Shown here one piece after another: positions 1-64,000 of a stretch of 64,000 bases of DNA (its first letter is position 1; every line of letters starts with the position of its first letter). The DNA is from an uncultured Ignavibacteria bacterium (lineage in GTDB: Bacteria > Bacteroidota > Ignavibacteria > Tepidaquicellales > OLB5), in assembly GCA_937873695.1 (NCBI GenBank), contig CALMYL010000023.1, forward strand, positions 1-64,000, read 5' to 3'. Made by a program: the position numbers and the translations under genes. The notes under the pieces were generated by a model, which worked only from the letters and a program-made list of their open reading frames with translations, was not told where the DNA came from and did not search any database.

Positions 1-55
<55 letters not shown>

Positions 56-188
56 AGAGATTCGATTTGATCAAACCAAGTTGATTTACGCACACATTAA
101 TTTTTATATAGGTCTTTCTATGAACAAGGGACTAACCTCCCTTGTTCTTGAAGACTGAATATTTTATGAATATTCAACCATGCAAGCA

Positions 189-262
<74 letters not shown>

Positions 263-300
263 CGTTTTTCAAAGCGTTACCCAAAAACGTGCATACATAT

Positions 301-392
301 CCTGATCATTTCAGGAAAGTACGTCCCGCCAAAGGCGGGAAGGTCAATGGTTCTGCCGAAGGCACTCCTTCGGAGAACTCCATTTAGGCCCA
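301..392 (+). pseudogene. Degenerate copy of the 3' half of tRNA-Ile, broken by hairpins
   Basis: From the anticodon loop onward this repeats tRNA-Ile: CCTGAT at 301, then AGGTCAATGGTTC at 340-353, then AACTCCATTTAGGCCCA at 376-392. The flanking CGTTT is also shared with the sequence after the real tRNA. Three small hairpins interrupt the copy: CCTGA/TCAGG just after the start, CCCGCC/GGCGGG near 325-339, and a 22-nt hairpin (CCGAAGG-CACT-CCTTCGG core) at 354-375, inside what would be the T-loop. It cannot fold as a tRNA. It may be a duplication remnant or an integration scar, and could affect spacer processing. Confidence 0.85.
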
Positions 393-418
393 CGTTTATA
401 TTAAACAATTTAATTATT

Positions 419-491
419 GGGGCCATAGCTCAACTGGGAGAGCACCTGCCTTGCAAGCAGGAGGTTATCGGTTCGATCCCGATTGGCTCCA
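419..491 (+). tRNA. tRNA-Ala (anticodon TGC)
   Basis: The acceptor arms GGGGCCA and TGGCTCC pair and include the G3-U70 wobble that identifies tRNA-Ala. The anticodon loop CTTGCAA gives TGC at 452-454, and the T-loop is TTCGATC. CCA is not encoded. It is the second tRNA of the ribosomal spacer. A broken copy of its 3' half follows at 555-617. Confidence 0.96.
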
Positions 492-554
492 CTAGATTAA
501 ATATTAGTCGGTTGAACAATTATGGATAGCTGCAATATTTGAGATCATAATATT

Positions 555-617
555 CCTGCAAGCAGGAGGTTATGGTTTCCCGAAGGGACTCCTTTGGAGC
601 GATCCCGATTGGCTCCA
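555..617 (+). pseudogene. Degenerate copy of the 3' half of tRNA-Ala, broken by a hairpin
   Basis: The copy starts in the anticodon loop (CCTGCAAGCAGG, one T shorter than the tRNA), runs through AGGTTAT and ends CGATCCCGATTGGCTCCA. At 578-599, in the T-loop position, sits a 22-nt insert with a CCGAAGG-GACT-CCTTTGG core. It is nearly identical to the insert in the tRNA-Ile copy and at the same structural site. The remaining spacer, 618-803, shows nothing else recognisable. Confidence 0.85.
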
Positions 618-803
618 CTGGTTTAAATTCAGATCGAAAAAAGTTTTTTGCGTTTTAAATGGAGTAACAGGATTCATTTTCTTTACTTCGCGATAATCCG
701 AAATACAATGAGTATTAGGATAGATTGTTGTTCTTTTAACAAGGTAAGTTTTTCCGTAGATAAACAAGTTTATCGATGCGACATTGGATTAACAAATCCG
801 ATA

Positions 804-830
804 GTTCTATCTGTATCGATAAAGATTTTT

Positions 831-838
<8 letters not shown>
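804..838 (+). other. 23S rRNA processing stem, left arm
   Basis: The stretch containing TTCTATCTG, ATCGATAAA and TTTTTGGTAAA is complementary to 3762-3797 beyond the 23S gene (TTTACC, TTTTTATCGAT, CAGATAGAA). This is the expected long stem bringing the 23S ends together for RNase III processing. It supports the 23S boundaries given here. Confidence 0.8.
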
Positions 839-3769
<2,931 letters not shown>

Positions 3770-3949
3770 ATAAAATTTTTATCGATCAGATAGAATTAGC
3801 ATTGGTAAATTCGCTATATTGTTTCATCAGTTGACGCGCGTCAATTGATTTTTTAAAGCGGGGTTTATTTACAGGAAAAACTTGCCTTTTGATTTTTACA
3901 CTATTGCTGCATTCCGGTTAGACGGACAAGCATTAGATGTATAAGATTT

Positions 3950-4066
3950 TCTGGTGATTATAGAGCGGGGGTCACACCTCTTCCCATCTCGAACAGAGAA
4001 GTTAAGCTCCGCCTCGCCGATGGTACTACTACCGCAGGGTTGTGGGAGAGTAGGTCGTCGCCAGAT
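3950..4066 (+). rRNA. rrf: 5S rRNA
   Basis: The terminal helix TCTGGTGATT / GTCGTCGCCAGA is present, with the conserved CCCATCTCGAACAGAGAAGTTAAGC internal region in between. The length of about 117 nt is normal. It follows 23S after a 180-nt spacer that contains the right arm of the 23S processing stem. Ends are within a few bases. Confidence 0.95.
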
Positions 4067-4074
4067 TTTATTTT

Positions 4075-4112
4075 AAAACCGGTTAACAGAAATGTTGACC
4101 GGTTTTTTTATT
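4075..4112 (+). terminator. Intrinsic terminator of the rRNA operon
   Basis: An inverted repeat (AAAACCGGTTAACA / TGTTGACCGGTTTT) with a short loop is followed by a T run, directly after 5S. Confidence 0.9.
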
Positions 4113-4250
4113 TTCTGTTTTGCCTGCCTTGATCCCGCAAAGCGGGAGGGAGGTCATTCCTTGTTGACCCCTTTGGGGCGGACGCAGGAATCTTAAGAAG
4201 CAAAATCAAAAGCTTTTCACCACAGAGGCACAGAGAGCACAGAGAAAAAC

Positions 4251-4392
4251 AGAAACTTCTATTGCAGGGTTGCGGGAGGGTAGATAGCCTGACTGGGTAG
4301 GCAGCTTGCTGCCTCAGACAGTTCGCCAGTCCGCCCCGGCGGATTATTTTAAACTCCAATTGGATTTATCCGGTTGGAGTTTTCTTATGTAA
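4251..4392. repeat. Probable degenerate 5S 3'-end echo plus second terminator hairpin
   Basis: Bases 4256-4283 match the 5S segment around GCAGGGTTG-GGGAG-GTAG at about 23 of 28 positions by eye. The match is followed by TTCGCCAG and ATTATTTTAAA, like the 5S end and its flank. Two hairpins interrupt it: GGCAG-CTTG-CTGCC near 4310, and TCCGCC-CC-GGCGGA near 4330-4343. The echo ends in a second strong hairpin (AAACTCCAA / TTGGAGTTT, 4350-4384), which probably terminates the converging gene at 4393. Just upstream, 4210-4250 holds a scattered CACAGAGAGCACAGAG-type repeat. Confidence 0.5.
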
Positions 4393-5091
4393 TCAAACTT
4401 TTGCTCGTAAAGCATCCAGGTACTTCTTTATATATTCATCTTTCTTCTTCAGGCGGTACTGCATGATGAAGCGCGGATGCTCTAACGGAATTATGGTTTT
4501 GAATATTTTCTCCTTTTCGTTTATTGCTTTAAGGAATTTGTAATTTGTACCCATTCCCATGCAGTAGCACACTTCATTGCTGAAGCCGAAGGCAAGCTGC
4601 TGACGGATACTTTTTACTATGAACGGATACATTGCCTTATACAGGGCAGGGGAATCGTAGTAATTGTAATTTTTTTCGCGGCCGCCTGATATGCCTGAGC
4701 TGGTGAATCCCAGCGGGCAAATTGAATTGATATAAAATTTTTTGTAGAACTTCTTCACGCCGCCGTAAGCCATGATCATATCATATATAAACACAGAGGA
4801 TAGCTCATGTGAGGAGAATTCGGTAATATTTATGCCGCAGAATTCCTTAAGGCGTTTGGTATCGCTGAAGGGAATGCCGGTTACACCGGCGCCGTGGCGC
4901 CCGGGATTGATGCCGAGTATCATCCGGCGGGGATTGTTATCGCTGTAAAATTTCCCGTAAAATTCTTCCGTGATCTTCATAATTGCGGGATTGTTCCTGA
5001 ATGGGTTCAGCAGTGTTATGCCCGGTGGAAGCTCACCTTTGAATGAAAGAGTTTTATTGAATGATATGATGGAATCGGCTATGGTTTTCAT
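4393..5091 (-). CDS. SMUG2-like uracil-DNA glycosylase family protein (DUF4918)
   Basis: A 232-residue cytoplasmic protein of the uracil-DNA glycosylase superfamily, close to the SMUG2/DUF4918 group found in Bacteroidota. The first catalytic motif is visible as GINPGRHGAGVTGIPFSDT (about residues 59-77), and the second appears as EHPRFIMQY near residues 201-209. The likely role is removing uracil or related damaged bases from DNA. The ATG start is followed by a normal amino end (MKTIADSI). It stands alone, converging on the rRNA operon. Substrate choice cannot be read from sequence. Confidence 0.82.
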   Translation of the reverse strand: MKTIADSIISFNKTLSFKGELPPGITLLNPFRNNPAIMKITEEFYGKFYSDNNPRRMILGINPGRHGAGVTGIPFSDTKRLKEFCGINITEFSSHELSSVFIYDMIMAYGGVKKFYKKFYINSICPLGFTSSGISGGREKNYNYYDSPALYKAMYPFIVKSIRQQLAFGFSNEVCYCMGMGTNYKFLKAINEKEKIFKTIIPLEHPRFIMQYRLKKKDEYIKKYLDALRAKV

Positions 5092-5317
5092 TGGAAAAAA
5101 TAGTTAGTAAGCGGTAAAGATAATTTTTGTAAAGGTAAGATTAAAAGTAAAAAGTAATCACTGATTGAAACACAGGGTGCCATACAAAAAGAGTGTCAGG
5201 TAAATACCCGACATCACATCAAAAACTGTTTTTCGGGCTTTGGCGATAATGTGGGTATTCAAGAACAAGGGGCTGCAGCCCCTTGTTTCTGGTTTTCCAT
5301 CACGTCCTGAATGCTCC

Positions 5318-5494
5318 GTTACTTTCTTTTGAGCGATCAAAAGAAAGTAACCAAAGAAAAATCGCCCGCTTTCGAAAAATTGTCTAAAATTATTCTCGCT
5401 TCGCTGCAGGAAAAGAACTCATCCCGCTTACAGCGGGATTCAAACAGCTTTTCCTGCTACGCTTGCTCGAATAGTTTCTTCACGCCAATTTTTC
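5318..5494 (+). repeat. Long structured palindromic repeat, copy A1
   Basis: The head is a perfect 34-nt hairpin (GTTACTTTCTTTTGA, loop GCGA, then its complement). It is followed by CAAAGAAAAATCGCC, whose ATCGC (5361-5365) can pair with loop bases GCGAT (5333-5337). Two long imperfectly complementary arms follow (5375-5415 and 5448-5493) around a small hairpin ATCCCGC/GCGGGAT. The tail to about 5600 (TTTTTCACAGGGCGG, CTTTGAGACTTTGAG) resembles the tail of copy A2. An 87-codon reading frame across it is considered a by-product. Related copies are at 6088, 28099, 47804 and 63897, with a half copy at 43824. Confidence 0.8.
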
Positions 5495-5718
5495 TGAGGC
5501 GGGAAAGAAGATTTGATTTACTTACGCTGTTTTTCACAGGGCGGTTTAGAAGCAAAAGCTTTGTGCTCCTTTGAGACTTTGAGCTTTTGTGGCTATTTTT
5601 GTTCTAAAGAGCCGGGCTAATCATTTATGCAGGGCAGTGATTAAACCTTTTGCCGGAATAACTGTCATATATATTGAAAAGAGCAATAAACCGCATCAAT
5701 AAAATTAAAGGTATAATT

Positions 5719-6006
5719 ATGAAAAACTTAGGAATCAAACTCATCGCACTGCTCTTTGCCGCAACGTCCATATCCACCACACTTGTAACAGCAGCAGAAA
5801 TGAATCTTGCCGGAAACGGCGACCCGCTGAAGGCTTGCACGGGTAACCAGGATAGAAAACGTGACAGGCTTCAGCAAAAAGACCCGAACTGCGTCCCCAA
5901 GAAAGACGGAACAGGTAAGAAGAATAAAAAAGGCAACAAGAACAAAAAGAGTCAGAAGAAGATGAACAAAAAAGGAAACGGCAACAAACAGGGTAAAGGA
6001 AGATAA
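5719..6006 (+). CDS. Small secreted lysine-rich protein
   Basis: A 95-residue protein with a clear signal peptide (MKNLGIKLIALLFAATSIS, cleavage probably near TAAE), two cysteines in the mature part, and a very basic tail made almost only of K, N, G and Q. The inner ATG at 5719 is preferred over the one at 5674 because it places the signal peptide at the amino end. No family is recognised. The tail could bind nucleic acid, phosphate or acidic polymers, but this is only inference from charge. A terminator follows directly. Confidence 0.65.
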   Translation: MKNLGIKLIALLFAATSISTTLVTAAEMNLAGNGDPLKACTGNQDRKRDRLQQKDPNCVPKKDGTGKKNKKGNKNKKSQKKMNKKGNGNKQGKGR

Positions 6007-6033
6007 AATTCATTAAGCATTGAGTTTAACAAT

Positions 6034-6062
6034 GAAGCCGGCCAAATGCCGGCTTTTTTGTT
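6034..6062 (+). terminator. Intrinsic terminator
   Basis: AAGCCGGC-CAAAT-GCCGGCTT followed by a T run, 30 nt after the lysine-rich protein gene. Confidence 0.85.
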
Positions 6063-6087
6063 TTGAGGTGATTTTCCGGTACTTTCT

Positions 6088-6263
6088 GTTACTTTCTTTT
6101 GAGCGATCAAAAGAAAGTAACCAAAGAAAAATCGCCGGCGGATGAAAAACAGCTAAAACGTTTCGAACGCCTTAGCTGCAAAAAATAACTCCCCGCCTTA
6201 GGCGGGTCAAACAGATTTTTTGCTTTTTAAATGCGTTCTCACGTTTTTATACGCTGTTTTTCA
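6088..6263 (+). repeat. Long structured palindromic repeat, copy A2
   Basis: It has the same head as the copy at 5318 but a different arm pair. The left arm (GAAAAACAGC, AAACGTTTCGAACGC, GCAAAAAAT, about 6143-6187) pairs with a right arm reading ATTTTTTGC, GCGTTCTCACGTTT, GCTGTTTTTC (about 6214-6262). The central hairpin is CCCGCC-TTA-GGCGGG. The trailing sequence to 6330 (GGCCGG, CTCTTTGAGTCTTTGAG) matches the tail of the 5318 copy. The remaining 6331-6511 shows nothing recognisable. Confidence 0.8.
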
Positions 6264-6511
6264 TAGGCCGGTTTGAAAGCAATTATTTTGCTTCTCTTTG
6301 AGTCTTTGAGCCTTAGTGGTGATCCTTTGTTTTGATTTTTCTTTTTAGAAGATGAACCCCATTTTAGAATTTATCAAAACTGAAAAAGAATCTTTGATTG
6401 CCGACAATTTTCTGAATTCAATCGCCTAAAATTCATAGGCTTGAAATAATTTGAATAAACCGCTATGTTTGGCAAATAAGCAGTCCACTTCCAATAAATA
6501 TTAAAATAAAA

Positions 6512-6937
6512 ATGAAAATTAACTATAAATTATCTCTGTTGATCCTGTTGTTTGGGGTTGTAGTTTTTAGTTCAAATTCTGTGTTCGCGCAGGGGCAGCG
6601 CAACGATACGCTCTATTTCTGCGAAGAGTATAAAGACAGCAAGGAAATTGGCAACAGCAGCGAGTTTTATCTTCCCGAAAAGGGAGGCACGATAACCGTG
6701 ATGCTTCGCACCAAAAAACCGGTTGGCGTGGTGAGTATCAGCATATTGATCGAAAGGGATGTAGCGGGAATAAGGAGTAAAGTATCAAGTGAACCGTTTG
6801 ATGTACAGGCATCCTGGGATTATATTTTCTTTGCGGATATATTCTTCCCTGAGCCGGGCAAGTATAAAGTGAGCGCAGTTAAGAAAAACGGTGACGCTAT
6901 TGCTTCGGGATATGTGCGAATGCTTAAGGATAAATAA
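6512..6937 (+). CDS. Secreted protein of unknown function
   Basis: A 141-residue protein with an amino-terminal signal peptide (hydrophobic LSLLILLFGVVVFSS, cleavage after VFAQ). The mature part is rich in alternating hydrophobic residues, suggesting a single beta-sandwich domain, and ends AIASGYVRMLKDK. No T9SS tail or lipobox is present, so it is probably periplasmic. The family is not recognised. It is monocistronic, with its own terminator 40 nt downstream. Confidence 0.7.
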   Translation: MKINYKLSLLILLFGVVVFSSNSVFAQGQRNDTLYFCEEYKDSKEIGNSSEFYLPEKGGTITVMLRTKKPVGVVSISILIERDVAGIRSKVSSEPFDVQASWDYIFFADIFFPEPGKYKVSAVKKNGDAIASGYVRMLKDK

Positions 6938-6976
6938 GCAGCCATAAAATAAGTTTTACGAAAACCGCATTATACA

Positions 6977-7009
6977 GGCGGCGGGCTTTTGCGGCCGCCG
7001 CCTTTTTTT
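6977..7009 (+). terminator. Intrinsic terminator
   Basis: A GC-rich stem GGCGGC / GCCGCC with an internal GC-rich loop, followed by seven T. Confidence 0.85.
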
Positions 7010-7113
7010 AACTTAGCATACGCTGAGAAAACAGCTGCTTACCGGGGAGTAATTCCCGGGCCCGGTGAAAAACAAATGCCGGTATTTTTCCATACAAATT
7101 CATGTTTATTAGA

Positions 7114-7144
7114 TTGGCGGAAGATATTTCTTTAAGTATCTTTG
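7114..7144 (+). promoter_or_regulatory. Bacteroidota-type promoter
   Basis: A -33 TTG at 7114-7116 is followed after 20 nt by TATCTTTG (7137-7144), matching the TAnnTTTG -7 consensus of this phylum. It lies 31 nt before the start codon of the gene at 7176. Confidence 0.65.
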
Positions 7145-7175
7145 TATAACTAAAACTATAAATTTACAATAAAAT

Positions 7176-8834
7176 ATGAAAAGAAGTACATTTTTACTGG
7201 TAATTACTCTGTTTTGCTTTGGTTATGCAGTTAATTCACAGACTATCAATCAGAAGCTGATAACCGGCATAACTGCTGTTAACGGGCAGGTTGATGCTTA
7301 TTCACTTAAATATGATGCACCAACAGGCGGGTGGGCTTATGCAGCGTATGATACCACAACCACAAAGTTCACTATAATTACTCCACGTGGCAGTTCAAAG
7401 CCGTTCAATTATGCGATGACCTACAACGCGGTTTTTGATCATGAAGGAAATTCTTACATGATTGGGAGCGAAAATATCTCAGATACTGTTTACAGATATT
7501 CAGTTCTTAAGAACAATGAAATTATAGCTGAATATGATTACGTGGCCGACGGATGGGTGATAAGAGATAACGTTCTTTATTATGCCGCAAAAGAAGGCGA
7601 CAAAAATTATATGGTGCAGTATAATACTAAAACAGGCGAGCTTACCAAAAGCAAAGCATATGATGATATAAGGCTTGCTTATACGCCTGACGGCTATTCA
7701 GAAGGTGAACCGGTTGGCTATGTCGGGTTCACAAAAAGCGGAAGCGTATATTATATTGCAACACTTGCAAATGAAACATTCCTGGTGATAGGCGATACTG
7801 AACAGAAACATTACAGTGATATTACCTGGTATGACCTGAAGTTCAACCAGCAGGGTGAACCGTGTTACATTGCTAAATCACAGGGCAGGTTTTACGAAGA
7901 AAGAGGGAACACTTTTGTAGTAAGAGGCGATAAAGAGTATAAACAATTTGACTGGATATACGGTCCGATTGATTTTGACAGTGACGGCAACCCAATGTAT
8001 GTAGGCCAGGATTCAGCAGGTGATTACAAATACCGCTCAACATTAATGCGCGGCGGCGATGCAATAAATACAGTGGAAGGAAGTATTTATAATTACGCAT
8101 TTACTCCACAAGGGAAGCTTTATTATATAATCTCAAGTGAGAAACCCGGTAAAGACGGCTCGACAGTGTGGAGCAGCAGTCTTGTAATTGACGGCAAAAA
8201 GGGGAAAGAGTATTCTTCAATAACCAGCCCTGTTTTCGGTCCCAAAGGCGAGCTTATGTTTGCCGCTTCGGATAAGAATAATAAATATTTTGTTGTTTAC
8301 AACAACGAAGTTATTTCAGGGTTATACGATTACATAAGCGAAGCCAGGTTTATGCCAAACGGAAAGATTGTTTATATAGGCGTGAAGTACGGCAATTACG
8401 ATAAAAATATCCCCGATAAGAGCTATGTGATAATTGATGATGAGGAATTCGGTCCGTACAATACTGTTAACACCGCTGACTGGAAGAGCAACTCAATTAT
8501 ACTTACCGAAGGCAAAAGCGGTTACGCTTACATGGCAGGCGAGCTTGTTGATAAAAAAAATTACACATACCTTTACAAGGTATATACCAATAAAGGAGAA
8601 AGCAAAGAATTTGATAATATTATAGACCTGAAATATGTGAACGGTAAATTAACTTACTTTGCAGGCAGCATGAAAGATAAAGGGTCTTATATTTATGAAT
8701 ACTCGCTTTATGTAAATGACAAAAAGCTTGGCGATACTTATACCGGTTATACCGATGCTGTTGTGAAAGACGGTGTTCTTTCATTTATAGCCTCAAAGGG
8801 TAATGACCTGTATTATGTTGAAGCAAGGCCGTAA
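7176..8834 (+). CDS. Secreted repeat-rich (WD40/beta-propeller-like) protein, unknown function
   Basis: A 552-residue exported protein with a signal peptide (MKRSTFLLVITLFCFGYAVNS, cleavage near SQT). The mature part has recurring blades of the form 'G.. YYIA ... V..GD.. Y..I', such as GSVYYIATLA, GKLYYIISSE and GELMFAASDK. This suggests a beta-propeller related to TolB/WD40-like PD40 proteins. There is no T9SS carboxyl tail, so a periplasmic location is likely. The exact family is not recognised. The ATG lies 31 nt after a good promoter. Confidence 0.7.
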   Translation: MKRSTFLLVITLFCFGYAVNSQTINQKLITGITAVNGQVDAYSLKYDAPTGGWAYAAYDTTTTKFTIITPRGSSKPFNYAMTYNAVFDHEGNSYMIGSENISDTVYRYSVLKNNEIIAEYDYVADGWVIRDNVLYYAAKEGDKNYMVQYNTKTGELTKSKAYDDIRLAYTPDGYSEGEPVGYVGFTKSGSVYYIATLANETFLVIGDTEQKHYSDITWYDLKFNQQGEPCYIAKSQGRFYEERGNTFVVRGDKEYKQFDWIYGPIDFDSDGNPMYVGQDSAGDYKYRSTLMRGGDAINTVEGSIYNYAFTPQGKLYYIISSEKPGKDGSTVWSSSLVIDGKKGKEYSSITSPVFGPKGELMFAASDKNNKYFVVYNNEVISGLYDYISEARFMPNGKIVYIGVKYGNYDKNIPDKSYVIIDDEEFGPYNTVNTADWKSNSIILTEGKSGYAYMAGELVDKKNYTYLYKVYTNKGESKEFDNIIDLKYVNGKLTYFAGSMKDKGSYIYEYSLYVNDKKLGDTYTGYTDAVVKDGVLSFIASKGNDLYYVEARP

Positions 8835-8842
8835 CTTTTAAG

Positions 8843-8931
8843 GCAAAAGTGATCCCGCCGGCGAATCACCAAAGGTGATTCTTGCGGGACTTCGACTCAC
8901 ACCGGCGCGTGAGGCTTGAACGCAAAAGTGA
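8843..8931. repeat. Nested palindromes between GCAAAAGTGA direct repeats
   Basis: Identical 10-mers GCAAAAGTGA (8843-8852 and 8922-8931) bracket a nested hairpin CCCGC-CGGCG-AATCACC / GGTGATT-CTTGCGGG and a second palindrome ACTCAC/GTGAGG with ACCGGCGCG in between. The flanking 10-mers could be a target duplication. However, AAAAGTGAAAAG-like low-complexity text is common here (again at 8937), so this is uncertain. Confidence 0.45.
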
Positions 8932-8997
8932 AAAGACAAAAGTGAAAAAGTAATGAGCTCTAACACATAGAATTAAAAGAACTGATATTTTTATAAA

Positions 8998-9023
8998 AGA
9001 CGGGTTTAGACCCGTCTTTTTTT
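8998..9023 (+). terminator. Intrinsic terminator
   Basis: AGACGGGT-TTAG-ACCCGTCT followed by a T run. It probably ends the transcript of the 7176-8834 gene. Confidence 0.85.
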
Positions 9024-9171
9024 ATTCAAAACCTCAATTTTGCGCACAATTTAGCACCCTAGCGATAAATATCATAAAATTGTCTGACTCCACTCATTTT
9101 GTATGATGTTGTGATTTGTTAATTTGTAACCGTATTTTCCCGAAATAGCGGGTAAACTTTTATGGGGATTA

Positions 9172-12100
9172 ATGAATAATACTAATAAGTTTCTTAATAC
9201 CGACCCTTTCAGACATTTATTAAAGATAAGTTTAATCTATTTTTTTGTAAGTACTGCATGGATAGTGGTTTCAGATCTGATAAATGCAGCATATCAGCAT
9301 TATGGGTATGAACATTACCTTATTGAGATAAGTAAGGGTATGTTATTCGTAACTGTAACATCGGCGCTTATATTTTTTTTGTTGAAAAAATATTTTTTTG
9401 CGCTGCATAAAAACAGCCATGCACTAATTGAGCGTGAATCGGAATACAGATCATTGACCGAGCGGCTGAGCGTAGGAATTATAAGGGGTACCCCGGACGG
9501 GAAGTATATGTTAATGAACAATGCCGCAAGAAACATACTGAAGGACTACCTTAAGATAAAACCCGGAGAAGATATAGCCGGGTTAAGACCGGAGGATATC
9601 TATTCTGACCAGGAACTGGTTGAACGGGTTAAAAAGACAATAAACTTTATTTCTGAAACCGGTGAGGGCATAGTAAAGAAAGCGGCATACGGAGACAGGT
9701 ATCTGCAGGTGCATTCATATCCTGAGCTGAATGATAAAGGTGAATTTGTTTCGTTGCTTTCAATACTCACCGATGAAACTGAAATAACAAGAAGCCTTCA
9801 CAAGCTGGAAGAATCAGAAAAATTCAACAGTCATCTGGTGAATTCAAGTCACGTGGTGGTGTATATATATGACCTTAAGAAGAGAAGGCAGGTATATGCT
9901 AACAAAGCACTTGAACGGATACTGGGTTACAGGCTGGAAGAGTTCAACGATCCCGGTATCAGTATCATTGAAGACCTGATGCACCCTGAAGACGCACAAA
10001 GAATGTTTGAGTATTTACAGTCCCAGGTAATGCATCTTAAAGACGGTGAAGCTGCTGAGTTTGAATACAGAATGAAGCATAAGCTTGGGCATTATTGCTG
10101 GTTTAAGAGCCACGATTGTATTTTCAAGAGAGATGAAAGCGGTCTGCCGCTTGAAATTCTTGGCAGTGCAATTGATATTACAGATCTTAAAAAAACACAG
10201 GATGAATTAAAACAGAAAACAGATTACCTGAAGACCGTTATTGAGGCATCACCTATGGGAATCTTTGATCTTGATACTGAAGGAAGGATCATAAGTATAT
10301 GGAATAAAGCATCCGAGGACATGTTCGGATGGAGCGCCGCGGAGACATTGGGTAAAATTCTGCCGGTAGTCCCCCCTGAAAAGATGCACGAGCTGCAGGA
10401 GAATATCAGGCTTAACCAGGAAAAGAAGTTTATTGAAGGCAAAGAACTGACGAGAAGAAAAAAATCCGGTGAAGATATAAACATAAAAATTTATTCCCGG
10501 CCCGTAATAAATAAAGATGGCAAAGTGGAAGCCATACTTGCTTATAACGAGGATGTGACCCTTAAGAAGCAATATGATGAAGAAATAAAAAGGAATAATG
10601 AATATCTTAAAGTGCTTTATAACGCAGGAATAGAAGCCAACAGCACACTTGATCTTCAGGAATTGTACAATAAGAATTTTACACTGCTTCAAAAAATTGT
10701 TGCTGCAGACTGCATCATTTTAACATCCATTTCTGAAGACAGGAAATTTATCAATTGTGAGGGGCTGCAGATCAAAGGAGACCGGCTGGACCCGGATTCC
10801 TTCCCGGTAATAAAGTTTGATGAAACCAGCGGCGGCCCGCAGACACATGCTATAAAAACAGGCCGGCCGTTTATTGTGCATGATTACGAAGACTGGATGA
10901 ACAGATCCAAAACGCTGATGTACCTGGATACCGATGGCGTTCAGCACTCACCTGAAGAAAGAAGCAGTATGGATTACCAGCCGCCGCGCTCTGCGATAAT
11001 AATTCCGCTTAAATATGACGAAAGAGTTTACGGAGTCCTTCAGCTGCAGAGCTTCCGCAAAGGAGTTTTTTCTGATTCAGACCTGCATAAATTAGAGCCA
11101 TTTGCCGTGCTGTTTGCTTTGGCAATGCAGCGCGCAATGCTGAACAGGAAAATTCAGCTTGAATTTGCTGAAAAAGAGGCAGCTTTTGAACAGGTAAGAA
11201 AATTTTCAAAAGGTATTGAGCAAAGCCCGAACAGTATTGTAATAACTAATTCAAATTATGAAATAGAATATGTTAACCCCTACTTTACAGAATTGACAGG
11301 TTATAATGCCGATGAAGTGATAGGTAAGAATCCGGGAATACTAAAATCAGGGCAAACAAAAAAGGAAATATATGAAAAGTTGTGGAGCACACTTGATGCT
11401 GGTGAGGTATGGCATGGCGAATTCCTTAATATGAAAAAGAACGGTGAGCTTTACTGGGAGTCGGCATCTATAGGGCCCATAACGGATGAAAACGGTACCG
11501 TAACGCATTACATAGCCATTAAGCAGGATATAACCGAAAAGAAAAAGAAAGATAAAGAGCTTAAAGATTCGCTGGAAGAAAAGGAAGTAATGCTTAAGGA
11601 AATTCACCACAGGGTTAAGAACAATCTGCAGGTTATTTCAAGTTTGCTTAACATGCAGGTAGAGCAGTACCGGCACCCCGAAGCTATAGAAGCGATAAAT
11701 TCCAGCCGTAACCGCGTAAAAGCTATGGCGCTTGTACATGAAAACCTGTATCAAAGCAGCAGCATCGGGAAGACATCGCTGAAGGAATACATGTTCATGC
11801 TGGCAAAGAACATATACTCATCTTATGGCGTAACATTTGAAAGGGTAAAGTTTACCTGTGAAACATACGGAATTGAATTCGGGCTGGATACAATTATACC
11901 GATTGGCTTAATACTGAATGAAGGAATATCCAACTCACTTAAACACGGATTCCCCGGAAATGCCGCGGGCGAAATAAAAGTAACGCTGCAGTACTGCGAT
12001 GGCGGCGATCATGATATAAGCGGTAACGATAAGCCAAATACCTGTTACAGGCTTACCATAAAAGATAACGGCAAGGGACTTCCCGAAAACTTTGATCCGG

Positions 12101-12237
12101 GAAAAACCAATTCACTTGGAATGACACTGCTTACCAGCCTTGCGGCCCAGCTTGATGGCGAAGCCGTGATAAATAATAAAGTAGGTACTGAAATTGTTAT
12201 CATTTTCAGGGAATTAAGATACAAAAGCAGGGTATAA
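9172..12237 (+). CDS. Membrane sensor histidine kinase with PAS, GAF and HisKA_2/HWE-type kinase domains
   Basis: A 1021-residue sensor kinase. Two transmembrane segments (about 18-38 and 53-75) are followed by three PAS-type domains (about 88-205, 213-345, 350-475), a GAF domain (about 480-660) and a fourth PAS (about 680-800, with NPYFTELTGYNADEVIGKNP). The phosphoacceptor helix EIHHRVKNNLQVISSLL has the likely phosphorylated His at 813 and is of the HisKA_2 type. A HATPase domain follows (about 890-1015; ILNEGISNSLKH, DNGKGLP, LGMTLL). No receiver domain is fused and no response regulator lies nearby, so its partner is encoded elsewhere. The many input domains suggest redox, gas or small-ligand sensing; the ligand is unknown. 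Confidence 0.93.
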   Translation: MNNTNKFLNTDPFRHLLKISLIYFFVSTAWIVVSDLINAAYQHYGYEHYLIEISKGMLFVTVTSALIFFLLKKYFFALHKNSHALIERESEYRSLTERLSVGIIRGTPDGKYMLMNNAARNILKDYLKIKPGEDIAGLRPEDIYSDQELVERVKKTINFISETGEGIVKKAAYGDRYLQVHSYPELNDKGEFVSLLSILTDETEITRSLHKLEESEKFNSHLVNSSHVVVYIYDLKKRRQVYANKALERILGYRLEEFNDPGISIIEDLMHPEDAQRMFEYLQSQVMHLKDGEAAEFEYRMKHKLGHYCWFKSHDCIFKRDESGLPLEILGSAIDITDLKKTQDELKQKTDYLKTVIEASPMGIFDLDTEGRIISIWNKASEDMFGWSAAETLGKILPVVPPEKMHELQENIRLNQEKKFIEGKELTRRKKSGEDINIKIYSRPVINKDGKVEAILAYNEDVTLKKQYDEEIKRNNEYLKVLYNAGIEANSTLDLQELYNKNFTLLQKIVAADCIILTSISEDRKFINCEGLQIKGDRLDPDSFPVIKFDETSGGPQTHAIKTGRPFIVHDYEDWMNRSKTLMYLDTDGVQHSPEERSSMDYQPPRSAIIIPLKYDERVYGVLQLQSFRKGVFSDSDLHKLEPFAVLFALAMQRAMLNRKIQLEFAEKEAAFEQVRKFSKGIEQSPNSIVITNSNYEIEYVNPYFTELTGYNADEVIGKNPGILKSGQTKKEIYEKLWSTLDAGEVWHGEFLNMKKNGELYWESASIGPITDENGTVTHYIAIKQDITEKKKKDKELKDSLEEKEVMLKEIHHRVKNNLQVISSLLNMQVEQYRHPEAIEAINSSRNRVKAMALVHENLYQSSSIGKTSLKEYMFMLAKNIYSSYGVTFERVKFTCETYGIEFGLDTIIPIGLILNEGISNSLKHGFPGNAAGEIKVTLQYCDGGDHDISGNDKPNTCYRLTIKDNGKGLPENFDPGKTNSLGMTLLTSLAAQLDGEAVINNKVGTEIVIIFRELRYKSRV

Positions 12238-12375
12238 AGAAAACTACCTTGTCAGGATGAAAAATTATCGTTGTGGATGATCTTAGGAAGCTGTGGGGGG
12301 ATGAAAAACCGTTTACCGCAAAGTGCGCAAAGGGCAGTGTACCCCCTTGGGGCAAAGAAATTATTTATTATTGTT

Positions 12376-12690
12376 ATAGCCCCGCCATTTATGGCGGGGG
12401 TTAGGATAACCCCCCGAATATGAAGCCCTGGAAGGGCGGAATAAACCGTTAGCAGATCAAAGTGTATAATATAACTAATTTTGATTTCGCCTTCTGTCAA
12501 AGCCAGATCTACGACATGTCAGAGCCAGTCCATTGGCCTCCGGGGCTTGTTTTAATTTTGCTTTCATAATTCGATGGGCTTTGCCCATCGCTGATGTATA
12601 TCGCCACTTCGTGGCTTTCCACCATCTCCCCTTTACAAAGGGGAGTACCCGCCTGAGCCGGCCGAAGGTCTGCCTCAGGCATGAGAGGGG
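12376..12690. repeat. Cluster of REP-type palindromes
   Basis: Several hairpins lie between the convergent kinase and macroglobulin genes: GCCCCGCC-ATTTAT-GGCGGGG (12376-12396), GCCCTGGAAGGGC (12426-12438), a full REP unit with CGATGGGCTTTGCCCATCG and GCCACTTCGTGGC (about 12571-12616), and CTCCCCTTT/AAAGGGGAG. The last is interrupted by CCGCCTGAG...CTCAGGC and then GAGAGGGGG. No gene is seen here. Confidence 0.75.
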
Positions 12691-12715
12691 GTCTGAACTT
12701 TTTTTAATAACGCAA

Positions 12716-15700
12716 TTATTGTTTATCTTTAATTTTCATCAGGTAGTTTTCCCCCGAGCCGTTATAATCAGGGTAATACATAAGCATTCCCTTTGATGGC
12801 ATTACGTTATATGTGCCCGGTATCTGCGCGCGGAGCAGATACGAAAACTCATACTCCTGCTGAACCATTGATGAAGCAAAGAATACTATCCTGTTATCTC
12901 TTATATCCATATCAGAGTACCACCAGCTCCAAAGACCCTTTGACCTGCCCTGGTAGCTGTTCTCATTTTCAATAGGGTAAGCCCAGTCTTCTTTTATTAT
13001 TTCACATCCCGCGGGTATTGGCTCATCAAGCATAAAGTATTCATTCGCGGGGTCTTTGGGGTAGACCTTAACTTTTACAAGCAATTCACTGCCGGAAGTA
13101 ATGGTACCATTGAATTCACTTTTCTGATAGGTGTATATTTTTTTCTTCGGGTCAAATACTTTCTTCAGTTCATAATATTCCCGTTCAATATCAAAGCCGT
13201 TATATGTGCTGCTGATCTCCTTTTTATTTTCTTTTTCGTAATAAACAAAAGTTGTTGTAAAGTAACATTTCCCCGTGCCTGTTTTTTCTATCCTGATTTC
13301 GTTATCACCTGTTTTAAGCATATCACCGGTTATAAAGTACCGCTCTTCTTTTTTGAAGATATCATCTTTTCTGATATGTTTAGTTCCGGCTTCTTTTCCG
13401 TTAACAAGTATTTTAATATCATAGTCGGGCTCAAGCTCATTATAAGCCTTAAGATAATCAGTAAGTGAATAAATAATAAATGCATTCTGCAGTGTATTGC
13501 CCCATGAATTACCGCGTTTTATGGCGAGCATCCAGTTAACGGTTTTTTCTATCATATCCTTATTCTCTTTCCTGCTTAAAGGATCTGCAAGCAGAGCCTT
13601 TAATACCATAGCAGTCGTAATTATCTCATCATTTTGCCAGTTATACCGCTTTACTTTCGAGCTCCAGCAGGCTTTATCATCATCAATGTAATTAACTTCG
13701 CGCATCACATGGTTAATATACTTTTGCTGAGTGCCGGTCTTTATCATATTGCCTGCAGCCATTGAAAGCATTGCCATCGCAAGGCTTGAGAGTTCCTTTT
13801 TACCAAGAAGCTCAAACTGTTTGTTAAGCAATTTTGTGTTTTTGGGCGACTGCCGTAAACCTGAAAGCACAAAAGTAATATAAGCCCGGGTAGTTGCTTC
13901 AAGTTTTTTATCACCCAGGGCGGAGTATAAATACTGAGTTCCTTTATTGAGAACTTTGCTCTTAATTTTTATGCTGTCATCAGCTGCAAGCTTAAGGCTG
14001 TAGAGAACATAAGCGCTCATGTAGGGATCTGATGCGGAATTAGGCCACCAGCCCCAGCCGCCATCATTTTTTTGCAGGGAGTATATCTTGCTTAATCCTT
14101 TCTGAAGCATTTTTGGTGTCTGCTGGGTAAAATACGGGTCTAAAGGGGCGCCGAGCTTTTTTAACGTACCCGATGTAATTATTGTTGGCATAAACCGGCT
14201 CATGGTTTGCTCTATGCATCCATAGGGATAGCCTATGAGATAATCCATACTTCCAAGAATTGATGAAGCGATTGATGGCGAGAGCCCTATCTGCAGGTAC
14301 GCGCTTTTTAGATCGGTACCTTCAGGCAGCGGGAATGTTTTGCTTACACCACCTGAAGTTTTGGACAGATCAAACGCTGAATTAGTCTGCACCTTCAAGC
14401 CGAAGGGCTGCAGCGGAACAAGCTGCTGCATTGCATCGGACTCTTCATTGGTCAATGCCGAAGCCAATACATTGCCTATGCCAACGGGATTATTTACTTT
14501 AACAAGCCAATCAACCCGTTTTTCTTCGTTTTTGCCAAGTGTAATAAGCTGCTCACCTGAAGTATTATTAAGCAGTGTAAGGTTATCAAGCTTCATTGTA
14601 ACCTTTGCGGTCTTTTCTTCATCAAGGTAGTTGTGTACAATTGTTGAAACCGTTACTTCATCGTTTTGCTGGAAGAAGCGGGGAGTTTCAACTCTTATGA
14701 TAAGATCCTTGCGCGAAGTTACCGAATAAGTATTCTGCCCCGCGTCTGTTTTATCGCTCAGCACTCTTGCAGTTACACGCCATGTAGTAAGGTTATCGGG
14801 GAATTTGACCTTCACTTTTGCAATTCCATTCTCATCGGTATAAACCGCGGGCATCCATAAAGCGGCGTCTTTGAATTCACTGCGTGTTACGGCTTCAACG
14901 AATTTATTTTCCTTTTCAAGCGGATTGTTAGTCACTACACCATCTATGATTATCTGCGAGCCATCGGTTCTGCCGCCGCGAATATTTATCTCCTGACCTT
15001 TTTCATCCAAAACCACTCCGCTTGTTTTTGATACAATATTTTCGATACCTCTGATGCCTGTGTTATCTATGAATTCAGTCCCGATAATCTTACCTGAGTT
15101 GTTATCAATGGTGTTTTTATGTAATATTACCGTAGTGTCTAAAACCACTCCGCCTATGCCTAATGTGATCCCAACTCGTTGAGGCTTATTATTTTCAACG
15201 AGAATACCGGTAATAATGGTGGAGTTGTATCCTACATTTGAACATTTAAGATCATACTTGCCCTCTGGCAGGTTAAAAAAAGCATACTCGCCTTTTTCAT
15301 CTGTGCCGGTTCTGAAATTTGTGTTTTTTATTTCGACTCGTGCCCCAATTAACCGATCACCTTTATCATCTACCACAATACCGTAGATGCTGCCTTTTCC
15401 TGATTTCTCCTCCGAAGTTATCAGCAGATTTTTATTAAGCTCAGCAAATAATATTTCTTCTGTAGTTATTTTTAGCTGCAGCAGGTTGGGTCCGGTTTGA
15501 GTGAACTTTAATTTGTAAACGCCTTCAATGATCCTGTTCTGGTAAATCACCGAAATTTCATATTCGCCTTCAGGCAGCGAGAAGTTAAGTTTGCCATCGC
15601 TATTGGTGTACCCGGCAAGGTATTTTCCGTTTATCAATATTCCCGCATTGTAAAATTTCGCGCCCATTTCACTGTAGATCTCTGTGTTTACAAACGACAT

Positions 15701-18187
15701 TTTATTATCTCCTGAGCGCGCATTGTATAATTCAAACAATCCCGGAAACGCTGAATAGCTTTGGGTTCTGTGGATGTACGTTCTGCTGTAAAAAAGCGAA
15801 TTTACTTCAGCAACCGGTGCGTAAAAGATGCCGCGGATATCTTTAGTATTTTCCGGTGCGATAGCGTAAACGCTTTCATCAATTATACCAAGGGTTATCT
15901 CGGAATTCTTTACCGGCATACCAAGTGAATTCTTAACAGTAACGGTAATTTCACCTTCTTCCTGCGGTTTAAAAATGGTTTTATCCGAGCTTAACTGTAC
16001 ATCAAGGAATTTATTGCGTGGAATGACGGCAACGGGTTTTGAGTTTGAGTACAGGATACCGTTTTTTATATACGAGACGTGAATATAAATATTCGGGGCA
16101 GTGTTATCGCCAAGTGGTATCTTTAAATAAGCGGCGCCGCCTGAAATTTGCTGAACGCTGAAATACACAACGCTTTTGTTGGCTGCATCAATTAAAAGAG
16201 TGATATCTGTATCATGGGGAGTTTCAACAAATATTACCGCTGTATCACCGGGAAAGTATGTATCTTTTTCGGGCAGTATGCTTAGAGTTGCTTCATTGCG
16301 CTCCCACCAGCTCATTTTGCCCGCCGTTACAAAACAACCCGTCATTGCTGTGAGCTTTGTGTTCTTTGAATCGAACGAAGTAACTTCAATTTCATAATAT
16401 CCTTCAGGTTCAGTAGGAATGAATATCACATCATCACCCAAATAAGATGTTCTGCCTGACATGGTTGTAAGGTATGTTTTAACTTTTACTTTCTTTTCAT
16501 AAACTACGCGGTAAACAGAAACGGTATAGTTAGCCTCCACAGGCTTATCTGAAAAATCGCGGGCATTAACAGTAACCCCGATCTTTTCACCGGGGCGGGT
16601 TACTGATCTATCAGCATGCGCGTTAATGAAGTAATCTGAGCGCGTTACATTTACATCCGTTGCAGCGGAGACATTGGCTCTTGATTTATCGGTAACACGC
16701 ACATTTACTATGTAAATGTAGTCCGTTTCGTAAGGATCTTTTTTAGTGCCTTCATTAAAATCCTCATCAATTTTGTATGTTACTTTTAAATGACCGTTCT
16801 CATCCAGTTTACCTTTTTCAGAAAATATGTATTGAGAGTTTTCATAATTGTTTTCAGTTCCAACTGTACTGTAATAATCTCTGTAGAACCAGCTGTATTC
16901 GCTGTAATACCACCAGGGTTTATGCAGCGGTTTTTTAAAAACATCGTAAGTTACTTCTGCATCGGGCACAGGGGAACCGAAATAATAATCTGACTGAATA
17001 TCAATTTCAATCTTTTCGCCCGTCCCGTACTGCTTCTTATCGGTTTTTACTTCTACTTTGTATTCGGGTTTTTTATATTCTTCAACACCAAATGATTGGC
17101 TGAAGGTTTGATATATCATTTTATCTTCAGCAGTCGAGTCGCCGCCTTCGGTGATATCAACCGTTATGCTGTAATTTCCAAGGGGCGCCTCTTTTTCAAT
17201 GAAAATGCTGTCTGCAAAGCTGCCGAATTTATCGGTGGCTATGTATTTCCTGTATACCGCGGAGCCTTTTGGGTCAGTTATTCTCACCACAGCATCTCTT
17301 AAGGCAAAGACCGTGTAACCTGAGTCAGTCATTTCCCGAAGCGATATTTTGAAATCAACTTTTCCCGGCGGACGGTAAACCGGCTGGCTTGTTACTATAA
17401 GCGCGCTGAAAGGCTGCGGCCTGCCATTGAAATAATAATTGGGGTCAGATACTGCGACCTCATCGTTTTTTTGTGAAATGAAAAGCGGCATTACATATCC
17501 GTAACGGTAAAACAGTTCTTTATCGCTTTGGGTAAAGTAATAATTCTGAGCGCTGTTAGGTGAAAACTGCTCGCCTGCTTTTATGGAATTGAGATACAAA
17601 CTGTGTTTTACGCTATCAACCGGCGCGCCGGTTTTCCGTTCACATGTAAAGTTCAGCACTGAGCCTTCGGTGTAACGGGTCAATATTGAAATTGTTGTTA
17701 CAAAAAAGCCGGTGGATGCGATCTTATCTTTATACGATACACGAACTAAATACGCCCCGCTTCTTTTAGGTGTGAAAGTAATTTCCCGGTTGATCCAAAG
17801 CATACTGGAATTTTTAATGCGTTTGGGAAGAAGTACATTTTTGGCAGAATATGTTTCTTCCATAAGCGCCATCAGGTTTGAGCTATCTTTACCTATCACG
17901 GAAAACTTGTGTACATGGTTTTGTTTTGTTAAGTACAACTCAGGGTCGCTGATGCGGTAAACCTTTATGGTGAATTCCGCCGGAATATTGATTGAAGTTG
18001 AGCTGATAGTTACCGGAACCGGCTCGCCCGGCAAAAAATAGAAATCAGGCGTGGAGATATAAAAATCCGGGTGCAGGTTCGCGGTTGTTTCTTCCAGAAC
18101 CCTGCTTTGCTGCGAGAGAGAAGGTTGGATGAAGAGAATAAAAAATAGTGGCATCAGAAAGGCTGTAAAGCAAGAGAGCTTTTTCAA
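12716..18187 (-). CDS. Alpha-2-macroglobulin family protein with carboxypeptidase-regulatory and TonB-plug-like insert
   Basis: A 1823-residue exported protein. The signal peptide (residues 1-25) is followed by macroglobulin-type beta domains (about 40-870), a carboxypeptidase-regulatory-like domain (about 932-1010; GSIYGIVVDDKGDRLIGA), and a segment like a TonB receptor plug (about 1040-1095; INIRGGRTDGSQIIIDG). Then comes the A2M core (WMPAVYTDENG near 1112) and a thioester domain with GCIEQ (Cys1324) in an alpha-helical barrel. A terminal beta domain ends the protein. Bacterial A2Ms trap attacking proteases through this thioester. The regulatory/plug insert sits roughly where the bait region lies and is unusual. 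The start is TTG at 18187, supported by GGAGG at 18193-18197. No lipobox is seen. Confidence 0.9.
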   Translation of the reverse strand: MKKLSCFTAFLMPLFFILFIQPSLSQQSRVLEETTANLHPDFYISTPDFYFLPGEPVPVTISSTSINIPAEFTIKVYRISDPELYLTKQNHVHKFSVIGKDSSNLMALMEETYSAKNVLLPKRIKNSSMLWINREITFTPKRSGAYLVRVSYKDKIASTGFFVTTISILTRYTEGSVLNFTCERKTGAPVDSVKHSLYLNSIKAGEQFSPNSAQNYYFTQSDKELFYRYGYVMPLFISQKNDEVAVSDPNYYFNGRPQPFSALIVTSQPVYRPPGKVDFKISLREMTDSGYTVFALRDAVVRITDPKGSAVYRKYIATDKFGSFADSIFIEKEAPLGNYSITVDITEGGDSTAEDKMIYQTFSQSFGVEEYKKPEYKVEVKTDKKQYGTGEKIEIDIQSDYYFGSPVPDAEVTYDVFKKPLHKPWWYYSEYSWFYRDYYSTVGTENNYENSQYIFSEKGKLDENGHLKVTYKIDEDFNEGTKKDPYETDYIYIVNVRVTDKSRANVSAATDVNVTRSDYFINAHADRSVTRPGEKIGVTVNARDFSDKPVEANYTVSVYRVVYEKKVKVKTYLTTMSGRTSYLGDDVIFIPTEPEGYYEIEVTSFDSKNTKLTAMTGCFVTAGKMSWWERNEATLSILPEKDTYFPGDTAVIFVETPHDTDITLLIDAANKSVVYFSVQQISGGAAYLKIPLGDNTAPNIYIHVSYIKNGILYSNSKPVAVIPRNKFLDVQLSSDKTIFKPQEEGEITVTVKNSLGMPVKNSEITLGIIDESVYAIAPENTKDIRGIFYAPVAEVNSLFYSRTYIHRTQSYSAFPGLFELYNARSGDNKMSFVNTEIYSEMGAKFYNAGILINGKYLAGYTNSDGKLNFSLPEGEYEISVIYQNRIIEGVYKLKFTQTGPNLLQLKITTEEILFAELNKNLLITSEEKSGKGSIYGIVVDDKGDRLIGARVEIKNTNFRTGTDEKGEYAFFNLPEGKYDLKCSNVGYNSTIITGILVENNKPQRVGITLGIGGVVLDTTVILHKNTIDNNSGKIIGTEFIDNTGIRGIENIVSKTSGVVLDEKGQEINIRGGRTDGSQIIIDGVVTNNPLEKENKFVEAVTRSEFKDAALWMPAVYTDENGIAKVKVKFPDNLTTWRVTARVLSDKTDAGQNTYSVTSRKDLIIRVETPRFFQQNDEVTVSTIVHNYLDEEKTAKVTMKLDNLTLLNNTSGEQLITLGKNEEKRVDWLVKVNNPVGIGNVLASALTNEESDAMQQLVPLQPFGLKVQTNSAFDLSKTSGGVSKTFPLPEGTDLKSAYLQIGLSPSIASSILGSMDYLIGYPYGCIEQTMSRFMPTIITSGTLKKLGAPLDPYFTQQTPKMLQKGLSKIYSLQKNDGGWGWWPNSASDPYMSAYVLYSLKLAADDSIKIKSKVLNKGTQYLYSALGDKKLEATTRAYITFVLSGLRQSPKNTKLLNKQFELLGKKELSSLAMAMLSMAAGNMIKTGTQQKYINHVMREVNYIDDDKACWSSKVKRYNWQNDEIITTAMVLKALLADPLSRKENKDMIEKTVNWMLAIKRGNSWGNTLQNAFIIYSLTDYLKAYNELEPDYDIKILVNGKEAGTKHIRKDDIFKKEERYFITGDMLKTGDNEIRIEKTGTGKCYFTTTFVYYEKENKKEISSTYNGFDIEREYYELKKVFDPKKKIYTYQKSEFNGTITSGSELLVKVKVYPKDPANEYFMLDEPIPAGCEIIKEDWAYPIENENSYQGRSKGLWSWWYSDMDIRDNRIVFFASSMVQQEYEFSYLLRAQIPGTYNVMPSKGMLMYYPDYNGSGENYLMKIKDKQ

Positions 18188-18315
18188 ATTTACCTCCGTA
18201 GAAAGAATTGTGAAGCTTACAGTATAAATCTAATCATAAATTAAGAAAAAATATAGTTCTAAATCAGATTTTTTTATTTTTGACTTTCGGTGCGCTGATG
18301 TGTATTTGTATGGAT

Positions 18316-19047
18316 TTACTCTTTCATTCCCAATACAGCGAACATTCTGCCCGAGCCGGATTTATCCCTGCGGTAGGAGTGAAGATTCGGCGTATCATAA
18401 GTGCAGCCCGGGAATTGCTCGATATTTTTTGCCGGCACGCCGGCAGCAAGCAGGCTTTCGTAAACCATCCGGCCTGTATCAACAATAAATTTTCCTTCGC
18501 TGTTAGGTTTTGGTGAAACATATTCAGCGGGGAACATATCAGCTACATCTTTATCAACTTCAAAATTGGGTTTGCTGATGGCGGGTCCCATAAATATAAT
18601 AAGCTCAGCGGGTTTGGAATGGAAATCAGTTTTCATTATTGAAATTGTTTTGCCGGCAATGTTTTTCTGCGTGCCGCGCCAGCCGGAGTGAATGTTCGCA
18701 ATAACGTGGTTTGATTCATCATATATCATAACCGGCATACAGTCCGCAACTGATATAACCAGATTCAACCCTTTCTGCGATGTTATAAGCGCATCGGTAT
18801 TGGGATAGAGTCCGGGTTTGGTTACAATTGATACGCCATCTGAGTGAATCTGGTTTGCGTGAACAAGAGATGCTTCGGCGATACCCAGCGAGCCGAAAAA
18901 CCGCGCGCGGTTTTTGGAAATTGTTTCGGGGTTATCGCCAACGTGTTTGCTTAGATTATTGTAAAATGGCGGCTCATCTGCAAAGCGTGTTGAGATGCCG
19001 TGAGTGAGTTCCGGGTGTGATGATAGTATTTTGGATGTGATTATCAT
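18316..19047 (-). CDS. pgeF: Peptidoglycan editing factor PgeF / YfiH-type multicopper (laccase-domain) protein
   Basis: A protein of about 243 residues of the Cu-oxidase_4 (YfiH/YlmD) family. Conserved metal-site segments are SLVHANQIH, SVADCMPV and NIHSGWRGT; the carboxyl end has SYRRDKSGSGR. E. coli YfiH hydrolyses mis-incorporated peptidoglycan precursors, and relatives act on purine nucleosides; which applies here is unknown. An ATG at 19119 would add 24 residues. I prefer 19047 (MIITSKILSSHPELTHGIST) because the extra part is the translation of a dispersed palindrome (TATCCCAAACT/AGTTTGGGATA), not of conserved protein. Confidence 0.88.
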   Translation of the reverse strand: MIITSKILSSHPELTHGISTRFADEPPFYNNLSKHVGDNPETISKNRARFFGSLGIAEASLVHANQIHSDGVSIVTKPGLYPNTDALITSQKGLNLVISVADCMPVMIYDESNHVIANIHSGWRGTQKNIAGKTISIMKTDFHSKPAELIIFMGPAISKPNFEVDKDVADMFPAEYVSPKPNSEGKFIVDTGRMVYESLLAAGVPAKNIEQFPGCTYDTPNLHSYRRDKSGSGRMFAVLGMKE

Positions 19048-19111
19048 AATAATTGAATTTTTATCCCTGTATCCCAAACTCCAGTTTGGGATACTAAATA
19101 ATGCTTCATTT

Positions 19112-19780
19112 TCACTCAAGCAGTTTCATTAATTCTGATATGTAATAATTGAAACGCCATGGTTCAAACAGCCTGTGTTTTGCCTGCAGTGTTTCATCTA
19201 CAGAGCGGAGATACTTATCATCGGTCAAATTTTTATTTTCATTGTTCCAGCTGGATATTGTATCCAGCATAAGGTCATCTTTATTCTGCGGGTAGATGTA
19301 ATATCTTTTATCTTTTATTATCAAAAATCCCGCGCCGTTATTGGGAATGATATCACCTGCCCATTTGCTTAAGCTTACCGGTCTGGTTTGAGTGGAGGGG
19401 TCAATTACAATTGTATCATTTGCTGTAATGATAACCGGCGCAACGTGATAAGCCCAGTTTGTGCACTTTCCCCGTGATTGCAGTAATACCGCGGGTTTGT
19501 ATTTGTAATATTCTGTTTTTGAGCTCCTTTTACAATCCGCTACCAGCCACACTTTGGCGGGAATTACCGCGGGGAAGTATTTTTCTATAACCCGTGAAAT
19601 TATGTGCGCGCGTGATTTGCATATGTTGCAGTCTTCAAGATCGATTAGGTGTTTGTTTGATACTATGAAATTGAAAATGGAATCAGCCTGAGATGATGAG
19701 AGGCTGCTTTGAGGTATGGTATCGCTCAACTGACTGTATTCCAAGCGCGGGTTTTGGGCGCGCAGGGATGAAGAGACCAT
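19112..19780 (-). CDS. Protein-glutaminase-like (protein deamidase) secreted enzyme
   Basis: A 222-residue protein with features of the Chryseobacterium protein-glutaminase family, which converts glutamine side chains in proteins to glutamate. The Cys-type active site appears as CNICKSRAH (candidate Cys54), followed by NWAYHVAP (His112) and VIDPST (Asp127), in the Cys-His-Asp order of that family. The ATG at 19780 cuts off most of a signal peptide. Reading upstream in frame gives KTKILISILMVSSSLRAQ after a CTG at 19810, a convincing signal sequence, so the real start may be non-ATG. It neighbours a PNGase F-like gene, another secreted deamidating enzyme. Confidence 0.6.
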   Translation of the reverse strand: MVSSSLRAQNPRLEYSQLSDTIPQSSLSSSQADSIFNFIVSNKHLIDLEDCNICKSRAHIISRVIEKYFPAVIPAKVWLVADCKRSSKTEYYKYKPAVLLQSRGKCTNWAYHVAPVIITANDTIVIDPSTQTRPVSLSKWAGDIIPNNGAGFLIIKDKRYYIYPQNKDDLMLDTISSWNNENKNLTDDKYLRSVDETLQAKHRLFEPWRFNYYISELMKLLE

Positions 19781-19825
19781 TAATATTGATATGAGAATTT
19801 TAGTTTTCAGAAGAATTAATCTTGT

Positions 19826-20255
19826 TATGAAATATTGCGCCCTTTCAGGGCTTAATTTTTTTTTGCTAATCTTCGATGGGCTTTGCCCATCGCTGATGTA
19901 TTTCGCCCCGTTGGGGCTTCAATTTTATTATTTACCCCTACTTCGCCCGCCCAAGGCGGGCTCTTCTCCCCCTGACAGGCCGAAGGACTACCAACGGTAT
20001 GTGGGAGATTAAGAGGGGGTAATCTTCTCAATTTTTGCTTTATGCAAATGGGCTGCGCCCATCGCTGTTATATTACGCCGCTCTGTGCCAAGCCCAAGGC
20101 ATGGTCGCGGCTTCTGCTTTTGTCTTTATTATTTCGATGGGCTGCGCCCATTGCTGGTGTATTGCGCTCAATTGAGTCTGATTGTATAAAACAACTTGAC
20201 CACCCCATCACGCCTGCGGCGTGATTTCCCCTCCTTAGGAAAGGAGGGGAGCTTT
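19826..20255. repeat. Cluster of REP-type palindromes
   Basis: Contains GCCCTTTCAGGGC, three GATGGGC-GCCCATC hairpins (19882-19900, 20047-20062, 20137-20151), GCCCCGTTGGGGC, CCCGCC-CAAGG-CGGG, a CCCCCT...AGGGGG hairpin broken by CCGAAGGACT-type sequence (about 19969-20020), and CCCCTCC/GGAGGGG with an adjoining CACGCC-TGC-GGCGTG. This is the same family as the units around the transposase gene at 53088. No gene is seen. Confidence 0.75.
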
Positions 20256-20262
20256 TCATGAT

Positions 20263-21918
20263 TCAATACTTGCCGATAAGTACCGCTGATACGTTCCATG
20301 CGCTGAAGCTCGTGCCTTCGGGTTTGCCTAAAGGAATATAAACCGAAATTGTATGCCTGCCGGGCTTTAAGTTCAGCGGAATATCAACAGGCAGCGATGT
20401 TGAGCCCGGGCACCAGCCCGAGCGGCTGAAGTCACTTGATGACATACCGTTTGGGAAATTCCCCGAAGCGGGATTATACTTTCTGTACATTCCGCAGTCA
20501 TCACGCCACGGGATGAAGCTGTACACGGGTTTACCATCTGCGAAAATGTAATTCATTTTTTTGTTGAACTCATCTCCATTACCCCAGCCGCCGTGACCGG
20601 TTGAAATATATCTTAATGTAAGTTCCTTAATCCCTTCGGGAATATCAACATCAACGGTAAGCGTATCGGTTTCAAAAAGTGTTGAGTATTCCTGCGAGCT
20701 TGCTTCCATGATATTGGTTGTAAACATTAACGGCTGGATAAAGGCCTTTGGCACGGACTGTACTTCCTGAGGAATATCATCGGGGTAATATTTCAGCCGC
20801 AGACTCACTTCATGTCCGCCTTTATCATAGCAGCCAATGAACACACCGAACCATACTTCACCCCCGAGGGCTGGCACCAGGTTTGTAATATCCTGTTTGT
20901 AAGTGACGGAATCTTCCCAGGTAACACCGTAAACCTGTACCTGGCTGTTGAAGTGACCTATACCAAACGGCGTAATAAAACGCATGAGTTCAATTGGGGG
21001 AGTATATTTATCAGTCAAAGTAAAACCGCGGTAGTCTTTTTTATTTTTTGCTTCATACAAAGGCAGAGCCTTTATGCCGTTTATGAACGCGTCAATAAAT
21101 GTGAGGGAAGTATCCTTTGTAATATCGGGAATAATGAACAATGAGCCTGTCCTGTCATATGCATCACCGGCTGAGCGCTCGGTGAGCTCCGCAACAACGG
21201 AGTGTGCGCCCATATTTTCAGGCAGCTTAACTTTCCGTAATATCACAGTGCCCTCTGAAAAGCGGTAAGTGATATCAGGCGAATTTGTTAGAAGATTTAC
21301 AGGCTTATCGCCGTAATTTATTTTTTCGTTCTGGAATATATTTACAGTTGTGTAGTTCTGCGCTGTGACGAGGTATCTGTAGAAAGGCAGCTCAACAATT
21401 TTACCCAGTGAATAGGGCAGGGTTATCATTTTGGTGCTCAGCTCTATGTTTTCAGCGCGAATCTCGAAATTCCCGTTGCGGATAATCTTGAGTACCAGTC
21501 CGAGTGCCGGGCCAATATTGATTGAGGGTGTTCCCTTAAATTCCGTTTGGGCAGTGTACCATATATCAATATGATTTGAACGTATAACAACGTGTGCCTT
21601 TTTGCACAGGTAGCCGAGAATTGTCATAGTATCAGTTTGCAGCTCAGGTACAGGATAATTGCTGATACTCTCTTCATCGGTGATGACCTCGCCGTTTTTT
21701 AATATGGTAGTCTGGTATGTTTTTTGCGAAGGGTGATCAATGTAGAATGTTTCACCTGAAGCATTGATGTATTTAGAAATTACCGATGATGCTTCAAGCA
21801 CTAAAGGCGGGGTACCCGCCGGCGAGCCGTTGGAGTAAAAATTGTATGTAATAATAGCGGATTGCTGTGAGTACAGGACGGGTGATAAAAGCATCAGGAG
21901 AATTAATATCATTTTCAT
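20263..21918 (-). CDS. PNGase F-like peptide N-glycosidase with GLPGLI-like amino-terminal region
   Basis: A secreted protein of about 551 residues. After the signal peptide (MKMILILLMLLSPVLYSQ) the first 200 or so residues resemble GLPGLI-family periplasmic proteins (TMTILGYLCKKAHV). The carboxyl half carries PNGase F hallmarks: GHGGWGNGDEF, WRDDCGMYRKYNP, SSSDFSRSGWCPGS, and a final LKPGRHTISVYIP. PNGase F (about 314 residues) removes N-glycans from glycoproteins and turns the linked Asn into Asp. The protein is longer than the classical enzyme because of the extra amino-terminal module. I chose ATG 21918 over TTG 21924. No T9SS tail is seen. Confidence 0.82.
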   Translation of the reverse strand: MKMILILLMLLSPVLYSQQSAIITYNFYSNGSPAGTPPLVLEASSVISKYINASGETFYIDHPSQKTYQTTILKNGEVITDEESISNYPVPELQTDTMTILGYLCKKAHVVIRSNHIDIWYTAQTEFKGTPSINIGPALGLVLKIIRNGNFEIRAENIELSTKMITLPYSLGKIVELPFYRYLVTAQNYTTVNIFQNEKINYGDKPVNLLTNSPDITYRFSEGTVILRKVKLPENMGAHSVVAELTERSAGDAYDRTGSLFIIPDITKDTSLTFIDAFINGIKALPLYEAKNKKDYRGFTLTDKYTPPIELMRFITPFGIGHFNSQVQVYGVTWEDSVTYKQDITNLVPALGGEVWFGVFIGCYDKGGHEVSLRLKYYPDDIPQEVQSVPKAFIQPLMFTTNIMEASSQEYSTLFETDTLTVDVDIPEGIKELTLRYISTGHGGWGNGDEFNKKMNYIFADGKPVYSFIPWRDDCGMYRKYNPASGNFPNGMSSSDFSRSGWCPGSTSLPVDIPLNLKPGRHTISVYIPLGKPEGTSFSAWNVSAVLIGKY

Positions 21919-21956
21919 CTGCAAAAATATAAAGAAATGAAAGTAAATGCTGTGGC

Positions 21957-21987
21957 AATAAAAAACGCCGGCTGTTAACCGGCGTTA
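21957..21987 (-). terminator. Intrinsic terminator of the fibronectin-type gene
   Basis: AACGCCGG-CTGTT-CCGGCGTT with a T run on the minus strand, just after the stop of the gene at 22010-24148. Confidence 0.85.
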
Positions 21988-22009
21988 GTTTCATCTGAAT
22001 GAAGATAAA

Positions 22010-24148
22010 TTATTTTAATAAAACCATTTTATGAATTTCAGTGTAATTTCCGGCTGTAAGCCTGTAGAAATATACGCCGCTGGATGAACCGGCTGCATCC
22101 CAAATTACAGAGTATGAGCCTGCTTCCATATCTGAATTGACCAGGGTACCTACTGACTGGCCAATTGAATTAAATATTTCAATGTTAACCGCTGAGCTTA
22201 CCGGTATATCAAATTTAATTGTTGCAGTTGGGTTGAACGGATTAGGATAAGCCGGGTAGAGCCTGAATACTTTCGGAATTTCACCCGTACCTGAAACGGA
22301 TAACGGCGAAGTGGTAAAATTCCACAACGGACTGTACGCACTGTTTCCGCCTGCATTCTGTGACCTTACGTGCCAGTAATATCTTGTATTGTTCAGCAGT
22401 CTGCCTACCGGAATTCTGACGCTATCAACACTTACTGTTGTATCAAGCTGTGCTGAAGTAAATGTTGAGTCGGTGGAAACCTGCAGTTTGTATGTTGCTG
22501 CGCCGGATACAAGGCTCCAGTCTATAAGCGTTGAAGGAATAATGCCGGTTGAACCGTTAGCGGGGTAAATATTGCTCGGCGCAGCCGGTACGGCAACAAC
22601 TGTTGTGAATTTGAAGTATGCTGAGAAGGCACCCCACCCGATATTGTTTTTAGCTTTAACTCTCCACCAGTAATTTGTGTTGTTTGTTAATCCTGTTAAA
22701 GCCCTTGTTGTATCGGTTAAGGTTGAGTCTCTTACAAATGGCGCTGCCGTTGTATCTGAATAGATCTCAAACCAGTAGTTTGAAACTGCATCAGTGGAGT
22801 ATTCACCTTCAGGAGAAATAATATGAAGAGGAATGGGTCTGGCTGTCTGGTCAATAGACCTGCTCCAGATACAGCTTAATGATATGGGCTGGTTTACCGC
22901 ATTATTCGCCGGCGTAAGCAGAACCGGTACGGTTGCGGGTCCCATGATCTTGAATTTCCAGCCGGGCGAAAAAGCGCTCCAGCCAACAGCATTTTTGGCG
23001 CGAACTCTCCACCAGTATGTTGATAAAGGAGTAAATGTGCCAATTGTATATTGTGTTCCTGTCAAAGTTGTATCGCTGTACAGTAATGTTGCAAAAGTTG
23101 TATCTGTTGCAAGCTGCAAATTATAGTTTGTTGCGCCCGATGATGCATTCCACTGAAGTGTATCGTTCTGCGGTCTGCCTACAGATCCGTATACGGGTCT
23201 GACCTGAACCGGTGTAGGCGGTGGTGCAGGCGGAGCCCACTGGAATGTTAATCCGGAAGCCGGGTATACTGTTGTATTAAAAGTACATGTTGCGGAGTTT
23301 GATCCGCCGGCAGTTGTTGAAGACCAGTTTGATGTTGTGGTCCTGTTTGCGAAATCAGTATTAGGGCTGCCGTTTATGCCGACCTGGAACACACTTGATG
23401 AAGTATGATTACCGAGACCGTAAACAAGCTGAACGGCGTTTGTAGTTTCGTAAAGTTTTATCTGGTAACTCAGCTCGTTGCCTGAAGATGGCCAGAATCC
23501 CTGGTGATACCACTCAATTGTACAAACCCTGTTTGGCGCGGAGCCTGTTGTTTGATAATAAATGGCGCCATCAGTATACAGCTGGCAATCCTGCCCGCCC
23601 GGAGCGATAACATTGGTCCAAGTTGAAAGCGGCGTGTAACTTGATGAAGGTACGCTTCCAAAACTAAGGAAACCATTACAGCATACACCGAAAGTTGTCT
23701 GAGCAGTTCCGTTGTATGTAAATGTGAACCCGATAGGAAATGTTCCGTAAGATGCGTCGTCACAATTTGAGCTGCCTGCAACCATCGTTCCGGTAGTATT
23801 TATGGATGTGTAGCTCTGGGTTGACTGAGTGAACACATAAGTGTTAACAACATCCTGTTCCACAAAAGGCTGGATCTTTCTTAATTCGCCCGTCTGTGAA
23901 TTTGCGAGGCTAAGATTTCCGCTTTCATCTGCTGTGAAATATCCGGCAGGGTCAACTGGCGGATTTACAGTTTTTCCAAGAGCAAGATCTTCTCTGTATT
24001 TGATAAGCGAATTATAGTAATCCTGTTTTGCTTTTTGATAGCCGGGTGAATCAATTTCGTTACCCGGGCCGTTTGTCAATGGATAGAAGGCAATCACTAA
24101 AACCGAAATTAAAACCAACGCAATAATAGTAGAAAGTTTTTTTTTCAT
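22010..24148 (-). CDS. Secreted fibronectin type III protein with T9SS sorting tail
   Basis: A 712-residue exported protein. A membrane-spanning signal (residues 5-25) is followed by a BACON/jelly-roll-like beta domain (about 100-300; GTFPIGFTFTYNG). Three fibronectin type III-like repeats come next (about 315-405, 410-520, 525-620), each with the WWRVRAKN or YWHVRSQN signature. A type IX secretion tail closes it (YPAYPNPFNPTATIKFDIP, GVYFYRLTAGN, KMVLLK). It should be exported to the cell surface by T9SS. No catalytic domain is seen; adhesion or matrix binding is the simplest guess. Confidence 0.88.
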   Translation of the reverse strand: MKKKLSTIIALVLISVLVIAFYPLTNGPGNEIDSPGYQKAKQDYYNSLIKYREDLALGKTVNPPVDPAGYFTADESGNLSLANSQTGELRKIQPFVEQDVVNTYVFTQSTQSYTSINTTGTMVAGSSNCDDASYGTFPIGFTFTYNGTAQTTFGVCCNGFLSFGSVPSSSYTPLSTWTNVIAPGGQDCQLYTDGAIYYQTTGSAPNRVCTIEWYHQGFWPSSGNELSYQIKLYETTNAVQLVYGLGNHTSSSVFQVGINGSPNTDFANRTTTSNWSSTTAGGSNSATCTFNTTVYPASGLTFQWAPPAPPPTPVQVRPVYGSVGRPQNDTLQWNASSGATNYNLQLATDTTFATLLYSDTTLTGTQYTIGTFTPLSTYWWRVRAKNAVGWSAFSPGWKFKIMGPATVPVLLTPANNAVNQPISLSCIWSRSIDQTARPIPLHIISPEGEYSTDAVSNYWFEIYSDTTAAPFVRDSTLTDTTRALTGLTNNTNYWWRVKAKNNIGWGAFSAYFKFTTVVAVPAAPSNIYPANGSTGIIPSTLIDWSLVSGAATYKLQVSTDSTFTSAQLDTTVSVDSVRIPVGRLLNNTRYYWHVRSQNAGGNSAYSPLWNFTTSPLSVSGTGEIPKVFRLYPAYPNPFNPTATIKFDIPVSSAVNIEIFNSIGQSVGTLVNSDMEAGSYSVIWDAAGSSSGVYFYRLTAGNYTEIHKMVLLK

Positions 24149-24344
24149 GGTTCACAAAAATGTTAGTTGAGAAAAAAGCAATCTATATCACCGGCGATGA
24201 AAATTCAACACTAAAAATATGTAAAAACAACGGTTTATTGGTTAGCCAAAATGGTGAGTTTTTTAAGGTTTTGAATGTTTATTATCGCTAGATTTTTATA
24301 AGAAAAGGCCTACAAAAATCTGAAATCTATGACAAATGTCTTTC

Positions 24345-25604
24345 TTAGACGAGCGTAATTTTTGTAATTTCCGGCGGACAGTTGATGCGGATAGGAAGAC
24401 CGACTGAGCCAATCCCCCGGCTGACATACATGTTAGATTTCCCTATTTTGTAAATACCTTCAATATATTTACTTACAGTTGCCGCAAAAGATAAATTGAA
24501 TGAGCCGAACTTTAACGGTACAACCTGCCCGCCGTGCGTGTGCCCTGAGAGCACAAGGTCAATTTCTTTGGCTGCCAGGGTATCAAAGCCGTAAGGTTTA
24601 TGACATAACAATACTTTTGGTGAGTTTGCGAATTCAGGATCATTGTTCTTTAAATAATCATCCATTGCGCCATAGTACTTCAGCACTTCATCCATTCTTG
24701 CCCCTGAAGACTGAGTGTCATCAATTCCAAGCATGTAAAGCTTTTTACCCTTTATGTTTATCACACGGTGTTCATTCCGCAGAAGCTGTATAGGTGATTC
24801 GTTATTTAAGGCTCCTGCAACATAGTCAGCATCCTGGAAGAAATCATGGTTGCCCAGCGAGCCGTATATGCCGTGTTTTGCTTTTACATCACGGAAAGCG
24901 CTTGTGAGCATGTGTATATCCCTTGATTCAAAATTCACAAAGTCACCGGGGATGCACACAATATCACTTTCAAGCGAATTAATAACATCCGCATATTCGC
25001 GCATTTCCTTTTCGTTCATATACTGGCCCGCGTGAATATCGCTCAGCAGCGTGATGGTTGTTCCGCGCAGTTCAGGCGGCAGGTTATCTATAACGATCTT
25101 TTTATGGTCAATTTCATAGGAGTCATGTCTTAGCATTCCGTATGTCGCGCCGGCGAATGCATATGTTGAAATTCCCATTGTAGCATATCGCACAAATTTC
25201 CTGCGCGAGAGATCAACTGTCTTAACGGCTTTTTTTTCTTTGACCGTATTAATTTTCCGGCGAAGCGGTTTGAATATTTTAGCTAACCATATCGGTATCT
25301 GGAACGGCAGTTTAATTATCTTACCAAGCAGCAGCCAAATGGAAATGAAAAATGTTGCAGCTATCCAGACATAAAAAGGATAAAGCGCAAGAATTTTGAA
25401 CCACTCGGGGGGAGTGAATTTCCTTCCCCAGATAATGGATATCACTATAAACGATACATTGAAGACCAGAAATGGCGCAAGCGTCCACCATCTGTGCGAG
25501 GGTTTATAAAACTTTGTGGTTTTCCAGTAATTTATAAATGTAAAATATACAAGGGTTTGCAGACCCAATAAAACGCCTATGAACAAAAAGACTCTCCATC
25601 CCAT
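24345..25604 (-). CDS. Membrane-anchored calcineurin-like metallophosphoesterase (YkuE type)
   Basis: A 419-residue protein. Three hydrophobic segments (about 4-26, 40-60, 70-95) are followed by a twin-arginine-like stretch SRRKFVRYATM near residue 133. The metallophosphoesterase domain runs from about 170 to 415 with all the metal motifs: LLSDIHAGQ, IPGDFVNF, GSLGNHDFF, LLCHKP and SGHTHGGQ. Relatives hydrolyse phosphodiesters or UDP-sugar lipids at the membrane; the substrate here is unknown. It ends about 30 nt after its upstream neighbour starts, so the two genes (24345-26248) are probably co-transcribed. Confidence 0.88.
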   Translation of the reverse strand: MGWRVFLFIGVLLGLQTLVYFTFINYWKTTKFYKPSHRWWTLAPFLVFNVSFIVISIIWGRKFTPPEWFKILALYPFYVWIAATFFISIWLLLGKIIKLPFQIPIWLAKIFKPLRRKINTVKEKKAVKTVDLSRRKFVRYATMGISTYAFAGATYGMLRHDSYEIDHKKIVIDNLPPELRGTTITLLSDIHAGQYMNEKEMREYADVINSLESDIVCIPGDFVNFESRDIHMLTSAFRDVKAKHGIYGSLGNHDFFQDADYVAGALNNESPIQLLRNEHRVINIKGKKLYMLGIDDTQSSGARMDEVLKYYGAMDDYLKNNDPEFANSPKVLLCHKPYGFDTLAAKEIDLVLSGHTHGGQVVPLKFGSFNLSFAATVSKYIEGIYKIGKSNMYVSRGIGSVGLPIRINCPPEITKITLV

Positions 25605-25630
25605 ATGATCAGATTCTTGTGCTGTTTTTA

Positions 25631-26248
25631 TTATTGTATAACTGCATCTATTATATAAAACGTTTCAAAGGGTTTTTTATTTGTATGTATAATTTTGTAA
25701 CTATAACCGGCTGATCTTACGCGGTTATACAGATCATCCAGATCCATATCAGATGATACCAGCAGGCAAAGCCTGCCTGAGGGAGCAAGGAAATTCTTCG
25801 CATCCTCAAGGAAACGGTCAATAACTTCCAGGTTGGGTCCGCCTTTGAATGCCCGTTCAAAATTATTGTGCGGGCTGCCTTTATAGTACGGCGGATTGAA
25901 GAAAATTATGTCGAATTTTGCCGGATAAGTATTCCGCAATGATTCAAACAGATCTGATTCAATTGCGGTGATCTGCCCGGAAAATTTATTCTGCAAAGCG
26001 TTTTCTGTGATGCAGCGTATGGCGACAGGATTGATATCCGCCGCGATGCACTGAGCACCTCTTGATGCGGCAATGATACTGACAACCCCGGAGCCCGAGC
26101 CCATATCAAGTATATGTTTACTGTTCAGATCAAGAGTATTGATATATGAAATAAATACTTTACTTGAAATAAAATCCACGGGGTTAAAAACAGTAGGACG
26201 CACTATGAAAGTGAATCCCTTAAGTTTTTCCCAAACGATCTTTCCCAT
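25631..26248 (-). CDS. SAM-dependent methyltransferase with NPPY motif (HemK/PrmC-like)
   Basis: A 205-residue cytoplasmic methyltransferase. The SAM-binding motif is ILDMGSGSGVVSIIAA, the acidic residue for the ribose is in CIAADINP, and FFNPPYYKG is the NPPY active-site motif of enzymes that methylate amide or amino nitrogens (PrmC, N6-adenine enzymes). The short length without an amino-terminal helical domain suggests a PrmC/HemK2- or TrmN6-like enzyme. Its protein or RNA target cannot be decided by reading. It lies 26 nt upstream of the phosphoesterase gene. Confidence 0.82.
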   Translation of the reverse strand: MGKIVWEKLKGFTFIVRPTVFNPVDFISSKVFISYINTLDLNSKHILDMGSGSGVVSIIAASRGAQCIAADINPVAIRCITENALQNKFSGQITAIESDLFESLRNTYPAKFDIIFFNPPYYKGSPHNNFERAFKGGPNLEVIDRFLEDAKNFLAPSGRLCLLVSSDMDLDDLYNRVRSAGYSYKIIHTNKKPFETFYIIDAVIQ

Positions 26249-26409
26249 TTTAGGTTTTACTATAAAATGGTACTTATAAAGATAATTTATTTTCCTTAAT
26301 ATGCCCTTGATAGCGATTGTAAATAATTGATTTACAATGTAATTAAAGAAAACCAGAGTTTAAATGTAAAACGTGTGTATCAGATTATTCAGAGGATGAC
26401 TTAGTCATC

Positions 26410-26625
26410 AATTTTCAAAACCGTTGAAACGGTTTTGAAGAATTGTGTGCATCATATTCCCACGGATAAATCCGTGGGCTAAAAGTAATTTATTAAATCG
26501 AACCACTTGATCCAGCGATTGCCTTTTTTCTATTTCTTTGTCTCTTTTTGTGTAGCCCCGCTCTTTAGAGCGGGGATTTGAAGGTAACCCCCCTTAGGGA
26601 CTTTAGTCCCTTAACCTTTAAATCG
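26410..26625. repeat. Palindromic repeats (AACCGTTGAAACGGTT and CCCCGCTC types)
   Basis: AACCG-TTGAAA-CGGTT and CCCACGGAT-AA-ATCCGTGGG form one two-hairpin unit (about 26418-26480), also found at 28586-28652 and 46372-46435. CCCCGCTCTTTAGAGCGGGG (26555-26574) plus GGGACTTTAGTCCC (26597-26610) form a second kind of unit, seen also at 57467. The bases around them, 26249-26671, hold no gene. Confidence 0.75.
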
Positions 26626-26671
26626 ATTAGATAGATTTACGGTAATAGTTGCAGGGAATGAGTAACTTCAC

Positions 26672-27712
26672 CTAAAATCTATCCATTAACGCTGCGCGGG
26701 GAGATACAAATAACGTGCATACGCATTTTTTGCAGCGGTCGGGCTCCATTACCTTTACACGGCTGCGGGTGTTGATGATCGGTTCGGAATTAATAAGCTC
26801 TCTGAAACTATTTTGGCGGATGTTGCCATATTGCGGCAGAAAAAAACACGGGTGAATATCTCCTGTTGATGTTATTACAGCCGATACCATAGGCGCATTG
26901 CAGAAATTCTTCGGGAATGTATCATTGCCAATAATGGCTGCATAGTAATACGCAATATGGTGGAGCTTCTCGGGTGATTCTGCAATCAGCCCGCTTTCAA
27001 ATTCATTTTTGTATTTCACCGATGCGCGGTAAATAATATCCTTCAGCTCAAGTACTTCATCTTTGTTGAGTGCCATTGAGCTTTCAGACGCAACCTCGCC
27101 GCGGGAGGGATAGTTATCCCTGCCGTAAGCTTCGCTTTGTACATCTGCCGCAAGAAATGAAATGCGGCTGACACCGGTTTGTTTGGCAAGCTCAATGAGT
27201 CCCGGAAGCTGGCGAAAGTTCTGCTTTTGCAGAACTGTGCGGATAGATATCTGCGGCGCGGCATTTATTCTGCGTGCTTTTGCAATGCCATCGAGGATAA
27301 GGTCAAATGAATTAACACCCCTTAGGCGGTTATGTGTCTCAGTATCAGCGCCATCAAGCGAAACGATAATTTCATTAAATACTCCTTTAAATTCATCGGC
27401 TCGTTTGGCAAGCAGTAAACCGTTGGTAAGCAGTGTTTGTCTGACTTTTAGTACGGTAAACAGATTGCAGATATCCCTGAAATCGCGCCTTAAAAGCGGC
27501 TCGCCGCCTGAATATACTATATGCTTCAAGCCGAAGGCGGAGAGTTCACGGGCCAGATGTTTTATTTCATCAAAGGTTAATTCGCCGGGCATTGGCAGGC
27601 GGTACGAACATGAGAGGCATTTCAGGTTGCAGCCTTCGGTCACATATAAAATCACAACTGGCATGCAGTGCGCTTTTGTTGATACGGTATTGAAGAATGC
27701 TTTATAGTTCAC
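26672..27712 (-). CDS. Radical SAM protein with SPASM-like carboxyl end
   Basis: A 346-residue enzyme with the radical SAM cluster motif CNLKCLSC (Cys28, Cys32, Cys35), the SAM-binding GGEPLLR, and TNGLLL. The carboxyl part has cysteines NFCNAPM, HPCFFLP and CKKCVC, typical of SPASM/twitch domains that bind extra iron-sulfur clusters. Relatives include MoaA/PqqE/heme d1 (NirJ)-like enzymes and peptide-modifying maturases. No precursor peptide is obvious next to it, so the substrate is open. The start is GTG. Confidence 0.85.
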   Translation of the reverse strand: MNYKAFFNTVSTKAHCMPVVILYVTEGCNLKCLSCSYRLPMPGELTFDEIKHLARELSAFGLKHIVYSGGEPLLRRDFRDICNLFTVLKVRQTLLTNGLLLAKRADEFKGVFNEIIVSLDGADTETHNRLRGVNSFDLILDGIAKARRINAAPQISIRTVLQKQNFRQLPGLIELAKQTGVSRISFLAADVQSEAYGRDNYPSRGEVASESSMALNKDEVLELKDIIYRASVKYKNEFESGLIAESPEKLHHIAYYYAAIIGNDTFPKNFCNAPMVSAVITSTGDIHPCFFLPQYGNIRQNSFRELINSEPIINTRSRVKVMEPDRCKKCVCTLFVSPRAALMDRF

Positions 27713-27799
27713 AGATGCAATATGATAAAATGAAATTCAAATGTCAAAAAGATTATTTCCCGCAAAGCCGCCAAGATGCAAAGTAATAAATGTTAGAAA

Positions 27800-28070
27800 A
27801 CTAAACAGCTCCCCTCTCCCACGGAGTTCTTTGGACCTATCTTAGAAGGGGAGAAGATAAACTTCCGGAAGGAAGTTTATCGCGGGGTGGTTTAAAGAGT
27901 GTGTCTCAAAACTATGTTAACCCCGGCTTTTAAGCCGGGGATATTGAGATTCTAAACTGAAATGGGGCTTTAGCCCTGACTCAACCATTATAAATTGATG
28001 TTTTAAGACAGGCTGTTCAAAGCGGGGATTTGAGAATATCCTATCTCATGGGACTTTAGTCCCTAAAAAC
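27800..28070. repeat. Dense palindromic repeats upstream of the radical SAM gene
   Basis: Includes CTCCCCTCTC...GAAGGGGAG with an inner CCCACGG...CTTTGGAC insert (27811-27853), a perfect hairpin GATAAACTTCC-GGA-AGGAAGTTTATC (27856-27880), CCCCGGCTT-TTA-AGCCGGGG (27921-27939), GGGGCT-TTA-GCCC and GGGACTTTAGTCCC (28053-28066). Bases 27905-27985 recur inverted at 57687-57770. No gene is seen. Confidence 0.75.
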
Positions 28071-28098
28071 CAAAAGACTGCGCGCTAAATATGTTACT

Positions 28099-28332
28099 GT
28101 TACTTTCTTTTCAGCGATTCCCGCATCAAGTGCGGGACAGGGGCAGAAAGTAACTAAAGAAAAATCGCCCGCTGCTGAAAAATTGCCTGAAATCATTCTC
28201 GCTTCGCTGCAAGAAAAAAAACTTCCTCTGCTAAAGCAGATTAAGTCCTTCGGCTCGTCCTGCGGCTGCGGGACTCAAACAGTTTTTCTTGCTACGCTTG
28301 CTCGAATAATTTCTTAACGTCAATTTTTCAAA
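28099..28332 (+). repeat. Long structured palindromic repeat, copy A3
   Basis: The head is GTTACTTTCT / AGAAAGTAAC as in the 5318 copy, but its loop has gained a hairpin CCCGC-ATCAAGT-GCGGG. The loop GCGAT (28114-28118) and downstream ATCGC (28164-28168) are kept. The left arm (28174-28222) and right arm (28278-28332) pair with each other. The centre is larger than in the 5318 copy, with TCTGC-TAAA-GCAGA and AGTCC-TTCGG...CTGCGGGACT. Confidence 0.78.
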
Positions 28333-28399
28333 GGGGGTATTAATACCGCATTTAACCCATAATGCTCTTCGACATTGACATGTTACTGCAATTTGTTTG

Positions 28400-28560
28400 C
28401 TATGAATAGCCCCGCCCTTTAGAGCGGGGGAAGCAATGCTCATTCCACCATTGGGACTTTCCTGACTTAATGAGCTGAGTGCCATGCCATACAACCACGA
28501 AGTGGCGGGAAGGAAGTAGTCCCCGATTTTCTCTCATTCCCAATCCGCCGAGGCAGACCA
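28400..28560. repeat. Mixed palindromic repeats
   Basis: CCCCGCCCTTTAGAGCGGGG (28422-28441), CCACGAAGTGG (28495-28505), and a TTCCCAA/TTGGGAA hairpin (28539-28571) with CCGCCGAGGCAGACCAG inserted inside it. No gene is seen between 28333 and 28583. Confidence 0.65.
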
Positions 28561-28583
28561 GTTTGGGAATGCCATAAAAATAC

Positions 28584-29825
28584 TCATAAACCGTTGAAAC
28601 GGTTTGGTGGATTTGTCAGCATTTTTTCCCCATGGATAAATCCGTGAGCTATAGTTATCAAAATTAACGCGCCATACAGCCTGGGATAAGCTAAAATGTA
28701 TAACGGGAATGATGAATCCTGAAGCTGCCTGAAAGGCAGCGGCAGCATAAGCAGCAGAACGGCAATAGCGAATAAATATATTTGCGGAGATCTGAAATTT
28801 AAATCTTTAAACAGAATGCTGCCGGAAAAAATTATTAACGATAAGTAAAATAATGAATGATAATCTTCTGCCGCAGGCGAAAAAATGACATTTAAAGCAA
28901 AGCTCATAACAAAAAATATCAAATATTTATCTCTGTTGAACTTTTTTGAGAATAGAAATAGTGTAACCAATCCCGCAAGCTGCGTAAAGTAGTAAACGTA
29001 AATTTTGGGGATAGATATTAGCGCGTTAGTATTGACTGCTGAATTATAACTTAAAAGATGTCCAAGTAAACTGCCCATAGTTTGATACGCCACATTGGAA
29101 GAATGTTCACCATAAGCCACCACTGAATAAAATTCCAAGTAATACATCTGCCATGCTTCAAAGCTATACAAAGGTAGCGTTAAAAGGAAAATTGCGGCAG
29201 TTAATCCAACGGTATATAAAAAAACTTTAGGTTTTTTCATAAAGAGTAATGCAGCAAGCGGGTAAAAGCCATAACCTTTAAGGATAATTATCAGTGCAAT
29301 CGGAACTGCAATGAGCGAAGCGTTATCTTTCTTAAATCCATAAACTGAAACGGATGCAAGCAGCAGCAGAAGCGCATAAGCTTGCCCGAAAGCTATATTA
29401 TAATAGAACGGATAGAAGAGCAGGGTTAGTAAGATCAGGCACAGACCCTGAAGGCTGTATATCGGGATATCAAATGATCTGAACAGCAGCAGGATCGATG
29501 TGAAGAGGAAAATCAAACCAAGTACATTCCATATTATTTTTGCAGTAACGGGATCAAATCTGCAAAGAGGCAGCATTATAAATGAGCCAGTTGGCAGGTT
29601 AGAGAGATCTTTAACACTGCCAAAACCGTACTCGTGCATTTTTGCGAAGTAGTATGTTGTATCATAAGCCTTGGTCATATCGCTCTTATCTGTAAACATT
29701 CTTGCCGAGGTGTAATATGAGGCGAAGCCGTGCGTGAGCACGGGTGATTTTACCCATGTGTAATACACCACGTAAAGCAACGCAAGCGAGATAAAAACCG
29801 GTAATATTATCCTGATATGTTTCAA
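28584..29825 (-). CDS. Polytopic membrane protein, GT87-like (mannosyltransferase-type, DUF2029)
   Basis: A 413-residue integral membrane protein with about ten hydrophobic helices. An amino-terminal periplasmic loop has a YYTSARMF-type segment with acidic residues, like the GT-C family 87 that uses polyprenyl-phosphate sugars. The start is TTG. The last 20 or so residues (ending NPPNRFNGL) are encoded by a dispersed AACCGTTTCAACGGTT / TCCATGGGG repeat, so the gene has taken its stop codon from a mobile palindrome. It lies 24 nt downstream of another polytopic protein gene. Confidence 0.75.
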   Translation of the reverse strand: MKHIRIILPVFISLALLYVVYYTWVKSPVLTHGFASYYTSARMFTDKSDMTKAYDTTYYFAKMHEYGFGSVKDLSNLPTGSFIMLPLCRFDPVTAKIIWNVLGLIFLFTSILLLFRSFDIPIYSLQGLCLILLTLLFYPFYYNIAFGQAYALLLLLASVSVYGFKKDNASLIAVPIALIIILKGYGFYPLAALLFMKKPKVFLYTVGLTAAIFLLTLPLYSFEAWQMYYLEFYSVVAYGEHSSNVAYQTMGSLLGHLLSYNSAVNTNALISIPKIYVYYFTQLAGLVTLFLFSKKFNRDKYLIFFVMSFALNVIFSPAAEDYHSLFYLSLIIFSGSILFKDLNFRSPQIYLFAIAVLLLMLPLPFRQLQDSSFPLYILAYPRLYGALILITIAHGFIHGEKMLTNPPNRFNGL

Positions 29826-29849
29826 ATAGTCAGCGGGATGTTTACTTAA

Positions 29850-31490
29850 TTAATAACCTGTATAAAGCACTGAAGCCGGCAGTGAGGCTGAGAATTTATC
29901 CAGAAGAGTTTTATATTGCGGTGCCAGATCTTTGTTCAGGGAATAGAATGATACTCTTTCGTTTCCGCATACTATGTTAAGTCGTGTCATTTTCCATGAG
30001 CCGAGCATCTGCCAATCATTTGAGACTCCTCCATACTGGCTGAACCAGTCAGTGTATATGATGGCAAGCTCAACACCTTTTTGGCGGGTAATATTTTCGA
30101 TCGCAGAAGTGGTATAATTCCCATTAAGCTTATAAGCTGCCGCATCGTTATCTGCAAGCCCCCACAGGTCAACTATTTTATTATGAGTATAAAAATTCAG
30201 CATACCTATATCATTAGCGGCAATTGTTGTTCCTGCAGGAAGTGTGTTTACAAAGGCAGCCATTTGGAAATGCTGGTTATATATATTGTTTGATGATTGC
30301 GGTACAAGAAATGAAGATACCGCCCTGCCGCAAACGGAAAGAATTACCGCGGCAAGAATGATCCTGCTGAAGACAGGAGATCTGCTCTTAATTGCAGAAA
30401 AATTATTTTCTTTATTTGCTCCCTTTAAGTAAGCGGGGTATATATTTACCCATAAAATTATTATACCCATCGATACAAGGTAAGCTTCATATCTGAAAAA
30501 CCAGCCTGTCTGTGCGAAGCACATATGCAGCAGGTAAGTTAAGATAAAAATTGCAGCCATTACCTGCTTTGTATCAAGTTCTTTTAACCGGAGCTTATAA
30601 TTCCTGTAAATAACCAGAACCATTGGCGGTAAAAGAAAAATGATATCCGGTTCAAGCATTCGCTTTAATGCGCGGTAAGGGATCTTCAGAATTTCAATGG
30701 CGGAGAGCTCGCCGACGCGGCTTTTTACCAGAATGGAGGAGGGTAGAAACATTGAACCGCTATCAACTGAGATAATACCGTATAATACCGGTGGGATAAC
30801 ACCGGCAATCATTATAAGCGCAGCGGGCAGGAATTTCTTGCGGGCAGCAAAAAAAACAGAAGCCGAAAAGACAAGAAAAAGATCTTCATATCTTAAGGCA
30901 GTAAGCAGCATTGAAATTATAACAAGCGAAATGAGCAGTGCAGCGCTTTCGTTTTTTCCGGTGGCATACAATGATGCATAAAATACGAATAAAAGGCTAA
31001 GCCATATCTGGGCAGTGTGTTCCATTCCCGTAAAAACAAGCGCAGGAAGGGGAGATGAAAAAATAAAGACAATTATAACATAATAAATATATTTTCCGGC
31101 TTTAAAATATTTCAGAATATGTACAGCGGCAGCAAGTGAAAGTATGGAAAAAACGAAATTGAGAACTAAGGGATCAACAGTATTAACACCCGTGATAAAG
31201 TAAGAAAGAGAGATCAAGAGAGTCCACAGCGGCGATGAAGTTGCCGAAGTAAACACCTGCCCATTGACAGCCCAGCTGCCGGATGTTACAAAGTTCTTGG
31301 CAATTGCCATGTGAATATAGGGGTCATCGATAACATAAATAAAATTCCAGCCGTTAAGATACAATGAAATTAGCAGCAATGCGGCGCAGAATAATGAAAA
31401 AACCAGCGCTGAGATGAGAAGTATTTTCCTGTGATTAGTTATATTGCGATCAAGTTTATGCAGCATAAATTGATAAATTATGAGACTCAA
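29850..31490 (-). CDS. Polytopic membrane protein, GT-C glycosyltransferase-like
   Basis: A 546-residue protein. An amino-terminal helix is followed by a periplasmic loop with DDPYIHMAIAKN, resembling the DD/DE motif of GT-C glycosyltransferases (ArnT/PMT-like). About ten further transmembrane helices come next. A soluble carboxyl domain (about 420-546; GTTIAANDIGMLNFYTHNKIVDLWGLAD) is typical of bacterial mannosyl- or arabinosyl-type enzymes. The sugar and acceptor are unknown. It is probably co-transcribed with the next gene (24-nt gap), and a terminator separates it from the operon upstream. Confidence 0.75.
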   Translation of the reverse strand: MSLIIYQFMLHKLDRNITNHRKILLISALVFSLFCAALLLISLYLNGWNFIYVIDDPYIHMAIAKNFVTSGSWAVNGQVFTSATSSPLWTLLISLSYFITGVNTVDPLVLNFVFSILSLAAAVHILKYFKAGKYIYYVIIVFIFSSPLPALVFTGMEHTAQIWLSLLFVFYASLYATGKNESAALLISLVIISMLLTALRYEDLFLVFSASVFFAARKKFLPAALIMIAGVIPPVLYGIISVDSGSMFLPSSILVKSRVGELSAIEILKIPYRALKRMLEPDIIFLLPPMVLVIYRNYKLRLKELDTKQVMAAIFILTYLLHMCFAQTGWFFRYEAYLVSMGIIILWVNIYPAYLKGANKENNFSAIKSRSPVFSRIILAAVILSVCGRAVSSFLVPQSSNNIYNQHFQMAAFVNTLPAGTTIAANDIGMLNFYTHNKIVDLWGLADNDAAAYKLNGNYTTSAIENITRQKGVELAIIYTDWFSQYGGVSNDWQMLGSWKMTRLNIVCGNERVSFYSLNKDLAPQYKTLLDKFSASLPASVLYTGY

Positions 31491-31507
31491 TTCAATGCAA
31501 TAATAAC

Positions 31508-31531
31508 AAACCCCGCTTTATCGCGGGGTTT
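31508..31531. terminator. Bidirectional-looking terminator hairpin
   Basis: AAACCCCGC-TTTAT-GCGGGGTTT, with T on both sides. It lies between the stop of the GH5-like gene (31567) and the start of the next minus-strand gene, so on that strand it ends the 31.6-36.9 kb operon. Confidence 0.85.
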
Positions 31532-31566
31532 ATTTGTGTAATGTCCGTCTAAATTCACAGTTTTAA

Positions 31567-33231
31567 TCATTTGATGAACAGCATTTTTTTAGAATCCACA
31601 AAGTTACCGGCTTCTATTTTGTATATATAGATACCGGATGCAACTTCTGAACCTGAGTTATTGGTCCCGCTCCATACCACCGACCGGAATCCGGCATCCT
31701 GGTATTCGTTGACCAGTGTTTTGATATTCCTGCCCAGGATATCATAAACAGTGATCCTAACCTGAACATTTTCCTTTAATGCATAGTGAATTAACGTTGA
31801 GGGATTAAAAGGATTCGGATAGTTTTGAGAGAGTGAATAGCTTAAAGGTACCGGACTTTCAACCGGGATCCTGGTTGCTGAAGTTTTGTTCACGGTTTTT
31901 ACTTTTGAAGTGATCTCATCATACTGCGGCAGGCATGTAAAGCTGCTGTTTTGTTTGGCATCAAACCCGTCGTTAAGGTTAACATTCGGGGAGTCAAACA
32001 CTACCGTTCCGTTCGGTTCAATTACGAAATTCATGGCCGTTATAGAATTTGAAGCCTGGTAATAGCGGTTTTGGCCGGAATTCACAGTAATATTATACAG
32101 GAAAAGATCAGAAGCACTGCCGTTGAACATGTTGAGCACTGTGTTCCAGTACGGTTCACCCATAAGTTCATAATTCCACGAGATATCTGCGCGCCTGAAA
32201 TCCCAAAGCGCAAAATGCCATCCGCGCGCAATGGCAATATCAACCATATCTCTAAGGTAATCTGTGCCGCCTGTTTGAGGCAGCATCAGACCGAATTCTC
32301 CCATCATAACCGGGGCGCCGGTCTGATTCTGAAAGTTCTGGATATGCCTGAAAACATAAGTTTCAAAAAAAGCTTTATCATGATAGAGTTCACCCTGCCA
32401 GATATAAGGATAGTAAAAATAATTTCCGGGGTAGCTTCTTGTGTTCTGCTGGTCATGGTGAGAATAATCACGGGGTACATAATTATGGAAATCGTAAATT
32501 ATGTACGGATCGTTAATTGCCTCAATGGTCTCAAAATATTCCGGATGGCAGAACTGAACATTTCCTGCAATTAAGGGGAGCATCGGATCGACAGTCCTTA
32601 CACCTGCGGCGAACTGCTCGAAAAGCGCTTTAAGATCGATCCCATCCTGCTGGAGGCAGCTCCTCAGTGTAGGCGGGTCAATCAGGCAGAAAGGATTATA
32701 CCATATCGGGTTTGGTTCAACAATCATATTGATGCCTGCAAAAAGCGGATCGCCAAGATATCTTTGGGCCATATCCTTAAGCATATCTGTATAGAGCTGT
32801 TTTTCGGTGTAGTTTGTCCATATAGTAGAAATGGGTCCAAGCTGATTGGTTTCTTTGTAAACATCGGTTCTTCCGGGTCCCTGCCTGACGGCAATGACAT
32901 AATGAAGACTGGCGTTCCTGCAGAAGTTAACCAGCATATCGGTTTCATCAATGTTGGCCTGAATTACAGAATACGGAGCCTCTCTTTGCCGCCAGCCGAA
33001 AGAACCGAGAACAGCAACAGTTGCGCCCGTGGATTTGAGGAAATAGAAATCTTCCTGGGTTTTAGGATTTTCATTGAGTACGTTGAATCCCCTGAAGAAT
33101 GAAGGAGACTGCCATTTAAGGTATTTTTCATTCACCTTTGGCAGATCCCCGCCTCCTGAAATTAAGAAGGCGGGAATAAGGAAACATATCAATGAAATGA
33201 TAAAATTTAAGATTATTTTTTTCATTTTCAT
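31567..33231 (-). CDS. Secreted GH5-like glycoside hydrolase with T9SS tail
   Basis: A 554-residue exported protein. Signal peptide 1-25; a cellulase-like TIM barrel (about 40-380) with the candidate acid/base Glu in MIVEPNP (about residue 170), DFHNY near 245, and the nucleophile Glu in VMMGEFG (about 310), then ALWDFR. A beta region with INDGFD-like motifs follows, and a T9SS tail (NYPNPFNPSTLIHYAL, GIYIYKIEAGN, KKMLFIK). It probably cleaves beta-linked polysaccharide at the surface. In place of the usual NEP it has VEPNP, so the subfamily is uncertain. It is the last gene of a four-gene operon. Confidence 0.82.
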   Translation of the reverse strand: MKMKKIILNFIISLICFLIPAFLISGGGDLPKVNEKYLKWQSPSFFRGFNVLNENPKTQEDFYFLKSTGATVAVLGSFGWRQREAPYSVIQANIDETDMLVNFCRNASLHYVIAVRQGPGRTDVYKETNQLGPISTIWTNYTEKQLYTDMLKDMAQRYLGDPLFAGINMIVEPNPIWYNPFCLIDPPTLRSCLQQDGIDLKALFEQFAAGVRTVDPMLPLIAGNVQFCHPEYFETIEAINDPYIIYDFHNYVPRDYSHHDQQNTRSYPGNYFYYPYIWQGELYHDKAFFETYVFRHIQNFQNQTGAPVMMGEFGLMLPQTGGTDYLRDMVDIAIARGWHFALWDFRRADISWNYELMGEPYWNTVLNMFNGSASDLFLYNITVNSGQNRYYQASNSITAMNFVIEPNGTVVFDSPNVNLNDGFDAKQNSSFTCLPQYDEITSKVKTVNKTSATRIPVESPVPLSYSLSQNYPNPFNPSTLIHYALKENVQVRITVYDILGRNIKTLVNEYQDAGFRSVVWSGTNNSGSEVASGIYIYKIEAGNFVDSKKMLFIK

Positions 33232-33233
33232 TT

Positions 33234-34415
33234 TTATTTAACAAACACCATTTTGACAGTTTTAACAAAGTCACCGGTTCTTAAAGTATAGAAATAAACA
33301 CCGCTTGAGATCTGGTTACCCATTTTATTTCTGCCATCCCATGTAACTGATTTATAGCCGGCTTCTTCATTCCAGTCAACAAGCTTAATTACTTCCCTGC
33401 CAATGATATCGTAAATTACGAGGCTTACTTTGCCGTCATTTTTGAGGTCGTATTTTATTGTTGTACTTGGATTGAAGGGGTTTGGATAATTCTGGTGGAG
33501 CTCATACTTAAGCGGAATGTTCTTTGGTTTGCCTATGTTCTCGGGTTTTGCTGTATCAAGAACATAGAGGTTTTTACCCGAGTTATTCATGGCAGTATAT
33601 ATCGGGCTATCACCTTCACTATCCAGGTTCGGATCGAACACGGTAGAGAATATACCGCCTTCCTGAACGGTGAATCCGTCAGTAAGGTTCACGCCGTTTG
33701 AACCGTGGGTAAAAGTGATATCACCGCCGGGCTGAATAACGTAATCCATTCCGCCTTCAAGGTATCTGTAATGGTGGTTTTTGGTATAGTTAACATTATC
33801 GTAAGCCAGGTAGCCTTCGTTGACATTAAGAGTTACAATTGCTTCATTATCAGTAACTTTCAGGAATGGACTATCTGGAGTAAAATATTGAGAAGCTACA
33901 CCTGGAATAATTGAGGCTGAACCAATGTAGTTTATTGTAGGTAATTGGGCAGCATAACCATTTATTGCGTCTTCTATCCATGTATCAATTGGCAACCAAC
34001 TTGTAACAGTAAAGTTTTTCATATCGCTTGCCCTGAAACCTACGTTATAGCCGTTACCCCACGACACTAAAAAAACTCCGCCTTCAATATCACCTTCAAT
34101 ATCAAAGTTCACATCAAAGTTAAATGCCCATATGTTTATATTAGCCCTGACGTTCATATTAACGTGAATCCAAGTATTATCAAGCGGAATGTTTCTGAAA
34201 TCAAGAGTAGCAGAGTAGACTGTAGAATGAATATCCACAACCGATGACCAGTTTCCAACGTGTCTATTTAAAGCTTTTGTGTCAATCAATGCTTGAATAG
34301 ATGTGTTCATAGCATCTTCAGTGATGTAAAACTCAACATCATCCTGAGAGTTAGAATGATTGTTGTATATACATAAAGTAAAAATAATTATTAGGTACAA
34401 AATAATAGTTCTCAT
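33234..34415 (-). CDS. Secreted beta-rich protein with T9SS tail, unknown function
   Basis: A 393-residue exported protein: signal peptide (MRTIILYLIIIFTLCIYNN), a first domain of about 170 residues with amphipathic beta strands (NIWAFNFDVNFDIEGDIEGG), a second beta region sharing the TDGFTVQEGG pattern with its GH5-like neighbour, and a T9SS tail (NYPNPFNPSTTIKYDL, GVYFYTLRTGD). The first domain superficially resembles tubular lipid-binding folds, but no family is recognised. It is only 2 nt from the GH5-like gene, so the two are surely co-expressed. Confidence 0.75.
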   Translation of the reverse strand: MRTIILYLIIIFTLCIYNNHSNSQDDVEFYITEDAMNTSIQALIDTKALNRHVGNWSSVVDIHSTVYSATLDFRNIPLDNTWIHVNMNVRANINIWAFNFDVNFDIEGDIEGGVFLVSWGNGYNVGFRASDMKNFTVTSWLPIDTWIEDAINGYAAQLPTINYIGSASIIPGVASQYFTPDSPFLKVTDNEAIVTLNVNEGYLAYDNVNYTKNHHYRYLEGGMDYVIQPGGDITFTHGSNGVNLTDGFTVQEGGIFSTVFDPNLDSEGDSPIYTAMNNSGKNLYVLDTAKPENIGKPKNIPLKYELHQNYPNPFNPSTTIKYDLKNDGKVSLVIYDIIGREVIKLVDWNEEAGYKSVTWDGRNKMGNQISSGVYFYTLRTGDFVKTVKMVFVK

Positions 34416-34416
34416 T

Positions 34417-35520
34417 TTAGTTTAAACTCCCTGTGAGAGCCATGCCCCACCAATCACTAGCCCTTGTAAGCTGGTATTGTCTCCCATATTCTCCAAAATC
34501 GGATTTAAAAATAATTCTAAAATAGTATGTGCCTGGAGCTATGAAATGGCCGGTATTTATTTCTCTTGACCATATATTTTTATCGATCCATTCATCATAA
34601 GTAAACTCAACTTCTTCTCCAGGTCCGTTAGCATCACCTATATGTACTTTAAACAGTTTGGTTCTAATATTGCTTAGAATTCTGAATCTTACGATTCCAT
34701 CATTACTGGTATTTCTTTGGACAATAAAATGGGGGGGTTCTGAATTTGCCGTAACGGAAAAGTTTAATCTTAGTTTTCTATCCAGAATCTGGTAGCCACC
34801 ACCTATATCAGTGATTACTATGTTAAAATAAGAAGGAACCAGTTGATTAGCTGCTTCCAGTATCTTATTAGGATAGATAACAAGGTTCAAACTGTTGTAC
34901 CTTTCTATTATCATATCTTTGATCATTTGAGGAATGCTTAATGCCTGTATCAAAGCCGGAAAGTTTTCCAGGAATGCTTTGATTTCGGAGAGTGTAACAA
35001 ATTGAGGGTCAAGTCTCAGATTTGGGTTAACCGGTATTACGTAATTATTGTTTTCGCTGGTAGTAACGTATATTGTAAAATTGGCACGAAATGAATTCTG
35101 CCTCAAAGTAACATACGGTCTTGAGATTGACACTGTATATGTTATGTTCGTTCCCGGGAAAGTTCCCGTTAAGGGCGGAAAAGATTGTGTGGCAATAAAA
35201 CGGTTGATTCCAAGTTCCGATATTAAAGCATGTGCATAGATTGTCCTTGTTACAACATCAACTTCTTCATCACCATCACTATTTTTAGAATAATTTTCGG
35301 AATTGTCATGGATTTTTACACTTGGATTTATCTCTTTCGGTAAACGATCCTCAAGTTCTTTTTCGAAGTTCTTTATCTTCTGTTTATCTATTATCAGGCT
35401 ATCATGTACCGGCACAAGGTACCCGGTACTGATATCTTTTTTATCCTGAGCATGTACGCCGACCCGGATATATCCAAAGATCAGCAATAAGCAGAAGATC
35501 ACTTTTATAAAGTTTTTCAT
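34417..35520 (-). CDS. Exported beta-rich protein of unknown function
   Basis: A 367-residue protein with signal peptide (MKNFIKVIFCLLLIFGYIRVGVHAQ), a charged stretch, a beta-rich domain (YTVSISRPYVTLRQ, NFTIYVTT) with a helical insert near residues 190-215, and a last domain of about 90 residues ending LTGSLN. It has no T9SS tail, unlike its neighbours. The general pattern resembles the first domain of the next protein, suggesting two related partners. The ATG has a GAGGTG ribosome site 5 nt upstream. The stop is 1 nt from the next gene. Confidence 0.72.
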   Translation of the reverse strand: MKNFIKVIFCLLLIFGYIRVGVHAQDKKDISTGYLVPVHDSLIIDKQKIKNFEKELEDRLPKEINPSVKIHDNSENYSKNSDGDEEVDVVTRTIYAHALISELGINRFIATQSFPPLTGTFPGTNITYTVSISRPYVTLRQNSFRANFTIYVTTSENNNYVIPVNPNLRLDPQFVTLSEIKAFLENFPALIQALSIPQMIKDMIIERYNSLNLVIYPNKILEAANQLVPSYFNIVITDIGGGYQILDRKLRLNFSVTANSEPPHFIVQRNTSNDGIVRFRILSNIRTKLFKVHIGDANGPGEEVEFTYDEWIDKNIWSREINTGHFIAPGTYYFRIIFKSDFGEYGRQYQLTRASDWWGMALTGSLN

Positions 35521-35551
35521 TTTTCACCTCTGTTAGGTTTTTATTTTCTGC

Positions 35552-36895
35552 TTATTTGGAATTTGCTGTTTTCAGGTTCTCATTTTCTTTTTCAAGATTT
35601 TCAAGACGCTTGTCCTGTTCAATGATGTATAAAGTCAGTTCTTCAATTTTCTGAAGAAGCTTTGAGGAGATCTCTCCGAGCTCAACACCGTTTTCGGTTA
35701 CTTCCTGTTCACTTGGTATTTCGGGCAGGTGGCCGTTCTCTTTAATAAATGATTCAACTTCTTTTACAGATCTTAAATTGTATTCCGGTTTAAAAACAAA
35801 ATCCGACCAGTTAGCCTGTACTTTAATGCCTTTTGCTTTGATCTTGCCATCTACCGAAAGTTTGAAGTTACCATCGGGGTTATCGGTACCTATCCCGACT
35901 ATATCATTTTTAAGGCAAATAGTCGGATTATTTGAACTATTCCTGAAACTTAACTGGTTGTCTTCTTCATTAATGATCCTGTAATTCCAGTCCTGATTTG
36001 CAAATCCGCGGTGGAAGTCAATGAAGGGCTTTCTGCCTGCAGTGTTGCTTGCATTGAGTTCAATAGCTCCGCCCTGATCAGGTGACAAATAAGACTGATC
36101 ATCATTCCACGAAATTGAACCGTCGTTCTTGATCGCGAATTTTACGATTTCGTTGTTATCTGTATAGAAGTTCATTAATCCGCCGTTACCGCTGAAAACC
36201 TGTATTCTTGAGGAACTGTGATCATCTTCAAATCTTATCACATTCTCCCACCCGGCAGAATTTTTTAAGTGCAATTTTGCCTGCGGATTGTTGGTTCCTA
36301 TCCCTACGTAACCGTTATTGGCAATTCGAAGTATAGTATTGCTTGTACTGTTGCCGCGGAAATCAAAATATCCGTTCGGACCGCTTTGTGTTTCCAGTAT
36401 ATTCACGCCGCCGGAAAGATCGGTAAGGAGAAACCTGTTGTATGCAAAACCGGTGTTATCAATCCTCATCGGGTACAAATAAGATGTTTTTATATACTGC
36501 TGGGTATTTGAAGGCATTGAACCATCACTGATGTTGAGAGTGCTGTTTATGCGCATATTACCGGCAACATCAAGTTTATACAGCGGGTCGGTTGTTCCTA
36601 TGCCAACATTGCCGCCGTTCTTTATTGTAAAATGGCGGGCTAAGCCATACTCATCAATATAAAAATAGCCGGATGGATCATAATTGACTTCCCAGTTCTT
36701 TTGAAGGAAATCTGAATCATATGAAAGCCTGAGACCCCCGTTGGATATATGAAGCTTTGCGCCGGGATATGTTGTTCCTATTCCAACGTTACCCTGGTTA
36801 TAATAAATGTTTGGATATCCTTCCCATTGGGAGAAAACACGGGATTGTGTTAAAAGAAGTGTCAGAATAAATAAAGTGAAAGTAAGATGTTTCAT
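35552..36895 (-). CDS. Exported GIGTT-repeat, tail-fibre-like protein with coiled-coil end
   Basis: A 447-residue exported protein. After the signal peptide (to about FSQ, residue 22), the motif VGIGT-(T/N/D)-x-P-x-x-KL recurs four times (near residues 36, 95, 197, 335), as in trimeric fibre proteins. The carboxyl part FVFKPEYNLRSVKEVE, NGHLPEIPSEQEV, GVELGEISSKLLQKIEEL is a conserved terminal module of Bacteroidota fibre-like proteins, ending in a coiled coil. It is probably a trimeric surface fibre. First gene of the operon; AGGAGGT lies 6 nt before the ATG. Confidence 0.8.
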   Translation of the reverse strand: MKHLTFTLFILTLLLTQSRVFSQWEGYPNIYYNQGNVGIGTTYPGAKLHISNGGLRLSYDSDFLQKNWEVNYDPSGYFYIDEYGLARHFTIKNGGNVGIGTTDPLYKLDVAGNMRINSTLNISDGSMPSNTQQYIKTSYLYPMRIDNTGFAYNRFLLTDLSGGVNILETQSGPNGYFDFRGNSTSNTILRIANNGYVGIGTNNPQAKLHLKNSAGWENVIRFEDDHSSSRIQVFSGNGGLMNFYTDNNEIVKFAIKNDGSISWNDDQSYLSPDQGGAIELNASNTAGRKPFIDFHRGFANQDWNYRIINEEDNQLSFRNSSNNPTICLKNDIVGIGTDNPDGNFKLSVDGKIKAKGIKVQANWSDFVFKPEYNLRSVKEVESFIKENGHLPEIPSEQEVTENGVELGEISSKLLQKIEELTLYIIEQDKRLENLEKENENLKTANSK

Positions 36896-37032
36896 TTTAA
36901 TTACCTCCTAAGGTATATTAAGTTAAATTAACAGCAAAATGCCGTTAAAAACTCTGTTTACGGAATGTAGTTTTAAATTAACTGCAGGGCAATGGATAAA
37001 TGAACTAAGATATTCATTGTCCTGTATTTATA

Positions 37033-37062
37033 CAAATATAATATATAAAAAAAAATTGTCAA
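37033..37062 (-). promoter_or_regulatory. Promoter of the 31.6-36.9 kb secreted-protein operon
   Basis: On the minus strand TTG (37062-37060) is followed after 19 nt by TATATTTG (37040-37033), a perfect TAnnTTTG element. The predicted start of transcription is near 37027, giving a leader of about 130 nt. Confidence 0.7.
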
Positions 37063-37132
37063 GTGTTTTTTCGGAAATACCTGAAGCATGGCAGGTTCTT
37101 AGGGCAAAGCACGCAGAAAATTACACTTTTGC

Positions 37133-38626
37133 TTATGATGATGCAAAGCCTTCAACTTCGGGCTGGCGGTATTTAAGCAGCTTTTGGGTGAGCATAATTT
37201 CATACGGCGCTGTGTAAAAATCAGTTTTATATCGCCAGCTTCCCATGAACTGCAATAATGAGCGCTTCCATCCCCGGATTTTGAGATCGCTGTTAGTAGG
37301 GTAGTACGCGTTAAGTGTCTTTTCAAAATTCCGAATCATTTTAAAGTGCTGCGGCTTCAGCCATGGGGTTAATGGATTCTTCCTCAGGTCAAAATTCTGC
37401 CACTTGGGCGATACCCACTCTTCGAGTGATTTGGGGTAGTCGAACCCTTTTAATTTTGCGGCAAGTGACATTTCTGAATCCTCGAAATTCACAGGTGAAT
37501 ATGTGTATATAACAATTTCCGCCGCGGGGTTAATAGCCTTGATTTTTTTTATGAACTTCAAGTCCGTTTCAATATCGCGAGTAACATTATCCGTGGGGTT
37601 ACCAAGCACGAAGGAAAGCTCAGGCACAATGCCGTACTTCTTTGATTTTTCCGCTAGATCAAGCAGGGTTTCGGCATTTTGCGTGCCGCCTTTATGCATA
37701 AGCTTTAGTAATTCATCATTGCTGGTTTCAGCGCCGTAGAATATCATTTTGCAGCCGGCGTCTGACATCATCTGCCATGTGTCATCAGAAAATTTCATTA
37801 CGGTATCGGGTCTTGCCTCTCCCCACCAGCCAATGCCCAAGCCGTTTACGGCTTTTGCGAAATCATACACGCGTTTTTCTGCCACAAAAAAATTGTTATC
37901 GTGAAACTCCACCGCGCCAATATTATATTTTTCCTTCAGGAAAATTATATCCGATGCAGTTAGCTCGGCACTTCTGCCCAGCCATTTACCTTTATAGATG
38001 CCGGCTACGGCGCAGAATCCGCATAGGAACGGACAGCCAACACTTGAGTGGTAGCCAATGGTTCGGGGACCGAGGTATGTTTTGCCGATGCTCAGGTATT
38101 TATCAACATCTACTTTATGGTATGGCAGCCTGGGAATAAGATCAGGGTCAATTGGTTCAGCTTTCTGATTGTGAGAAATAGTGTCATCATGCTTAAATGA
38201 TAAGCCTGCAATCTGGCTGAGCGTTTTTGCTCCGGGTTTTCCTTCGAGGGAATCCAGCAGTTCTATAAATGAATATTCAGCATGTCCCTTTAGAACGAAA
38301 TCAACGTAAGGTGATTTTAATACAGTATTAGGATGCATTGAAGGGAAGTATCCGCCCCAGATTATTTTTACATCCGGGAAGCGGGTTTTGATCTCACGAG
38401 AAATAGCATAAGCCCCGCGAAGCTGCATAGCGGGCATTACAGTTATGCCGATGTATTCTACTCCGCCGGATATGAGCTTAGCAAGCCCGTTTACAGCATT
38501 CACGCCCAGATTTTCATCTATAATAGTATAATCATACCTGCCTTCGAGGAATGCCCCGAGGGTAAGCAGTGAGTTCGGGACCCTGAATCCCCAATTTGCC
38601 GATTTTGGATTAACGAGTGCTATCAT
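37133..38626 (-). CDS. B12-binding-type radical SAM protein
   Basis: A 497-residue enzyme. The amino part (1-160; MIALVNPKSANWGFR, IIWGGYFPSMHP) is a cobalamin-binding Rossmann-like domain. The radical SAM core (about 190-400) has CPFLCGFC, EFHDNNFF and FYGAETS. A helical carboxyl tail of about 100 residues follows. Relatives include methyltransferases and ring-forming enzymes of the BchE/HpnP class; substrates are usually lipids or natural products. It is one of three such enzymes within 18 kb and may act on a surface lipid or glycan made by the nearby glycosyltransferases, which is inference. Confidence 0.85.
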   Translation of the reverse strand: MIALVNPKSANWGFRVPNSLLTLGAFLEGRYDYTIIDENLGVNAVNGLAKLISGGVEYIGITVMPAMQLRGAYAISREIKTRFPDVKIIWGGYFPSMHPNTVLKSPYVDFVLKGHAEYSFIELLDSLEGKPGAKTLSQIAGLSFKHDDTISHNQKAEPIDPDLIPRLPYHKVDVDKYLSIGKTYLGPRTIGYHSSVGCPFLCGFCAVAGIYKGKWLGRSAELTASDIIFLKEKYNIGAVEFHDNNFFVAEKRVYDFAKAVNGLGIGWWGEARPDTVMKFSDDTWQMMSDAGCKMIFYGAETSNDELLKLMHKGGTQNAETLLDLAEKSKKYGIVPELSFVLGNPTDNVTRDIETDLKFIKKIKAINPAAEIVIYTYSPVNFEDSEMSLAAKLKGFDYPKSLEEWVSPKWQNFDLRKNPLTPWLKPQHFKMIRNFEKTLNAYYPTNSDLKIRGWKRSLLQFMGSWRYKTDFYTAPYEIMLTQKLLKYRQPEVEGFASS

Positions 38627-38657
38627 AGAATTGCAAATTTAACTGTTTAATAGCAAT

Positions 38658-38681
38658 AAAAAACCCCGAAAGAAATTCGGG
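38658..38681 (-). terminator. Minus-strand terminator-like hairpin just before a minus-strand gene
   Basis: CCCGAA-TTTCT-TTCGGG followed by GTTTTTTATT on the minus strand. It stands about 30 nt upstream of the radical SAM start codon and no minus-strand gene precedes it closely. It could be an attenuator or a block to antisense transcription from the ABC gene region. Confidence 0.5.
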
Positions 38682-38814
38682 AAATACTGAAATTCACACT
38701 TTATAATATTGGAATAAATGTAATTCAGGTTACCTATTAGAATCATATCTACTCAAATAGCATATACTTTTTATCAAACCTAATTGGTATTTTAATACAA
38801 AACATTAAAGAAAA

Positions 38815-40458
38815 TTGAACCAGTTTAAATTTTTAAAAAATCATGCCCGAAAATACAGAAAGAAGCTGGTAATCGCACTTGCATGCCTTAGCTTTGTATC
38901 TGCATCTAATCTGGTGTATCCATGGCTATTCAAACTTCTGATCGATCATCTTACAGGAGAAAATAAAGATACTGTTGTGCTGAATATTCCTTTAATAACC
39001 GGAATATTAACCGCGGTTATGATCCTGTCAACAGTTCTTGGATATTTTACAAATATCTTGATGCAGGAGCTTGGTTACAGGTTGAGAAATGATGTAAGAA
39101 ATGAATTTTTTAAAAGTCTGCTTTATAAACCGCTATCATTTTTCAAAAATGAACAGGTTGGCGGGTTAACATCCCGCGCGACAGAAGATATCGGAAAGCT
39201 ACAGGGACTTTTCACCGGCCTTGTTGCGCCAGTTTTCCAGAATGTACTGTTCATAGCAGGTTGCCTGCTGCTTATGCTGCAGCTAAATCAGACGGCTACA
39301 GGAATTGTAACTGTGATAATACTGAGCGCCATACCTGTTATATATTATTTCAGTAAAAAGGTTAAGATGTATTCCGCTAAAAGCCAACGTGAACATGCAT
39401 CAGCAAATGCTATAATGGATGAAACGTTAACAGGAATCCGAGATGTTAAGGCATTTGTTCTGGAAACATTGCGGCTAAAAAAATATTCCTCGAGATCAAG
39501 TGCTGCCTTACAAGAGGAAATGCATTCCGCCAGATACCAGGCAAAGAGTACACAATCAGTTTTTATAATTATTTCTCTTCTGCTTCTGTTGATTTTTTAT
39601 TTTGGTGTATCCGGAATTTCAACTTGGTCACCGGGAAGTGCTGCCGCTTTTTATTTTTATGCTTACTCGCTCACTATGGCCTTCCTTACACTGGGCAGAG
39701 CATACGGACAGTATAATTCCATTGCCGGCGCAACGCAGCGCATTGCTGAACTTATTGGTGTTGGAGACAGCTATAGCAGATCTTTAGTTCAAAAAAGCCC
39801 CGTAAAGATTGAAGGAAAAATTGAATTCCGGAATGTCAGTTTTGGTTATTCAGATGAAAAATTGGTATTAAAAAATATTAGTTTTACAGTAAACAATGGT
39901 GAATGGTTTCTGATAACGGGTCCTTCGGGAAGCGGAAAATCAACTATTGCCAATCTGCTCCTAGGATTTTATGAACCAGACTCTGGAGATGTTCTGCTGG
40001 ATGGCATTGGTTTAAACGAAATTGATCATGATATGCTGCGAAGTAATATCGGGTATGTTGGACAGGAGGCAGTACTCTTTGAAGGTACAATCAGAGAAAA
40101 TATACTGATATCAGGCAAACAGCATGGAAATACTAAACTTGATGAAATTCTTAAGATAAGCCTGGCAGATAGTTTTATCAATGAACTGCCGCAGGGACTG
40201 GATACTAACATTGCTGAAAGAGGAGTAACACTTAGCGCAGGGCAGAGATCGAGAATTGCAATTGCAAGAGCACTGGTAATTGATCCCGCTATACTGATAC
40301 TTGATGAAGCAAACTCTATGCTTGATGAAGAGTTGGAAACTGAGCTGTGGAAGAATTTATATGAACACAGGAAAAACAGAACTACAATCATTTTCAGCCA
40401 TCACACAGAAGCAATTCCTAAAGTATATAAACATCTGCAAATATCATTCAACCATTGA
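38815..40458 (+). CDS. ABC exporter (MsbA-like) half-transporter
   Basis: A 547-residue fusion of a six-helix membrane domain (about 15-310) and an ATPase domain (about 330-547). The ATPase motifs are Walker A GPSGSGKS (about 368), Q-loop YVGQEAVLFEG, signature LSAGQRSRIAIARAL (about 472; LSAGQ instead of LSGGQ), Walker B AILILDEANSM and the switch His in IIFSHH. It probably exports a lipid-linked glycan or lipid. The start is TTG. Its stop overlaps the start of the GT9 gene by 4 nt, indicating coupled translation. No good promoter was seen upstream. Confidence 0.9.
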   Translation: MNQFKFLKNHARKYRKKLVIALACLSFVSASNLVYPWLFKLLIDHLTGENKDTVVLNIPLITGILTAVMILSTVLGYFTNILMQELGYRLRNDVRNEFFKSLLYKPLSFFKNEQVGGLTSRATEDIGKLQGLFTGLVAPVFQNVLFIAGCLLLMLQLNQTATGIVTVIILSAIPVIYYFSKKVKMYSAKSQREHASANAIMDETLTGIRDVKAFVLETLRLKKYSSRSSAALQEEMHSARYQAKSTQSVFIIISLLLLLIFYFGVSGISTWSPGSAAAFYFYAYSLTMAFLTLGRAYGQYNSIAGATQRIAELIGVGDSYSRSLVQKSPVKIEGKIEFRNVSFGYSDEKLVLKNISFTVNNGEWFLITGPSGSGKSTIANLLLGFYEPDSGDVLLDGIGLNEIDHDMLRSNIGYVGQEAVLFEGTIRENILISGKQHGNTKLDEILKISLADSFINELPQGLDTNIAERGVTLSAGQRSRIAIARALVIDPAILILDEANSMLDEELETELWKNLYEHRKNRTTIIFSHHTEAIPKVYKHLQISFNH

Positions 40459-41486
40459 AACATTCTGAGCCGATACAAAAAATTCTTATTATCAGACTTC
40501 ATGCAGTTGGTGATACAGCAATATCCATTCCTGCCTGTAATTTCATCAAAAAAAAATACCCGGGTTATGAACTGCATTTTCTTACTACTGCAATAACGGC
40601 GGGTCTTGTTGATTCATTTGGCATTTTCCGCAGAGTCTTTGATATAGGACCGGGATTTGAAAATTCCGAAACCGAATATAACGGTCTTCCAAAAAAGTTT
40701 AAGCGGCTTGTATCATCAGTTAAAACAGGGCTAAAGCTTCGCAAAAACAAATATGATATAATAATTGATCTGCAAAACAATAAATTCAGCAGAGTAGTAA
40801 GAAAGTTAACAGCCGCAAAGCGGCATAGTGAGTTTGAAAAGTATGCTGAAAAATCTCATTCCGAAAGAGTTATCGATACATTTGATTCTGCCGGGTTCAA
40901 GAATTTAACTAATGATTTCAGTCTGGACATTCAGGAACAACAACTTAATAGCGGTAGAGATATATTGTTGAATAATGGATGGGATGGCATTCGGAAGATC
41001 GTCTTAATTAATCCTGCAGGATTGCATGAAACCAGAAGATGGGGTATAGAAAATTACTTAAAACTCTCACAACTGCTCATCAATAATGGTCATATTGTTT
41101 TGATATCAGGAACAGAAAAAATCAAGAATATTTCAGCTGAACTCAAATCGCGCCTAGGCAAGGATCTTATCGATGTTGCAGGAATTACAACTCTTAAGGA
41201 GATACCCGGAATACTCTCACATATCAGCGGAGCGGTGAGCGATGATTCGGGGTTATTTCATATAGCATGGGCTATGGGAATCCCGGGTATTTTGCTGCTT
41301 GGCGCAACAAGGAGTGACTGGACCTGCCAGCCGGGAGAGCATACAATTTGTTTAAATTCATCTGATCTTGAATGCGGAAACTGTATGAAGAATATTTGTA
41401 AATGGGGTGATACAAGATGCCTCAAAAGATATAAACCTTTAGAAGTATTTAATAAGCTTGCAGGGTTAATGAATACAGTGAATTAG
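40455..41486 (+). CDS. Glycosyltransferase family 9 (heptosyltransferase-like)
   Basis: A 343-residue cytoplasmic enzyme of the ADP-heptose:LPS heptosyltransferase family. The amino end reads ILIIRLHAVGDTAISIP, the second domain LINPAGLHETRRWGIENY, and the donor site SDDSGLFHIAWAMGIPGILLLGAT. A cysteine-rich carboxyl stretch (CGNCMKNICKWGDTRC) is common in the family. It probably adds a heptose or related sugar to lipopolysaccharide core. Its TTG start overlaps the ABC stop (TTGA). It converges on the GT4 gene. Confidence 0.88.
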   Translation: MKHSEPIQKILIIRLHAVGDTAISIPACNFIKKKYPGYELHFLTTAITAGLVDSFGIFRRVFDIGPGFENSETEYNGLPKKFKRLVSSVKTGLKLRKNKYDIIIDLQNNKFSRVVRKLTAAKRHSEFEKYAEKSHSERVIDTFDSAGFKNLTNDFSLDIQEQQLNSGRDILLNNGWDGIRKIVLINPAGLHETRRWGIENYLKLSQLLINNGHIVLISGTEKIKNISAELKSRLGKDLIDVAGITTLKEIPGILSHISGAVSDDSGLFHIAWAMGIPGILLLGATRSDWTCQPGEHTICLNSSDLECGNCMKNICKWGDTRCLKRYKPLEVFNKLAGLMNTVN

Positions 41487-41495
41487 GAAATTATT

Positions 41496-42647
41496 TTAAT
41501 TGTTTTTTTCAGCGAGCTCCTTATATAATTTAATATATTTTTCTGCTGAGGCTTTTAGAGAAAATCTTTCATGAAGATCTTTGTAAGCGGGTTTGCGTTG
41601 TTTTAGAGCGTTTATAATATTCTGTGCCAGGGCAGCTGCATCTCCGGGTTTTGAAATGTAAGGGGTGATCTCGAAGGCAACGCCTACATCAGTTGATACA
41701 ACAGGCAAACCCGAAAATGCTGCTTCAAGAATTGACATATTCTGTGATTCGTAGATTGAACTCAAAACAAATATATCAGCCTCTTTTAAAATAGCCGGAA
41801 TATTTTTGTAATCGGTAAAGGCAGAAACCTGAACATTTGAGCTCAAACCCATTTTGGTGGCTTGTTTGATTATTGTTTCATTTGGATCGTTACCATAAAC
41901 TTTCAACATAATATTCGGATAAACTAATTTAACTTTTGTAAGTGCTAAAAGCAGATTGTCGTGTCCTTTTACGGGTGCTGCATGGGCAATATTTATTAGA
42001 ACCGGTTCTTTTGTGTTTACTTCTGCTGTATTTTCTGTTTCACAGAATAAAGTTTCATCAACACCAAACGGGATCTTAATTATTTTTCCCGCGATATTGT
42101 TATCGTAAATTTCGGAAGTTGTTTTTATCACAAAATCGCTCCCGCAGACTATAGTTGTTGCCTTTTCAAAGGTTTTTCCAACAAAAAATCTTTGCACTGA
42201 TTTAAGCTGAGAGCCGTAATTAATCTCCGGAAATGACGCAAGTTCACCACCGCAAATATTCGCGGCATGCGGTATATTGAATTTTTGCGAAACTTTTGTG
42301 GCATTATAACCCGGTTCACCAGACCAGAAGGAATGGATCACATCAAATTTTTTATTAAAATTCTCCTTTGCAAACTTTTTTCTGAAATCACGCCAAACCT
42401 TTATTTTTTTCAATGATGTAAGTCTATCTTGCGGGCAGTTACTGAACGTATAAACTTTTGCATTATAAAGTATATAATCATTTTTATCAGAAGGATAATA
42501 AAGAGCAAACACAGTCAGTTCTATTTCGGGAGCTTGGGATAATTCTCTGGCGAGTAAATGTATAGCAGCAGCTCCGCCGAAGTCATTTTCATCTGCATAA
42601 AAACCGCTTGTTACCCAGGCAATATTTAATTTTTCCGGCGGACTCAT
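41496..42647 (-). CDS. Glycosyltransferase family 4
   Basis: A 383-residue GT-B enzyme. The amino domain has NIAWVTSGFYADENDFGGAAAIHLLAREL with the acceptor-side GG. The donor domain has NIAHAAPVKGHDNLLLAL, then DIFVLSSIYESQNMSILEAAFSGLPVVSTDVG, the E-x7-E type motif. It transfers a nucleotide sugar, probably to a surface glycan or lipid. The start codon overlaps the stop of the methyltransferase gene by 4 nt, so the two are translated in series. Confidence 0.88.
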   Translation of the reverse strand: MSPPEKLNIAWVTSGFYADENDFGGAAAIHLLARELSQAPEIELTVFALYYPSDKNDYILYNAKVYTFSNCPQDRLTSLKKIKVWRDFRKKFAKENFNKKFDVIHSFWSGEPGYNATKVSQKFNIPHAANICGGELASFPEINYGSQLKSVQRFFVGKTFEKATTIVCGSDFVIKTTSEIYDNNIAGKIIKIPFGVDETLFCETENTAEVNTKEPVLINIAHAAPVKGHDNLLLALTKVKLVYPNIMLKVYGNDPNETIIKQATKMGLSSNVQVSAFTDYKNIPAILKEADIFVLSSIYESQNMSILEAAFSGLPVVSTDVGVAFEITPYISKPGDAAALAQNIINALKQRKPAYKDLHERFSLKASAEKYIKLYKELAEKNN

Positions 42648-43354
42648 TTCTTTTTCATTACAATTATAAAATGGTCGCCCATTAGGTTGAGTATCGGCAA
42701 ACCCATGAATATTTCATCAAGCTTCATCCATATTTTTACGAGGGGTTTAAACCTGTTGTATATGCCCAGCAAATATGGCGGGGGAGTCTTTAAGCCAAGT
42801 GAAAACAATTTTACTTTCGTAAAATTGCGGCTGAAAGCCGCGGTGAATTCACCCGGCGTGAAGTAATATGTAAGCACCTTCTCGCCGTTAAGCTCCGCCA
42901 TGATACCATGTTTTTTAAACCTCCGGAAAGCTTCGCCAAACTTAAGTGTGATTATATAATAGAATATTTCCCATGGGCAGATTTTATTCATAACAACTGC
43001 GATAAATAACCCGTTTGGTTTAAGTTTTGCGGCAAGATCACCTGAGAGTTTCGAAAAATCGTTAATGCAATTCAGCCCCCCGAAGTTTGAAACCACTGCA
43101 TCAAAATCTTTTTCATTGATCTGAGTAATTTCACCAAAGGAACTCACTTCCGCTTTTATCAAACCATTTGACATTTGAGCTTTGGCATTTGACATTAAGA
43201 CTTTTATCATTTCCTCACTGATATCTGTTGCAAAAACATTATATCCCTGCTCCGCCAAAAAAACCGCATCCACCCCTGTTCCCGCATTAAGCTCAAGTAT
43301 GCTGCTGCCCTCCGGAATATACTTTAAGTACACTCCGTGTACTAGCTTTCGCAT
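42644..43354 (-). CDS. Class I SAM-dependent methyltransferase with unclear start
   Basis: A methyltransferase of at least 236 residues with ILELNAGTGVDAVFLAEQGYNVFATDIS (motifs I and II), VVSNFGGLNCI (motif IV) and a carboxyl end FIIVMKKK. The conserved amino end expected for this family, AFNAIAAGYDAHDNQNPILQW, is encoded just upstream in the same frame (to about 43450), where no ATG, GTG or TTG exists. Thus either a rare start (an ATC at 43450 lies well placed) is used, or the original start was lost when REP sequence joined at 43487. It is coupled to the GT4 gene downstream. Confidence 0.75.
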   Translation of the reverse strand: MRKLVHGVYLKYIPEGSSILELNAGTGVDAVFLAEQGYNVFATDISEEMIKVLMSNAKAQMSNGLIKAEVSSFGEITQINEKDFDAVVSNFGGLNCINDFSKLSGDLAAKLKPNGLFIAVVMNKICPWEIFYYIITLKFGEAFRRFKKHGIMAELNGEKVLTYYFTPGEFTAAFSRNFTKVKLFSLGLKTPPPYLLGIYNRFKPLVKIWMKLDEIFMGLPILNLMGDHFIIVMKKK

Positions 43355-43486
43355 CCATTGCAGTATTGGATTTTGGTTATCGTGTGCATCATAGCCCGCC
43401 GCTATGGCGTTGAATGCGGATTTGGTATTTTGTGTATAGTCGTTTTTGATAAAATGATCTATTATTAAATTAAAAATGTGTAAAAC

Positions 43487-43800
43487 ATTAGCCGCGAAGC
43501 GGTGAGATATTAAAGCGATGGGCGCAGCCCATCGGGTAAACCAAATTACTTAAGCCCTGTAAGGGCGTAATACATTCTATACCTGAACAAATACCGCCAA
43601 TATAGGAATACAATTCAGTTTCAACCGGTGGTTTAATGAAAGGAAAAAGATTTTTAGTACCGAAAATTATATGAACGAAATTCTTTGAAAGTGATTGTCC
43701 CATTGAATTTTATTACACCCTTTCAGGGCTTAAATTATTAATTATGTTGTTCGATGGGCTTCGCCCATCGCTGGTTTATTACGCCCCGTTGGGGCTATAT
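43487..43800. mobile_element. Internally deleted REP-RAYT-REP element
   Basis: The two ends carry inverted REP units: 43487-43558 has CGATGGGC-type GCGATGGGCGCAGCCCATCG and GCCCTGTAAGGGCG, and 43707-43797 has CCCTTTCAGGG, CGATGGGCTTCGCCCATCG and GCCCCGTTGGGGC. Between them only about 130 bp of a transposase gene remain. Order and spacing match the fuller element at 52983-53660, so this is a deletion derivative of it. Confidence 0.75.
43574..43703 (-). pseudogene. 5' remnant of an IS200/RAYT-like transposase
   Basis: The first 43 or so codons (MGQSLSKNFVHIIFGTKN, then PFIKPPVETELYSYIGGIC) match the amino end of the transposase at 53088 with few changes. The catalytic HUH and tyrosine regions are gone, replaced by REP sequence. 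It is non-functional. Confidence 0.85.
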
Positions 43801-43823
43801 CTATTTCAAAATATAAAATAAAA

Positions 43824-43893
43824 ACAGATTTTTTGCATTAATTTATGCGTGCTCAAGTTTTTTAACGCAGTTTTCCATAGGCCGTTCAAAAGC
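43824..43893 (+). repeat. Right half of a long structured palindromic repeat
   Basis: Matches the right arm and tail of the copy at 6088 (AACAGATTTTTTGC, ATGCGTGCTCA, TAACGCAGTTTTCCATAGGCCG). The head and left arm are missing. It abuts the stop codon of the radical SAM gene at 43897. Confidence 0.7.
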
Positions 43894-43896
43894 GGG

Positions 43897-45279
43897 CTAT
43901 TTTACCAAACTCATCATAATTCTTGATATTTTTGCTTTAAGGTAGGTTTTTCCATACGAAGCGAAACCCGCGCCGGAGGTTTTCATTTTGAAGTAATTCA
44001 CTTCATTAACCATGTAACGATTGGCGTGTTTGTAGAAATTTTTTGAATAGCGGCCTTTGAAATCAAGGTCACGGTCTGTGCGCTGGTGCCACTGTTTATC
44101 AGTTACGAGTCTTGATTCCACTTCGGTGTAAAACGGTGTTCCTTTTATGGGATACGCTACCGTTGTTAAAAATATATCGGGATTTGAATCCTTTAGATGC
44201 TCGGTGGTTTTGAGGATATCCTGTTTTCTTTCGCCGGGGTAGCCAAGCATTATGAAAGTGCCGGCTTCGATCCCGTGCCTGCGGGTGAGCTTTATCTTCT
44301 CGCGGGTATCGGCGGCGCTTACGCGCCTGTCCATGAGGTCCAATACATGCTGCGAGCCTGACTCAGCCCCGATCCAAAGCCTGAAACATCCAAGCTGTTT
44401 AAGGATCTTGATCACTTCTTCGTTCAGTCTGTCACTGCGTGAAATGCACTCGAATTTTATTTTTATATTCCGCTCATTAAATACCTGTAAAAGTTTTGTG
44501 AGCCATTTGTGTGAGACCGTAAATACATCATCAACAAACCAAAGCATATCGGGATTGTAATTTGTTATTATGTACTCTATTTCGTCGGCAGTTTTTTCGG
44601 GTGAGCGTCTGCGGTAGCTTACTCCGTAAACGGTGTGAGAGCACCATTTGCATGTGTAGGGACAGCCGCGCATTGTGTTCAGCGATACCGAACTGTACCC
44701 GTGAGCGTTCTTCCATGCATCGAGATATAACAAGAGATCCACTGCCTTGCGGTCGGGAAATGGAAGTACATCGATATCTTTGATCTTCTCGCGGGGCGGA
44801 TTTTTTACGACTGTACCGTTATGTTTATAATATATTCCGTTTACTCTGCTAAGTTCCGCTTGGGAGTTTGATAGCTCCCTGCACAGCTGAAGCATAGTTT
44901 CTTCGCCTTCGCCTTCAACAATAATATCGGCGCCATAGTTCAGGAATTCTGATGCATGGAATGGCGGCTCGGGTCCGCCTAAAATTATTTTACAGCTATT
45001 CAATTCACTGCTTTGACGGATAAACTCTACGAGCGGCAGAACGTTGAGCTTGGTCATTAAGTTGCAGTAGATGGCGATTACATCAGGTTTTTCGGCTATC
45101 AATGCCTTTTTCTGTTCATCAAATGATCTGAATGTTGAGTCATATACTGTGGTATCAAATCCGTGCTGTTTAAGGAAAGCTGATATATATAGTATGCCCA
45201 ATGGTACATAGGGTTTCATGATCCGCATTTCATTGGGATCGGAGTTCAAATAATAGCCATGTGTGAGGAAGATCTTCAA
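43897..45279 (-). CDS. B12-binding-type radical SAM protein
   Basis: A 460-residue enzyme. The cobalamin-binding domain (1-140) has MKIFLTHGYYLNSDP, PLGILYISAFLKQ and GGPEPPFHASEFL. A hinge VEGEGEETMLQL leads to the radical SAM core with CPYTCKWC (about 195), FVDDVFTV and LWIGAESGSQ. It is a close relative of the protein at 53923 and gives the intact comparison for the insert found there. The family modifies lipids, sugars or natural products. It follows a small TonB-domain gene with a 1-nt gap, so they may be co-transcribed. Confidence 0.86.
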   Translation of the reverse strand: MKIFLTHGYYLNSDPNEMRIMKPYVPLGILYISAFLKQHGFDTTVYDSTFRSFDEQKKALIAEKPDVIAIYCNLMTKLNVLPLVEFIRQSSELNSCKIILGGPEPPFHASEFLNYGADIIVEGEGEETMLQLCRELSNSQAELSRVNGIYYKHNGTVVKNPPREKIKDIDVLPFPDRKAVDLLLYLDAWKNAHGYSSVSLNTMRGCPYTCKWCSHTVYGVSYRRRSPEKTADEIEYIITNYNPDMLWFVDDVFTVSHKWLTKLLQVFNERNIKIKFECISRSDRLNEEVIKILKQLGCFRLWIGAESGSQHVLDLMDRRVSAADTREKIKLTRRHGIEAGTFIMLGYPGERKQDILKTTEHLKDSNPDIFLTTVAYPIKGTPFYTEVESRLVTDKQWHQRTDRDLDFKGRYSKNFYKHANRYMVNEVNYFKMKTSGAGFASYGKTYLKAKISRIMMSLVK

Positions 45280-45280
45280 T

Positions 45281-45670
45281 TTAATAAATAATAAATTTAA
45301 ACGGAACTATCCCGGTATATTTAACAGAATGGTTATTAATTTTACCCGGTTTAAACTTCAAAAGATAAATCACTTTTTTAACAGCTTCATAAAATATTTC
45401 AACACCTTTTAACTCCAATAAGCTTTCAACATTTCCGTTTGTATCAATTAAACAGGCCGCATAGACATACCCCCATCCGTCAACCTGGTTAGGCCATTCT
45501 ATTTTATTAAATACTTCTATATAATTAATACATTCAGGCACTTCTTTTGATATGACAGTATCCTGCAATATATTTACAGAATCATACAATGAATACTCAA
45601 TACTTTTTTGAGTAAAAACATTTTGAGAAAAAATTATTATCAAAAATATTGAGATTAAAATATATTTCAT
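45281..45670 (-). CDS. Exported stand-alone TonB C-terminal-like domain protein
   Basis: A 129-residue protein with a signal peptide (MKYILISIFLIIIFSQNVF) and then a single TonB carboxyl-type domain: WPNQVDGWGYVYAACLIDTNGNVESLLELKG, VKKVIYLLKFKPGKINNHSVKYTGIVPFKF. It lacks the long proline-rich spanner of true TonB, so it is unlikely to energise transport itself. Stand-alone forms are common in Bacteroidota and of unknown role. Confidence 0.75.
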   Translation of the reverse strand: MKYILISIFLIIIFSQNVFTQKSIEYSLYDSVNILQDTVISKEVPECINYIEVFNKIEWPNQVDGWGYVYAACLIDTNGNVESLLELKGVEIFYEAVKKVIYLLKFKPGKINNHSVKYTGIVPFKFIIY

Positions 45671-45674
45671 TATT

Positions 45675-46028
45675 TCAAAGCTCCAAAATAATTTTAAGAT
45701 TAACTATAAGTTTTTCCCGGCTGCTTCTGTTCAGCCTGCCAAGTCGTTTAACAAGTCTTTTATTATCAATTGCCCTGAGCTGGTCAACTAGTATCGCTGA
45801 CCTTTGCTTAAGACCTGCTTCATTTTTTGCAAGGTTAACCCTTAATATCTCTGCTTTTGGAAAAATATTTGTAGTTACCGGACAAATGAGAGTTGAAGGA
45901 TGGAAACCATTCAGCAGGTCTGTTTGAACAACAACAACCGGGCGGATTTTTCCGGGCTCCGTCCCGTTTGGGGGATTGAGATCAGCTATCCACACATCAA
46001 ACTGTTTTATTTTCTCAGTCTGCTTCAA
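45675..46028 (-). CDS. MazF/PemK-type toxin endoribonuclease
   Basis: A 117-residue protein of the MazF/PemK family: FDVWIADLNPPNGTEPGKIRPVVVVQTD at the amino end (the family's G-x-E-x-x-K-x-RPVvVv core), LICPVTTN in the middle, and ILVDQLRAID near residues 74-83. Members cut mRNA at short sequences unless held by a cognate antitoxin. The partner is encoded 6 nt upstream. Confidence 0.88.
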   Translation of the reverse strand: MKQTEKIKQFDVWIADLNPPNGTEPGKIRPVVVVQTDLLNGFHPSTLICPVTTNIFPKAEILRVNLAKNEAGLKQRSAILVDQLRAIDNKRLVKRLGRLNRSSREKLIVNLKIILEL

Positions 46029-46034
46029 TATGGG

Positions 46035-46256
46035 CTAACTTAATTTTTCGAATTCATGTAAAATTTCCATAGAGTCCCGGCTTACAAGCAATGATTCTTC
46101 GAACAGTTTTTTGCGGGTCATGTTGCGGGTGTTTACTTTATTGTAAAAATCCACCGCCTTGTTGATATAGGAATTACGCGGCACCTTTAGTTTTTTAACA
46201 ACCTTTTCGGTATCGCGGTATATCTCTTCCTTAAGCTTCAATGAAAGATTTTTCAT
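46035..46256 (-). CDS. Ribbon-helix-helix-like antitoxin of the MazF pair
   Basis: A 73-residue protein with a short amino strand (MKNLSLKLKEEIYRDTEKV), a helix-turn-helix-like PRNSYINKAVDFYNK, and a charged carboxyl tail that would bind the toxin. This layout fits an RHH antitoxin that also represses its own promoter. It precedes the toxin by 6 nt in the normal antitoxin-first order. Confidence 0.8.
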   Translation of the reverse strand: MKNLSLKLKEEIYRDTEKVVKKLKVPRNSYINKAVDFYNKVNTRNMTRKKLFEESLLVSRDSMEILHEFEKLS

Positions 46257-46371
46257 GAAAGTAAAAATTTAATTAGTATATACATTTAATATATACCAAT
46301 TTGATTTAAGTTTCAATGCAGGCGCTCCCCGTGAAGGAAATTTATTCAGAAATTACCATAATATAACATTG

Positions 46372-46435
46372 AAACCGTTAAAACGGTTACTAAACTGCAA
46401 TATCTATGCCCCCACGACTGAAGTCGTGGGCTAAT
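46372..46435. repeat. Two-hairpin repeat (AACCGTTAAAACGGTT type)
   Basis: AACCG-TTAAAA-CGGTT and CCCACGACT-GA-AGTCGTGGG followed by CTAA. The second stem differs from the 26461 copy (CCACGGAT/ATCCGTGG) on both sides, so pairing is kept. The surrounding 46257-46565 holds no other feature. Confidence 0.75.
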
Positions 46436-46565
46436 AAAATATTGAAACTCCGGATAATGCTGGTTAAGATTTCAAAGTGAGTAAATGACCAATTAAGTTA
46501 GAACTTATATTCATTATTATAGCTAAATTAGTGTGTTCAATCATTTACAATAAATAAACTTAGAT

Positions 46566-47015
46566 ATGAAATATATACCATTTTTACTTCTGATCTCAAT
46601 TGTTTCGATTGTCAGTTCATGCAGTGATGATACTACAACTAATAACCCGGGCGTACCCGCAGGTACGGTAATGTACTCGGCGGATTCAATAAGCGTATGG
46701 CTCAGCACAACCGGTTTCGCAAGGGATTCTGTTTCATACTCAACTTCAGAGACCGGCAGCGTATTGGTGGAGTTTACGATTCAATCCAATGTGGATACGC
46801 CAAGCGCTTACGGTAAATTCGGGTTTTATACAAATGCAACGCCGGTAGTACCATATATTCCGAACATATATGCCCCGATCGATGAGCCGTTTTCAACTAA
46901 CCTTAGCTTTGCATCAGGCAGTACATATTTTGCATTTATGGTACAGCTGAATAATTATGCGGCTACTTTCCCGAGATATGTCAGATTAAAGAGTGTAAAG
47001 GTTACCAAGCAGTAG
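46566..47015 (+). CDS. Lipoprotein of unknown function
   Basis: A 149-residue lipoprotein. The signal peptide ends in a lipobox SIVSSC (Cys19), followed by SDDTTTNNPG, a flexible acidic linker typical of Bacteroidota surface lipoproteins. The remainder forms a small beta-rich domain (VLVEFTIQSN, YVRLKSVKVTKQ). No family is recognised. It stands alone. Confidence 0.72.
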   Translation: MKYIPFLLLISIVSIVSSCSDDTTTNNPGVPAGTVMYSADSISVWLSTTGFARDSVSYSTSETGSVLVEFTIQSNVDTPSAYGKFGFYTNATPVVPYIPNIYAPIDEPFSTNLSFASGSTYFAFMVQLNNYAATFPRYVRLKSVKVTKQ

Positions 47016-47030
47016 GTTTGCTAATTGTTT

Positions 47031-47095
47031 CCCTCCATGGGAGTCCCTTTGGGACAAACTGGTCCGCCGCGGCGGATTGGGAAACAGAGTAAATG
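47031..47095. repeat. Nested palindrome with mini-hairpin insert
   Basis: TTTCCC...GGGAAA outer halves enclose TCCATGGGAGTCCCTTTGGGAC (a relative of the 22-nt mini-hairpin, read inverted) and TCCGCC-GC-GGCGGA. It sits directly after the lipoprotein stop codon. Confidence 0.6.
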
Positions 47096-47121
47096 GTGTA
47101 TGGGGAATAGAGTGGTTATAT

Positions 47122-47157
47122 AAAAAAATATCCGGCTTAGGGCCGGATATTTTTATT
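47122..47157. terminator. Bidirectional terminator hairpin
   Basis: AAAAATATCCGGC-TTAG-GGCCGGATATTTTT between two convergent genes (46566-47015 and 47180-47656). Confidence 0.9.
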
Positions 47158-47179
47158 AGTGCTGCTATGTTCAACTTAT

Positions 47180-47656
47180 TTATTTACCTCTTTCGGGATT
47201 CTGGTGGTACAGCAGCATGGCAAAGTGACCCGTTGTGCTGCCGGTCTTGAATTTATCGACAGTAACGGTGAACTCATACTGCTCGAATTCCTGCGGATCC
47301 AGCCTTATGACCGGTTTATCATCTGAGTATTCATCTACAAATTCCCATTCATTGGTTTTGGAATTCTTTTTATAAACCGTGACTTTCAGTTTATCAACGC
47401 GCCTGTCACCAAGTACCATTACATCGTAATCAAACGCGGGATCAAGATACCGCCAGATGGTTTTTTTGCCCGTGTTCACAAGCAGGTCAAATGTCATGTT
47501 AACAATTTCCTGGTTGCGCTGGTCTTCAAGCTCAATAACCTTTGCGGATACCGTTTCCATGATATCCTGCATTGTTGTGGCTGACTGGCTGAATGAGCGT
47601 GCTGAAAATAGGAAGAGTGAACTAAGAATAATTGCTGTGGTAATTAAATATTTCAT
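47180..47656 (-). CDS. Secreted protein of unknown function
   Basis: A 158-residue periplasmic-type protein with a signal peptide (MKYLITTAIILSSLFLFSARSFS). The mature part has a helix rich in Glu/Gln (VSAKVIELEDQRNQEIV) and then beta strands (YDVMVLGDRRVDKLKVTVYKK). It ends FAMLLYHQNPERGK. No known domain is recognised; the pattern resembles small ligand-binding proteins. Confidence 0.68.
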   Translation of the reverse strand: MKYLITTAIILSSLFLFSARSFSQSATTMQDIMETVSAKVIELEDQRNQEIVNMTFDLLVNTGKKTIWRYLDPAFDYDVMVLGDRRVDKLKVTVYKKNSKTNEWEFVDEYSDDKPVIRLDPQEFEQYEFTVTVDKFKTGSTTGHFAMLLYHQNPERGK

Positions 47657-47803
47657 GGAAAATCCTTTCCTGTTTGTGATAAATTAGCTGTTTTATATTA
47701 TATGTTCAATGGAGTGAAAATGTTTCAGAAAAAAAATAAATGCTTTTTTCGAATAATGAAAGAGAACTATTTAATTATAAAAAGTCATTTAACCTATGTT
47801 TAT

Positions 47804-48004
47804 GTACTTTTTGTCTTGATGTAAAAAGTACCAAAAAAATCAAGGCTGTTGAAAATTTCCTAAAATTATCTTCACTTTACAGGAAAATAAACTTCCTCCG
47901 CTAAAGCGGTTTAAGTCCTTCGGCTCGTCCGGTTGTAGTCGGACTCAAACAAATTTTCCTGTGTTTATTCTGCGAAGATAATTTTTAAACGGAAATTTTC
48001 AAAG
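47804..48004 (+). repeat. Long structured palindromic repeat, copy B1
   Basis: The head is GTACTTTTT / AAAAAGTAC with loop CTTGAT (47815-47820), matching ATCAAG downstream (47839-47844). This changed loop and changed partner replace the GCGAT/ATCGC pair of the copies at 5318, 6088 and 28099. The left arm (47850-47890; GAAAATTTCC, AAAATTATCTTC, CAGGAAAATA) pairs with the right arm (47952-48004). The centre holds CCGC-TAAA-GCGG and AGTCC-TTCGG...CGGACT. A CTCTGTGTTCTCTGTGG repeat follows at 48040. Confidence 0.8.
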
Positions 48005-48061
48005 GCCATTTTATGACAAAAACCTTTGATAATTACTCTGTGTTCTCTGTGGTAAAAAAAA

Positions 48062-48526
48062 TCATTTTACAAGCTTTTTTTCGAAATCCTTTACGAAGTA
48101 ACGTTTGCCTTTTTGTATTATAGTGTGACCTTCTTCTTCAAGAGCTTTTTGCTGTTGTTTGATTCCGCCCGGGTACTTTGGGTTTAGCTCGCCCCCGTTC
48201 TTTAACGTGCGCCAGTAAGGTGTAATACGCTTTTTGCCAAGGTCACGTGATTCTTCAGCGGCGTATGAGGATATCCATGCGAAGATGCCGGTTGTTATGG
48301 GGCAGCCCGCATCAGCTTTATGCCGCCGGGCAATTTTTTCACGCATCATATTTATTGTGTTAAGCCTGCCCTTTGGTACTTTTGTCATCAGCTGATTTAC
48401 TTCCGGCGGTGATGGTATTGCCAGGGTATTGGCTCTGAATTTCGCGATCTGTTTGGGGTTAAGCTTTACAACTTTGGGAAGGTCTCCCACTGTGTTCAGC
48501 TTTTCATTCCATGATTTGTGTGCCAT
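48062..48526 (-). CDS. MGMT-like (methylated-DNA alkyltransferase-fold) protein
   Basis: A 154-residue protein resembling the DNA-binding half of O6-alkylguanine alkyltransferases: VPKGRLNTINMMREKIARRH, GCPITTGIFAWISSYAAEE, and ITPYWRTLKNGGELNPKYPGG, a common 'MGMT family' type in Bacteroidota. The canonical PCHR acceptor motif is not seen; the Cys in AGCPITTG may or may not be reactive. It may recognise alkylated bases like the ATL proteins, but this is inferred. Confidence 0.7.
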   Translation of the reverse strand: MAHKSWNEKLNTVGDLPKVVKLNPKQIAKFRANTLAIPSPPEVNQLMTKVPKGRLNTINMMREKIARRHKADAGCPITTGIFAWISSYAAEESRDLGKKRITPYWRTLKNGGELNPKYPGGIKQQQKALEEEGHTIIQKGKRYFVKDFEKKLVK

Positions 48527-48640
48527 GATTTATGTGTCATACAATTTTTATGAAGCTATTTAGTATTTTATTACTTTTGGGAAAGCATTATTTTAAATGA
48601 ATCTCCTGAATTCAAATTTAATTATTATTTAAAGATATAA

Positions 48641-49402
48641 ATGTACAAAACATTATTCATATTATTTATCTGCTTGTTTTTAAAGAACGTAAACGCACAG
48701 GGTAAACTTGAAATATCGCACTTAACGGGTGATTTTTATATTTATACTACTTACGTTGATTATGAAGGTACACCATATCCTGCAAACAGCATGTATGCTG
48801 TAACGCCTGAAGGCGTTGTTATGATAGATACGCCGTGGGATACTCTGCAGGTTAAGCCGCTGCTTGATTCAATAAAAGCCAGGCATGGCAAGGATGTGGT
48901 TATGTGCATTGCAACTCACTTTCACGATGACAGAACAGGCGGTTTTGATATTTTAAAGAGGCTTGGCATAAGGACATACTCCACCCGGCATACGTACGAG
49001 CTGTGCAAAGAAACAAACAGGCCGCTTGCGGAATATATTATGGCGGCTGATACCGCGTTTAATGTTGGTGGTATGGAATTTGAAACATATTTCCCCGGCG
49101 CGGGTCACGCGCCTGATAATATAGTGGTGTGGTTCCCGGGAGAGCAGATATTATACGGCGGCTGTTTTATAAAGAGCACAGATGCGGGCGGACTTGGAAA
49201 CCTCTCACATGCCGATACAAAAAGCTGGGAAATTGCCGTTGAGAAAGTCATGGCGAAATATACCGATGCAAAGTTTATCATCCCCGGGCATGAAGGCTGG
49301 CGGGACCTTGGCAGCCTGAAGTATACATATGAGCTGCTTAAGGAAGCCAACGGCATGAAGAAGGAAAAGAATTATAAAGAAAAGCAGTTTGAGGAAAAGT
49401 GA
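48641..49402 (+). CDS. Subclass B1 metallo-beta-lactamase
   Basis: A 253-residue exported hydrolase with signal peptide (to about NAQ, residue 20). All zinc ligands of subclass B1 can be counted: THFHDD gives His93, His95 and Asp97; GAGHAPDN gives His156; YGGCFIKS gives Cys175; PGHEGW gives His217. Lys178 matches the B1 lysine that holds the substrate carboxylate. It should hydrolyse most beta-lactams, including carbapenems, in the periplasm. No insertion sequence or integron lies next to it, so it looks like a resident gene of the IND/BlaB kind. A strong hairpin follows. Confidence 0.93.
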   Translation: MYKTLFILFICLFLKNVNAQGKLEISHLTGDFYIYTTYVDYEGTPYPANSMYAVTPEGVVMIDTPWDTLQVKPLLDSIKARHGKDVVMCIATHFHDDRTGGFDILKRLGIRTYSTRHTYELCKETNRPLAEYIMAADTAFNVGGMEFETYFPGAGHAPDNIVVWFPGEQILYGGCFIKSTDAGGLGNLSHADTKSWEIAVEKVMAKYTDAKFIIPGHEGWRDLGSLKYTYELLKEANGMKKEKNYKEKQFEEK

Positions 49403-49424
49403 GTTTTTACACCTCATCCCCCTG

Positions 49425-49447
49425 CCCCTCTCCTAAGAGGAGAGGGG
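49425..49447. repeat. Perfect palindrome after the beta-lactamase gene
   Basis: CCCCTCTCCT-AAG-AGGAGAGGGG, 23 nt after the stop. It has no T run, so it may protect the mRNA 3' end rather than terminate. It belongs to the scattered CTCCCC/GGGGAG group seen also at 12618, 27811, 53838 and 61336. Confidence 0.75.
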
Positions 49448-49492
49448 AGCAGTCAGTTTAGAAATATATTTTTGACAACAAATTATTTTTAT

Positions 49493-50095
49493 ATGCCGCA
49501 TATAGAACCTAGTAACATAAAATTTTTCAAAACCACAGAAGTATTGAGAAAGTGGATGGAGAAGAATCATAATAAAAAAGATGAGCTTTGGATGGGTTAT
49601 TATAAAAAGGCGTCCGGTAAAGGGGGCCTCACCTACAAGCCCGCGCTTGATGTTATGCTTTGCTTCGGGTGGATAGACGGTATTTCAAAAAGTATTGATG
49701 AAGAAAAATACTGCCAGCGGTACACGCCGCGCCGCAAGAGCAGCATATGGAGCGCTCTGAATATTAAAAAAATTGCGGAGCTGACCAAAGCTGGTTTGAT
49801 GCATGAAGCGGGGCTTGCGGCTTTCAATAACCGTGATCTGAAAAAAGCGGGACTGTATTCATTTGAGCAAAAGGAAATAAAGTTCACTCCCGCACTTTTA
49901 AAGATGCTGAAAGCGAACAAAAAGGCGTGGGAGAATTTCAGCAAAATGCCGCCGGGATACAGGAAGACATCTGCGTGGTGGGTGATATCAGCCAAACAGG
50001 AAGAAACTAAACTTCGGCGCATGAATACGCTCATCGCGGATTCCGAAGCAGGCAGAAGAATAGCGCTGTTGACTCCCGCAAAAAGAAAAGCATAG
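49493..50095 (+). CDS. YdeI/OmpD-associated family protein
   Basis: A protein of about 200 residues of the YdeI/OmpD-associated family: LRKWMEKNHNKKDELWMGYYKK, CFGWIDGISKSID, KYCQRYTPRRKSSIWSALN, and the carboxyl FSKMPPGYRKTSAWWVISAKQEETKLRR. Members are small cytoplasmic proteins of unclear role, sometimes linked to peptide or envelope stress resistance. A TTG at 49472 would add seven residues; the ATG at 49493 (MPHIEPSN) is preferred. Confidence 0.85.
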   Translation: MPHIEPSNIKFFKTTEVLRKWMEKNHNKKDELWMGYYKKASGKGGLTYKPALDVMLCFGWIDGISKSIDEEKYCQRYTPRRKSSIWSALNIKKIAELTKAGLMHEAGLAAFNNRDLKKAGLYSFEQKEIKFTPALLKMLKANKKAWENFSKMPPGYRKTSAWWVISAKQEETKLRRMNTLIADSEAGRRIALLTPAKRKA

Positions 50096-50162
50096 GTTAT
50101 CAAAAAGTATTGAGATTCGGATAAGAATTTTTTACCGCAAAGACGCGAAGTCGCAAAGAAGT

Positions 50163-50480
50163 TGAGGTATTTCGCCCCTTCAGGGCTTGCGTTTATATTT
50201 GTATGTTTTCGATGGGCTATGCCCATCGCTAAGTTATTGCGCCGCTTCGCGGCTCAGATTATTTTTGTTAGAGCAACATGTGGATTTGCAGTGCTTTGGT
50301 GTATTCCACAACTTTATTCAAATCTTAGACATGATTGAGGTTTGAGTTACTATGCAGAATATCCCAAATTTTATTAATACTTTTGTTTTAGCCCTGAAAG
50401 GGCTTAATATGTTAGCGATGGGCAACGCCCATCGGTATGAAACAATAAAAAAATCAAAGCCCCGCAGGGGCGGAATAATA
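50163..50480. repeat. Two REP units around a 110-bp spacer
   Basis: Left: GCCCCTTCAGGGC, CGATGGGCTATGCCCATCG, GCCGCTTCGCGGC (50174-50254). Right: GCCCTGAAAGGGC, CGATGGGCAACGCCCATCG, GCCCCGCAGGGGC (50390-50474). Bases 50128-50162 hold a CCGCAAAGACGCGAAGTCGC repeat. The spacer shows no gene. Confidence 0.75.
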
Positions 50481-50484
50481 AAGT

Positions 50485-51099
50485 ATGAAAAACCTAACTT
50501 ACTTTCTATTGTTTATATTTTTTATTTCATGTTCAGGTAATCGGCAAGCTAACCAGGCGTTACTGCCTGAACTTAACGAAATGGATTATGAAGTAATATC
50601 GGCAGCTATTGACTGTTATCTGGACAAATATAAAAAAGGAAGTTATTCTGCAGACGATTCAGTTTTTTACGAAGGAACCGGTAACAGATACCCATTAGCC
50701 ATATTTATACAAGATTCTACACATATTGAATATCTTTCCAACTGGTCTTTTGACGAACATAAAGACAAAGGATTTAATGATAAATACCTTACGGACAGAC
50801 TGAAACCGCTTAATAAGAAAAAATATAAAATTGATAACAACAAAATAAAATCATTTAAAACTTATTCCGATAAAGATGTTACAAATGCTAAAAATTATGA
50901 AGAAATATATAAACTCCATCCAGATATATGGGGTTTTATCAGTTTTTCAAAGCCTTCTTTAAATATCGAAGAAGATGTTGCTGTAATATATATTACTTTT
51001 TTTAAGGCCGGATTGTGGGGTGAGGCAAATTATTTATGGCTGAAGAAGGAAAATGGAAAATGGATATTATACGATAACAGACAGCTATGGATAAGTTAG
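50485..51099 (+). CDS. Lipoprotein of unknown function
   Basis: A 204-residue lipoprotein. The signal peptide ends in the lipobox FFISC (Cys16), followed by SGNRQANQ. The mature domain mixes helices and strands, with AIDCYLDKYKKG and the carboxyl AVIYITFFKAGLWGEANYLWLKKENGKWILYDN, resembling nuclear-transport-factor-like lipoproteins. The last 13 nt overlap the ASCH gene. The REP unit ends only 11 nt before the ATG, so it may sit in the leader. Confidence 0.68.
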   Translation: MKNLTYFLLFIFFISCSGNRQANQALLPELNEMDYEVISAAIDCYLDKYKKGSYSADDSVFYEGTGNRYPLAIFIQDSTHIEYLSNWSFDEHKDKGFNDKYLTDRLKPLNKKKYKIDNNKIKSFKTYSDKDVTNAKNYEEIYKLHPDIWGFISFSKPSLNIEEDVAVIYITFFKAGLWGEANYLWLKKENGKWILYDNRQLWIS

Positions 51100-51566
51100 A
51101 TAAATTAATGACACCCGAAGAATTTTACATACAGTATCTTAAATCACTCGGTAAAGGGAATGAATTTTCTTCAGGGAATTTTATTGTTGATAAGTTCGGT
51201 GACTCACCTGAAATGGCGGATGAGCTATTAGAGCCCGTACTCAGCGGTTTAAAAACCGCGACATGCTCAGCGTTGTGGGAATGGGAGCGTGAAGGCGGGG
51301 AAATTCCAAAACCCGGGCTGATATCAGTAATAGTAGACGGCAAAAACGAGCCCCGCTGTATAATTGAAACAATTGAGGTTACTTTAAAAAATTACAATGA
51401 GGTAGATGCGGCCTTTGCGCGCGATGAGGGTGAAGGGGATCTATCACTAGACTATTGGCGCGAAGCGCATAAAAGATTTTTCACGCGGACACTGCCGGCT
51501 ATTGGCAGGGAATTCCGTGATGATATGCCGCTTGTGTGCGAGAGGTTTAAGGTTGTGTGGAAGTGA
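51087..51566 (+). CDS. ASCH domain protein
   Basis: A 159-residue cytoplasmic protein with a full ASCH domain: LEPVLSGLKTATCSALWEWE, LISVIVDGKNEPRCIIETIEV, FARDEGEGDLSLDYWREAHKRFF, CERFKVVW. ASCH is a PUA-like RNA-binding fold; one member (E. coli YqfB) hydrolyses N4-acetylcytidine, but most are uncharacterised. It overlaps the lipoprotein gene by 13 nt in another frame. Confidence 0.88.
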   Translation: MDKLDKLMTPEEFYIQYLKSLGKGNEFSSGNFIVDKFGDSPEMADELLEPVLSGLKTATCSALWEWEREGGEIPKPGLISVIVDGKNEPRCIIETIEVTLKNYNEVDAAFARDEGEGDLSLDYWREAHKRFFTRTLPAIGREFRDDMPLVCERFKVVWK

Positions 51567-51649
51567 TGATTTAGTTTCCTGCAAAACTTTCCAAAGACGA
51601 AAATTATGGCCGCAGGTATGCGGAGAATTATCTGCTACTACGCTGTTAC

Positions 51650-51940
51650 TACCCCTACTTCGCCCGCCTAAGGCGGGCTCTTCTCCCCCTAACAGGGGGA
51701 GATAAAGAGGGGGTATTCATTTTAAAATTTCTGTTTTTTTGATGGGCTTAGCCCATCGCTAGATTATTGCGCCGCTTCGCGGCTATTTATGTGATATTTT
51801 GTGTGGGGCTTTGCCCATCGCTGATATATGTCGCCCCTTCGGGGCTCTGGGTTATGTGTTCTATTTTTTATGGGCTTCGCCCATCGCTAAAATCTTACGC
51901 CACCGTCAGAATCAGTTCATTGGCCTTCGGGGCTTAAACA
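51650..51940. repeat. Cluster of REP-type palindromes
   Basis: CCCGCC-TAAGG-CGGG and CCCCCT-AACA-GGGGGA with AGAGGGGG (51662-51715), then three GATGGGC/GGGGC-GCCCATCGCT cores (51740, 51811, 51870), each followed by ATTATTGCGCC-type GCCGCTTCGCGGC or GCCCCTTCGGGGC hairpins. No gene lies between 51567 and 51949. Confidence 0.75.
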
Positions 51941-51949
51941 AAATTATAT

Positions 51950-52444
51950 ATGAATGAAATAAAAATCATCAATAAATCACTTGAGCTTGCGGATTCATTC
52001 CGCGATGCGCTGGATTCGGTTTCAAGGGAAAGAACATGGCTGGCTTTCACGGAAGCTCCGCCGTATGAAAATGTGCGCGAATTTGTAACTGAACTGATTC
52101 GTGATAACGATATCCAGGTCTATGCCGTGCAGGGTGATACAGTAGTTGGCTGGTGTGATATTGTGCGCAGAAAGCGCGATGTGTTTGCACATACGGGCGG
52201 ACTTGGAATGGGCATCTTAAAGCCGCATCGCGGCAGGGGTTTGGGCAGTATGATGATGGAAGAGTGCATTAAACAGGCACGGGCTAACGGACTTGAGAAG
52301 ATCTGCCTTGAAGTCTATAGTCACAATACCGCTGGTATTGCATTGTATAAAAAATTCGGGTTTGTTCAGGAAGGCGTGAAACAGAGAGAAGTTAAAATCG
52401 ACGGGAAGTATTTTGATAATGTTGTATTGGGGTTATTGCTGTAA
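51950..52444 (+). CDS. GNAT family N-acetyltransferase
   Basis: A 164-residue acetyltransferase. The acetyl-CoA-binding motif A is GMGILKPHRGRGLGSMMMEEC, and the carboxyl part NTAGIALYKKFGFVQEGVKQRE is the typical RimJ/RimI-like end. VVGWCDIVRRK forms the central strand. The acyl acceptor is unknown. It follows REP sequence directly, with the ATG 10 nt after a GGGGCTTAAAC stretch. Confidence 0.87.
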   Translation: MNEIKIINKSLELADSFRDALDSVSRERTWLAFTEAPPYENVREFVTELIRDNDIQVYAVQGDTVVGWCDIVRRKRDVFAHTGGLGMGILKPHRGRGLGSMMMEECIKQARANGLEKICLEVYSHNTAGIALYKKFGFVQEGVKQREVKIDGKYFDNVVLGLLL

Positions 52445-52500
52445 ATGCACATTTTTAAATGAGTATAAAAAATAATTATTAAGATATTTAGAACAATTGC

Positions 52501-52965
52501 ATGACAAATATTCAGAATATAAATAAATTACTTAAAGATCACTACAACGGTGTGCCATGGATTGATATAACTATAGCGGGCACCCTGAAAACCTTAACCG
52601 CAAAGCAGGCGGCAATCAAGATTGACGGGTTAAATTCAGTATGGCAAATAGTAAACCATATGATATCATGGCGCAATGCGCTTATTGCAAGGGTTAAAGA
52701 TAAACCCGCACGGCATCCCGATAATAATTTTTTTTGGGAAGTAAAGGACACCACTGCGAAAGCGTGGAAAGATACTCTTAAGAAATTTGAGAAATCACAG
52801 AAGGAAATTATAGTTTTTCTTGGGAAACAAAAAGACTCTCACTTAGAGAAAATCTCCCCGGCAAGCGGGTATTCATATTATGAGCTGGTGATGGCGATCA
52901 TTATTCATGATACATATCACCTTGGGCAGATAGTGCTTATAAAGAAGATGATTGATGAGAGTTAG
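52501..52965 (+). CDS. DinB/DUF664-type four-helix metal-binding protein
   Basis: A 154-residue DinB-superfamily protein (four-helix bundle). The expected metal-binding histidines are His53 (QIVNHMISWR) and His136/His140 (IIHDTYHLGQI). Relatives act as thiol-dependent transferases or have unknown roles. It lies 56 nt after the GNAT gene on the same strand. Confidence 0.87.
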   Translation: MTNIQNINKLLKDHYNGVPWIDITIAGTLKTLTAKQAAIKIDGLNSVWQIVNHMISWRNALIARVKDKPARHPDNNFFWEVKDTTAKAWKDTLKKFEKSQKEIIVFLGKQKDSHLEKISPASGYSYYELVMAIIIHDTYHLGQIVLIKKMIDES

Positions 52966-52982
52966 AAGTGATGTAGAATTTC

Positions 52983-53073
52983 ATACAAGCCCCGGAGGGG
53001 CGTCATATATCAGCGATGGGCGAAGCCCATCGAGAAAATTTGAAATTAATTAAAGCCCTGTAAGGGCGTAATC
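52983..53073. repeat. REP unit, left end of the RAYT element
   Basis: GCCCCGGAGGGGC, then GCGATGGGCGAAGCCCATCG, then GCCCTGTAAGGGCGTAAT, reading toward the transposase gene. It is in inverted order relative to the unit at 53565. Confidence 0.8.
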
Positions 53074-53087
53074 AATATAGCATAGCC

Positions 53088-53539
53088 ATGGGACAATCAC
53101 TCACAAAAAATTACATTCATATAATTTTCGGAACAAAAAATAATTTCCCTTTCATAAAATCTCCGGTAGAAAGCGAGCTGCATTCATATATTGGCGGAAT
53201 ATGCAGAAAGCTTGAATGTACTCCGATAAAGGTTGGCGGTTACACTGATCATGTTCATATTGTATGTTTGTTATCCAAAAAAATCGCATTGATGAAATTG
53301 ATAGAAGAGATAAAATCACATTCATCAAAATGGATGAAGACTAAAGGTGAATCATTAAAAAAATTCTATTGGCAGGATGGTTATGGGCATTTTCAGTGAA
53401 CCCATCAGAAATAGATAAAGTAATTGCATATATAGAAAACCAGCATGAGCATCACAGAATGAAAACATTTAAAGAAGAGTATTTGGCATTTTTAAAGAAG
53501 TATAAAGTGGATTATGATGAGAGATATATTTGGGAATGA
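53088..53539 (+). pseudogene. IS200/RAYT-like HUH (Y1) transposase, frameshifted
   Basis: The first part (MGQSLTKNYIHIIFGTKN..., 103 codons) has the HUH metal motif HVHIV (His55, His57) and the end of the family motif FYWQDGYG. The reading frame then shifts by -1 near 53380 (GGTTATGGGCATT). The second frame continues AFSVNPSEIDKVIAYIENQ with the candidate catalytic Tyr, then HEHHRMKTFKEEYLAFLKK and YDERYIWE to 53539. A single lost G, a sequencing error, or programmed slippage at GGG would explain it. REP units flank it in inverted order, typical of REP-associated tyrosine transposases. Confidence 0.88.
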
Positions 53540-53564
53540 AGTTTGATTAGTTAGTATTTTTTAT

Positions 53565-53900
53565 TGCGCCCTTACAGGGCTTGTGTTTTATGTTAGTTTC
53601 ATACCGATGGGCTTCGCCCATCGCTGATATATAGCGCCACTTCGTGGCTTTTTGATGTGATGTTTCGATGAGCTTTGCCCATCGCCAGGCTATATAGCCC
53701 TTTTCCCGAAGGGACTCCTTCGGAGCAGGGCTTGTTTTTTTTGTTTGTATTTTTTCGATGGGCTTCGCCCATCGCTGAGTTATTGCGCCGCTTCGCGGCT
53801 TGTGATGTATTGAGGCAAAGTGACCACCCCATCCCGCTTTCAGCGGGATTTCCCCTCCTTAAAAAAGGTCCAAAGGACTCCTTGGGAGAGGGGAGCTAAA
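53565..53900. repeat. REP units, right end of the RAYT element and further copies
   Basis: GCCCTTACAGGGC, CGATGGGCTTCGCCCATCG and GCCACTTCGTGGC (53571-53650) mirror the left end. A second unit at 53666-53731 has GCCCTTTT/CAGGGC with a 21-nt mini-hairpin in its loop (53705-53725). A third has CGATGGGCTTCGCCCATCG and GCCGCTTCGCGGC (53756-53800). CCCCTCC and AGAGGGG then enclose GGTCCAAAGGACTCCTTGGG (53853-53895), another mini-hairpin relative. Confidence 0.8.
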
Positions 53901-53922
53901 AAAAAAATCAATCCATTAAGTT

Positions 53923-55506
53923 TTAATTTAAAGATCGCAGCTTCCTCGAGTTTGCCATCCACCCTGCGGCGTACACGGGCAGTTTCCAGAGTGAGGTGAA
54001 ACGTTTTAAGGGTTCGTGGAGCAATTGGCGGGTGCGGTATTCCTTATGCACGCGTTTGTGCAAAACGCGGTAAAATTCAGTTGAGTAGGTTCCGTCGAAC
54101 ATCATTTCAAAATCATCCGAGAGCTCCCAGTTATGCTTTTTCTTCATCTGTGATGAAACGCGCTCATAGAATTTTGTGCCGGGCAGGGGATATGAGACCG
54201 ATATACCGATATCATCCGGCATAAGATCGTTAACCATTTTAATGGTCTGGTTGATCTCAGTCATTGTTTCACCGGTGTAGCCGAATTGCAGGAAGAAACA
54301 TGTTTTGATGCCGTGTTTTTTCAGCAGGCGGGTTGCTTCGTAAATTTCTTCAATTGTTGTGCCCTTATCCATGGCGTCTAAAATTTTCTGTGAGCCTGAC
54401 TCTGCGCCTATCCAAATAGATTCACACCCCGCATTTGCCAGATGCGAAATATTATCTTCCTTTAGTAAAAGGTCAGCCCGCGATAGACATTTGAATGGAA
54501 GCTTAATATTATCTTTGTTTACGGCTTCCTTAAAATCTTTAACCCAACCGGGCTTAAGCCCGAAGATATCATCACAGAACCAGATATGATCAGCGGAATA
54601 TTTTTCCTTAAGCAGCTTAACCTGACCGGCAATGTATTGTGGTGAGTGCGAGTTATACACCTGCCCGTACACGGGCTTTGCGCACCAGTTACAGTGGAAA
54701 GGGCATCCGCGCGTTGTAACGAGATTTACAGAAAAATACCCGTGATGTTTCAGCCAAAGCTCGCGGTACCTTGCCAGGTCAACAAGCTCCCATGCGGGGT
54801 AGGGCAGGGTGTCGAGTTCCTTTAATACTTTCCGCGGTGCGGTGCGTGTTATTTTGCCGTTTTCGATGAAGGCGAGTCCGTTGATGTTGTGCGGTTGGCT
54901 CTGTTCATGGGATTGCTTCGTCACTTCGTTCCTCGCAAAGGGTGTGTCCACATAAGATTGCTTCGTCGCTGCGCTCCTCGCAAAGGGGGTGTCCTCATAA
55001 GATTGCTTCGTCACTTCGCTGCTCGCAAAGGGGGTGTCCTCATAAGATTGCTTCGTCGCTGCGCTCCTCGCAAACAAATGATCAAGTAATTCACCGAGAG
55101 TATGTTCGCCCTCGCCGCAGATTGCATAATCGACCTTATGATGAAAATATTTCTCCAGGTGGTCAACGCTATCGGAGCCTGATACAATTACAGTGCATCC
55201 GAATTCTTTTGCGATCTCGCTCATGCGGAATGCCGCTTCACGCATCCTGGTCAAGCACATTTTGGTGAGATAGTTGAAAGTATCGTCGTATATCACCATG
55301 TATTTCGGTTTGTGTGTTTCAAGAGATGCCTTCAGGTCCTCTTCGGAATCAGCAAGCATTGTATCAAAGAGTGCAGCGGTGTAACCTTTCTGCATAACGT
55401 ATGCGGCTGCATACAGTGTGCCCAAAGGCGCATAAAGATTCATGTTGCGGAATTCCTTCAGGTCGTGTTTTAAAAAGTACGTATTTGCAAAAAGGATATC
55501 GGTCAA
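53923..55506 (-). CDS. B12-binding-type radical SAM protein with repeat-derived insert
   Basis: A 527-residue enzyme: cobalamin-binding domain (1-140; PLGTLYAAAYVMQKGY, VDYAICGEGEHTL), an odd insert of about 58 residues (146-203) made of four near-identical 15-residue units (TKQSYEDTPF core), and a radical SAM core with CPFHCNWC (about 270), FCDDIFGL and SIWIGAESGSQ. The relative at 43897 has no insert at this point. The insert joins the two domains, where extra length is probably tolerated, so the enzyme may still work. Substrate unknown; the neighbour is a nucleotidyltransferase. Confidence 0.86.
   Translation of the reverse strand: MTDILFANTYFLKHDLKEFRNMNLYAPLGTLYAAAYVMQKGYTAALFDTMLADSEEDLKASLETHKPKYMVIYDDTFNYLTKMCLTRMREAAFRMSEIAKEFGCTVIVSGSDSVDHLEKYFHHKVDYAICGEGEHTLGELLDHLFARSAATKQSYEDTPFASSEVTKQSYEDTPFARSAATKQSYVDTPFARNEVTKQSHEQSQPHNINGLAFIENGKITRTAPRKVLKELDTLPYPAWELVDLARYRELWLKHHGYFSVNLVTTRGCPFHCNWCAKPVYGQVYNSHSPQYIAGQVKLLKEKYSADHIWFCDDIFGLKPGWVKDFKEAVNKDNIKLPFKCLSRADLLLKEDNISHLANAGCESIWIGAESGSQKILDAMDKGTTIEEIYEATRLLKKHGIKTCFFLQFGYTGETMTEINQTIKMVNDLMPDDIGISVSYPLPGTKFYERVSSQMKKKHNWELSDDFEMMFDGTYSTEFYRVLHKRVHKEYRTRQLLHEPLKRFTSLWKLPVYAAGWMANSRKLRSLN
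54892..55071. repeat. Four 45-bp tandem repeats inside a coding region
   Basis: Units of exactly 45 bp (CTTCGTC-CTTCG-TCCTCGCAAAGG-GTGTCC-ATAAGATTG pattern), alternating between a CACTTCG and a GCTGCGC subtype. Being a multiple of three and free of stops, they keep the frame of the radical SAM gene. The CTTCGTC...CTCCTCGCAA core resembles widely scattered intergenic palindromes of related bacteria. Confidence 0.9.
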
Positions 55507-55558
55507 TTGGTTAATTGGCTAATTGGTTTTAATGTTGAACTGTGAATGGGTAATATAT

Positions 55559-56485
55559 TTAATTTCCGGATTCCAGGTTAAATTCCTGCAGTTTTTGGCT
55601 GTACATGCTGAGAATTTTTTTCTGCATGTTGCCGGGATGCGTTTTGGAAACGGTTTCGGTTGATTTGAACATGTGGTTGCGCTCGCTATCCGGCAGCTTA
55701 GGGTATTTTTTCTTCCAGTGTTTACGGGTCATGCACATTAGTTTTCTATCAATTGCAGCGGCAAATTTTCCCGGCATAAAAAATTCAATTAACCGCTGTA
55801 TTTTACTTTTGCGGTTGTTGACTTTGCATCCGCTTGTGTGCAGCATCGGGTCGCATAAAATATAATTCGGGAAGTATTCCTTCACCCAATCGTTTTGCTT
55901 TATGAATTCATTCAGCAATTCAGTATTGTAAGCAGCTTTTATTGTAGCAATTTCTGTTGCGGTAAAAATGTTTCGCTCGGTGATAACAAGATTATCTTCA
56001 GTGATGTAATAATTTATACAAAAGAACTTATAGCTGTTCAAGAAAAAGATCTTTTTGAAGAGCATTAACATGCTTCTGGATATCCACAAACGGTTTTTGG
56101 CGGTAATTAACATGAAGTCAAGATCGCTTGTATGGTCACTGGAATTTTTTGAAAGGCTTCCTGTAACAAACACGGCCCTTACAAAAGGAAAACGTTTTAT
56201 CAGGTGAGTTACCAATGCTGCCTGTTTCCACATTTTTTGCGAATAGTTTTCCTTTTCAATGCGCCGTTTTACATTTTCTTGCGCAGGTTTTATATAGTAA
56301 TACCCGTCTTTTTCAGCAAAAGGAGCATTTTCATTTTCAGCGGTTTCCCTCAGGAAGTTTTCTACATCCTTTTTTGCAATGGAATTGCGCGGAAGAAATG
56401 AAAATATCTCATCCGTTTTGAGCGGATGAGAGAAAATATCGTAATAAAGCAGTGTTTTGGTAATATTTTTCTGAAGTTCTTCCAT
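55559..56485 (-). CDS. Nucleotidyltransferase-fold protein
   Basis: A 308-residue protein. An amino-terminal winged-helix-like part (about 1-85; LLYYDIFSHPLKTDEIFSFL) is followed by a nucleotidyltransferase active-site motif VTGSLSKNSSDHTSDLDFMLIT (about 110-130; GS and D-x-D). A helical carboxyl half contains a basic region (FAAAIDRKLMCMTRKHWKKKYP). Such proteins add nucleotides to RNA, antibiotics or sugars; the target is unknown. It lies 52 nt upstream of the radical SAM gene on the same strand and may be its partner. Confidence 0.8.
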   Translation of the reverse strand: MEELQKNITKTLLYYDIFSHPLKTDEIFSFLPRNSIAKKDVENFLRETAENENAPFAEKDGYYYIKPAQENVKRRIEKENYSQKMWKQAALVTHLIKRFPFVRAVFVTGSLSKNSSDHTSDLDFMLITAKNRLWISRSMLMLFKKIFFLNSYKFFCINYYITEDNLVITERNIFTATEIATIKAAYNTELLNEFIKQNDWVKEYFPNYILCDPMLHTSGCKVNNRKSKIQRLIEFFMPGKFAAAIDRKLMCMTRKHWKKKYPKLPDSERNHMFKSTETVSKTHPGNMQKKILSMYSQKLQEFNLESGN

Positions 56486-56655
56486 TGTGATAGCTGAAAT
56501 TTCTACATAAATTATGAATTATGCAATATTTATCTAAATCCTATCATTAGCTGTAATATACTACTATAAAACGTCATATTTTTTTAGTATAAATTATTTA
56601 TGTAACTTTGTAACTGCAATAGATAAAAAACTTAATAGAGAAGTAACCGGGATCA

Positions 56656-57348
56656 ATGTTAACAGAAAATTTAAAGAGAGTTTACATATTTTCAGGGCTT
56701 GATGAAACTGAACTTGAAACACTTTCTAAAATAGTGAAGCAAAAAACTTTCAACAAGGGTGATATCATTTTTTTTGATACTGAGCCTTATCTTGGATTTT
56801 ATATCACGGTTACCGGACTTGTAAAGATATATAAAATTTCCAAAGACGGGAAAGAACACATCCTTCATCTTATATCAGCGTTCAATACATTTGCTGAAGT
56901 ACCATTGTTTGAAAATTTTAACGAGATATTTGAAGAGAGCTTCCGATATCCCGCAAACGCTATGGCGCTTGAAGATGATACCCGAGTGATACTTATTCCC
57001 GCAAGGCAGTTCAGGGAACTGCTTGAAAAGGATACCAAGATATGCATTAAGATGGTATCGGGTTTCGCAAAGAGGCTTCGGCATATGAATCACCACATAG
57101 AAGAGCTCACGCTTAAGGATGTAACACGCCGAGTAGCCGGGTATATACTTACAGAGCAGGGCAAAGCAAAAGCTAACGATTCAATTTCGCTAAACATCAG
57201 CAAGAATGATCTAGCGGCGTACCTTGGTACAATACCCGAGACACTTTCGCGTACGTTGAAGAAACTACAGGACGAGGATATGATAACCGTGGATGGTAAG
57301 GTGATTAAGATATGTGATATGGACAGGTTAAAGGATTTTGTGGTGTGA
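56656..57348 (+). CDS. Crp/Fnr family regulator, DNR/NNR-like
   Basis: A 230-residue transcription factor with an amino-terminal cyclic-nucleotide-type sensor domain (about 10-120), a long dimer helix (about 125-150) and a carboxyl helix-turn-helix (DLAAYLGTIPETLSRTLKKLQ, about 188-208). The four-cysteine cluster of FNR is absent, so direct oxygen sensing is unlikely; DNR-type proteins sense NO through heme. The ETLSR recognition helix fits TTGAT/TTGAC half-sites, exactly as found upstream of ric at 57901. A possible -7 element TAACTTTG is at 56603-56610. Confidence 0.88.
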   Translation: MLTENLKRVYIFSGLDETELETLSKIVKQKTFNKGDIIFFDTEPYLGFYITVTGLVKIYKISKDGKEHILHLISAFNTFAEVPLFENFNEIFEESFRYPANAMALEDDTRVILIPARQFRELLEKDTKICIKMVSGFAKRLRHMNHHIEELTLKDVTRRVAGYILTEQGKAKANDSISLNISKNDLAAYLGTIPETLSRTLKKLQDEDMITVDGKVIKICDMDRLKDFVV

Positions 57349-57466
57349 GTGAATTGAGTTAGAAATAAATGGTTTTTTTTAAGGGTACAATTGCTTTTTT
57401 TGTTCTACAAAATCCCTTCGGAAAATTTCTGCTGTTCAAGATATGGCCAAGTGCTATGATAAGATT

Positions 57467-57830
57467 AAATTGGGACTAAAGTCCCTTTTTTGTTATTCTT
57501 TTTCCCCGCCCTAAAGGGCGGGGCTAATCAAATTTATGGAAGAATTTCAGAGACAAATGAATAATCCAAATTTATAAGTCTGCAGCATTTTCCCCTGATT
57601 TATTAATTTCCGGTTTATGATAATTTTCAATAAGGCGATAAGACTTTTGAAGTCTGATGGTGCTAAATGATCTTCAAGGAGAATTTCAGTCAGGGCTAAA
57701 GCCCCATTTCAGTGTAGAATCGCATTATCCCCGGCTTAAAACCCGGGGTTAACAAAGTTCTGAGGCAAACTAGTAACGTCCTCTTCTTTTGTTATTCTTA
57801 ATCCTCGCCTTAAAGAGCGGAGGGTTTATC
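57467..57830. repeat. Palindromic repeats between the regulator and the nos cluster
   Basis: GGGACTAAAGTCCC followed by T6 (57472-57491), CCCCGCCC-TAAA-GGGCGGGG (57505-57524), GGGCT-AAA-GCCCC and CCCCGG-CTTAAAAC-CCGGGG (57697-57748), and a weaker CGCCTTAAAGAGCG. The first could terminate the regulator transcript. Bases 57687-57770 are an inverted near-copy of 27905-27985. No gene lies between 57349 and 57985. Confidence 0.75.
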
Positions 57831-57900
57831 AATTAAATCCCTTATTTCTGAACCATCTTAAATATATAATAATTTATTATTTACGCAATAATTTTTAGTA

Positions 57901-57944
57901 TTGACTTAAGTCAAAGGGATACTCACATCTGTTAGGTAAATTTG
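57901..57944 (+). promoter_or_regulatory. FNR/DNR box plus -7 element driving the ric-nos cluster
   Basis: The perfect palindrome TTGAC-TTAA-GTCAA (57901-57914) fits the FNR/DNR consensus TTGAT-N4-ATCAA. A perfect TAnnTTTG element (TAAATTTG, 57937-57944) follows. If transcription starts about 5 nt later, the box is centred at -41.5, the classic activating position, replacing the -33 element. The ric start codon is 72 nt after the box. The regulator at 56656 is the natural candidate to bind it. Confidence 0.85.
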
Positions 57945-57985
57945 TATCAGAAAAGAAAACCAGTATAATTTTAAGGAGTATAAAA

Positions 57986-58723
57986 ATGCTGATACAAAAG
58001 GATTCAAAAATAGGTGAAGTGGTTGCCGAAAATTTTCATGCTGCAAAAGTATTTGAAAGCCACGGTTTGGATTTCTGCTGCGGCGGAAAAAGGACCATAG
58101 AAGATGCCTGCAGAACCAAGGGCGTTGATACCAACAGTCTTTTGGCCGAGCTGAAGAAACTGAATGCCAACAATCCATCCTCAACTCATTTTGATAAGTG
58201 GGAAGCAGATTTTCTGACAGATTACATTATCAACAATCACCACGCTTACGTTAACAATGCAGTATCAACTATAGAGCATCACCTGCAGAAAGTTGTGAGC
58301 GCTCACGGAGCAAGACACCCGGAAGTTTGCAGCATAGAATCAATTTTCACAGAACTAAAAAATGAACTTCTTGAGCATATGGCAAAAGAAGAACGCATGC
58401 TGTTTCCGTATATAAAGAAATTAAGCTTCGCGATGAAGAATTCCATCGAAATGCCGGCAGCGCCCTTCGGCTCGGTTGATAACCCGATTAAGGTTATGGA
58501 ATCAGAACACGATAATGCGGGACTGCTGCTTAAGAAGATGAACGCGCTATCAGACGGTTACATTCCCCCGCAGGACGCCTGCGCGACTTTCCGCGTGCTT
58601 TACGGTGAGCTCAGGGAATTTGAGGAAGACCTGCATATGCATATTCATTTAGAAAACAATGTACTTTTCCCTAAAGCAAAAACGATGGAAGAGAAGCTGA
58701 ATAAAATTTATACAACATTATAA
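57986..58723 (+). CDS. ric: Iron-sulfur cluster repair di-iron protein (RIC/ScdA/YtfE)
   Basis: A 245-residue protein of the RIC family, which repairs iron-sulfur clusters damaged by NO or oxidants. The amino ScdA_N domain is present (VFESHGLDFCCGGKRTIEDAC, with the conserved CCGG). The hemerythrin-like part carries di-iron ligands in NNHHAYV, EHHLQKV, AHGARHPE, EHMAKEERMLFPYI, ESEHDNAG and HIHLENNVLFPKA. AAGGAG lies about 9 nt before the ATG. As the first gene after the FNR/DNR box, it links NO defence to N2O respiration. Confidence 0.93.
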   Translation: MLIQKDSKIGEVVAENFHAAKVFESHGLDFCCGGKRTIEDACRTKGVDTNSLLAELKKLNANNPSSTHFDKWEADFLTDYIINNHHAYVNNAVSTIEHHLQKVVSAHGARHPEVCSIESIFTELKNELLEHMAKEERMLFPYIKKLSFAMKNSIEMPAAPFGSVDNPIKVMESEHDNAGLLLKKMNALSDGYIPPQDACATFRVLYGELREFEEDLHMHIHLENNVLFPKAKTMEEKLNKIYTTL

Positions 58724-58755
58724 AAATAAATAATATCAAGGAAGGTTTAAATAAA

Positions 58756-59202
58756 ATGAAAGAATTAAAATTAAACATTAAAAGTATATCAGCAGTGATA
58801 TTAACCCTTACAATAGGTGTTTTTATTCTGAACGGATGCGGCAAAACAGAGGAGTTTGGCGTTGGTCCGGTAAAAGAAGAATTGAAACTTGCCCCGGTTG
58901 ATGCGAATCTTTATACAAAGGGAGAGCAGATTTACACGACAAAATGCGTAGCCTGTCATAAATTCGGCTCAAGGCTTGTGGGTCCGCCGCTCAAAGATGT
59001 TACCAAACGCAGAAGACCGGAATGGATAATGAACCAGATACTGAATCCTTTAGAGATGACACAGAAAGATAAGGTATCAAAAGAACTTTTTGCCCAGTAC
59101 CTTGTTCAGATGACTTTTCAGGATGTAACAATGGATGACGCAAGGGCGCTGCTTGAATATATGAGAGCAGTTGACGAAGGAAAAGTTACACCAAAAGAAT
59201 AA
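58756..59202 (+). CDS. Lipoprotein c-type cytochrome of the nos cluster
   Basis: A 148-residue membrane-anchored monoheme cytochrome c. The lipobox is ILNGC (Cys28); the heme motif is CVACH (Cys64, Cys67, His68); a later Met in YLVQMTFQDVTM is the probable sixth ligand. The position right before nosZ suggests it passes electrons to N2O reductase, as NosC-type cytochromes do in clade II clusters. AAGG-type ribosome site at 58740. It is 33 nt after ric. Confidence 0.9.
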   Translation: MKELKLNIKSISAVILTLTIGVFILNGCGKTEEFGVGPVKEELKLAPVDANLYTKGEQIYTTKCVACHKFGSRLVGPPLKDVTKRRRPEWIMNQILNPLEMTQKDKVSKELFAQYLVQMTFQDVTMDDARALLEYMRAVDEGKVTPKE

Positions 59203-59295
59203 CTTTTGCAGATAACAAAGAGCAAATAACAAAAAACAAATAGTAAAGTGGAAAAAGCAAATAAAAACGGTTCTATAATTAAGGAGATAACCAAA

Positions 59296-61323
59296 ATGAA
59301 ATTCAATGTAAAGAATTTCTCAAAACAAGTAATGTCCCGGGCAGCATCATCATCCATATTACCGCCAATCACAGCGGGACTTATACTGGCAATAACATTT
59401 TCAGTAATACTGCTTGCAGGCTGCGGAAAAAAAGACGGCTCCACCACTCTGAATATGAGCGAAGATGCTGCAAATAAAGTATATGTTCCGCCGGGAAAAT
59501 ATGACGAATTTTATTCATTCGTATCAGGCGGATTCAGCGGGCAGCTATCTGTTTACGGTCTTCCATCCGGCAGGCTCTTCAGGGTTATTCCCGTGTTTTC
59601 AGTTGACCCTGAAAAAGGATGGGGATACACCGAAGAAACCAAGCCAATGTTAATGACATCACATGGTTTTATCCCATGGGATGACGCCCACCATCCCGAA
59701 CTTTCAATGACAGATGGAGTTCCTGACGGTAAATGGGTTTTTATAAACGGCAACAATACGCCCAGGATAGCAAGGATTGATCTAAAGACATTCCGCACGG
59801 CAGAGATTCTTGAAATACCAAATAGTGCAGGGAATCATTCTTCACCATTCACTACTGAAAATTCCGAATATGTAGTATGCGGAACACGGTTCAGTATTCC
59901 GATAAATGAGCTTGATGTATCAATTGATTCTTACAGGGAAAAATTCAGCGGTACGGTAAGTTTCATAAAGGTAGATCAGAACAACGGGAATATGAATATT
60001 GCATTCCAGATAATGTCGCCGCCTTTTGATTATGACTTAAGCCATGCAGGCAAGGGTCCTTCACATGACTGGTTCTTCTTTTCATGCTATAACACAGAAG
60101 AAGCGTACACATTACTTGAAGTTAACGCAAGCCAGAAGGATAAAGATTTTATCATGGCTGTAAACTGGAAAAAAGCAGAAGAATACCTGGTCCAGGGAAA
60201 AGGCAAAGAGAAAGAGGCTGAATATTATCATAATACATATAGTGATGTAACACATAGCGCGAAAAGTGAAGTGCTTAAAGCAGTAAAAATGCTTGATCCT
60301 AAAGACTGCCCGGGAATGATATACTATATTCCATGTCCTAAATCGCCCCATGGAATAGATGTTGACCCGAGCGGGGAGTATATGGTTGGCGGAGGAAAAC
60401 TTTCTACTGTAATACCGGTTTTTTCATTCACCAAAATGATAAAAGCAATTGAAAACAAGGAATTTGACGGAGATGTAGGCGGAATTCCTGTAATAAAATA
60501 TGAATCAGCTTTGCACGGTGAAGTACAGAAACCGGGATTGGGTCCCCTGCATACAGAATTTGACGATAAAGGATTCGCTTATACATCAATGTTTGTAAGC
60601 AGTGAGGTTGTTAAATGGAATGTAAAAACGCTTGAAGTTGTTGACAGGGCTCCTTCATTTTATTCTGTTGGGCATATAAATATTCCCGGCGGAGACAGTA
60701 AAAAACCATGGGGTAAGTACTTAATGGTGCTGAACAAGATCACGAAAGATCGTTTTTTACCAACCGGACCCGAACTGACCCAGTCATGCCAGCTTTATGA
60801 TATATCAGGCGAGAAGATGAAACTGCTTTTAGATTTCCCGACAATTGGTGAGCCGCATTACGCACAGTCATGCCCTGCTGATCTTATCATGAATAACTCG
60901 GTCAAGATATTCAAACTTGATGAGAACAAACATCCTGATGCGATAAAATCAGTTAACGACGCAAGGGTAGAAAGAAGAGGAAATGAAGTTCATGTTTATG
61001 TTGGAATGGTAAGATCGCATTTTACCCCGGATAACATTGAAGGAATTAAGATCGGCGATAAAGTATTTTTCCATGTGACAAATATGGAGCAGGACTGGGA
61101 TATACCGCATGGCTTTGCAGTGAAAGGAAACAACACGGCTGAAATGCTGATAATGCCGGGTGAAACCCAGACCATTACATGGGAACCTAAGGTAGCGACA
61201 GTGTATCCATTCTACTGCACTGATTTCTGCAGCGCGCTGCACCAGGAAATGCAGGGATACATAAGAGTACAGCCCGCAAATTCAAGCGGGGAGATTAAAT
61301 TTTCGATGGGTGTAAAGAAATAA
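59296..61323 (+). CDS. nosZ: Nitrous-oxide reductase, Sec-type (clade II), lipoprotein-like
   Basis: About 675 residues, reducing N2O to N2. All seven CuZ histidines can be pointed to: DAHHPE (two), DLSHAGKG, SPHGIDV, GPLHTEF, SVGHINI, GEPHYAQ. The CuA domain has DIPHGF and CTDFCSALHQEM. The amino end has no twin-arginine motif; a hydrophobic signal ends in LLAGC, so it is Sec-exported and probably lipid-anchored. A GTG at 59248 is possible, but AAGGAG at 59281-59286 supports the ATG at 59296. It lies within the FNR/DNR-controlled cluster. Confidence 0.96.
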   Translation: MKFNVKNFSKQVMSRAASSSILPPITAGLILAITFSVILLAGCGKKDGSTTLNMSEDAANKVYVPPGKYDEFYSFVSGGFSGQLSVYGLPSGRLFRVIPVFSVDPEKGWGYTEETKPMLMTSHGFIPWDDAHHPELSMTDGVPDGKWVFINGNNTPRIARIDLKTFRTAEILEIPNSAGNHSSPFTTENSEYVVCGTRFSIPINELDVSIDSYREKFSGTVSFIKVDQNNGNMNIAFQIMSPPFDYDLSHAGKGPSHDWFFFSCYNTEEAYTLLEVNASQKDKDFIMAVNWKKAEEYLVQGKGKEKEAEYYHNTYSDVTHSAKSEVLKAVKMLDPKDCPGMIYYIPCPKSPHGIDVDPSGEYMVGGGKLSTVIPVFSFTKMIKAIENKEFDGDVGGIPVIKYESALHGEVQKPGLGPLHTEFDDKGFAYTSMFVSSEVVKWNVKTLEVVDRAPSFYSVGHINIPGGDSKKPWGKYLMVLNKITKDRFLPTGPELTQSCQLYDISGEKMKLLLDFPTIGEPHYAQSCPADLIMNNSVKIFKLDENKHPDAIKSVNDARVERRGNEVHVYVGMVRSHFTPDNIEGIKIGDKVFFHVTNMEQDWDIPHGFAVKGNNTAEMLIMPGETQTITWEPKVATVYPFYCTDFCSALHQEMQGYIRVQPANSSGEIKFSMGVKK

Positions 61324-61335
61324 AGTTATGGCCTA

Positions 61336-61362
61336 ACCCCCCTTCCCAACTTGGGAGGGGGG
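61336..61362. repeat. Strong hairpin between nosZ and the next nos gene
   Basis: CCCCCTTCCCAA / TTGGGAGGGGG, nearly perfect, 13 nt after the nosZ stop and without a T run. It may lower read-through or protect nosZ mRNA from 3' decay. Confidence 0.7.
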
Positions 61363-61378
61363 ATAAAGGACTAAGAAA

Positions 61379-62038
61379 ATGAAAAAGATAACTAAAATAT
61401 TAATTATAGCATCCTCTCTTGCAATGATAGCGGCATTTTTTACCCCGATCTGGATGATAGATCTTGAAGCGCCGCAGTATCCCGAAGGTTTGGGAATGCA
61501 GATATGGATAAATAAAATTACGGGCGACCTTAACACAATAAACGGATTGAATCATTACATTGGTATGAAAAAGATCGAGCCTGATTCAATAAAAGAGCTT
61601 ACCATTATGCCATTTGTCCTTGGATTTTTGATCGCAATGGGAGCTGTAACAGGTATAGCCGGCAGAAAAAAATTACTTGGTGCTTTTGTAATAATATTCC
61701 TGATTGCAGGAATAGCAGGCGGCGTGGATTTTTATATGTGGGAGTATGATTACGGGCATGACCTTGACCCGACTGCGGCAATTATTGTACCTGGGATGAG
61801 CTACCAGCCGCCTCTGTTCGGAAGCAAACAGCTTCTGAACTTTGTAGCGCGCTCATACCCTGATACAGGAGGCTGGATAGTGATTGGCACGGGAATTCTT
61901 GCAGTACTCCTATATTTTTATGAGTTAAAATTCAATAAAAGAATATCAGAGAAGACTGTTTTAAGCATAAAACCGGCAGAGGGAAATATGGTAGAGAAAA
62001 CAGCGAAGGAGAATGTAAATGAACTCAAAATGGCATAA
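61379..62038 (+). CDS. NosB-like integral membrane protein of the nos cluster
   Basis: A 219-residue protein with four hydrophobic helices (about 5-25, 75-95, 98-118, 163-182) and a periplasmic loop between the first two (WMIDLEAPQYPEGLGMQIWI). Its place between nosZ and nosL and its four-helix layout fit the NosB protein seen in clade II nos clusters such as that of Wolinella; this identity is inferred. The exact role is unknown, probably in NosZ maturation or electron supply. The end overlaps nosL by 20 nt. Confidence 0.75.
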   Translation: MKKITKILIIASSLAMIAAFFTPIWMIDLEAPQYPEGLGMQIWINKITGDLNTINGLNHYIGMKKIEPDSIKELTIMPFVLGFLIAMGAVTGIAGRKKLLGAFVIIFLIAGIAGGVDFYMWEYDYGHDLDPTAAIIVPGMSYQPPLFGSKQLLNFVARSYPDTGGWIVIGTGILAVLLYFYELKFNKRISEKTVLSIKPAEGNMVEKTAKENVNELKMA

Positions 62039-62483
62039 AGCGGTCTTTGGTTTATTGCTTGCCGTAATGGGATTTACGAATTCAGCATGCAGTACTGATC
62101 CAGAAGAGATAAACTTTGGTACCGATCAGTGTTCATTATGCAGGATGAATATTTCGGAGCACCGCTTTGGTGCTGAAATTGTTACAAAAAAAGGAAAGAT
62201 ATTCAAGTATGATGCGGCTGAATGTATGTTCAACGCATTGAGTTTAGGAAACATAAACTATAATGATGCAGCAGGATTCTATGTTATTGATGCATCGAAT
62301 CCCAAACAATTAATTGACGGCGTTACAGCATCGTATTTGATTAGTGAAAAGCTGCCAAGTCCCATGGGCGCGAACCTATCGGCATACAGCAAAAAAAGCG
62401 ATGCAGAGGGAAATCAGAAGCAGCATGGCGGTGAATTGAAAACATGGGAAGATTTGCTTGTTATGTTTAAGGTGGGTAAGTAG
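62019..62483 (+). CDS. nosL: NosL copper chaperone lipoprotein
   Basis: A 154-residue lipoprotein with lipobox NSAC (Cys24) and the Cu(I)-binding motif QCSLCRMNIS (Cys38, Cys41, Met43). The remaining segments (FGAEIVTKKGKIFKYDAAECMF, LPSPMGANLSAY, HGGELKTWEDLL) are typical of NosL, which delivers copper to NosZ in the periplasm. The start codon lies within the end of the upstream membrane-protein gene, so translation is probably coupled. The stop codon is the first part of a 9-bp tandem repeat. Confidence 0.93.
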   Translation: MNSKWHKAVFGLLLAVMGFTNSACSTDPEEINFGTDQCSLCRMNISEHRFGAEIVTKKGKIFKYDAAECMFNALSLGNINYNDAAGFYVIDASNPKQLIDGVTASYLISEKLPSPMGANLSAYSKKSDAEGNQKQHGGELKTWEDLLVMFKVGK

Positions 62484-62551
62484 AGTGTATAGAGTGTGTT
62501 GAGTGTGTAGAGTGTGTTGAGTGTGTAGAGTGTGTTGAGTAGGTTGAGTAG
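62483..62551. repeat. 9-bp tandem repeat between nosL and nosD
   Basis: About 7.7 units of GAGTGTG(T/A)(T/A), alternating GAGTGTGTT and GAGTGTGTA, so the higher period is 18 bp. It begins at the last base of the nosL stop codon and ends 50 nt before nosD. Such runs can change length by slippage. Confidence 0.92.
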
Positions 62552-62601
62552 AAAAGAGTTTAATGTTTAATAAGAAGTTTGGGTTTCACAAATAAAGAAA
62601 A

Positions 62602-63828
62602 TTGAATAAGATAAAATACATACTGATAATCCTTGCAATAATTAATTTAAACGTAATTGGTAAAGATATTATTGTTAACCCGGGCGAAAGCATTAAGAGC
62701 GCCGTACAGCAATCTGTAAAAGGTGATAGGGTTATTGTAAAAGAGGGTTTGTATAAGGAAACTGAAATACTCATCGATAAATCAATTGAGCTTATCGGTG
62801 AAGGATATCCCACGATTGACGGATTTTCGAAAGGTGAAATTATTATTATCCGCAGTGACAGCGTTACGGTGAAAGGATTTTATGTTAACAATTCAGGTTT
62901 CAGCGGAATGCGTGATTATGCCGCAATAAGAATAGAGGATTCAAAACACTGCAATATACTTTCCAATAAGCTTATCAATAATTACTTTGGCATTTACCTT
63001 GCCGGCAGCGATTCATGCAATGTGATGTACAATGAAGCGGCAAGCAACGCAGTTACCGAGAGTTCTTCGGGTAACGGCATTCATTTATGGAAATGCAGTT
63101 ACATTCTGGTTAAAAATAATACCATTACGGGTCACAGGGACGGCATTTATTTTGAATTCGCTACTTTCAGCCGCGCTGAAAATAATTCAAGCTTTAATAA
63201 TGTAAGGTACGGTCTGCATTTTATGTTTTCACACAACGATGAATACGTGAACAACGTTTTTGCAAACAATGGTGCGGGCGTAGCGGTTATGTACACCAAA
63301 AACGTTAAGATGATCAACAACCGGTTTGAATTTAATAACGGTTCAAATTCATACGGCCTGCTGCTAAAGGAAATTACCGACAGCTACATTGAAAACAACA
63401 ATTTTACCGGTAACACAGTCGGCATTTACTCCGAAGGCGGAACTCGCCTGCTTATAGCGGGTAATGAATTCAATTCAAACGGCTATGCATTAAAGATACT
63501 TGGCAACTGCACTGATGATACTATCAGAGGAAACAATTTCAGCTCCAATACATTTGATGTGACTACTAACAGTTCACGTAACAGCAATTTATTTATGGGC
63601 AATTACTGGGATAAATACAAAGGGTACGACCTTGATAAGAACGGTACGGGCGATGTGCCTTACAGGCCGGTAAGTTTGTTCAGCAAGATAGTTGAAGAAA
63701 CACCCGAGGCGGTTTTTCTGCTGAGGAGTTTTGTGGCTGACCTGCTTGATATGGCTGAAAGGGTTGTGCCGGTGTTTACGCCGGAGTCGCTGATTGATGA
63801 GACTCCTAAAATGGAAAGGGTGCATTGA
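62602..63828 (+). CDS. nosD: NosD, periplasmic beta-helix copper-site maturation protein
   Basis: A 408-residue exported protein: signal peptide (NKIKYILIILAIINLNVIG) and a long right-handed beta-helix (about 30-360) of CASH/NosD repeats such as NGIHLWKCSYILVKNNTITGH and GIYFEFATFSRAENN. The end MGNYWDKYKGYDLDKNGTGDVPYRP is a NosD hallmark. It works with the NosFY ABC transporter to build the CuZ site of NosZ. The start is TTG. nosF and nosY should follow beyond the window, but the next 170 bp hold only a repeat. Confidence 0.92.
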   Translation: MNKIKYILIILAIINLNVIGKDIIVNPGESIKSAVQQSVKGDRVIVKEGLYKETEILIDKSIELIGEGYPTIDGFSKGEIIIIRSDSVTVKGFYVNNSGFSGMRDYAAIRIEDSKHCNILSNKLINNYFGIYLAGSDSCNVMYNEAASNAVTESSSGNGIHLWKCSYILVKNNTITGHRDGIYFEFATFSRAENNSSFNNVRYGLHFMFSHNDEYVNNVFANNGAGVAVMYTKNVKMINNRFEFNNGSNSYGLLLKEITDSYIENNNFTGNTVGIYSEGGTRLLIAGNEFNSNGYALKILGNCTDDTIRGNNFSSNTFDVTTNSSRNSNLFMGNYWDKYKGYDLDKNGTGDVPYRPVSLFSKIVEETPEAVFLLRSFVADLLDMAERVVPVFTPESLIDETPKMERVH

Positions 63829-63896
63829 TTTGTCGGTATATACTTTAATACAAAATGCAACGTTAAATAATTCCAATATTCTAAATTTATTATTAT

Positions 63897-64000
63897 GTAC
63901 TTTTTGTCTTGATACAAAAAGTACCAAAAAAATCAAGGCTGATGAAAAACAGCTAAAACTTTTCGAACGCATTAGCCGCAAAAAAAACTCGTCCGGCTTG
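63897..64000 (+). repeat. Long structured palindromic repeat, copy B2 (cut by window end)
   Basis: The head is GTACTTTTTGT / ACAAAAAGTAC with loop CTTGAT and partner ATCAAG (63932-63937), as in the 47804 copy. The left arm (GATGAAAAACAGC, TTTTCGAACGC, GCAAAAAAAACT) is of the type seen in the 6088 copy. So head and arm types combine freely. It lies after nosD; the right half is outside the window. Confidence 0.75.

Follow-up and report, generated by a model that had tools for sequence, protein, structure and literature searches.

Copies of the Repeat in the Window and the Host Genome

The window, i.e., the whole stretch of 64,000 nucleotides analysed here, carries a dispersed structured repeat in five copies, beginning at positions 5318, 6088, 28099, 47804 and 63897, together with a half copy at 43824. 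All are present as described in the original prediction, with the arm ends corrected to about 5503, 6271, 28337 and 48008, and the loop and downstream strands given there were confirmed as GCGAT/ATCGC in copies A1, A2 and A3 and as CTTGAT/ATCAAG in copies B1 and B2. G002, G008 and G009 denote the genomes of relatives in which the same sites were compared.

5318..5503, + strand: copy A1, with head hairpin, loop GCGAT, link CAAAGAAAA, ATCGC and arms; orthologue in G002, arms 96-98% identical
5318..5351, + strand: A1 head hairpin with stem S1, GTTACTTTCTTTTGA..TCAAAAGAAAGTAAC; S1 covaries
5333..5337, + strand: A1 loop strand of S2, GCGAT; the predicted pseudoknot helix covaries
5352..5360, + strand: A1 link CAAAGAAAA, a mirror-like copy of the S1 purine strand
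5361..5365, + strand: A1 downstream strand of S2, ATCGC; the predicted pseudoknot helix covaries
6088..6271, + strand: copy A2, with the plan of A1 and different arms
28099..28337, + strand: copy A3, with an extra hairpin TCCCGCATCAAGTGCGGGA in the head loop; orthologues in G002 and G009
43824..43884, + strand: half copy consisting of the right arm; the element is complete here in G002, G009 and G008
47804..48008, + strand: copy B1, CTTGAT/ATCAAG; missing at the syntenic site of G002 and G009
63897..64000, + strand: copy B2, cut by the window edge and reaching about 64095 on the contig; missing in G009 and G008

The 5' part of the element is composed of the S1 hairpin (about 11-15 bp), the loop strand, an A-rich link of 7-9 nt and the downstream strand of S2, and the 3' part consists of two long, imperfectly matched arms flanking an apex that lies between AACTC and TCAAACA. 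In the half copy at 43824, the left half is replaced by another palindromic repeat. Folding of the four complete copies yielded z-scores of -7.6, -8.9, -6.5 and -7.0, with 0 of 200 shuffles as stable, and a scan for a hairpin, an A-rich link and a complement of the loop returned 0, 1, 0 and 0 matches in four Markov shuffles of the window. Several copies are followed by short tails, e.g., CTTTGAGTCTTTGAGCCTTAGTGG and CTCTGTGTTCTCTGTGGT (5563-5592, 6292-6319, 48035-48055), which resemble another dispersed repeat.

Across the host genome (3.78 Mb), at least 15 copies with the full plan were counted, opposite-strand model matches to one palindrome not being counted twice. They fall into three head classes, A (8 loci), B (5) and C (2), the class C head being GTTCTTCTTTTG-CTTGTC with TGTCC/GGACA as S2. 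Over the family as a whole, distinct loop/downstream pairs are CGAT/ATCG, AAGAT/ATCTT, CTTGAT/ATCAAG, GAGAT/ATCTC, ACGAC/GTCGT, GAGGGG/CCCCTC, CTCCT/AGGAG and TGTCC/GGACA; one stem can bear different pairs, and CTTGAT/ATCAAG is shared by A-like and B-like stems. Element copies are intergenic, with 1 of 84 lying within a long ORF. In the nearly closed 3.7-Mb genome G009, every distinct model locus falls within 67 kb and on one strand, in the region syntenic to the window, next to an rRNA operon. The copies of this rRNA-side cluster are one-stranded in the host genome, G002 and G009 and agree with GC skew in all three, and outside the cluster orientation relative to GC skew is mixed. The one-strandedness of the clustered copies owes partly to shared ancestry.

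Covariation of the Head and Arms

The proposal of a conserved fold with a pseudoknot-like contact, for which covariation had been named as the decisive check, held up: among 33 diverse heads, counted as sequences rather than as independent events and with neither phylogeny nor R-scape, both-sided changes were found in 14 of 19 pairs, the loop pairing included. Double-change cells numbered 67 in these heads as against 14.1 after shuffling (0 of 500 shuffles), and the signal falls sharply once partners are slid by one column. The covarying S2 pairing, between the loop and the downstream strand, is 5-6 bp long and has double changes in 5 of 6 pairs. From these patterns, the head of a single strand is predicted to form an H-type pseudoknot, in which the loop of the perfect hairpin S1 is paired to a strand lying some 9 nt downstream. 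S2 is absent from most Mucilaginibacter terrigena copies, which have a four-base loop without a partner. The joint change of the arms was borne out as well; 158 element sequences compared with reference folds restricted to Watson-Crick pairs contained 1550 compensatory cells versus 614 with G.T (258) or A.C (356).

Presence, Absence and Conservation of Orthologous Copies

Copies of the element come and go: the syntenic site lacks B1 in G009 and G002 and lacks B2 in G009 and G008. The empty sites suggested as a further check were thus recovered for two copies, but sharp junctions were not, since the flanking intergenic DNA has diverged.

Copies that remain in place are strongly conserved. Identity of head and arms at four orthologous sites is 87-100%, compared with 73-87% for neighbouring genes. 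Between G002 and G008, the copies at 43824 agree at 100% in head and link and at 98% and 95% in the arms, versus 73-76% in the flanking genes; the corresponding values are 93.5-100% versus 76-80% at 28099 (host genome and G009) and 94-98% versus 82-86% at 5318 (host genome and G002), with a smaller contrast at 74619, on the same contig outside the window (87-95% versus 78-87%). The excess over genes reaches P = 4e-14 and 7e-13 at two sites. Homogenisation from other copies is argued against by the site-specific head allele CTTGAC/GTCAAG of the 43824 copies. Since orthologous heads and arms are more conserved than genes, the copies are constrained in place, and since they have changed less than their neighbours, the element probably does something. 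We read head and arms as being under purifying selection, judging from these alignments; a purely selfish element would not usually be conserved in place like this.

The apex departs from this pattern, being wholly different between orthologues (28099-28337 and 43824; G002, G009 and G008) despite near-identical arms, so that hairpin tips appear as swap sites. The extra GC-rich hairpin in the head loop occurs in A3 and its G009 orthologue and is absent in G002.

Distribution and Lineage Variants

The head model matched 39 of the 148 genomes searched, the host genome included, and matches are densest in a sister family. The taxonomic range is wide: the head recurs in Ignavibacteria, Chitinophagaceae, Sphingobacteriaceae, Bacteroidales, Fusobacteriota (Ilyobacter) and Burkholderiaceae (Caballeronia), with Ilyobacter polytropus and Caballeronia added by plasmid BLAST, and 20-mer matches independent of the loop were obtained in Ignavibacteria, Chitinophagaceae, Mucilaginibacter, Bacteroidales and Cytophagales genomes. 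What lies 3' of the head depends on lineage, namely long arms in Ignavibacteria and Bacteroidales, a short covarying stem in Niastella and Limnovirga, and other modules in Segetibacter. In many units two heads face inward; such pairs, 290-470 bp apart, are found in Chitinophagaceae and Bacteroidales, and two-headed units also occur in Ilyobacter. In Caballeronia, the units form near-perfect palindromes some 613 bp long with the ends TCGCCGGATCC/GGATCCGGCGA, and in several genera of the sister family, which belongs to the same order, the unit sits within TGTCCAAAACG inverted repeats. Elsewhere, these inverted repeats enclose other, unrelated palindromes.

In G030, the TGTCCAAAACG-bounded units L145 and L149 also hold an unrelated palindrome of CACAGAT/ATCTGTG; one set of terminal repeats therefore encloses different palindromic cargo. 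The Rfam family Bp1_684, a Burkholderia sRNA family, matches only the outer flanks of a two-headed palindrome on the Caballeronia plasmid pNK81 (L373, 2403-2511 and 2995-3090), and this sRNA family may therefore derive from the repeat.

Viral contigs gave four exact matches, apparently to simple AT-rich sequence without the fold, and the phage collection contained nothing beyond short 25-nt matches. A published description of the repeat was found neither by sequence nor by topic in the open-access literature, to which the search was confined, subscription literature not being covered.

Nature of the Folded Strand and Mode of Spread

The link was compared with the purine strand of S1 in 18 combinations, all on low-complexity sequence. 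With the stricter head set, its similarity to the mirror image of the purine strand was 0.930 versus 0.894 after shuffling (3 of 1000), and its direct resemblance to that strand was weaker (18 of 1000); with unfiltered heads, the link-stem resemblance was not significant. The mirror relation is clearest in L046, where AAGAGAAAA is the purine strand and AAAAGAGAA the link, in L313 and in the A class. A third strand requires such symmetry, and pseudoknot triple helices are known from telomerase RNA and the SAM-II type. The head shares with them an H-type pseudoknot and a tract that could align with a Y.R stem; the likeness differs in consisting of a mirror relation at the level of sequence, whether in DNA or in RNA, and as a hint of a triple helix it is suggestive only.

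A sense-strand RNA leaves an excess of G.T, because RNase P from the relatives, taken as a control through the same compensatory test, gave a G.T:A.C ratio of 720:361; this test was adopted after a G.U test by local self-alignment had proved powerless on a 23S control. The arms show no such excess, with 258:356 in cells and 194:201 in distinct sites, a weakly powered comparison. Head mismatches comprised 65 A.C versus 8 G.T, mostly the recurrent GTCAC/GTAAC, which reads as A.C on the written strand and as G.U on the other. Of the elements between tandem genes, 29 have their written strand antisense to both genes and 14 have it in sense (p = 0.03). This evidence does more to disfavour a simple sense-strand RNA than to tell DNA from an opposite-strand RNA. 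A structured non-coding RNA of the opposite strand, arms first and pseudoknot at the 3' end, agrees with the head mismatch, with the antisense excess, with the strong conservation of orthologous copies and with a link that mirrors the purine strand beyond shuffles; its U/C-rich link could join that strand in a major-groove triple helix, by analogy with telomerase RNA, and dispersal would be a by-product of RNA-based or other mobility. We nevertheless hold it to be rather unlikely, as the arms lean only slightly to A.C, far from a clear RNA, the head mismatch is a single recurrent variant mostly shared by descent, and Rfam 15 covariance models matched neither the window copies nor eight related loci in any meaningful way.

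Mobility had been proposed in the original prediction by analogy with IS200/IS605 elements, whose ends are recognised by guide-like pairing. A mobile origin is partly upheld by syntenic absences, near-identical copies at unrelated loci and terminal inverted repeats in some lineages, but the analogy itself was not, the Y1 transposase genes being unassociated with the element. Hairpin ends, dispersed intergenic copies and eight Y1 family matches in the host genome would suit an element of the REP or IS200/IS605 type that a Y1 (HUH) transposase mobilises, and one Mucilaginibacter TnpA has the element about 200 bp downstream. Yet the element lies beside none of the eight host Y1 genes and is clear at 1 of 24 Y1 loci in nine further genomes, and the head is near 2 of 30 homologues of the Mucilaginibacter TnpA, several of which bear different repeats of their own. 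The Y1 link was rejected on these counts, and we regard this origin as very improbable. Ordinary MITE-like elements, on whose terminal inverted repeats a DDE transposase acts and whose pseudoknot is inherited baggage, would account for the TGTCCAAAACG repeats and for the Caballeronia termini. In the window's genus, however, no such repeats were seen, termini vary by lineage while the head is constant, the TGTCC repeats also enclose unrelated palindromes, and baggage would not keep S2 covarying, so that we judge this explanation improbable. A target-site duplication was not evident in the few units inspected by eye, and an autonomous copy was found neither among the loci with terminal inverted repeats nor between inverted head pairs of 2.6 kb and 4.5 kb, the long ORFs looked at there being ordinary in appearance. 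No enzyme linked to the element was found.

Other repeats accompany Y1 genes in these genomes. A broken Y1 transposase gene in the window (about 53088-53550, internal TGA; region 52988-53800) is flanked by inverted and direct matches to Acido-Lenti-1 (RF01687), and this Rfam 'sRNA' therefore looks like a REP-type repeat of a Y1 transposase. Palindrome arrays of their own accompany further Y1 genes of the genome (L008, L009 and L010), and the Sphingobacteriaceae Y1 transposases of the YLHNNP type at L345, L347 and L352 are accompanied by hairpins, e.g., GGTCTAAGTTTTCAACTTAGACC and AAGCTTTCAGCTT, which are probably their own REPs. Three tandem 45-bp repeats (ATTGCTTCGTC..CTCGCAAA) lie at 54905-55074, in the region of a long ORF on the - strand (53923-55506).

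Comparison with Known Systems

As dispersed intergenic hairpin repeats with many copies and several sequence classes per genome, the elements resemble REP/BIME sequences, of which subclass 2.6 of Quentin et al. 2018 (PMC6006769), associated with RAYT (TnpA_REP) in Bacteroidetes, was noted for 'atypical secondary structures'. They differ in being much longer (180-620 bp), in their loop-downstream pseudoknot and in having no linked TnpA; no GT[AG]G foot was seen, most heads beginning with GTTAC, GTCAC, GTACT or GTTCTT, and the subclass 2.6-like TnpA homologues tested have other repeats beside them. With MITEs they share short, non-coding, intergenic sequence and, in some lineages, inverted repeats, whereas what is conserved is a folded head inside the unit, terminal repeats vary between lineages or are lacking, and orthologous copies are conserved above gene level. 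The ends of IS200/IS605 elements (IS608) likewise combine hairpins, strand bias and base pairing between two single-stranded segments, but here the loop pairs with a downstream strand (5-6 bp, covarying) rather than a guide with a cleavage site, and no TnpA was found with the element. The STAXI motif of Enterobacteriales (Weinberg et al. 2010, PMC2864571), proposed to be folded single-stranded DNA and occurring as tandem pseudoknot repeats near DNA-handling genes, is similar in its pseudoknot units and in the proposed DNA fold; the present elements are dispersed, single or two-headed, and have long arms. By inspection, the head GTTACTT does not fit the GTTRRRY of integron attC sites.

Interpretation

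The best reading of the family is that of cross-phylum, dispersed structured elements with a conserved pseudoknot head and a mobile origin, whose copies are kept by selection in the window's genus. Taken further, we give about an even chance to a non-coding repeat family of mobile origin that is recognised through a folded single strand, probably of DNA and possibly of opposite-strand RNA, and is partly kept by selection. For its spread, a trans-acting enzyme would bind the folded head of one strand, most likely in DNA exposed during replication. Head classes with differing S1 and S2 sequences would be its specificities, and the arms would serve as the stem between the ends, with a tip between AACTC and TCAAACA that tolerates swapping. 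Many copies in the window's genus would now be immobile and selected for some benefit, perhaps as a structured site for a host protein. The analysis shows the covariation, the breadth of taxa, the presence and absence between relatives and the conservation above genes directly; recognition of single-stranded DNA and benefit to the host are what we infer.

A more ambitious version is possible, although we lean against it: an undescribed superfamily spanning at least four phyla, whose H-type pseudoknot carries a third-strand tract matching the stem in a triple helix, whose movement or action by a putative enzyme depends on this fold, and whose copies have become fixed and selected site by site.

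Common across Bacteroidota and Ignavibacteria, the repeat extends to Fusobacteriota and Burkholderiaceae, and its window copies stand outside Rfam families. If the folded strand is the recognised form, it points to a new mobility or host system that uses a pseudoknot and perhaps a triple helix. The conservation of copies above nearby genes implies a selected role, which is testable in cultured species, e.g., Ilyobacter polytropus, Mucilaginibacter terrigena, Limnovirga soli or a laboratory strain of Caballeronia.
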